A program made the translations under genes and the position numbers. A stretch of 33,661 nt of DNA, from contig JAPOHG010000021.1 of the NCBI GenBank assembly GCA_029979565.1, positions 1 to 33,661 of the forward strand, in the 5' to 3' direction. Positions 1-33,661 of the stretch are shown here, one piece after another. The notes under the pieces are model-generated. The model was not told the origin of the DNA. It searched no databases and worked only from the letters and a program-made list of their open reading frames with translations. The number at the start of each line of letters is the position of its first letter. Within the stretch, counting starts at the first letter, position 1. Origin of the DNA: a bacterium. Its GTDB lineage: Bacteria; Bacteroidota; Bacteroidia; Flavobacteriales_D; Sanyastnellaceae.

Positions 1-122
1 ATGCAGGGCACTTCCCGGTCGTCACGTTCCGGATCCACAAGGGTCCAATCGGTCTGCGAAACTTGGCCCCATACGCTTTGGACGCATGTTGCAGCGGCCA
101 GCAAAAGCAAGGTCTTCTTCAT
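1..122 (-). CDS. N-terminal fragment of an exported protein, cut by window edge
   Basis: Reading the minus strand from an ATG at 122-120 gives an open frame of 40 residues that runs off the left edge. It begins M-K-K-T followed by a hydrophobic run (LLLLAAA) and a W-G-Q cleavage-like end near residue 20, which is a typical Bacteroidota signal peptide. The mature part starts V-S-Q-T-D-W-T-L-V-D-P and contains an R-D-D-R-E-V-P segment. That loosely recalls the N-terminus of secreted alpha/beta hydrolases of Bacteroidota, but this is only an impression. The gene is divergent from the YdeI-like gene, with 46 bases between the two starts. The product class (exported) is fairly well supported; its function is unknown. 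Confidence 0.65.
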   Translation of the reverse strand, partial: MKKTLLLLAAATCVQSVWGQVSQTDWTLVDPERDDREVPC

Positions 123-168
123 GGTGTTTAAAGGTAGCGGTCGGTCGGATTGTTCATACCTTCAAATT

Positions 169-828
169 ATGGGACAACCCAATCCTGAAGTTACCCCCTA
201 CTTTGAACGGGGATGCGGTCGGTGCAACCTGCATGGAACTCCCGATTGCCGCGTTCACTTGTGGCCTGGCGCATTGGCCGAGCTTCGGTTAATTGCCTTG
301 GAGTCTGGGTTGAAGGAAGAGCGCAAGTGGGGGGTTCCTTGCTACGTCAACGAGAAGGGGAAAAACGTTGCGCTACTTGGCGCTTTCAAGGCGCACTGCT
401 TGATCAGTTTTTTTCAAGGCGCCTTGCTCGACGATCCCGACGGTGTATTGGAGTCGCCCGGTAGCAACAGCCAATCAACACGGCAAATGCGGTTCACCAC
501 CGCAGAGCAAGTCCAAGCCGCAAAGCCTGTTTTGGTGCGGTTCCTTGAGCAGGCCATTGCCAATGAAGCCGCGGGTAAAAAAGCGGAGCTAAAAACACCA
601 GCTACATATGATATCCCCGAAGAGTTTCAACAAGCGCTGGATCAAGATGGCGCATTGGCCGAGGCGTTTGAGCAGCTCACGCCCGGACGTCGCCGTGCCT
701 ATTTGATGCACTTCACCCAGCCCAAGCAGGCCAAAACCCGCTGGAGTCGTATCGAAAAATCAAAAAACGACATCCTCAACGGAGTGGGGTTAAACGATCG
801 GTACCAAATGAAACGAAGTAAAAAATAG
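169..828 (+). CDS. YdeI/OmpD-associated family protein (DUF1801 plus YdeI C-terminal region)
   Basis: A 219-residue cytosolic protein. The start is placed at ATG 169 because residues from M-G-Q-P-N-P-E-V match where this family normally begins; the open frame extends upstream to base 1, but that part is arginine/serine-rich and unlike the family, and overlaps the signal peptide gene on the other strand. The N-terminal half shows DUF1801 features (Y-F-E-R-G-C-G-R-C, E-R-K-W-G-V-P-C-Y, A-F-K-A-H, S-F-F-Q-G-A-L). The C-terminal part shows the YdeI features F-x-x-L-T-P-G-R-R-R-A-Y, the A-K-x-x-x-T-R-x-x-R-I-E-K stretch and a final G-V-G-L-N-D-R. Members are common in Bacteroidota and have no firmly established biochemical role; the YdeI name comes from a proposed link to envelope stress or peptide resistance. 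The next gene follows 57 bases downstream on the same strand. Confidence 0.85.
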   Translation: MGQPNPEVTPYFERGCGRCNLHGTPDCRVHLWPGALAELRLIALESGLKEERKWGVPCYVNEKGKNVALLGAFKAHCLISFFQGALLDDPDGVLESPGSNSQSTRQMRFTTAEQVQAAKPVLVRFLEQAIANEAAGKKAELKTPATYDIPEEFQQALDQDGALAEAFEQLTPGRRRAYLMHFTQPKQAKTRWSRIEKSKNDILNGVGLNDRYQMKRSKK

Positions 829-885
829 GCCGGTTGATTGGTGTACTGTAACTTGTGGGCACAACGCGTCGACAACCCACCTGAA

Positions 886-2202
886 ATGCCTGGTGAGCCG
901 CAAACCCCTCTCACCGTGCGATATTTTTGGATTTTCTTACTACTGGCGTCCACCACTTCTTTTGGACAAATCGACCTGCCTTTTGACTTTGAGGCCCCTG
1001 AATCGACCCCTGAATTTGTCGATTTCGAAATGGCCGAGACCACCGTGGTGGAAAACCCCAACATCAACGACAACAACCCCTCGGGTTATGTTGCGAAAAT
1101 GGTGCGCAACTCCGGCGGAGAAATTTGGGCGGGTTCCATTGTCACACTGCCTGAATACCTTGATCTGTCCGAGATTGGAGCGTTCCGGTTGAAGATTCAT
1201 TCTCCCATGATGGGTACCGTTGTCAAGCTCAAGCTGGAAGGGATGGCTGTCACGGAGCTTGATGCCATCACAACGGTGGCGAACGACTGGGAAACTTTGG
1301 AATGGGACTTTACCGGTGTGCCCAGCGGCACCTTCAACCAAATCGCCTTCATGCTGGACTTTGGATTGTACGGCGATGGAAGCGGATTGTCCACCTTCTA
1401 CTTCGATGATGTAGAGCTGTTCGATGGTGCAGGCGACCTCCTCCAAGTCAGCCTGCCGATCAACCATGAAGACGCGGCTGTTCACTATCAAACCACCTCT
1501 TTCGCAGGTAATTTCTCGGAAACCACCGTCGACCCCGTTGACGAAACCAATAAGGTGACCAAGGTGACCAAGCACTGGCTCGCATTGGACTACTCCGGGA
1601 CGACCGTCAGCACTCCTTTGGGGTTGGCAGAACCCATCGAATTTGAGCCCGGTTACACCACGATCAGTGTGGATGTTTATTCCCCCGCCTCAGGCATCGC
1701 TGTTCGATTGAAGGCGGAGGAATACTTGAACCTGGCGAACAGTGTGGAAACCCAGGTGAACACCACGACCGCCTACGAGTGGGAAACACTGACGTTTGAT
1801 TTGTCCCAACCCGTACCAGGAACGCCCGCGTTGAACTACAATTTGGATTACACCATCCTTTCCATCTTCTTTGATTTTGGTAATCCGGGGTACCTATCAG
1901 GAACGACCGCCTATTACTACGACAACGTGGTCTTCAATGGCAATCCCACACACGTAGACCGAGTGGACGCGGCTAGCACTTTCTTCTATCCCTCCATCCT
2001 CACCGCTGAACAACCTTTGGTGTTCAAGGGGGAGAACGAATCCTTGGTCGACTTGCAGGTTTATGACATGCATGGACGGTTGGTCCAATGGGAGCGGATT
2101 CAATCCGGGCAGCCCCTGCTCCTCCATTCCTGCACGCCGGGGTTTTACGTGTTACGTTGGGGTGATCGCACGCAAAAAATCACGGTTACAACCCACAACT
2201 AA
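886..2202 (+). CDS. Exported T9SS type A cargo with two carbohydrate-binding-like domains
   Basis: A 438-residue protein. The ATG at 886 is preferred over an upstream TTG at 838 because it puts a signal peptide (hydrophobic W-I-F-L-L-L-A, ending S-F-G-Q near residue 28) close to the N-terminus. Residues about 28-186 and 187-355 are two copies of a beta-rich module; both have the W-E-T-L-x-(W/F)-D pattern and end in a Y-(F/Y)-D-(D/N)-V strand. This is the jelly-roll layout seen in carbohydrate-binding modules of Bacteroidota glycanases, but no catalytic domain is present. Residues about 358-438 form a type A T9SS sorting domain (V-D-L-Q-V-Y-D-M-H-G-R-L, G-F-Y-V-L-R-W). It is therefore probably a surface or secreted binding protein. 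TAACTTG at 849-855 may be a weak -7 element. Its stop codon abuts that of the convergent reductase gene. Confidence 0.85.
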   Translation: MPGEPQTPLTVRYFWIFLLLASTTSFGQIDLPFDFEAPESTPEFVDFEMAETTVVENPNINDNNPSGYVAKMVRNSGGEIWAGSIVTLPEYLDLSEIGAFRLKIHSPMMGTVVKLKLEGMAVTELDAITTVANDWETLEWDFTGVPSGTFNQIAFMLDFGLYGDGSGLSTFYFDDVELFDGAGDLLQVSLPINHEDAAVHYQTTSFAGNFSETTVDPVDETNKVTKVTKHWLALDYSGTTVSTPLGLAEPIEFEPGYTTISVDVYSPASGIAVRLKAEEYLNLANSVETQVNTTTAYEWETLTFDLSQPVPGTPALNYNLDYTILSIFFDFGNPGYLSGTTAYYYDNVVFNGNPTHVDRVDAASTFFYPSILTAEQPLVFKGENESLVDLQVYDMHGRLVQWERIQSGQPLLLHSCTPGFYVLRWGDRTQKITVTTHN

Positions 2203-3066
2203 TCACGGCACCTTGTGCCCCCAGCTGGCTTCCGTCAGCGCAAACCAATCCTCGTCCGAGAGGGAGATTTCCTTGGCTGAAATCAGCGTTGTATATCGTT
2301 CCGAACGGGTGGTGCCTACAACCGGCACAATTCCCGCCGGATGGCGCATCAACCAGGCCAACAGGATCACCTCCACAGGAGCGTTGTATTGCTCGACCAA
2401 CCGATGCATGGTTTTTTGAATACGATCGGCTTGAGGTGTGTCACTTGTGAAAAGTGTCCCCATCGGGGACCAAGCCATCGTGCCTATTTCATGAACTTGG
2501 TGATGGTCCAAGGTGCCATCCGTCATGGGCTCCGTACGGGTCAGTGAACATTCGATTTGATTCCATGCCGGCTGGCCACAGGTTGAAACCAAGGCCAATT
2601 GCGACGGTGTGAAGTTGGAGACGCCCCACGACCGGATCTTTCCCTCGCTCTGCAGGCGCTCAAGCTCATCCACGGCCTCACGAGGGTCCAATAAAGGGCT
2701 TGGACGGTGAAGCAAAAAGAGGTCGAGGTAAGGGGTTTGTAAATTCCGCAGGCTGTTTTCCGCAGAACGCCGAATGTGGAGCGCGGAATAATCGTACCGT
2801 TTGACAGCGTTTAGTGTGCCCTCTGGGGGGTAACAAATGCCGCATTTGGAAATGAATTCAACCTCCTCTCTGCGCACATCCGCCAGGGCGAAAGCCTCAC
2901 CAAAGGCCGCCTCGGTGGTGTACCCTCCATAGATGTCGGCGTGATCAAACGTATGGACCCCTGCCGCAATAGCGACCTCGATGTGGCCGGCCATTTCAGC
3001 GGCCGTCATCTTGGCTCCCCACACCCCCCACTTCATGGTGCCGGCGATGATTGGTGATGATTTCAT
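2203..3066 (-). CDS. Aldo/keto reductase, YdhF-like
   Basis: A 287-residue NADPH-dependent oxidoreductase of the aldo/keto reductase family (TIM barrel, cytosolic). The catalytic tetrad is visible: Asp and Tyr in F-D-H-A-D-I-Y-G-G-Y, Lys in S-K-C-G-I and His in L-F-L-L-H-R-P-S. The S-W-G-V-S-N-F and V-V-G-T-T-R segments match the substrate- and cofactor-side loops of the family, and the A-D-I-Y-G-G-Y-T-T-E start resembles E. coli YdhF. The natural substrate cannot be read from sequence. The start codon overlaps the stop of the upstream glycosyltransferase (ATGA, 3063-3066), so the two are very probably translationally coupled in one operon. Its stop touches the stop of the convergent T9SS gene, leaving no room for an intergenic terminator. 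Confidence 0.92.
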   Translation of the reverse strand: MKSSPIIAGTMKWGVWGAKMTAAEMAGHIEVAIAAGVHTFDHADIYGGYTTEAAFGEAFALADVRREEVEFISKCGICYPPEGTLNAVKRYDYSALHIRRSAENSLRNLQTPYLDLFLLHRPSPLLDPREAVDELERLQSEGKIRSWGVSNFTPSQLALVSTCGQPAWNQIECSLTRTEPMTDGTLDHHQVHEIGTMAWSPMGTLFTSDTPQADRIQKTMHRLVEQYNAPVEVILLAWLMRHPAGIVPVVGTTRSERYTTLISAKEISLSDEDWFALTEASWGHKVP

Positions 3067-4244
3067 GGTTGAAATTGAATGAGTGATTGCAGCAGTGATT
3101 CAAAGCGTTGCTCGCCCCACTGTTTGATTGGAAAACCTTCCACCCCTTTTTTACTTGAAACAACCTGACGCGACCAGAAAAATTGGTCTGCGATATGGGG
3201 GATGATCGCTTGGGGGGTGCCGCTCTGTGCGGCAATATGGGTGGTGCCTGACCCCCCGTGGTGAACAATGGCCTTCATCCGCGGAAAAAGGGTGTGAAAC
3301 GGAGCGTGGTCAACTGCAATCGCATGACTTGGGAGTGAATCAGGCGGTTCGAGCCCTCCCCACGAACGATTCAACACCACCGCCAAACCCATTCTCCCGC
3401 ATACGCGCACGATATCTTCCGCTACCAATTTTGGGTGTGCGTTCACCATGCTACCAAAGCCCACGTACACCACGGCATCGTGTTCGTCCAAGAACGATTG
3501 CAGAGCCGCGTCAATCTCGGTTTCAGTGTTGGGATTTCTTTGTCGAAACCGCGATACGACGGCTTGATTCGGCCAGTCCGTTGGGCGCGGAAACAGTGTT
3601 TCATTGTAAGCGTACTCAACCGGTAGTTCATTTCGGTAGAACCGGGTGAGGTCTTTCGGGGTCATTTCGATGCCGCGTTCCCGCATGAAGCGTTTTCCAT
3701 AACCTAAAATGCTTTGGCGCACCAACGCGTACTCGGCTATACGGTAAGTTATTCGGTTCCATGCCGCGCCCCGGGGCTTTCCAAAGGCTACGTGCGGGTG
3801 TCGGCTCGTCGGGTGAACAAGGCAGGGCATTGGGCTCAACAAGCGCACGTTTCCTCGGTGTTTCAGCGCCCACAAAACCGGGTAGATGCATTTGATGTGA
3901 AACACCACCTCATCCGGCTCGAAGTGTTGCACCGCTTTTTCTTGATCAGTGATCAGCTTTTCCTGTATCGCTTTGGTTTTGGAAAGCAGGCCCAGTACCG
4001 TTCGAATTCGCGAAAAACCGCTGCCCACCTGGCCCATGATGTTTCGAATTTCTGGGCTTTCAATCAACTCCAAGAACGATCGGTCTTGGGGATAAAAGCG
4101 TGGGGACACCTCCTTCGCTAAGGTTTCATATTGCGCAGGAAGGCAAAATGCAACGTCATGCCCGCTTGATTTCATCTCTTGCCCCAACGCAAGGAACGGC
4201 TCCATGTCACCCCGGCTCCCTATGGACATGAACAATACTCGCAT
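3063..4244 (-). CDS. GT1-family glycosyltransferase (sterol/UDP-glucosyltransferase-like)
   Basis: A 393-residue glycosyltransferase of the GT-B fold, GT1 family. The N-terminal acceptor domain opens with M-R-V-L-F-M-S-I-G-S-R-G-D, the glycine-rich start typical of sterol and macrolide glucosyltransferases. The C-terminal donor domain has Y-V-G-F-G-S-M and the signature H-H-G-G-S-G-T-T with a following G-T-P-Q and D-Q-F-F-W. These motifs predict an inverting nucleotide-sugar-dependent enzyme acting on a small lipophilic acceptor (a sterol, hopanoid, carotenoid or polyketide). The acceptor is not determined by sequence. No signal peptide or membrane span is seen. It is the first gene of a two-gene operon with the aldo/keto reductase, which may modify the same compound. 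The katG terminator lies 49 bases upstream of the start, so the operon must have its own promoter in that short gap. Confidence 0.9.
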   Translation of the reverse strand: MRVLFMSIGSRGDMEPFLALGQEMKSSGHDVAFCLPAQYETLAKEVSPRFYPQDRSFLELIESPEIRNIMGQVGSGFSRIRTVLGLLSKTKAIQEKLITDQEKAVQHFEPDEVVFHIKCIYPVLWALKHRGNVRLLSPMPCLVHPTSRHPHVAFGKPRGAAWNRITYRIAEYALVRQSILGYGKRFMRERGIEMTPKDLTRFYRNELPVEYAYNETLFPRPTDWPNQAVVSRFRQRNPNTETEIDAALQSFLDEHDAVVYVGFGSMVNAHPKLVAEDIVRVCGRMGLAVVLNRSWGGLEPPDSLPSHAIAVDHAPFHTLFPRMKAIVHHGGSGTTHIAAQSGTPQAIIPHIADQFFWSRQVVSSKKGVEGFPIKQWGEQRFESLLQSLIQFQP

Positions 4245-4292
4245 ACACCGTCAAAAATGCACCGCTTTGGTTCAATCACAAATTCCACCAAC

Positions 4293-4319
4293 AAAAAAGG
4301 GGCTCTGGAGCCCCTTTTT
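4293..4319 (-). terminator. Rho-independent terminator of katG
   Basis: A perfect 7-base-pair G/C-rich stem (GGGGCTC at 4299-4305, GAGCCCC at 4308-4314) is flanked by six A residues on one side and five T residues on the other. Read on the minus strand the hairpin is followed by a T run, 18-44 bases after the katG stop codon. The symmetry means it could also stop plus-strand transcription. Confidence 0.9.
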
Positions 4320-4336
4320 CGAATCAATCTGTCGCA

Positions 4337-6613
<2,277 letters not shown>

Positions 6614-6673
6614 TTATCCAGGCACAAAATCAAGCTGTTTCGACCATTGGGTTCGCTCGAAATGCGCACACAC

Positions 6674-6702
6674 AAAAACGGCGCCACCATCGCGACGCCG
6701 TT
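6674..6702 (-). terminator. Terminator of the MORN-kinase-regulator operon
   Basis: AACGGCG (6677-6683) pairs perfectly with CGCCGTT (6696-6702) around a 12-base loop. On the minus strand the stem is followed by a run of five T residues (complement of 6674-6678). It begins about 24 bases after the response regulator stop codon, and marks the end of the three-gene operon. Confidence 0.8.
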
Positions 6703-6725
6703 CTGTTCGTTTCCTAGAGAGGTTG

Positions 6726-7475
6726 TTACAGCAAATTAATTCGCTGGGCCAACGCGTCCTTGTAGCTCCCACCAACGGGAATTTCCTTTTCCATGCCCCG
6801 GATGGTGATCATCGAATACTTGATGCTTTCAATTGCTTCGATGTTGACAATGTAGCTGCGGTGAACGCGCATGAAATCAGACCCACTGAGCTTGGTTTCA
6901 ACATCCTTCATGGTGGAGTGAATGGTATAGCTTTCGCTGGTGGTGTGTACCACTACATAATCTTTGAGCGCCTCAACAAACAGCAGGTCTTCGTTTTTGA
7001 CCCGAATCAAGCGGCTGCGGTTCTTCACAAAAATGATGTCCGAGTCCTCCTTGTGCTCCGCCAAGCTTCTCAAAAATTCTGTTTCCTGTCGCACCTCCTG
7101 CTCTTTGCCGTGCTTGTGCAGCGCCATTTCGATGGCGGTCTGGATGTCGACGTCCTTGAAGGGTTTTAAAATGTAGCCGTGCGGTTCCGCCATTTTGGCT
7201 TCATTGAGGGTGCTCTCGTCTGCGTAGGCAGTCAAGAAAACAACAGGAATGTCCATGTTGCGCTTAATCTCCTCCGCAGCAGCAATACCGTTCATGTCGC
7301 CCTTGATCATGATGTCCATCAACGCGAGGTCCGGCTGGTGCTTCATGGCCATGTTGATGGCGTCTTCGCCGTTATCGGCAGAGGCTACAACGTTGTAGCC
7401 CAAGTTGCCGAGGCAGCGCTCGATGTCTTTGCGAACGATGCTTTCGTCTTCAGTTACGAGGATATTGATAGGCAT
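6726..7475 (-). CDS. LytTR-family response regulator
   Basis: A 249-residue two-component response regulator. Residues about 3-120 form the receiver domain: acidic pocket Glu9/Asp10, phospho-acceptor Asp54 in A-L-M-D-I-M-I, Thr82 in F-L-T-A-Y and Lys104 in I-L-K-P-F. After a charged linker, residues about 148-245 form a LytTR DNA-binding domain with the family marks F-V-E-A-L-K-D-Y-V, F-M-R-V-H-R-S-Y-I-V-N and a final I-P-V-G-G-S-Y. Such regulators bind paired direct repeats upstream of target promoters. It lies 12 bases downstream of the histidine kinase on the same strand, so the two almost certainly form a cognate pair. It is the last gene of the operon and is followed by a terminator. Target genes are not evident from the window. 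Confidence 0.95.
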   Translation of the reverse strand: MPINILVTEDESIVRKDIERCLGNLGYNVVASADNGEDAINMAMKHQPDLALMDIMIKGDMNGIAAAEEIKRNMDIPVVFLTAYADESTLNEAKMAEPHGYILKPFKDVDIQTAIEMALHKHGKEQEVRQETEFLRSLAEHKEDSDIIFVKNRSRLIRVKNEDLLFVEALKDYVVVHTTSESYTIHSTMKDVETKLSGSDFMRVHRSYIVNIEAIESIKYSMITIRGMEKEIPVGGSYKDALAQRINLL

Positions 7476-7487
7476 GTCAAGTGGTTC

Positions 7488-10367
7488 TTAGTCGGTCAAT
7501 GGGGTAAAACTAACCAAAAATGAGGCCCCTGTTGTCCATTCTAACGCATTATCGCTGTGTTTGTTATCCACAGTAAGGCTTCCGTCGAGTTGGTCTGTCA
7601 GAGCCTGAACAAGGTAAACCCCCAAGCTCTCGTTGGTTTCGAAATCAAAATCATCAGGGAGCCCCACCCCGTTATCCGACACTTGAATTTCCAATTTTTC
7701 ACCCGCACGCTGCACCCGCAAGAAGATTTTTCCGGATGTTCTGCCCTTGAACGCGTATTTCAAACAATTCGAAACCAACTCATTGACAATCAACCCACAA
7801 GGTATTGCTTGCTTGAGGTTGATGTGCACATCGTCAAGTGCTGAAATCAACTCAACACCCGTGGTCACGTGCGAGTAGCTGTGGATTAAATTCTGGGTCA
7901 ACCACTCCAAATAATCAGAGAAACCGATCGAACTGAAGTCCGAATTCCTGTAGAGGCTTTCGTGAATGAAGCTCATGGTGGAAATGCGGTTTTGGCTTTC
8001 GTCCAATACCTCTAGCATTTTGTCATCATCCACAAACCGGCGCTGCAAGTTCAACATGCTCGAAATAACCTGCAGGTTGTTTTTGACGCGGTGGTGCACC
8101 TCTTGAAGCAAGATTTCCTTCTCCTTCAGTGCTTCACGGATTTGGTTGTCTATTTCCTTCCTTTCGGTAATGTCGTAGGCAATGCAGCTGAGCTCCTTGG
8201 TGCCTTCGTCGTATTGCACGGGATTGATGAACAGTTGGTACCACACCACTTCACCTTGTTGGTTGACCAGCGGCAATTCAAACTGCTGTTGAACACCTTG
8301 CGCAGCGCGAACAAAAAGCTGGAATTGGCCTTTGTAAAATTCTTCGGACACCACCTCTTTGAGCAATTCAAGGATGGGGGTTCCAACAATGGTGTCAAAG
8401 CCGAATTGCTCCTTCAACACCTCGACAACGTTGTGGTTGACCGATGTCACATTGAATTTTTGATCAATGGTGAACATGAGCAGGTATCGGGTCGAATTGA
8501 AAATGGACTCCAGCTTGGCCGACTGCACCAACGCAGAGCGCTGGTATGCGCGCACTTCGGATACATTCAAGTAAATGCACCGTAAGCCTATCAGTTGTCC
8601 TCTGTTGTTGGTTTGAGCCGACCCACCGCCGAGCATTTTGAACTCATCACCTGAGCGGCCTTTGAATGTCCGTTCGTTCCGGTCTCCAACCATCCAGTGT
8701 TTCCAGTTATCGGTGCTTTGACCTTCTGGCGGTGAGGCTATTTCTTGAATTCGAATGGTTTTCAGCGCTTTGGCGTCGTACCCCAAGGTGGAGAAAAATG
8801 CGGGGTTTGCATATGTCAACCGCCCCTCTTCATCAACCAAGAAGACCAGGTCACTTGCGTTGTCCAAAATGTCCCGGTAGCGCTCTTCGCTGCGACGCAA
8901 TTCTTGTTCCGCCAAACGAATGTCTGTGATGTCCCTTCCCACCAATACAAATCCCGTGTCCTCCCCCTCGTCATTTTGCAACGCAGCGATGGAAATCAGC
9001 ATTTGGAACACCTCTTCACTCGACCGACGACCCGCAACTTCGCCGGCGTAATACCTCTGTTTGCGCAAGTCGTCCATGATTGCTTCAAAATCCGCTGGGT
9101 TTTCAAGAAAATCATGTCCCTTCAACTGCATCGCATCTTCCGCCGTCATCCCAAACTCAACCGATGCAGCATGGTTGAATTGAATGATGCTGCCCTCAGC
9201 ATCAAACGCCATGATCATGTCGATGGAACTTTCAATGATTGAGCGATTGAAACGTTCTGCACGCATCAACTGTTTCTGTGTCTTGCGATGCTGGTCGATT
9301 TCCTCTTTAAGCAGGATGTTGGCCTCCTCTACCGATGAGCGTCGCATCTGCTCACGCACCAACTGCATCCGTGTTGACAGGTCATTCACAGTGACCTGCA
9401 CGGCGGGTTGGTTATCGAAGAAACTCAATACCATCTGAATCCCCACTTCCCGCACATCACCATGGGCTTGTAAAATGGAAACTTCAAGATAGGCCGTCTT
9501 TTCTCCCGCCAAAACGCGCTCCATATCCTCCGTGATTCGAACCTGATCACCGGCTTCAAAGAAATTAGAAAGGCGTTGGTTGTATACCTCCTCCTCATCT
9601 TGAATGGCGAGAATTTCCAGCCCCGCTTGATTGGCGTATCGAATGTCGCCTTGTACCACCAAAAACAAGCCGAATGGATTGCTTTCAACAAGCAACCGAA
9701 ACCGCTCCTTTGTTTGAAGCAAATCCTTGGCAATTTTCCTTTTTTCCGTGATGTCCAACAGGGCCAATGCATAATTAGCACTGCCTGGTCCGACGCCAGT
9801 CATTCGACCCTCAACCACCAACTGCTGCCCCAAGGAATTGGTGAATTCGAATTCCATGACTTCACCTAACCGCACAGCTAATCGCTTCCAGTTGCGCACA
9901 CCCAACATGTTTTCCAAATCCACCTGCGCCAATTCAGTCGCGTTGGTCACTCCGATGATTCTCCATAGTTGTGGGTTGGAATCCACAACCCTGCCTCGAT
10001 TGACCAGTGCCAATCCTTCAATGGTTCCATTGGCCAACCCGCTGTACAAAAGCTTGTTGTGATTGAGTGCAGCCACCAATTCGCTCTGCCCACGGGAATC
10101 TTTAAAGACGGCAAAAAAACATCCTTCTACTTTTCCAGGATGAACCGTATAGGTAGAAGATCCGGAGGCATTCGTCCATGAAAACGGGTGCAATTCGGGG
10201 TGGGACTGGATGTGGTTCCATACACCAACCGCTTCCGTTTTTTCCGAATCTGAGAATACCCGCAGTGCAGCAGCGTTGGTGTGCATCAATTCACCATCAC
10301 TACCAAATACCAACGTGGGATCGGTCCACACATCGGTCCACGCCACCATTTGTTCCCGGGTTTCCAT
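7488..10367 (-). CDS. Soluble multi-PAS sensor histidine kinase, HisKA_2 type
   Basis: A 959-residue sensor kinase without a signal peptide or clear membrane span, so probably cytosolic. About six PAS-like units precede the kinase core (roughly residues 1-95, 105-210, 220-335, 370-485, 495-605 and 615-735); several end in the usual D-I-T-(E/D) motif linking PAS units. The phospho-acceptor is in the HisKA_2 box E-V-H-H-R-V-K-N-N-L-Q at about residue 758. The ATPase domain follows, with an N-box (I-V-N-E-L-V-S-N-C-L-K-Y-A) and a D-N-G-V-G-L-P motif. HisKA_2 kinases often pair with LytTR regulators in Bacteroidota, and the regulator gene here starts 12 bases downstream. The upstream MORN-repeat gene ends 14 bases before this start. 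Ligands of the PAS domains are unknown; redox, light or a small molecule are all possible. Confidence 0.93.
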   Translation of the reverse strand: METREQMVAWTDVWTDPTLVFGSDGELMHTNAAALRVFSDSEKTEAVGVWNHIQSHPELHPFSWTNASGSSTYTVHPGKVEGCFFAVFKDSRGQSELVAALNHNKLLYSGLANGTIEGLALVNRGRVVDSNPQLWRIIGVTNATELAQVDLENMLGVRNWKRLAVRLGEVMEFEFTNSLGQQLVVEGRMTGVGPGSANYALALLDITEKRKIAKDLLQTKERFRLLVESNPFGLFLVVQGDIRYANQAGLEILAIQDEEEVYNQRLSNFFEAGDQVRITEDMERVLAGEKTAYLEVSILQAHGDVREVGIQMVLSFFDNQPAVQVTVNDLSTRMQLVREQMRRSSVEEANILLKEEIDQHRKTQKQLMRAERFNRSIIESSIDMIMAFDAEGSIIQFNHAASVEFGMTAEDAMQLKGHDFLENPADFEAIMDDLRKQRYYAGEVAGRRSSEEVFQMLISIAALQNDEGEDTGFVLVGRDITDIRLAEQELRRSEERYRDILDNASDLVFLVDEEGRLTYANPAFFSTLGYDAKALKTIRIQEIASPPEGQSTDNWKHWMVGDRNERTFKGRSGDEFKMLGGGSAQTNNRGQLIGLRCIYLNVSEVRAYQRSALVQSAKLESIFNSTRYLLMFTIDQKFNVTSVNHNVVEVLKEQFGFDTIVGTPILELLKEVVSEEFYKGQFQLFVRAAQGVQQQFELPLVNQQGEVVWYQLFINPVQYDEGTKELSCIAYDITERKEIDNQIREALKEKEILLQEVHHRVKNNLQVISSMLNLQRRFVDDDKMLEVLDESQNRISTMSFIHESLYRNSDFSSIGFSDYLEWLTQNLIHSYSHVTTGVELISALDDVHINLKQAIPCGLIVNELVSNCLKYAFKGRTSGKIFLRVQRAGEKLEIQVSDNGVGLPDDFDFETNESLGVYLVQALTDQLDGSLTVDNKHSDNALEWTTGASFLVSFTPLTD

Positions 10368-10381
10368 CGTATCCCTCTAAG

Positions 10382-11908
10382 TTAACCCTCAGGAGCTTTA
10401 ATTCGTTTTCCATCGATGCGAACCAATTCACCACGTTTGTATTCCAGGGATTGCTGAAGCATTTGATTTGGTCCGTAGAAGAGCCATTTGCCTTCGCGTT
10501 CGCCGAGGTTGTACCGTTCGACACGCTCTGTTGAACCGTTGTATGATTTGTACACGTGTTTACCTACGGGTAGACCCATCTCAAATTCGCCTTTGAATTG
10601 TTCCGTGCCATTGGGAAAGGTGTGAATCCAAATACCGTGGCGCTCACCGTCCACATAAACTCCCTCCTCGCGGTGATCATTGACGTCCATGACCCAAGGC
10701 CCTTGTTTCAGTCCGTAGTCGTATCGGCCTTCCACCAACGTTTTACCCGCCCGATCCAATTCCAAAAAGTTTCCGTCGGCCTTGCCTTTGCGGTACGATT
10801 CGTCCCGGTGCAAGGAACCATCGATGTAGTACCATCGCCAATTCCCGTGAAACTCACCGTCACGGTACGTTCCCTCCTGGATCAACTGGCCTGTCTCTGC
10901 GTAAAACTTCCATAGGCCTTCGCGCTTGCCTTCACTAAAAAACCCTTCGGATTTAAGTGCACCGTCCGGATAAAATTGTTTCCATTCCCCAATGCGCTTG
11001 CCCTCGGCATTGGTCACCCCTTCTCCAATCTTGATTCCCTGTTCATACAGCGCTCCAAAACTGATGTTTCCAGCTTCATCGTATTCGGTGTACACACCGA
11101 CCCGCACCCCGTTCTCATACGTCGAACGCGTCGCAATGGTACCGTTACCATGGGTGGTGGTGCGAATGTCAATTTCTTGCGTTTCAGCAGCATCCGAAAT
11201 CACCTCTCCATTCAGGTATTTAATCACATCTTCAAGTTGGCCCCACTGATCATAGAAACGAAACAATCCGTTGCGTTTACCTGCTTCCCAAGGACCCTGT
11301 TCCTGCAAAATTCCACTGCCATTCCAGTCCATCCAAACACCCGTTTTTTGGCCAAACGCGTCGTATCTGTTGACCTTTAATACGTTTCGCAAATAGCCTT
11401 TGTCGTATTCCAAAAGGGCAATGGTTCGGCCATCTGCCGCGTATTCCCTGCCTTTCCCATCTTCCACGTTGTTGCGAAAGGGAATGGCTTTTCGGCGTTG
11501 ACCTTCCTGGTCATATTCATACGTCCAACCGGAACGCTGGTTGGCTTCGTAGTGCTTTTCAATCTTTACTTTTCCGTTGGGAAAATAACTGCGTTCCCAT
11601 CCAGATTTCAGGTCCTCCACATATTCAACCGATCGGACCTTGATTCCTGTCGTGTCGAAAAACTCCCACGTGCCATCCAACAAAAACTCGCGGCGATTGC
11701 CCTTGCTTTTGACCGTTCCATTCTCGTGGTACGCCGTCCATACACCCTCGGGTTGACCATTGACTAAACATCCTTCACTTGCCTTTTTTCCGTTTGGAAA
11801 GGTATACACCGTCCAGTTGCATTCACCGGCAGAATCCTGTGCAACACAACAAGTTGTCATCCACAGACATAACAATAGAATATTCTTTTTCTTAGAAAAT
11901 AAACCCAT
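10382..11908 (-). CDS. Exported MORN_2/YwqK-type repeat protein
   Basis: A 508-residue protein made mostly of about 17 tandem units of roughly 23 residues with the pattern N-G-x-x-x-x-x-x-x-x-x-G-x-(W/R)-x-x-(Y/F), as in the MORN_2 repeats of YwqK-like proteins. The start at 11908 is chosen because it gives a signal peptide (K-K-K then I-L-L-L-C-L-W, ending C-V-A-Q near residue 24); the open frame continues upstream to 12028 but that extension has no such logic. Databases often label such proteins 'antitoxin YwqK', but no toxin gene is near and the export signal argues against that role. A periplasmic or surface repeat scaffold is more likely. It is the first gene of an operon with the multi-PAS kinase and LytTR regulator, so it may supply or relay a signal; that is inference. 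Confidence 0.85.
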   Translation of the reverse strand: MGLFSKKKNILLLCLWMTTCCVAQDSAGECNWTVYTFPNGKKASEGCLVNGQPEGVWTAYHENGTVKSKGNRREFLLDGTWEFFDTTGIKVRSVEYVEDLKSGWERSYFPNGKVKIEKHYEANQRSGWTYEYDQEGQRRKAIPFRNNVEDGKGREYAADGRTIALLEYDKGYLRNVLKVNRYDAFGQKTGVWMDWNGSGILQEQGPWEAGKRNGLFRFYDQWGQLEDVIKYLNGEVISDAAETQEIDIRTTTHGNGTIATRSTYENGVRVGVYTEYDEAGNISFGALYEQGIKIGEGVTNAEGKRIGEWKQFYPDGALKSEGFFSEGKREGLWKFYAETGQLIQEGTYRDGEFHGNWRWYYIDGSLHRDESYRKGKADGNFLELDRAGKTLVEGRYDYGLKQGPWVMDVNDHREEGVYVDGERHGIWIHTFPNGTEQFKGEFEMGLPVGKHVYKSYNGSTERVERYNLGEREGKWLFYGPNQMLQQSLEYKRGELVRIDGKRIKAPEG

Positions 11909-12288
11909 CGTAATAGGGCTGTTAATTGTGTTGGTAAGCAATCTGGCTATCGCTTGGATTTTCATCTTGTTCACGACAATCGCCTTGGTTCTGAACAGCG
12001 TATTGCAAAATGAATCGTTGATTTTCAAAGCTTAAAGATGGTTTTAAACATCCTGTGAATAGCGTAATTGTCGGATAATTTATGCCAACGCGAATCGTCA
12101 ATAACCTTGAAAAGCACCCGGAAAAATGAAGGTGAAAATTTGAGGTCAAAAATTTTGAATTGTAAGCGGCTTACTGGCTTAGTCGAAAACAACGAAATCC
12201 AAAGTGAAGTTGTTGTGGAGTTCTTCACACGATAAACGCACTATTAACCGTGAAGTTGTGAATTAACTTGCTGCTCAAATTCGAAAAA
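11909..12288. other. AT-rich divergent intergenic region (380 bases)
   Basis: This is the longest gene-free stretch of the window and must hold the promoters of the MORN operon (leftward) and of the RpiB-M28 gene (rightward). It is richer in A and T than its neighbours. No exact TAnnTTTG was found on either strand; near matches include the complement of CAAAGCTT around 12026 on the minus strand and TAACTTG at 12264-12270 on the plus strand, 18 bases before the rpiB start. The repeat set at 12204-12259 is described separately. No RNA gene or convincing small gene was seen. Confidence 0.7.
12204..12259. repeat. Direct and inverted short repeats upstream of the RpiB-M28 gene
   Basis: GTGAAGTTGT occurs at 12204-12213 and again at 12250-12259, 46 bases apart start to start. 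The inverse of its first six bases, CTTCAC, lies between them at 12223-12228. Two paired direct repeats with a central inverted copy resemble an operator for a DNA-binding protein, or could form alternative hairpins. The set ends 29 bases before the rpiB start codon. Confidence 0.4.
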
Positions 12289-14217
12289 ATGCGCGTTTCA
12301 ATCGGAGGTGATCATGCTGGACCCGCCTTGAAAAAGGTCCTGACCGCACACTTGGAATCCCAAGGTGTCGAAGTTATCAATCGGGGAACCGATTCACTGG
12401 AGAGCGTGGACTATCCGGACCATGCTCATGCGGTTTCAGCGGATGTTGCAAAAGCATCGGTAGATTTTGGTATTCTAATTTGCGGTTCAGCCAATGGGGT
12501 TGCTATGACCGCTAATAAGCATCAAGAAATTCGCGCGGGCTTAGCGTGGAACAGCGATGTTGCCCGACTTGTAAAACAACACAACAATGCGAATGTGTTG
12601 TGTATTCCAGCTCGGTTTGTATCGGACGATGAGGGTTTGGAAATTTTGAAGGCGTACATGGAAGAAGAATTTGAAGGCGGCCGTCACGAACGCCGGGTGA
12701 GCAAAATTGCCTGTGCGGTAGCGCTGTGCTTAATGGCTTTGGTTCCATCCATCCAGTTAATGGGTCAGGTCGGGGATCCCCAACCTTTCGCATCAACGAT
12801 TTCTGCTGAAGACCTGGAGAATCACCTCATGGTATTGGCTAGTGATGCATTTGAAGGACGAGAGACAGGTGAACCAGGAGCTGAGAAAGCAGCTGCATAC
12901 ATTGCAAGTCACTTCAATAGCTTAGGCATAGAACCGTACGATGGCTCTACGTACTACCAACCAGTCAAGCTGATTCGTTCGCAAATCACCGGCGGTCAGG
13001 CTTCCGTCAATGCAAGTCCGCTTGTATTCATGGATGATTTCCTTTTTTATCCGGGGTTGAAGGTTTCCAAAATGGAATCAGTTCCCATGGTGGCTGTGAG
13101 CAACGTTGAGGCCATTGCGTCGGTCGATGTAAAGGGCAAAGCGATTGTGGTTTCGGGTTCGGAGGCGCTGAACGATGTGCGGGAGGCAGCGAATGCTAAT
13201 GCAGCAGCGGCAGTTGTCGTTGTAAGCGAAGACATGAGCACACTTCGAAGTCGCATGAAGCCGTGGTTGATGCGCAAATCATTGCGCCTGGATCGCGACC
13301 AACCGAAAGAGCGCGAAGGAACCCGCATACCCACGTTCATGGTGGACGCTGCAGCCACGGATGCGTGGTGGAGTTCCGCTGATGTGAAGTCGTGGAGGAA
13401 ATGGAGCAAGAAGATTTCCAAAGGCAAAGCAGAAGATGCTGTTGAACTGGCCGGAACGACATGGAATTTTTCGCTGGACCGTACCAAAGAATCGGTCATT
13501 GGGCACAATGTGCTGGGCTACATCCCCGGTTCCGATTCACTGCTTCGAGAAGAACTGATAGTCATCACCTCGCACTATGACCACGTCGGCATCATTGATG
13601 GTGAAATCCACAACGGTGCTGACGATGACGGTTCCGGTACAGTGACGGTGCTGGAGTTGGCACAAGCCTTCCAGGAAGCGGTAAAAGCAGGCAACGGCCC
13701 CAAGCGCAGCGTATTGTTGATGACGGTTGTCGGAGAAGAAAAAGGACTCCTCGGCAGCGAGTGGTATACCGACCACCCCATCTGGCCATTGGAACAAACG
13801 GTCGCAAACCTGAACATCGACATGATCGGCCGCGTGGATGAATCACATCCGGATGATGACCGATACGTGTACCTCATTGGATCGGACAAACTCTCATCAG
13901 AACTGCATGAGATTAGCGAAACAGCCAATGCGACTTACACCAACCTAGCATTGGATTACACCTTCAATGCACCCGAAGATCCCAACCGGTTTTACTACCG
14001 TTCAGATCATTACAATTTTGCGAAGAACAACATCCCAGTCATCTTTTACTTCAGCGGAGTTCATGAGGATTACCATCGCCCCGGTGACGACCCTGAAAAA
14101 ATCCACTACGACAAGACAGCGGAAATTGGTCAACTGGTGTTTTGCACGGCTTGGCAATTGGCCAATCAAGCGAAACGAATCGAAGTCGACCGCGTCAACG
14201 ATTTTCCAACGAAATAG
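12289..14217 (+). CDS. Fusion: ribose-5-phosphate isomerase B + M28 zinc peptidase
   Basis: A single 642-codon frame with no stop between two complete domains. Residues 1-140 are RpiB, which interconverts ribose 5-phosphate and ribulose 5-phosphate in the cytosol: G-G-D-H-A-G, catalytic Cys65 in L-I-C-G-S-A-N-G, His98, and phosphate-binding Arg109, Arg132 and Arg136. Family members normally end a few residues after R-R-V-x-K-I. Here that motif runs directly into a hydrophobic stretch (about 141-159) ending M-G-Q, which looks like a signal peptide. Residues about 165-630 are an M28 aminopeptidase-type domain with an inserted PA-like domain (about 230-400) and all zinc/catalytic residues: His429, the Asp445-446 pair, Glu483/484, Asp511 and His596. 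A GTG at 12697 (codon 137), in frame, could start a separately exported peptidase. The start at 12289 fits the RpiB N-terminus. The 3' end overlaps the convergent lipoprotein gene by 23 bases. Confidence 0.88.
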   Translation: MRVSIGGDHAGPALKKVLTAHLESQGVEVINRGTDSLESVDYPDHAHAVSADVAKASVDFGILICGSANGVAMTANKHQEIRAGLAWNSDVARLVKQHNNANVLCIPARFVSDDEGLEILKAYMEEEFEGGRHERRVSKIACAVALCLMALVPSIQLMGQVGDPQPFASTISAEDLENHLMVLASDAFEGRETGEPGAEKAAAYIASHFNSLGIEPYDGSTYYQPVKLIRSQITGGQASVNASPLVFMDDFLFYPGLKVSKMESVPMVAVSNVEAIASVDVKGKAIVVSGSEALNDVREAANANAAAAVVVVSEDMSTLRSRMKPWLMRKSLRLDRDQPKEREGTRIPTFMVDAAATDAWWSSADVKSWRKWSKKISKGKAEDAVELAGTTWNFSLDRTKESVIGHNVLGYIPGSDSLLREELIVITSHYDHVGIIDGEIHNGADDDGSGTVTVLELAQAFQEAVKAGNGPKRSVLLMTVVGEEKGLLGSEWYTDHPIWPLEQTVANLNIDMIGRVDESHPDDDRYVYLIGSDKLSSELHEISETANATYTNLALDYTFNAPEDPNRFYYRSDHYNFAKNNIPVIFYFSGVHEDYHRPGDDPEKIHYDKTAEIGQLVFCTAWQLANQAKRIEVDRVNDFPTK

Positions 14218-15367
14218 CGGGTGCGGAATACCGCTTGAATGCGGCAACCTCTTCTTCGTACGCTGCACCCGTTGCTGGGCCATTGAATCCGGAATGAACG
14301 TGCACAGTGCCATCGTGTTGGATGAACAGCGTGGTCGGAAAGCTGATGATGCGGTCCAAAAACGGGAACGCGTCTGCTGCCACTTGCTTGCTTGCTTTTC
14401 CGCCGAGTACGATGTCCCAATCCACCCCCATCTCCGCGCGAAAAGCATCCAAACGCTCGTAGGCTACACCAACTGAATCGGGCCTTTCAAATGCCACGGA
14501 AAGTTGGTCGGCGTGTTCCATGGGAAGAGCAGACAACAACCGTACCTCGTCCATGCAGTTGGGGCACCAAGTGCCGAGAACATCCAGCACGGTTACACGC
14601 CCTTTCTCTGGCAACAATGAGCGTTCATAAGTCCCGCCTTTTGCATCGATGAGGCGGACAATCAAGGAATCCGCAGGAGGGTTCAACTTCGCCAATACGA
14701 CGCTTGAATCCCAGGGTTGTGCAGGGGCCGCGGACCACGTCGTGTGGTAATGGTTACCGCTGTAGAAATGACCACCGTTCCACTCGCCGTCTCTTAAGGT
14801 GGCGCTGAAGTAAAAAAGGTGTGCGCCGTCAAACGTCTGAAGGATCAATTCATCGCCATCGAACTGCCCCGCGAGGTAGCGGTAGTCTCCGGTGGGTGTG
14901 CGCATGGTGCCCTCGATTTGATCATTGTTGGGCTGTAAGTCGAGTTGTGCATCGGCTGTTCCCGCTTGTTCAGCGCTGCTCGATCCGAACCAGACGTCCC
15001 AACAACCCGTAATGGGTTGGCCGACCATTGTTGTTGCGGCCTCGGTTAATGTGAACGGGACGCGGTAGGCGCCGTTTGCTGTTTCAGGACGCAGGGAATC
15101 CGTCCAATAACCGGTTGAAGCGGTCGCCAGCGTGAGGGTTCCATTGAATACAGGAACGTGGTACGTTTCGCTGGTGGTCTGATTGAGTCGGATGGCCTCT
15201 TCCCCATTCCGCACCACCCACACGGAATCGCTGACCGCGAGAGGAAAATACGCTTGAATGGAATCGTTCAACACAAATGCCAAACGTTCATGGGATGGTG
15301 CTTGCACAGGGGGTGTTCCACACGCAGCTAAAAAGGCACCAGAGAGAAGCAGAAAAATCCCGCGCAT
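14195..15367 (-). CDS. TlpA-like thioredoxin-fold lipoprotein
   Basis: A 390-residue envelope lipoprotein. The start at 15367 gives a short basic start, a hydrophobic stretch and a lipobox L-A-A-C at about residues 13-16, followed by G-T-P-P; the open frame extends upstream but only inside the preceding gene. Residues about 30-240 form a beta-rich region without a recognised family, with G-C-W-D-V-W-F and R-Y-L-A-G-Q-F-D-G segments like those in Bacteroidota TlpA/DUF4369-type proteins. Residues about 245-380 are a TlpA/ResA-type thioredoxin fold with the redox pair in G-T-W-C-P-N-C and a cis-proline region S-F-P-T-T-L-F. The likely role is a periplasm-facing disulfide reductase. Its ATG overlaps the TGA of the aldehyde dehydrogenase (TGATG), implying translational coupling, and its 3' end overlaps the convergent RpiB-M28 gene. 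Confidence 0.88.
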   Translation of the reverse strand: MRGIFLLLSGAFLAACGTPPVQAPSHERLAFVLNDSIQAYFPLAVSDSVWVVRNGEEAIRLNQTTSETYHVPVFNGTLTLATASTGYWTDSLRPETANGAYRVPFTLTEAATTMVGQPITGCWDVWFGSSSAEQAGTADAQLDLQPNNDQIEGTMRTPTGDYRYLAGQFDGDELILQTFDGAHLFYFSATLRDGEWNGGHFYSGNHYHTTWSAAPAQPWDSSVVLAKLNPPADSLIVRLIDAKGGTYERSLLPEKGRVTVLDVLGTWCPNCMDEVRLLSALPMEHADQLSVAFERPDSVGVAYERLDAFRAEMGVDWDIVLGGKASKQVAADAFPFLDRIISFPTTLFIQHDGTVHVHSGFNGPATGAAYEEEVAAFKRYSAPAISLENR

Positions 15368-16899
15368 CAACCGAGGTTGAATTTGATGCCCTGGGCCAAC
15401 GGTAAGGTGCGTCCGTAGTTGACGGTATTGGTTTGGCGGCGCATGTACGCCTTCCACGCATCAGAGCCGGACTCGCGGCCGCCCCCGGTTTCCTTTTCTC
15501 CACCGAAGGCGCCGCCGATTTCAGCGCCGGAGGTGCCGATGTTGACATTGGCAATGCCGCAATCGGATCCGCTTGCACACAGGAACGCTTCGGCTTCTCG
15601 GACGTTGTTGGTCATGATGGCAGAGGAAAGCCCCTGGGCGACGTTATTTTGCATGGCAATGGCCTCATCCAATTCGTCGTAAGGCATGATGTAAAGCAAC
15701 GGAGCAAAGGTTTCGTGTTGGACAATGGCTAGGTCGTTGCTGGCTTCCGCAATCGAAGGGCTGACGTAGCAACCGCTTTCGTACCCCACTCCTTCGAGCT
15801 GGCCGCCTTTGACTACGAATTTACCCCCCTGGTCTTCTACAGCTTGAAGTGCATCCAGGTACATCTGAACCGCAGCCTGATCGGTGAGCGGTCCTACGTG
15901 GTTGCTTTGGTCGAGTGGGTTTCCGATGCTCAACTGTTTGTAGGCATTGGCCAAAACGTTTTTGACCTGCTCGTAGATGGAGCGGTGAATGATCAATCGA
16001 CGCGTAGATGTGCAACGTTGACCACATGTCCCGACGGCTCCAAATACAGCTGCCGGTACCACCATATCAAGGTCCGCATCGGGCGTGATGATGATGGCGT
16101 TGTTTCCCCCCAACTCGAGCAGCGCGCGGCCCAAACGTGCACCGACCCTAGCTCCTACCGCCTTGCCCATGCGGGTGCTGCCGGTTGCGCTAACCAACGG
16201 AATGCGTCCGTCGTCGCTGATCTTCTCTCCGATGTTGGCGTAGCCATTAACCACGCACGACAAGGCCGCAGGGACATCGTTGGCCGCAGCCACATCATTC
16301 CAGATGTGTTGGCAAGCGATGGAGCAAAGGGCGCTCTTCTCTGAAGGTTTCCAAACACACGAGTCGCCACAAATCCAAGCAAGGGCCGTGTTCCATGCCC
16401 ACACTGCTACAGGAAAGTTGAACGCGGAAATGATGCCAACCACACCGAGCGGGTGGTACTGTTCAAACATGCGGTGCTCAGGTCGCTCGGAGTGTGTAGT
16501 CATTCCGTAAAGCTGACGGCTCAGGCCAACAGCGAAGTCACAGATGTCAATCATTTCCTGCACTTCACCCAATCCCTCTTGCAAGGATTTACCCATCTCA
16601 TAACTCACCAAAGCACCCAGCGCGTCCTTTTTTTCGCGGAGGGCGTCTCCGAACTGGCGGACCACCTCTCCCCTCTTGGGCGCAGGTACACTCCTCCATT
16701 CAACAAACGCTGCTTGTGCCGCATCGATGACTTGCTCGTATTCTTCCTCGGTCGCGCTGGTAAGCGAGGCGATGACTTTGCCGTCGACAGGAGAAATCGA
16801 ATCAATGACGGGCCCTGAGCCAAAAGCCTGGGTACCGATCATGACACCGGGATTGGTGGATTGAATGTTGAGTTCGCGGAGGATGTTTTGGATGTCCAT
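15367..16899 (-). CDS. Aldehyde dehydrogenase, ALDH7 (aminoadipate semialdehyde) type
   Basis: A 510-residue NAD(P)-dependent aldehyde dehydrogenase of full length. Catalytic Cys296 lies in G-T-C-G-Q-R-C-T-S and the general-base Glu in L-E-L-G-G-N-N. The cofactor site shows S-A-F-N-F-P and W-K-P-S-E-K. The Q-R-C-T-S-T-R-R, I-G-N-P-L and C-terminal G-G-E-K-E-T-G-G-G-R-E-S-G-S-D-A-W-K segments are characteristic of ALDH7A1/antiquitin and bacterial piperideine-6-carboxylate dehydrogenase (AmaB/Pcd), which oxidises alpha-aminoadipate semialdehyde in lysine breakdown. The exact substrate is inferred from family resemblance; no other lysine catabolic gene is in the window. A good promoter lies just upstream, and the TlpA-like lipoprotein gene is coupled downstream. 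Confidence 0.93.
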   Translation of the reverse strand: MDIQNILRELNIQSTNPGVMIGTQAFGSGPVIDSISPVDGKVIASLTSATEEEYEQVIDAAQAAFVEWRSVPAPKRGEVVRQFGDALREKKDALGALVSYEMGKSLQEGLGEVQEMIDICDFAVGLSRQLYGMTTHSERPEHRMFEQYHPLGVVGIISAFNFPVAVWAWNTALAWICGDSCVWKPSEKSALCSIACQHIWNDVAAANDVPAALSCVVNGYANIGEKISDDGRIPLVSATGSTRMGKAVGARVGARLGRALLELGGNNAIIITPDADLDMVVPAAVFGAVGTCGQRCTSTRRLIIHRSIYEQVKNVLANAYKQLSIGNPLDQSNHVGPLTDQAAVQMYLDALQAVEDQGGKFVVKGGQLEGVGYESGCYVSPSIAEASNDLAIVQHETFAPLLYIMPYDELDEAIAMQNNVAQGLSSAIMTNNVREAEAFLCASGSDCGIANVNIGTSGAEIGGAFGGEKETGGGRESGSDAWKAYMRRQTNTVNYGRTLPLAQGIKFNLG

Positions 16900-16919
16900 G
16901 GTGATGAATTATTCAGCCG

Positions 16920-16950
16920 CAAAGGTAGTTTGGTGGGTTTTGGCCGACAA
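16920..16950 (-). promoter_or_regulatory. Promoter of the aldehyde dehydrogenase / TlpA-like operon
   Basis: On the minus strand TTG (16950-16948) is followed after 20 bases by TACCTTTG (16927-16920). This matches the Flavobacterium-type consensus TTG-N17-23-TAnnTTTG in both boxes and spacing. The -7 element ends 20 bases before the aldehyde dehydrogenase ATG, giving a leader of about 14 bases. Confidence 0.7.
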
Positions 16951-17070
16951 TCCAAACTAAAACACTGATAATCAAGGGAATAGAAAAATCCATCCTGAGC
17001 AAAGATTCGATGAGCAGTTCACAAAGGTGTTTTGGTGCCGTTACAAGCGAAAAAACAGGCTCTTCAGCAT

Positions 17071-17086
17071 TGTTTCACGTGGAACA
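17071..17086. promoter_or_regulatory. parS: parS-like ParB binding site
   Basis: TGTTTCACGTGGAACA matches the widely conserved bacterial centromere consensus TGTTnCACGTGnAACA at every fixed position. It lies two bases beyond the mnmG stop codon, in the 189-base gap before the aldehyde dehydrogenase gene. ParB loads at such sites to organise and segregate the region around the replication origin. The match is seen directly; ParB binding is inferred. Confidence 0.75.
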
Positions 17087-17088
17087 CC

Positions 17089-18960
17089 TTATCGACCAAG
17101 CCGAACAAGGAGAACCGCAAGGTCCGAGGCACTCACCCCTGAAATTCTCGAAGCTGTTGCGAGGGTGTCAGGCTTTTCAGCAGAGAGCTTTTCGCGGGCT
17201 TCACTGCTGAGTGATTCGAGCGCATGGTAATCAAAACCCTTCGGGATGGTCACGTAGTCCAATCGCTGGAGTTTGTCGGCTACTGCTTGCTCCTTCTCAA
17301 TGTAGCCCTGGTACTTGATCTCCACCTCCATGCTTTCGAGGTCAGAAGTTGTCAGTGCGTTTTGCTTCGAAAGCACAGCCACCGACTCCATGTGATCAAT
17401 CATATCGTTAACACCAATGTTCGGCCGGGTCAGAATGGAGATCGCTTTTTGTTTCTGCTTCAATGGGGTAGACCCTTTAGCAGCCAATAGGTTTGCTGCG
17501 TCATCGGGAGATACACTGAGCTTTTCCAATCCTTTGCGCATGGCTTGGACACGTGTTCGTTTCTGTTCGAGATCGCGCAACCGGTCGTCCCCAGCCAATC
17601 CAATGCTATGAGACAAAGGGGTCAGGCGTTGGTCTGCATTGTCTTGGCGCAGGAGTATGCGGTACTCAGCGCGAGAGGTGAACATGCGGTAAGGTTCTTT
17701 GGTGCCTTTTGTGACGAGGTCATCGATCAAGACGCCAACATATGCTTGGTTGCGCTTCAACACAACGGGCTCTTTGTTCCACGTGGAACGTGCGGCATTG
17801 ATGCCCGCCATGATGCCTTGTGCAGCCGCTTCCTCATACCCGGTGGTTCCGTTGATTTGTCCTGCAAAAAAGAGGTTGTTGATGGCCTTGGTCTCGAGAC
17901 TATGCCGTAGTTGAGTTGGATGAAAAAAGTCGTATTCCACAGCGTACCCTGGTCGGAAAAACTTGACATTTTCGAATCCAGGAACCGCTCTGAGCGCACG
18001 GACTTGGACGTCTTCAGGCAAGCTGGTGCTGAACCCGTTTACATAGACTTCAATGGTGTCCCAACCCTCTGGCTCAACGAATAATTGATGTGCATCCTTG
18101 TCGCTGAACCGCTCGATTTTGTCTTCGATGCTGGGACAGTACCGCGGTCCCAAGCCTTGGATGCGACCGTTGAACATCGGAGAACGATCGAAACCTTCAC
18201 GCAGCAATTCGTGAACACCGGTGTTGGTATAGGCGATATGGCAACTGCGCTGATGCTTGAGCAAAGGGGTGTCGGTATAGGAAAACCGCTGCGGATTGTC
18301 ATCGCCCTTTTGCTCTTCCATGACGGCGTAATTGATGCTTCGGCCATCGACGCGTGGGGGCGTTCCGGTTTTCATGCGGTCAGCACTGAAGCCGTGCTCG
18401 ACCAGTTGTTCTGTGATGCCGCGGACGGCTTTTTCCCCAGCGCGGCCGCCACCAAACTGTTTTTCACCGACGTGCATGAGGCCATTAAGAAACGTGCCCG
18501 CAGTAACCACGACGGATCGGGACCGGATCATTGCTCCGAGCTGGGTTTTTACGCCCACACACACTCCGTTTTCTATGAGCAATTCGATGACGGCGTCTTG
18601 CCAGAAATCGAGTTTTGGTGTTTGCTCGAGCATGAGCCGCCATTTTTCAGCGAAACGCATGCGGTCGTTTTGGGTACGCGGTGACCACATAGCTGGCCCT
18701 TTGGAACGATTCAACATTCGAAACTGAATGGCGCTGTGGTCGCTTACAATTCCTGAGTATCCTCCGAGCGCATCGATTTCCCGCACAATCTGGCCCTTGG
18801 CAATTCCACCCATGGCGGGATTGCAGGACATTTGTCCGATGACACCCATGTTCATGGTGATGAGCAGGGTAGAAGCTCCAAGGTTGGCCGCCGCTGCCGC
18901 GGCTTCGTTTCCAGCGTGACCTGCACCAACTACAATAACGTCATACGTATCATGGATCAT
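17089..18960 (-). CDS. mnmG: tRNA uridine-34 carboxymethylaminomethyl modification enzyme MnmG
   Basis: A 623-residue FAD protein (also called GidA), full length for the family. With MnmE it installs the carboxymethylaminomethyl group on wobble uridine 34 of certain tRNAs, using glycine or ammonium and a folate one-carbon donor. The FAD-binding start V-I-V-V-G-A-G-H-A-G-N-E-A is clear. Family blocks follow: S-C-N-P-A-M-G-G-I-A-K-G, the T-A-G-T-F-L-N-G segment, K-T-G-T-P-P-R, G-Q-I-N-G-T-T-G-Y-E-E-A-A-A-Q-G, and T-S-R-A-E-Y-R near the C-terminal domain. It is the last gene of a four-gene operon and its ATG overlaps the ybeY stop (ATGA). A parS-like site is embedded in its coding sequence at 17775-17790 and another sits just past the stop. 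Confidence 0.97.
   Translation of the reverse strand: MIHDTYDVIVVGAGHAGNEAAAAAANLGASTLLITMNMGVIGQMSCNPAMGGIAKGQIVREIDALGGYSGIVSDHSAIQFRMLNRSKGPAMWSPRTQNDRMRFAEKWRLMLEQTPKLDFWQDAVIELLIENGVCVGVKTQLGAMIRSRSVVVTAGTFLNGLMHVGEKQFGGGRAGEKAVRGITEQLVEHGFSADRMKTGTPPRVDGRSINYAVMEEQKGDDNPQRFSYTDTPLLKHQRSCHIAYTNTGVHELLREGFDRSPMFNGRIQGLGPRYCPSIEDKIERFSDKDAHQLFVEPEGWDTIEVYVNGFSTSLPEDVQVRALRAVPGFENVKFFRPGYAVEYDFFHPTQLRHSLETKAINNLFFAGQINGTTGYEEAAAQGIMAGINAARSTWNKEPVVLKRNQAYVGVLIDDLVTKGTKEPYRMFTSRAEYRILLRQDNADQRLTPLSHSIGLAGDDRLRDLEQKRTRVQAMRKGLEKLSVSPDDAANLLAAKGSTPLKQKQKAISILTRPNIGVNDMIDHMESVAVLSKQNALTTSDLESMEVEIKYQGYIEKEQAVADKLQRLDYVTIPKGFDYHALESLSSEAREKLSAEKPDTLATASRISGVSASDLAVLLVRLGR
17775..17790. promoter_or_regulatory. 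parS: Second parS-like ParB binding site, inside mnmG
   Basis: TGTTCCACGTGGAACG matches 13 of the 14 fixed positions of TGTTnCACGTGnAACA, with a perfect 14-base palindrome at its centre (17776-17789). It lies 704 bases from the first site. It encodes R-S-T-W-N in the MnmG frame, in a stretch just before the conserved block A-Y-V-G-V-L-I-D-D-L. Confidence 0.65.
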
Positions 18961-19385
18961 GGCTTCGAATCATGGTAACGCGCAATCCATTCATCTTCCT
19001 TAGCGCGCATGGTGGTTTGATCGGCGGCTGTTTTGTCTTTGTACCCAACGAGGTGCAAATGTCCATGGATGATGACACGCAGCAACTCATTGAAAAACAA
19101 TTGATTATGGGTTTTTGCGTTGTCCTTCACGCGGTCAATGGAAATCATTAAATCACCGGAAAGCGTGTCGTTTTCGCAGTAGTCAAAAGTGATGATATCG
19201 GTGTAATAATGGTGTTGAAGGTGGGTTTTGTTCAACTCAAGCAGGTAGTCATCGGAGCAGAAAACCACCCCCAAATCTCCAACGGTCTTCCCGTGTTCGG
19301 CGGCAAAGGTGTGAACCCAGGAACGAATTTTGCGCCGCTTTGGACAGCGGAACGAGTGGTCGGCATTGTGAAATTGGAATGCCAA
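18957..19385 (-). CDS. ybeY: Endoribonuclease YbeY (rRNA maturation)
   Basis: A 142-residue metal-dependent RNase needed for 16S rRNA 3'-end processing and ribosome quality control. The metal site is H107-G-H-L-H111-L-V-G-Y, the UPF0054 signature. The usual final His of the H-x(3)-H-x(5)-H site appears instead within G-Y-K-D-K-T, a variant common in Bacteroidota members as far as known. D-I-I-T-F-D-Y and G-D-L-M-I-S match the family beta strands. The stop overlaps the mnmG start by four bases, and the RsbW-like ATPase gene ends 10 bases upstream, so it is the third gene of the DUF4175-ATPase-ybeY-mnmG operon. Confidence 0.95.
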   Translation of the reverse strand: MAFQFHNADHSFRCPKRRKIRSWVHTFAAEHGKTVGDLGVVFCSDDYLLELNKTHLQHHYYTDIITFDYCENDTLSGDLMISIDRVKDNAKTHNQLFFNELLRVIIHGHLHLVGYKDKTAADQTTMRAKEDEWIARYHDSKP

Positions 19386-19395
19386 GGAAGCTGGT

Positions 19396-19815
19396 TTAAG
19401 ACGCCGCGAAGACGTTGTTGAAGGTCAGTTCAACGATTCGGCCGTCGTCGTCGAACGCGCATTCGTCGGCCAAGCTGCGCATCAGGAAAACACCGCGGCC
19501 ATTTGGTTTTTCGATGTTTTCTGGAGAGGTTGGATCGGGAACGTTCTCGAAATCAAAACCAGCGCCTTGGTCGGTGATTTTGAAATAGAGGTTGCGCGCC
19601 TGCAGCTCGTATTCAACCACGACAGTCTTGTCGTCCTGCAGCTTGTTGCCGTGCACAATGGCATTGTTTACAGCTTCGGTCATTGCGATCAACACGTCGC
19701 CATAACACTCGTCATCGAACGCACTGTTGTCTCGAATTTCATCGATCAAACGCTCAATAATCGCAATGTTCTCCGGCTGGGAAGCAAATTCCAATTTATG
19801 CATGGTTTCAATCAT
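19396..19815 (-). CDS. RsbW-like ATP-binding regulatory protein (anti-sigma kinase fold)
   Basis: A 139-residue single-domain GHKL ATPase of the HATPase_c_2 / RsbW type. The N-box is T-E-A-V-N-N-A-I-V-H-G-N, followed by D-Q-G-A-G-F-D and G-R-G-V-F-L-M-R. In Firmicutes such proteins are serine kinases that hold a sigma factor and release it through an antagonist partner. No sigma factor or STAS-domain antagonist gene is in the window, so the partner here is unknown. The gene starts 5 bases after the DUF4175 stop and ends 10 bases before ybeY, so it is clearly part of that operon. ATG 19803 is a possible alternative start, four codons in. Confidence 0.9.
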   Translation of the reverse strand: MIETMHKLEFASQPENIAIIERLIDEIRDNSAFDDECYGDVLIAMTEAVNNAIVHGNKLQDDKTVVVEYELQARNLYFKITDQGAGFDFENVPDPTSPENIEKPNGRGVFLMRSLADECAFDDDGRIVELTFNNVFAAS

Positions 19816-19820
19816 AATGA

Positions 19821-22800
19821 CTAGCGTTCGGGTTGAAGCTCGAGTTCGGGCTTTGTGTCGTCCAAATTATTGAAATAATCGTTGACTCGGTCCCGGTAAT
19901 AACCCTGCAATTCAAGGGGGATTGTTCGTAACCATTCGGCTTCACGCGCCTTTTGGTCCAGGTATTCCAACAGCGGGGCAGGGGTGGTTGCGAGGTTTTG
20001 GTTGCCAGTTTTGGATTTGCGCTTATCATCCTCACCGCGGGTCATTTCGGCTTTTTCAGCTTCGAGCAATCGAACCAACAGCTCTTGTTGTCGCTCCAGG
20101 GTTTCGATGGTCACGTCCTTGTTGACAAGGTCACGTTCGATTTCCTCCATTTCTTTAGCGATGTCGCTCATCTGCGTGCCGTCTCCAGATCCGTCTGCGT
20201 TCAGATCTTGGGCTTTTTTCTCGGCCATTTGGCGGAGGGCAGCTTGTTGGGCTGCCATTTGCGCAAGCTCCTTGCTCAACTGACGCTGTTGGCGTCCATT
20301 TGGTCCGGCGTTGGCGCCTTCACCCATCATCTCCTTCATTTTCTCCAATCGCTCGCCCAGCGATTGCTGCATTTTCTTGATATCGCCGGCGCTTGGTGCG
20401 GGTTTGGGTTTTCCATTGCCGCCGGGGTTTTCGCAATTGCCGCTTCCAGGCTGCTTCTGCGCCATTTCTTGTTGCATCTGCTGCAGCGCGTCATCCAACA
20501 TCAAGGCCAGGTTGTTGAAGCTGGTCATCACGTACTGCTGGTTGCTGGTGATGAGGTCGGTTTCACGGTCGCCGAAGCCACCCAAGGCTTGTTCCATGTG
20601 GTGGTTGATGAGGCCAATTTCGCGGTTGACAGCCGGTGCCAATTGCGGGATTCGCATGCTTAACTCAAATAGAGAATCTTCCACCATGCGCGCATCGTCT
20701 TTGAGCCGGCGTTGGGTTTGTCCATGCATCACGTAAGCGGGGTCGTTGTCGCTTGTGGTGCGCAGCGCCTCCATCAACCCCTCCTCATCAAACGACAGGT
20801 CGATGATGTTTTCGAGCAAGGCACGCAAGGCGTCCATGTCGATTTCCAGGGATTCTTCGCTTTGCTGCTGCATCATGCTTTCCATTTGCTCGGCCATTTG
20901 CTGCATTTCGTCTGCGGCTTGCTGCTGTTGCTGGGAGGCTTTTTTGTTTTTCTCTTGCTCAAGCTGATCGGAGCTTTCACTCATCTTTTGTTCAATGGAT
21001 TCGCGTTCTTCTGCGCGGTCCATGGTGGCATTGGGATTTTCGAGTTCTTGGTTGTCTTTGTCCAGTTGGTCAAGGCGCTCCTGGATTTCTTCAAACGCCT
21101 TGTTTAAGGAGTCTTGTTCGGCCTTGAGGCTGTCGCTTGTGCCGTCCTCATTTCGCGTCAGTTCAGCCAACTCCTCCTGTTTTTCAGCCAACGCTTTGAG
21201 GTCCTCAATAGCCTCCTCCATTTTCACCTCATATTCGAGTTGCTTGAATTGCTCCAAGGCGCGGTCCAACTCTTTTTCCAGAGACTCTTGATCGACCTGC
21301 ATGTTCTCGAGCTGCTCCTGAATTTGCTCCAACGCCTCGGGATCCATTTCATCCATCAGCCGCTGCATCTCCTCGTACATAGCCTTGAGTTCTTCACTCA
21401 TCACCTGTTCCATGAGCTCTTGAAGCTGCTCTTGCTTTTCGAGGATGCGCTCTTCTTCGGGGCTGAATTCGTTCGAGCGCTCATCCTTTTCGCTGTTTTG
21501 TTGCTGGAGTTGTTCAAGGTTTTCGCGGAGTTCCTCTTGTTTCTTCATGAGCTCTTCAAGGGCCCGTTCATCCTTCCAGTCGATTTCATTGTCTTCCGCC
21601 AGCTGCCTGCGAAGCTCCTCCACTTCTTCGCGCAATTCGGCGGCGCTTTCCCGTGCTTGGCGCATCTGGTCTTCGATGTCTGCGTTGGCTTGGTCGCGTT
21701 CCTCCCGGATATCCAACTCCGAAGGGGGGGAGAAGGTGCGGGGTGTGGAGCGAGCCATTTTTGGGCCGTGGATGCGGTCGTTGTCCCACACCTCGAACCA
21801 ATACTCGAGCACATCCCCTTGTACGATGCCCAATTCCGATAACGACCACTCAAAGAAAAAGCGGTCGGAACGCCCATTTGGCGATTCGAGCGGTATGCGG
21901 GTGACGCTATTGGGGTCCGGGGCGTCAGCGACGAATAATTCCTCAGGCCGGTCACCAACTTCCAACCAATGGTAGGCGAAGGTCAACCGACTGAAGCCGT
22001 AGTCATCGGAAACTTCCCCATTGAAGTAACGCACCGATTGTACGGTGGAGTCGACGCGCTCTGAGGCGCTGATGCGTGGAGCCTGGTCGGTGAGAACTTG
22101 GAGGTAGTAACGAAGCGAGTCCAAGGCGCCGACCGCCTGGTTGGTGGGCACCAACCAATACGGCCCACTTTCGGTGGCGCGCAGTGAGCTGGTGAACACA
22201 CCGGCTGCCCCTTGAAGCACCTCCGACGGTTGGCCCGGAGCCACGATCCGCAGGGAATCGGTGTCTTTGCTTCGTACCGACCATTCAATGGTTGTCCCTT
22301 CGGGAATGCGGAGGTTGCCAATGTCAACGAGCGTTTCCCGAGGCAGCTCGGTGTAAGCGGGAGGGGTGGTTGTAATTTCCAATCCAACCAGTGTGGGGAC
22401 GGGCAAGGCAATGAGCCGATAGGTGGACGAGGAAACCCCACCTCCCGTCAACCGAAAAGGAATGTCTTCTCGAACCAAAGGAAAGGTGTGCTGGAACGTA
22501 TTCCCAACGCGCTCCATGCGGTATCGGCTGTCTCCGACTTCCACCATCACAACATCAGGTGTCGTTTCTCCTTCCGTCGTGGCCGTGAGTGTGAACGGCT
22601 GCATGGCCGGTACCCGAAGGTCATCACCTACGACAAACGAGAAGGGGGGAGGAGGGATGAAATCTTGGCGATGGGCGAGAATGCGTCCGGCGGGCTCCTT
22701 CACCAATGCAGGACTCCACACCCACATGCACGAAGCAATCAACAGCACCGGTAATGCATAACGCAGCAACCCCTTGCTTTTTTCCCAATCAATGGCGCGA

Positions 22801-23240
22801 TTAAACGCAACGGGCTGGAGTGCGGATGTGCGCTCCTCAATGGACGCTTCCAGCAGGGATGTATCTGCGGGATGAGATTCAGCACCCAATTGCTGTTGCA
22901 GCTGGAGCACGTTTAACAGGCGGTCGCTGATTTCAGGAAAATGACGCCCGATCAAAGCACTGGCCTCTTCGTGCGACAACCCCTTGCCAATTTGCGCCCA
23001 TTTCAACAAAGGAACCACCAACCAAACCACCAACAGGATAGAGCTGCCGGACAACAGGGTCCAAAACAATACGGTTCGACCGGCGATGCCAAACCGACCA
23101 ACGGACTCGATCAAAGCAAACCCAATTCCCGCACAAATCAACACCGCCAGCGAGCGCAGCGCGCCATTGACGAGTTGATTCAGGTAGTAGGCTCGGATAA
23201 ATTCATCGAGCTTTTGGATGAGGCTTCCGCGTTGGGCCAT
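19821..23240 (-). CDS. DUF4175-type membrane protein with long coiled-coil region
   Basis: A 1139-residue protein with about three membrane spans near the N-terminus (roughly residues 28-47, 55-77 and 158-176). Residues about 185-510 look beta-rich and probably face the periplasm. From about residue 510 to 850 the chain is extremely rich in Glu, Gln and Leu and predicts long coiled coils. A Gly/Pro/Asn-rich stretch near 940 is followed by further helical repeats (K-M-Q-Q-S-L-G-E-R-L). This layout matches the large DUF4175 family of Bacteroidota, of unknown function. It heads the operon with the RsbW-like ATPase, ybeY and mnmG, an order known from other Flavobacteriia. On the minus strand TAACTTCG lies upstream of the start, one base off the -7 consensus. 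Confidence 0.85.
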   Translation of the reverse strand: MAQRGSLIQKLDEFIRAYYLNQLVNGALRSLAVLICAGIGFALIESVGRFGIAGRTVLFWTLLSGSSILLVVWLVVPLLKWAQIGKGLSHEEASALIGRHFPEISDRLLNVLQLQQQLGAESHPADTSLLEASIEERTSALQPVAFNRAIDWEKSKGLLRYALPVLLIASCMWVWSPALVKEPAGRILAHRQDFIPPPPFSFVVGDDLRVPAMQPFTLTATTEGETTPDVVMVEVGDSRYRMERVGNTFQHTFPLVREDIPFRLTGGGVSSSTYRLIALPVPTLVGLEITTTPPAYTELPRETLVDIGNLRIPEGTTIEWSVRSKDTDSLRIVAPGQPSEVLQGAAGVFTSSLRATESGPYWLVPTNQAVGALDSLRYYLQVLTDQAPRISASERVDSTVQSVRYFNGEVSDDYGFSRLTFAYHWLEVGDRPEELFVADAPDPNSVTRIPLESPNGRSDRFFFEWSLSELGIVQGDVLEYWFEVWDNDRIHGPKMARSTPRTFSPPSELDIREERDQANADIEDQMRQARESAAELREEVEELRRQLAEDNEIDWKDERALEELMKKQEELRENLEQLQQQNSEKDERSNEFSPEEERILEKQEQLQELMEQVMSEELKAMYEEMQRLMDEMDPEALEQIQEQLENMQVDQESLEKELDRALEQFKQLEYEVKMEEAIEDLKALAEKQEELAELTRNEDGTSDSLKAEQDSLNKAFEEIQERLDQLDKDNQELENPNATMDRAEERESIEQKMSESSDQLEQEKNKKASQQQQQAADEMQQMAEQMESMMQQQSEESLEIDMDALRALLENIIDLSFDEEGLMEALRTTSDNDPAYVMHGQTQRRLKDDARMVEDSLFELSMRIPQLAPAVNREIGLINHHMEQALGGFGDRETDLITSNQQYVMTSFNNLALMLDDALQQMQQEMAQKQPGSGNCENPGGNGKPKPAPSAGDIKKMQQSLGERLEKMKEMMGEGANAGPNGRQQRQLSKELAQMAAQQAALRQMAEKKAQDLNADGSGDGTQMSDIAKEMEEIERDLVNKDVTIETLERQQELLVRLLEAEKAEMTRGEDDKRKSKTGNQNLATTPAPLLEYLDQKAREAEWLRTIPLELQGYYRDRVNDYFNNLDDTKPELELQPER

Positions 23241-23318
23241 AGCCTTACGAAGTTACAATCCAACACGGGTTCAGCAGCGGGTTGTTGTGTGCATGTGAGC
23301 GTTCAATGGGAATGTGTG

Positions 23319-23326
23319 TACTTTTG
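23319..23326 (+). promoter_or_regulatory. Candidate -7 promoter element for the lamin-tail protein gene
   Basis: TACTTTTG matches the Bacteroidota -7 consensus TAnnTTTG exactly. It ends 29 bases before the ATG at 23356, and would leave almost no leader for the alternative ATG at 23338, which supports the downstream start. No TTG lies at the usual -33 distance. Confidence 0.5.
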
Positions 23327-23355
23327 GTTCCCCCAAAATGGTAGCAACGATTCAC

Positions 23356-26300
23356 ATGCCTACGATTATTACCGCCACAACCCCACGTATTCGAGCGGGG
23401 TTTTTCACCCTTCTTTTGATCGGCATTGCAACTTCGGCTGGCTGGTCCCAATTGGTCATCAACGAATTCGATCCCTCTGGACCCGGAACGGATACCGAGG
23501 AGTTTGTTGAGCTGTACGGAACCCCAAGCGAAGACCTTTCTGGCTATGCGCTGGTTATTTACAACGGCTCCAATGCCCAATCGAATTTAACGATTGACTT
23601 GACGGGGCTTTCGCTCGATGCCGATGGATTCTTGTTGATCGGTGGGCCCGGCTTGCCCGAAGCAGACGTGGTCATTGAATCAACCAACTGGTTGCAAGTG
23701 GGCCAAGAAGGCATCGCTCTGTATGATGCGGATGCTGCGAATTTCCCCAACGGCACTCCGGTTACGGATGAGGATTTATTGGATGCGGTGGTTTACGGCA
23801 ACAACCAACCGCCAATGTTGAGTTTGTTGGACGTGCTGACACCGAACGGTGTGCAATTGAACGAAAGTGCTGAAGGCTTGGCGGATTACCAAAGTTTGTC
23901 CCGCGTCCCCGATGGCGGCTCCCCACAAACTCCAGGCGACTTCATTTTGCAAGCACCCACTCCAGGATACAGCAACGTATTGGTGTGTGATGGGGGACAA
24001 ATCACCCTCCAAAATGCGGCAAACAGCGAGGTGTGTACGGATGCGAGCGAACTGGTATTGATTCAATTGTTGCACACCAACGACGTGCCTGAAGCGTCCT
24101 TTACAGCGGTGGTTGCCGATGCAGAGACCGGACTGATCATGGCAACGTTTGACGGGCCTGCGGTAAACGTCGCCGGCATGGGAGATGGTGTATTGGAGGT
24201 GTTTGGCGTTTCCCATAATGACCCTCTGATTGCGTCGACAACCGCGTCCGGTCAGCCCGTGGAGGGCATTGAGGGTGAGGGGTGTTATGCCTTTGCCTTC
24301 AACTCAATTGAAATCATTGGCGAGACCTGCGACCCTCCGGCGTGTGATGGAGGAAACGTCACAGACGCGTCGGGCACTCCGTCAGCACTCGGATGTCTGG
24401 GCATGGAAAACGCAGTAGTCACCTTTGGATACACGTCGGAAGCTGTGGATGCGGAGTACATTTTTGTCATCACAGACGAAGCCCAAGTCATCTTGGACAC
24501 CGTGGGTTTCCCGCAGTACGATTTCACTGCATTGGGCGTGGGTACGTATCAAGTATGGGGCAGCAGTGGTTTGGAGGGGTTTGATGAAACCACGCTTGAG
24601 GCGGGAAGTCCATTGAGTGGAATTCTCGGTGTGGAGTGTGACAGCCTGAGCAATTCGTTTTTGGAAGTTGAAATTTTGGATTGTGAGAGTGCGAGTTTCT
24701 GCGAAGAGATTTTCATTTCCGAATACGTCGAAGGCAACAGCAACAACAAGGCGCTGGAGCTTTACAACCCTTCGCCGGTGGCCATTAATTTGGAGGGGTA
24801 CCACATGGAGACATGGAACAACGGGGCCTCAGAACCTACCAACACCCAACTGCTTGAAGGGGTCATTGAACCAAACGACGTGTTCGTCATCATGAACGCA
24901 TTGGCGGCACCCGAGCTGTACCAAGCGGCGGACATCGAAAGCCAGGTGACGTGGTTCAACGGCAACGACGTGATCGTGCTGTACCACGACGGGGTCATCA
25001 TCGACCAAATGGGTGAGTTTGGCCCGGATCCGGGATCACCGTTCACGGTCGATGGGGGCGCGGGAGAGATGGCGGAGTACACCCTGGTGCGCAAATCCAA
25101 TGTTTCCCAAGGAAGCACCAATTGGGAGGTGGGCCAATACCAATGGGACGTCTATCCCCAGGACACCTTTGACTTCATTGGATACCACTCGGCTACGTGC
25201 ACAGGCACGCCGGATATGGCGTTGGGTTTTGCGGCGACTGATCTGTACGTGTTTGAGGGGGGAGGAGCAGAAGTTGTGATGCAAGTGGCGTACCCCTTGC
25301 AAGACGCAACGGTTGTCGTGGACGTTGTTGGTGGAACCGCGACACCGGGCGATGATTTCCCCGGGGTGTTCCCGCTTCCGGAATTTTCATTCCCCATCGG
25401 ATTGCTGAACGACCAATCCTTCACCTTCGCGGCCATCGACGACGAAGAGCCGGAAGGGGAAGAGACGGTGGAATTGGCGATTGAAGTGACATCCGGGGAG
25501 GTCGTATTGCTCATCGACACCGTGACCATTCACATCCAACCTTCGGATCTGACCTATCCGGTGTACGACATTGCGACCGTTCGATCGGTTGATTTTGTCT
25601 CCGGTGTAACGGATAGCTTGGGGGTTTCATGTGAATTGCGCGGCATTGCGCACGGGTGGAACGACTACCCCTCTGGCCTTCAGTTCACCTTGATTGATTC
25701 AACCCACGGCATCAACGTCTTCAGTCCGCTTTCTGATTTTGGGTATGAAGAAGTAGTTCCAGGAGACAGCCTGCGGATTCGAGGGACCATTGCGCAGTTT
25801 GCAGGACTGACGCAAATCATTGCTGACACGGTGCTGTACGAGGGCTCAGGCTTCTTAACCGAACAGCCAGAGCTGGTGCAGGAACTCAACGAAGAAACGG
25901 AATCCCACGTCATTCGACTGAAGTGTGTGGAATTAGTGGATCCCGCGCAATGGACGAACAGCGCTCCGAGTTTTGAGGTGGACATCACAACAGGGGCACA
26001 GGTATACACCATGCGCATCGATGCCAACACGGACCTGTTTTTGACGGATCCACCGGTGGGGGTTTTCGGGGTGACAGGTATCGGTGACCAGCGGGATTTT
26101 GACGAGCCGCATTTTGAAGGCTACCGCATTTCACCGCGCTATCAATCTGACCTCTCCGAACCGGTAGATGCGGCTTTTACAGTGGTTTCACCGTGGAATT
26201 TGTTGGACGGAAATTTGGAAATTGAAAACCTGAGTACAGGTGCAGCGGGGTACTATTGGACATTTGGGGATGGCGGAACCAGCGATGAGGAAACCCCAGA

Positions 26301-26658
26301 ATACGCTTACACCGAAGAAGGGGTGTACCAGGTGTATTTGACGGTTTTCAGCACAGACGGGTACTGCTCAGACCAAGCATTGGTTGAAGTGGATGTCATC
26401 GTGGTCTCGGTAGATGAGCTGGGTTTTGAAGCCAACCTGTGGCCCAATCCCGCAACAGGCTCGGTAATCTTTGAATCAAGCGCAACCATGAGTGAGGTCG
26501 AGCTGTACGGGATGGACGGCCGCCTTCTCGCATCGCATGCACCCCACCAAACGCGGTTTACATTGGATGTATCTCAATGGCCTGCGGGCGTGTATGTCGC
26601 GCGCATTACGACACCCCAAGGAATCAAGTCGGTTCAAGTCATTCGAGCCGCCCGCTGA
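23356..26658 (+). CDS. Exported lamin-tail/Calx-beta/PKD protein with T9SS type A domain
   Basis: A 1100-residue multidomain secreted protein. The start at 23356 gives a signal peptide with the hydrophobic run F-F-T-L-L-L-I-G-I ending G-W-S-Q at residue 32. Domains in order: lamin-tail domain (about 33-150; L-V-I-N-E-F-D), an unassigned beta-rich region with two W-G/F-G type strands (150-445), a second lamin-tail domain (about 449-580; I-F-I-S-E-Y-V-E-G-N-S-N-N-K), a Calx-beta-like domain (about 620-730), an OB-fold/DUF5689-like region (about 733-890), a PKD domain (about 936-1016; W-T-F-G-D-G-G) and a type A sorting domain (about 1017-1100; W-P-N-P-A-T-G). Lamin-tail domains of this kind are frequent in secreted nucleases and adhesins. 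No nuclease motif is seen here, but its convergent neighbour is a secreted nuclease-like enzyme. Confidence 0.88.
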   Translation: MPTIITATTPRIRAGFFTLLLIGIATSAGWSQLVINEFDPSGPGTDTEEFVELYGTPSEDLSGYALVIYNGSNAQSNLTIDLTGLSLDADGFLLIGGPGLPEADVVIESTNWLQVGQEGIALYDADAANFPNGTPVTDEDLLDAVVYGNNQPPMLSLLDVLTPNGVQLNESAEGLADYQSLSRVPDGGSPQTPGDFILQAPTPGYSNVLVCDGGQITLQNAANSEVCTDASELVLIQLLHTNDVPEASFTAVVADAETGLIMATFDGPAVNVAGMGDGVLEVFGVSHNDPLIASTTASGQPVEGIEGEGCYAFAFNSIEIIGETCDPPACDGGNVTDASGTPSALGCLGMENAVVTFGYTSEAVDAEYIFVITDEAQVILDTVGFPQYDFTALGVGTYQVWGSSGLEGFDETTLEAGSPLSGILGVECDSLSNSFLEVEILDCESASFCEEIFISEYVEGNSNNKALELYNPSPVAINLEGYHMETWNNGASEPTNTQLLEGVIEPNDVFVIMNALAAPELYQAADIESQVTWFNGNDVIVLYHDGVIIDQMGEFGPDPGSPFTVDGGAGEMAEYTLVRKSNVSQGSTNWEVGQYQWDVYPQDTFDFIGYHSATCTGTPDMALGFAATDLYVFEGGGAEVVMQVAYPLQDATVVVDVVGGTATPGDDFPGVFPLPEFSFPIGLLNDQSFTFAAIDDEEPEGEETVELAIEVTSGEVVLLIDTVTIHIQPSDLTYPVYDIATVRSVDFVSGVTDSLGVSCELRGIAHGWNDYPSGLQFTLIDSTHGINVFSPLSDFGYEEVVPGDSLRIRGTIAQFAGLTQIIADTVLYEGSGFLTEQPELVQELNEETESHVIRLKCVELVDPAQWTNSAPSFEVDITTGAQVYTMRIDANTDLFLTDPPVGVFGVTGIGDQRDFDEPHFEGYRISPRYQSDLSEPVDAAFTVVSPWNLLDGNLEIENLSTGAAGYYWTFGDGGTSDEETPEYAYTEEGVYQVYLTVFSTDGYCSDQALVEVDVIVVSVDELGFEANLWPNPATGSVIFESSATMSEVELYGMDGRLLASHAPHQTRFTLDVSQWPAGVYVARITTPQGIKSVQVIRAAR

Positions 26659-28419
26659 TCAGCAGGTCGCCCCGAACAATCCGAGCAACAACAGCAAGTC
26701 GGCCACCGATACGACGGAGTCATTGGAAAGGTCGCCTGGGCAGAGGTCCAGCGCGCTGCACACACACAATTCCAATCCATCGTTGACCCCGTCTTCATCG
26801 GTATCGGCGGCGAGGGGGTCGGTGCCGTACACGTTGATTTCAAGCGCATCACTCAATCCGTCTCCATCGGTATCGCTGCACGCATCTCCGATGCCGTCGC
26901 CGTTGAAATCACTTTGTCCAGGATTTTCCGCGTAGATACAGTTGTCCTCATAGTCGTTGACGCCATCCCCATCGCTATCCGGAGCAGACCCCAGCAAATC
27001 CCCCAACCCTAAATCCCCCACAACAAGGAAATGGTCGGAAGCGTCGAGGGCATCATCAGCGAGCAATCCGAATTCAGCGAGACGCTCCTCGCTCATGTCT
27101 GCGGTGCGCACCACAAACCCCGCCTTTAATTCTATCGAGGCGTCGGATGTGATGAGGTAATCGAGTTTTCCCGGCATCCATTCGGAGTTGATGTTGCTGC
27201 TCATCCAGGTAAAATCAAACGCGTGGTCGGTTTGCAAAAGGGGGTGCTCTGTGAGGGCTGTTCCATCCCAGTCTGGACTAAAATCCGGACCGTACGTGCT
27301 TTCGTCACTGATGTCTCCACTAACCAAGGTGTAAATCGGGTCGTCGAGCCCCACCATGTTGAGATCGCCGCCGTAAATGACAGGGCTATTGGGGGCGAGG
27401 ACCAGGTCGCCCTCGCCGTTCATAGCATCCCGCAAAAACGCCATGTATTCGTCGGCTTCGGCTTGCCGCTGTGCTTCGTTGGAAGATCCTCCGCAGCATT
27501 TCAAGTGACTGCTTGTGATGAGCAACGGAACACCCCAACCCGGGTGGCCCTCGACCAATGCAGGAAACTGCCGCATAACCGAAGGAAACGAAGACAGGAT
27601 AACCCCTTTGGACGCAACCATCAAATCCCAATCATCTTTGACCACATTCCACGACTCATCGCCCGCCAGTGGAAGCCAGTCATTGAGCAAGCCCTGCACG
27701 TAGGAGGCGCTGACATTGGAGACCTCTGAAAGTGCAAGAATGTCCGGATCGACAGCCTGTAAGATTCGTTTCATGGCTTGCTGGGCGAAAAGTTCATCCA
27801 TTCGGTTGTTGACGTTCCAGAAAGCCACGCGGTTGAGCGTCCCGGGTGGGCGTGCAATGCTGACAGGAACAAAGGTGTCCGGCGCATCGAGCGGGATGTG
27901 TTCCAGGCCGCCTGCAGGAAAACCGATTTGCTCATCGTTGTCGTACCACATGATTCGCACCGTTGATTCGCCCACCTGGGTTAAATCACGGTCGAACGCC
28001 AACTCAAACTCCGTTCCACTGTAGGTCGGTGCTGCCCGCATGCCGATTTCGTTGAACGACTCAATCCCCGAACCATTGGTGTAGCGTATGGCTTGCCGGG
28101 AGGCCAAATTGATGAGCAGGTCAACTCCGAGCCCCATGCTGGCGTAATCCACCCCGGTGTTGGGATCGTCATCCAAATCGAGAAGGATGCGGTAATCATT
28201 GGGAAGCGCGTTTTCATCCAGCGCCACCTCTTCGCCAACTTCAATGTGCAAGTAGAGCCAGTCGGCGTTGCTGGTGACTGCCGCCGCCGCAAATGGACTT
28301 CCTTCGGCGCCTGTGCTGTGTGGGATTTCACTCCAATCCTCAAATTGGTTGTCCAGTTGAATTTGACCCCAGGCAGGAAAGGCTGCAAATGCCAAGAAAG
28401 TGAGAATGAAGTTTTTCAT
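26659..28419 (-). CDS. Exported endonuclease/exonuclease/phosphatase-family hydrolase
   Basis: A 586-residue secreted enzyme. The signal peptide ends at about residue 18 (A-W-G-Q). Residues about 20-180 form a beta-rich domain like CBM9/DOMON modules (D-W-S-E-I-P, L-D-L-D-D-D-P-N-T-G). The EEP catalytic domain spans about 190-470 with the expected residues: Asn in F-W-N-V-N-N, Glu in A-L-S-E-V, Asp-Asn in Y-G-G-D-L-N, a C-terminal K-L-D-Y and Asp-His in A-S-D-H-F. It therefore probably cuts phosphodiester or phosphomonoester bonds of extracellular nucleic acid or phospholipid. Residues about 478-586 hold thrombospondin type 3 calcium repeats (D-x-D-x-D-G motifs) and end in C-P-G-D-L-S-N-D followed by a hydrophobic L-L-L-L-L-G tail, not a standard T9SS domain. 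Its stop codon abuts the stop of the lamin-tail gene. Confidence 0.88.
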   Translation of the reverse strand: MKNFILTFLAFAAFPAWGQIQLDNQFEDWSEIPHSTGAEGSPFAAAAVTSNADWLYLHIEVGEEVALDENALPNDYRILLDLDDDPNTGVDYASMGLGVDLLINLASRQAIRYTNGSGIESFNEIGMRAAPTYSGTEFELAFDRDLTQVGESTVRIMWYDNDEQIGFPAGGLEHIPLDAPDTFVPVSIARPPGTLNRVAFWNVNNRMDELFAQQAMKRILQAVDPDILALSEVSNVSASYVQGLLNDWLPLAGDESWNVVKDDWDLMVASKGVILSSFPSVMRQFPALVEGHPGWGVPLLITSSHLKCCGGSSNEAQRQAEADEYMAFLRDAMNGEGDLVLAPNSPVIYGGDLNMVGLDDPIYTLVSGDISDESTYGPDFSPDWDGTALTEHPLLQTDHAFDFTWMSSNINSEWMPGKLDYLITSDASIELKAGFVVRTADMSEERLAEFGLLADDALDASDHFLVVGDLGLGDLLGSAPDSDGDGVNDYEDNCIYAENPGQSDFNGDGIGDACSDTDGDGLSDALEINVYGTDPLAADTDEDGVNDGLELCVCSALDLCPGDLSNDSVVSVADLLLLLGLFGATC

Positions 28420-28453
28420 GCAGAGCCGAATTAAAGTGCAAGCAAGTTACGGG

Positions 28454-28461
28454 TAGATTTG
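28454..28461 (+). promoter_or_regulatory. Candidate -7 element for the EamA transporter gene
   Basis: TAGATTTG matches TAnnTTTG exactly but ends only five bases before the ATG at 28467, implying a leaderless or nearly leaderless transcript. No TTG is present at the -33 distance. An alternative is chance. Confidence 0.35.
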
Positions 28462-28466
28462 CCGGC

Positions 28467-29378
28467 ATGAATCGCCGCCAAAGCACTTGGATGCTTCACT
28501 TCATAGTCCTGATTTTCGGCTTCACGGGAATTTTGGGCAAACTCATTTCGCTGGATGCGGATCGCTTGGTGTTCTGGCGGGTGTTGTTGGGGGGTGGTTT
28601 GGTTTGGCTGTGGCTTGCTTTGCGCGGCCGTATTCAACGGTTTTCCATGCGCAGTATGTGGAAGGTGGCCTTGGTTGGGTGCACTGCGGCGGCACATTGG
28701 ATTGCGTTCTTCGCCAGCATCAAGGTGAGCAACGTGTCGGTGGCACTGGCGACGTTGGCCACAACACCGGTGTTCGTTAGTGTGGTGGAGCCGCTGGTGT
28801 ACAAGCGGCGGGTGGACGCACGGGAAGTGGTGTTGGGTGTGGTGATTATTTGCGGGTTGCTCGTATTGCTTTGGGGACCGGCGCCGTCAGGGGCAATTAG
28901 TGATTTGAGCCAATACCATCTGGGTGTGGGATTGGCGCTGATTTCTGCGGCATTGGCCGCCGTATTTGCCACCTTCAATTCCGTCCTTGTGCGCTCCCAC
29001 GATTCCGCGAATTTGACGCGGGTGGAATTGTTGAGCGCGGCCGTGGTGCTGGCGTTACTGTTCTTGGCACAAGGCAACGGTTGGGAGGCTGCGCACTGGA
29101 GTGTGCCGCGTGAAGATTGGGTGTGGTTGGGACTCCTCGCCACACTCGCTACGGCGTTTGCCTTTCTCATGAGCATCGAGGTAATGAAGGAACTTTCACC
29201 ATTCACTACAGCGGTGGCCATCAACTTGGAACCGGTGTATGCTATTGTATTGGCGGCGCTGATTTTTGGCGATGAGGAACGGATGCACGGCGGGTTTTAT
29301 GTTGGCGCCACCATCATTGTTGGTGCAGTTTTCGTGGACGCATGGTTCAAACGCCGGGCTCGGTTGAAAGGGGTTTAG
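28467..29378 (+). CDS. EamA-family (DMT superfamily) membrane transporter
   Basis: A 303-residue integral membrane protein with about ten hydrophobic helices and the two-fold EamA repeat. The first repeat starts at about residue 9 (L-H-F-I-V-L-I-F-G-F-T-G-I-L-G-K). The second, from about 155, ends with the marks P-F-T-T-A-V-A-I-N-L-E-P-V-Y-A and G-A-x-x-I-V-G-A. These drug/metabolite transporters export amino acids, nucleobases or other small compounds; the substrate cannot be told here. It is a single-gene unit: divergent from the nuclease gene (47 bases between starts) and overlapping convergent hemW by four bases. Confidence 0.92.
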   Translation: MNRRQSTWMLHFIVLIFGFTGILGKLISLDADRLVFWRVLLGGGLVWLWLALRGRIQRFSMRSMWKVALVGCTAAAHWIAFFASIKVSNVSVALATLATTPVFVSVVEPLVYKRRVDAREVVLGVVIICGLLVLLWGPAPSGAISDLSQYHLGVGLALISAALAAVFATFNSVLVRSHDSANLTRVELLSAAVVLALLFLAQGNGWEAAHWSVPREDWVWLGLLATLATAFAFLMSIEVMKELSPFTTAVAINLEPVYAIVLAALIFGDEERMHGGFYVGATIIVGAVFVDAWFKRRARLKGV

Positions 29379-30514
29379 GCCATGAAAAACTCCGCCGCAA
29401 TGGCGTCGGCCATCACCCAATGCGGCTCGGCGATGCGGAATACACCGCCACCAATTTCAACAAGCACTCCTCGATCTAAGAAGCGGTTCCAAGCTTCCGG
29501 TTCTGCTTGGTCCGGCCGATGGCCAAATTGTTTTTTCAGGTCGCTCAATGCAATGCCGCGGGCGGTGCGCAACCCTGTCATCAGGGACTCGTTGTATCGG
29601 TCGAGGGGTGTAAGGGATTCGATGTCAGTGGGCAAATCCTGTGCTCCAGAGGCCAGCGACACAGCCTTGATGTACCTCGGGTTGTTGGCCACATTGGCAT
29701 ACCGGTGCGCTCCATCGAAACCGTGCGCCCCCGGACCAATCCCCCAATACGGCAGCCCTGACCAATAGTGTTGGTTGTGCACGGCGTGCCCCCCCGGCAT
29801 GGCCCAATTGGACACCTCGTAATGTTCGAACCCGGCGTCAGCCATAGCTTGGCACAGCCGGCGGTATTCTGCTTCCACCGCCTCGTCTTCAGGTACGTTT
29901 TGCGCCCCCTGTTGTACGCGACGTCCCAACACTGTTCGGTCTTCCACTGTGAGAATGTACGCGGACAGGTGATCCACAGGCAAGGCGACGAATTGCCTCA
30001 ACTCCTCCTCGAAGGGCAATATCCGGTTGGGCAGCCCGTAAATGAGGTCGGCGGAAATATGGTTGAATCCTGCCTCGGCAGCAAGGCGAACCGCTGCTGC
30101 CGCGTCCTTAGCGGTGTGCTGCCGGTTCATCCAATCGAGTTGGTCTTGATCAAACGATTGCAAGCCAATGGACAGGCGGTTGATGCCCATCTCCAACCAC
30201 GTTTCGAGCCGCTCAGATGTGACGTCCTCCGGGTTGGCCTCCAGCGTTACCTCTCGGCAATTTGAGGCGTGAGGGAGCATCCGCTTCAATAAGGCTTCCA
30301 GCCCGGACAAGTGAAACAAGGACGGCGTACCCCCTCCGAAGTAGATGCTTTGAAGCTGTGTGAAGTCCGGGTTTTCAGCGGCGATGCGCAGGTCCAATTC
30401 CTTGACCAGAGCCGCTTCCATCGCCTCCATTGTTTGGGTGTTGGTGGAGAAATGGAAGTCGCAGTAATGGCATGCAGTTCTGCAGAATGGAATGTGAATG
30501 TAAATCCCAAACAT
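29375..30514 (-). CDS. hemW: Radical SAM heme chaperone HemW
   Basis: A 379-residue radical SAM protein of the HemN/HemW family. The iron-sulfur cluster motif is C11-R-T-A-C15-H-Y-C18 in a P-F-C-R-T-A-C-H-Y-C-D-F context. The absence of HemN's extra N-terminal length, together with G-G-G-T-P-S and the family block N-R-L-S-I-G-L-Q-S-F, favours HemW. HemW proteins bind heme and pass it to target proteins rather than oxidising coproporphyrinogen; older annotations call them oxygen-independent coproporphyrinogen III oxidase-like. The H-x-x-Y-W x-G-x-P-Y-x-G-x-G-P-x-A-H region is also typical. It is divergent from the biotin carrier gene (39 bases) and overlaps the EamA gene 3' end by four bases. 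Confidence 0.95.
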   Translation of the reverse strand: MFGIYIHIPFCRTACHYCDFHFSTNTQTMEAMEAALVKELDLRIAAENPDFTQLQSIYFGGGTPSLFHLSGLEALLKRMLPHASNCREVTLEANPEDVTSERLETWLEMGINRLSIGLQSFDQDQLDWMNRQHTAKDAAAAVRLAAEAGFNHISADLIYGLPNRILPFEEELRQFVALPVDHLSAYILTVEDRTVLGRRVQQGAQNVPEDEAVEAEYRRLCQAMADAGFEHYEVSNWAMPGGHAVHNQHYWSGLPYWGIGPGAHGFDGAHRYANVANNPRYIKAVSLASGAQDLPTDIESLTPLDRYNESLMTGLRTARGIALSDLKKQFGHRPDQAEPEAWNRFLDRGVLVEIGGGVFRIAEPHWVMADAIAAEFFMA

Positions 30515-30553
30515 GCCCCCAAGTTCGCTCCAAATTGCGCCTAACTTGCTCTC

Positions 30554-31039
30554 ATGGAATGGGAAGTTCGTTGGCCTGATGGACGGGCGGAGCGTGTTTC
30601 ACCCCAAGCGGGCGAGGCATGGGACTGGAAACCGGTTGGTCCAGGGGTGTACGATGTGCGCATGGGCACAAAAAATGTCCGGATTGAAACGCTCGAGGGT
30701 CCAGACGCTGAAGGTCACGTTCGCATTCGCGTGAACGGGGTGGAGCATCAGTTGCAGGTACTTGATGACCAGAAAATGCTCCTGGAATCCATGGGCATGG
30801 GAAAGGGCGCTGAATCAGTGGAATCGGCAGTCGAGGCGCCCATGCCCGGTAAGGTACTCGAGGTAAAGGTGGCAGCGGGCGATGAGGTAGTGGCTGGAGA
30901 TGCGCTGCTCATCCTTGAGGCCATGAAGATGGAGAATGTCCTCCGTGCGCCTCGAGATGGAAAAATCGAACGAATCCAGGCCCAGGTGGGAGAGGCCGTA
31001 GAAAAAGGCACGGTATTGGTTACATATGAAACGAATTAA
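30554..31039 (+). CDS. Biotin carboxyl carrier protein-like (biotinyl/lipoyl domain)
   Basis: A 161-residue protein. Residues about 85-161 form a biotinyl domain with the attachment site E-A-M-K125-M, and P-M-P-G-K near the start of the domain. The N-terminal 80 residues are beta-rich and resemble the extra domain of carrier subunits associated with acyl-CoA carboxylases (acetyl-, propionyl- or methylcrotonyl-CoA) in Bacteroidota. The carrier swings biotin between the biotin carboxylase and carboxyltransferase sites. No carboxylase gene is in the window, so its partner is elsewhere. The next gene starts two bases after its stop. TAACTTG at 30542-30548 ends five bases before the ATG. Confidence 0.93.
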   Translation: MEWEVRWPDGRAERVSPQAGEAWDWKPVGPGVYDVRMGTKNVRIETLEGPDAEGHVRIRVNGVEHQLQVLDDQKMLLESMGMGKGAESVESAVEAPMPGKVLEVKVAAGDEVVAGDALLILEAMKMENVLRAPRDGKIERIQAQVGEAVEKGTVLVTYETN

Positions 31040-31041
31040 TC

Positions 31042-32049
31042 ATGCGTTGGAAAAACATGAAAAGCGCAGTGCATAAGGGGCTCATCAGCGCGGTCCTTGT
31101 TGTTGGTTGCAGCTTGGCACATGCCCAGAGTTGCGACAACCCCATTCCCATTTGCGGTGACATCCCGGAGCCGCTTTCACTCAGCTTTGTCCAGTCGTTG
31201 GATGTGGCCTGTGTGAATTCACCGTACGTTTCGGTATTGGAATTCATGACCAACGGAAACGTGGTCAACACCGGGGGCGCAACGGTTGAGGTGGGTGGTG
31301 TCGCGTGTGAAACGGACGGTGTGGAGGATGTGATTGAATTGGTGGTGGTGAAACCCGACCCTCAGGCTTTGTGCGACGTCGACGCCTATGAAGTGGTGGC
31401 TACCTGTGGTGAAACAGGGGGCTCCTTCACCGTGGTGACCAACGACTTGCTCCCCAACACGACGTACTTGATTTTGGTCGGCACGGCGCACGACCCTTCG
31501 TTGACGCCTTGCAATTTGACCTTGTTTTTGTCCGGCCCGGCGGTGTCCATCGATGCGTGTTGCACCACCAACATTGCCCCCGGTCAAAGCGTCACCCTCA
31601 CCGTCACCGGCGGGGACGAAGACCTTGGGTACACCTGGTTTCCTGATTTGGGCTTGTCGTCGACCACGGATGCGGAAATCATCGCTTCGCCTTCGGTTAC
31701 CACCACGTATTCGGTTTCAGGGTTCTTTGGCGGTTGCCAGTTCACCGATGCCGTGACCATCACGGTCGGCAACCCGGTGGGCATCCCCACCAGCTTCACG
31801 CCGAACAGCGATTTGATCAACGATTACTGGAGCATCGACGGCTTGTCCCAATACAATCAGGCCGATGTTCGCATATACGACCGTTGGGGCCAATTGGTTT
31901 TCCGCAGCGTGGGCTATGCCCAGCCTTGGGACGGCAAGAACGGCGGCAACGATGTGCCGGTCGGAACGTATTACTACGCCATAGACTTCAACGACCCGCA
32001 ACTCGTGGGCATGGAAACGGTCACTGGCTTTATCAGCATCATCCGATGA
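31042..32049 (+). CDS. Exported protein with T9SS type B (gliding-motility-type) sorting domain
   Basis: A 335-residue secreted protein. A signal peptide is evident (hydrophobic I-S-A-V-L-V-V-G-C, end A-H-A-Q near residue 29); ATG 31057 is an alternative start that keeps it. The mature N-terminal part (about 30-170) is cysteine-containing and beta-rich with no recognised domain. Residues about 175-235 look like an Ig/PKD-like strand set (Y-T-W-F-P-D-L-G-L-S). The C-terminal ~85 residues are a type B sorting domain of the CHU_C kind: I-P-T-S-F-T-P-N-S-D, Y-D-R-W-G-Q-L-V-F and V-G-T-Y-Y-Y. Type B cargo needs a PorP/SprF partner, and the next gene encodes one; the coding sequences overlap by four bases. 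Confidence 0.9.
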   Translation: MRWKNMKSAVHKGLISAVLVVGCSLAHAQSCDNPIPICGDIPEPLSLSFVQSLDVACVNSPYVSVLEFMTNGNVVNTGGATVEVGGVACETDGVEDVIELVVVKPDPQALCDVDAYEVVATCGETGGSFTVVTNDLLPNTTYLILVGTAHDPSLTPCNLTLFLSGPAVSIDACCTTNIAPGQSVTLTVTGGDEDLGYTWFPDLGLSSTTDAEIIASPSVTTTYSVSGFFGGCQFTDAVTITVGNPVGIPTSFTPNSDLINDYWSIDGLSQYNQADVRIYDRWGQLVFRSVGYAQPWDGKNGGNDVPVGTYYYAIDFNDPQLVGMETVTGFISIIR

Positions 32050-32981
32050 GAAAATTCACCCTCCTCCTTGTTGTGGCGTCGGCGTTGTCATCGGCTCAAG
32101 CCCAGCAACTCCCCGTCCGTGCCACCGCGATGATGAACCCCTTCCAGGACCACGCCGCAGCTGCGGGTGTGCTGGGCTGCATGGATTTGCACATGGGATT
32201 CCGCAACCAGTGGTCGGGCATTGACGGCGCTCCCCAAACTTCGTTTGTCAACCTCCACGGCCAGATGGAAGGCCAAAACAACGACTTCCACGGGATCGGT
32301 ATTCGCGTGGAGGATGATGCGGCGGGCGCCTGGGGTTACACCTCGGTAAACGCGGCATACGCGTACAATTTACGCTTGTCCAGTGGCGCTCGACTGGCGG
32401 CAGGGATCAGCGCCGGCTTCTTCCAACACCGGTTGGAATTCAGCATGCTGGATATGCCGGAGTTGCAAGTGGCCAACGACCCTGCTGTATTTGGTGACCA
32501 ACAATTCATCGTGCCCATCCTCGACGCGAGCCTCTGGTATTATGACCGTGACAAGTACGCCGGTCTGACCATCCAAAATGTGACCCAGCCTTCGATGGAA
32601 AAGATCAGCCAGTTCGGTAAGCTGCGGAGGCAATTGGTGGTGCTCGCCGGTTCCGAAGTGGAGCTCGACGGTCGGTGGATGTTCCTGCCCTCAGCACAGG
32701 CCCGCCTTGGCTCCGGAGTGCCGCCCGCAGCGGAGGTGCTCGGGCTGTTTAAGTACGACCAAGTGGTTGGCGTCGGATTGGGCTACCGTTCACAAAGCGC
32801 GCTAATTGTTGCAGCCCAAGCCAAGGTTTTGGACTACCTCAGCATCGGCTACGCCTACGAATTGAATGTGTCGCCGCTGGCAGGAGCCGGAGGGGCCAAC
32901 ACCCACGAAATCGTCATCGGGATCAATGCCTGTTCCGGCCGTCCTGCGGGCCGAACCATTCCTTGTCCTGCCTACAACTAA
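32046..32981 (+). CDS. PorP/SprF-family type IX secretion membrane protein
   Basis: A 311-residue outer-membrane beta-barrel-like protein with a signal peptide ending A-Q-A-Q near residue 20. It has the PorP/SprF layout: N-P near the start (M-M-N-P-F), the G-F-R-N-Q-W family motif, paired Y-N-L / G-A-x-L-A-A-G strands, and a C-terminal barrel strand (H-E-I-V-I-G-I). SprF-like proteins help secrete and attach type B T9SS cargo to the cell surface, and this one follows such a cargo gene with an ATGA overlap. The pair is likely a dedicated cargo-partner unit. The histidine kinase start is three bases downstream. Confidence 0.9.
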   Translation: MRKFTLLLVVASALSSAQAQQLPVRATAMMNPFQDHAAAAGVLGCMDLHMGFRNQWSGIDGAPQTSFVNLHGQMEGQNNDFHGIGIRVEDDAAGAWGYTSVNAAYAYNLRLSSGARLAAGISAGFFQHRLEFSMLDMPELQVANDPAVFGDQQFIVPILDASLWYYDRDKYAGLTIQNVTQPSMEKISQFGKLRRQLVVLAGSEVELDGRWMFLPSAQARLGSGVPPAAEVLGLFKYDQVVGVGLGYRSQSALIVAAQAKVLDYLSIGYAYELNVSPLAGAGGANTHEIVIGINACSGRPAGRTIPCPAYN

Positions 32982-32984
32982 TCC

Positions 32985-33661
32985 ATGAACGTCTACTCCA
33001 ACAAACAACGTTGGAAGCGGGTGCTTCTCGTCGCGGCTGCGGTCATCGTGGTGGCGACGTTGTGGTACTCCAATGACATTGCCCAGCGCATCCGTGTTGA
33101 GGAGCAGACGAAGGTAAAGTTGTGGTCGGAAGCCATTGTCCAGCGCGCGGCGCTGGTGGGTTACACACAGCAACTTTTCGAGGAACTCGGTGGTGAAGAA
33201 CGCCAAAAAGCCGACCGCCTTGCGGACGCCTATCGCCTGATCAACAACCCGCCCCGCGGGATGGACCTGACGTTCATTACCGACTACCTCTGGTCCAACA
33301 AGACCATCCCGGTGCTGATTTTTGACGAGAGCGATGAACTTCTATACCGGGTAAACGTCGACCTCGGCGTCGACCTCGATTCGTTGAAGTCGGCGATGCG
33401 CGCCGCCAACGAACCGATTGTGTTCAACGACGTGGGCCATACCATTTATTGGAGTGAAAGTTTACGGTTCAGCGAACTCAAGGATGTGATGCAGGACCTG
33501 ATCGACTCGTTCATCAGCGAGACGGTCCTGAACAGCGCCTCCGTCCCCGTCGTTATGACCGACAGCACCCGTACGTCCGTCGTGCATTTTCAGCGTGTCG
33601 ACTCGGCTGCCTTAGCCGACCCCGCCCGCCTTGAAGTGTTGCTTGCCGATATGGCGTCCTC
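32985..33661 (+). CDS. Membrane sensor histidine kinase, N-terminal part, cut by window edge
   Basis: An open frame of 225 codons with no stop before the right edge. It begins M-N-V-Y-S-N-K-Q-R-W-K, followed by one membrane span (about residues 13-28; L-L-V-A-A-A-V-I-V-V-A-T-L) and a sensory domain. The start and the V-E-E-Q-T-K-V-K-L-W-S-E-A segment match a histidine kinase family widespread in Bacteroidota, in which the kinase core follows a second membrane span and HAMP-like region. The kinase domain itself lies outside the window, so the call rests on the N-terminus. It starts three bases after the SprF-like gene and is probably part of the same operon. Confidence 0.75.
   Translation, partial: MNVYSNKQRWKRVLLVAAAVIVVATLWYSNDIAQRIRVEEQTKVKLWSEAIVQRAALVGYTQQLFEELGGEERQKADRLADAYRLINNPPRGMDLTFITDYLWSNKTIPVLIFDESDELLYRVNVDLGVDLDSLKSAMRAANEPIVFNDVGHTIYWSESLRFSELKDVMQDLIDSFISETVLNSASVPVVMTDSTRTSVVHFQRVDSAALADPARLEVLLADMAS

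Follow-up and report, generated by a model that had tools for sequence, protein, structure and literature searches.

A ribose-5-phosphate isomerase B fused in frame to a predicted exported M28 peptidase in a clade of Sanyastnellaceae: a probable polyprotein with an internal signal peptide

How can a soluble cytosolic enzyme and an exported protein share one open reading frame? Selection would be expected to eliminate such fusions, since export would carry the enzyme away or jam it, yet one of them has been fixed, probably twice, and kept across genera in the family Sanyastnellaceae (Bacteroidota). It was met in a stretch of 33,661 nucleotides (contig JAPOHG010000021.1, hereafter the window), where translation of the plus strand gave an uninterrupted frame at 12289-14217 of 642 codons followed by TAG. 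An earlier note, made from the letters of the window, had described this frame as a complete ribose-5-phosphate isomerase B (RpiB) joined to a complete M28 peptidase, and had offered three options: a membrane-anchored two-sided protein, a polyprotein cut by signal peptidase, or internal initiation of a separate peptidase. The features to which the text refers are the following:

12289..12711, plus strand: RpiB domain (residues 1-141, from the ATG start; Pfam PF02502)
12691..12708, plus strand: basic RpiB tail RRVSKI (residues 135-140), putative n-region of an internal signal peptide, from its net charge
12697..12699, plus strand: GTG codon (V137), candidate internal start, judged not to be one (GTG in 19 of 44 fused genes; no synonymous excess)
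12706..12765, plus strand: predicted h- and c-region of the internal signal peptide (residues 140-159), from hydropathy and the kept glutamine
12766..12768, plus strand: Q160, predicted +1 glutamine after a signal peptidase I cut between G159 and Q160 ([AGST]Q; Q-rule)
12766..14214, plus strand: M28 metallopeptidase, predicted exported product (residues 160-642; Pfam PF04389)
13507-14139, plus strand: M28 catalytic domain (residues 407-617)
14215..14217, plus strand: stop codon TAG

The description of the frame held; both halves belong to known families, of which they are ordinary members. The RpiB half contained the full LacAB_rpiB domain (PF02502; residues 3-140, profile 1-138 of 138, E 4.1e-49) with the catalytic Cys, the His and the phosphate-binding Arg/His, and scored 158.7 bits with the NCBIfam model PRK05571 (above the cut-off of 135) and 135.7 bits with the rpiB equivalog model TIGR01120 (just below the cut-off of 138.65). 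The Peptidase_M28 domain (PF04389) was found at residues 407-617 (profile 1-189 of 193, E 6.3e-38) with the metal/catalytic His-Asp-Glu-Asp-His set. This half aligned with the aminopeptidases 2ek8 (phmmer) and YwaD/BSAP, and 2ek8 was the top Foldseek match of the M28 part (E 4.3e-26). Nine checked RpiB positions (D8, H9, C65, H98, N99, R109, R132, H133 and R136) and five checked M28 positions (H429, D446, E483, E484 and D511) were identical in all 44 fused genes described below, and a sixth, H596, was present in 43 of them, with a gap in one truncated gene; these are the residues that we take to have catalytic or metal-binding roles. The M28 aminopeptidases of known structure (2ek8, BSAP/YwaD 6hc6 and PaAP 8ac9) have the same catalytic domain and fold, carry ordinary N-terminal signal peptides and differ in having no RpiB in front.

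The junction lay at the usual end of RpiB, as had been proposed: solved RpiB chains aligned to residues 2-140 of the fused protein, the alignment ending at I140, and unfused RpiB proteins of the family ended a few residues past that point (for example RRVNKIACS, followed by the stop). An AlphaFold2 model built from a 53-row alignment (mean pLDDT 89.3, pTM 0.74) had two confident parts, and the junction between them, at residues 142-158, was modelled with pLDDT below 50.

The fusion was not peculiar to this contig. Among 114 genomes of the family searched, RpiB was found in 102, of which 43, from six genera (here numbered g1, g3, g9, g10, g13 and g14), had the fusion, defined as RpiB in an open frame of at least 620 amino acids; in the other 59 RpiB was encoded in a short frame. 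The fused genomes belonged to g1 (19), g3 (10), g14 (9), g9 (2), g10 (2) and g13 (1), and their proteins ranged down to about 50% identity to that of the window. In g1, the genus of the window, 22 genomes were searched and all 19 with an RpiB were fused; the remaining three (88%, 91% and 73% complete) gave no RpiB match. Junctions were read in 44 fused genes; of the 59 unfused RpiB genomes, 49 were read at the junction and ten, including one in which the gene was split over two contigs (G030), were classed by frame length only; two genomes with no RpiB on the stretch (G056 and G134) and one duplicate locus (L184) were left out of the junction counts. Most of these genomes are draft assemblies, which is what could be said for an assembly or sequencing artefact. 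The fusion is common to 43 genomes in six genera, so that the refuting condition set by the earlier note, an isolated assembly change with two separate genes in close relatives, fails; an artefact is refuted for the clade and its chance is negligible. The fusion is real and fixed in a clade.

The 44th fused gene is a second copy in a g14 genome (G152:C23), which grouped with g1 and was 75% identical to the window protein; it is perhaps a contamination or a transfer.

Outside the family no fusion was found among the matches listed, which allow a verdict on some of the genomes only: an order-wide search that included the family covered 399 genomes, 150 of them matching at E 1e-95, and the other 249 were not judgeable at that level. 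Frames of 670-675 in Fluviicola-like genomes were considered as fusions outside the family and rejected, the four that were read having separate genes, and three further order-level loci that were read also had separate rpiB and M28 genes. In 39 genomes of the other families of the order (E 0.001), 32 RpiB matches were counted, in frames of 144-260 amino acids, and one genome (G097) had a full-length match with two stops. A wider search of contigs gave, for the best 80 of at least 592 loci, 2 fused genes, 33 pairs of separate genes and 45 loci without RpiB in the stretch read; the 2 fused loci were Flavobacteriales MAG records, apparently the g1 contigs of two genomes already counted (G015 and G011). 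No pertinent report of RpiB fusions was found in the open-access literature.

The fused protein appears to be the only ribose-5-phosphate isomerase of the lineage, many of whose genomes are incomplete. None of the 114 family genomes gave an RpiA match (completeness was 90% or more in 50 of them, many of the others were incomplete, and the genome of the window was 79.6% complete) in a search that was positive in 8 of 14 known genomes used as a control. One RpiB was present per fused genome, except in the g14 genome with two copies and in one other (G144), an assembly that is 6% contaminated, where the second match was a different protein that resembles a nucleotidyltransferase and ends in an RpiB-like part. 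The single RpiB and the lack of an RpiA match support the view that the RpiB half would have isomerase activity, and, given that the checked residues are kept, it would have to be active in the cytosol. The second match in G144 (L197, contig C39, minus strand) is itself a fusion of another kind: a diverged RpiB-like domain, 29.7% identical, forms the last part of a frame of 387 residues, the beginning of which resembles, by eye, a sugar-nucleotide transferase.

In the unfused relatives the rpiB and M28 genes adjoined on one strand. Of the 49 unfused family genes read, 27 had an M28 start that overlapped the RpiB stop by 4 bp, as did all 13 read in the sister genus g10 (ATGA), and the M28 gene began mostly in another frame than RpiB, with an apparent signal peptide of its own. 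Other Bacteroidota (Pedobacter, Mucilaginibacter, Fluviicola) have the same two proteins as separate adjoining genes, in the same order and on the same strand, the M28 gene having an apparent signal peptide or lipobox of its own; such unfused pairs differ from the fused gene by a stop codon between the genes and by a separate M28 start, which often overlaps the RpiB stop by 4 bp. Measured from the lysine codon of the tail, the first glutamine codon preceded by [AGST] lay 54-66 bases away, a multiple of three, in six fused genes, versus 71-80 bases and 2 modulo 3 in seven unfused g10 genes, which points to a net loss of bases that removed the overlap and aligned the two frames.

Five of the six fused genera (g1, g3, g9, g13 and g14) formed one group, with a support of 0.993 in a FastTree of 107 rows and an SH-aLRT of 96 in a tree of 41 rows, and the two fused g10 genes grouped with the unfused genes of g10, so that the tree needs two changes. 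A single clade of all fused rows was rejected (p-AU 1.6e-5; 41 rows, quick tree). The 41 rows were the first per genus out of the 107, analysed by a quick method, and include a g13 row (G033) with a long branch and an odd make-up; one genome with a partial RpiB (G131) and the second copy in G152 were left out of this tree and of the synonymous analyses below. Probably the neighbouring genes, which often overlap by 4 bp, fused on two occasions. A single fusion with a later split in g10 is likewise a history of two changes, and the tree alone does not decide; in our judgement this second history is less likely, as all 13 unfused g10 genes have the ATGA overlap, which was found in other unfused genera too.

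What happens to the product depends on the segment between the two enzymes. The earlier note had seen a stretch resembling a signal peptide after RpiB. Its hydrophobic core was confirmed within residues 140-159 (best 12-residue Kyte-Doolittle mean 2.85), followed by G159 and Q160, but the stretch is not cleanly separated from the isomerase, since it overlaps the RpiB tail, whose RRVSK gives the charges. The net charge from H133 to the h-region was +1 to +3 in all 44 fused genes, and a similar basic tail closes RpiB in the unfused relatives. The core was as hydrophobic in fused genes as in unfused relatives (2.59 vs. 2.50). An [AGST]Q pair followed it in 44 of 44 fused genes (AQ in 32, GQ in 8, SQ in 3 and TQ in 1) versus 1453 of 8800 windows of 23 residues drawn at random from these proteins (16.5%), the 44 junctions being related by descent and so not 44 independent trials. 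The same pair was present in 48 of 49 unfused M28 proteins of the family and in 7 of 14 of the order. Mean pairwise identity was 67% for RpiB and 76% for the catalytic part of M28, and only 27% for the junction stretch (0.27 over residues 141-160 in fused genes), in which hydrophobicity and the glutamine were nonetheless kept.

Seven order-level unfused M28 proteins (L026, L059, L064, L065, L067, L068 and L069) had by eye a lipobox-like Cys and no A-Q; their M28 may be anchored in a different way.

A glutamine at +1 is the mark of the Q-rule: Q is given at +1 in a species average of 71% of predicted signal peptidase I substrates of Bacteroidetes, in a study that did not cover inner-membrane proteins (PMC5837995). 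A single open frame holds a predicted signal peptide ahead of the M28 domain, called from hydropathy, charge and glutamine. In the window species the residue at -3 is Leu and that at -1 is Gly, not A-x-A. The signal peptidase I family (PF10502) was found in 20 of 22 genomes of the window's genus, the window's own genome included. Two other export routes were rejected. RR was present in the tail of 38 of the 44 fused genes, as a Tat signal would have, but many unfused RpiB tails share it; and a lipobox after the core, as expected for a lipoprotein processed by signal peptidase II, was found in none of the 44.

The same segment could in principle stay in the membrane. In the main rival explanation, which agrees with the first option of the earlier note, the protein would be uncleaved and two-sided, with a permanent anchor holding RpiB in the cytosol and M28 in the periplasm. 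ToxR/CadC-type bitopic proteins have a cytosolic N-terminal domain, one internal hydrophobic segment and a periplasmic C-terminal domain, and the fused protein has the same predicted layout; they differ in being uncut by signal peptidase and in having functionally linked domains. The segment is long enough to span the membrane (19-residue mean hydropathy of 1.3-2.5 across the 44 fused genes). A permanent anchor leaves the [AGST]Q pair of all 44 genes unexplained, a kept glutamine being expected of a cleaved protein and not of an anchor or a dead segment, and it is cleaved proteins of Bacteroidetes that keep this Q (PMC5837995). We regard an uncleaved anchor as unlikely. The option of a polyprotein cut by signal peptidase was the best supported of the three, its cleavage and topology being read from sequence features.

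Ranked after the uncleaved anchor is internal initiation, either within the RpiB tail or shortly ahead of it (at the GTG at 12697 or upstream), by which a separate exported M28 would be made and RpiB would exist in the long form only. Unfused relatives do begin M28 here, and a start codon was available in many fused genes: GTG at the position of codon 12697 in 19 of 44, ATG just before the core in one more, and ATG, GTG or TTG within the 25 codons upstream of the GGRH motif in 38 of 44, which leaves room for a start farther up within RpiB. In g3 an in-frame ATG stood 11 codons before GGRH in 10 of 10 genes, and a start at this ATG is possible in that genus. Against this, the GTG that the earlier note had put forward was present in 7 of the 19 g1 genes; 24 of the 44 fused genes had no ATG, GTG or TTG between GGRH and the hydrophobic core, and in 5 of the 44, all from g14, the 25 codons ahead of GGRH lacked one as well. 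No single start codon from GGRH to the core was common to the 44 genes, and no conserved start codon or initiation signal was found at the junction.

Synonymous conservation, with expectations fitted per genome pair and per amino acid, gave the same picture. There was no synonymous excess at codons 129-146 of the fused genes in g1 (z -1.9 to +0.3, 19 genomes), g3 (-1.4 to -0.5, 10 genomes) or g14 (-1.8 to -0.3, 9 genomes). The end of rpiB in unfused g10 did have one (+2.1 to +2.4 in the last three windows, 12 genomes), and in 36 other unfused genomes the values reached +2.1 a few codons earlier and +0.6 at the very end. The test is weak, its z values coming from overlapping windows of one gene, and the control at the gene start was uneven (+4.1 in g1, +1.5 in g3, +1.2 in unfused g10, -0.9 in g14 and -1.2 in other unfused genera) where constraint is expected, so that it can miss start sites. 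A value of +2.3 in the hydrophobic core of g1 (codons 144-151), from an earlier computation, was taken as a likely bias from close relatives at variable positions. The lack of an excess in the fused genera suggests, but does not prove, that the former initiation signal of M28 decayed once the genes had fused. Internal initiation at the GTG was accordingly dropped, and initiation anywhere near the tail is considered improbable.

A translational frameshift that frees RpiB in part of the chains is a further alternative and a very improbable one. A +1 shift at the K139 codon of the window would meet a stop after 5 codons, but in the 44 fused genes the next stop of the other frames lay anywhere between 1 and 85 codons away, the lysine codon was AAA in some and AAG in others, and synonymous conservation at the site was absent.

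The reading preferred here, to which we give a probability of about 0.7, is that translation of the fused gene yields one continuous chain, most likely a polyprotein that is then processed. An indel where rpiB meets the M28 gene would have removed the stop and the start and put both frames in register. In the single chain, RpiB (residues 1-140) would fold in the cytosol, and the next 20 or so residues would act as a Sec signal peptide inside the protein, with the basic RpiB tail as its n-region, inserting N-in/C-out in the inner membrane. The M28 domain would be translocated via Sec, and signal peptidase I, which is assumed to be able to cut behind a folded cytosolic domain, would cleave before Q160. 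The predicted products are an M28 peptidase with an N-terminal glutamine, periplasmic or further exported, and an RpiB with a hydrophobic C-terminal tail, which would remain at the inner membrane until or unless it is trimmed. Since the basic tail of RpiB can serve as the n-region of its neighbour, losing the stop and the start need cost neither function.

A broader proposal is offered tentatively, its chances being put at slightly under even: that the sole isomerase of these bacteria has become the obligatory cytosolic head of a secretory polyprotein, tethered to the inner membrane by its spent signal peptide, that a step of central carbon metabolism is thereby coupled one-to-one to the Sec export of a peptidase, and that this probably evolved twice.

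The nearest precedent known to us is the cytochrome b/c1 precursor of Bradyrhizobium japonicum, encoded by the single gene fbcH, which has an internal signal peptide and is cut by signal peptidase. The likeness lies in one bacterial gene whose second protein is preceded by an internal signal peptide, the cut being predicted in the present case. The first protein differs: in fbcH it is integral to the membrane and belongs to the same complex as the second, whereas RpiB is soluble, cytosolic and part of an unrelated pathway. The fused gene may offer a concrete route from overlapping bacterial genes to processed polyproteins, and suggests that a signal peptidase site can reveal where one protein ends and the next begins in cases that gene annotation would overlook.

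Several neighbouring features of the window were also recorded. The 3' end of the fused gene (14195-14217) overlapped tail to tail with a minus-strand frame at 14195-15457, which gave a weak DsbE/StoA-like match, below the cut-offs of the models. Type IX secretion sorting domains (Por_Secre_tail, CHU_C) were found in three window proteins (838-2202, 23314-26658 and 31042-32049), one of which also had lamin-tail and PKD domains, and a small protein with a biotin/lipoyl-attachment domain (30554-31039) was encoded directly ahead of the CHU_C protein.
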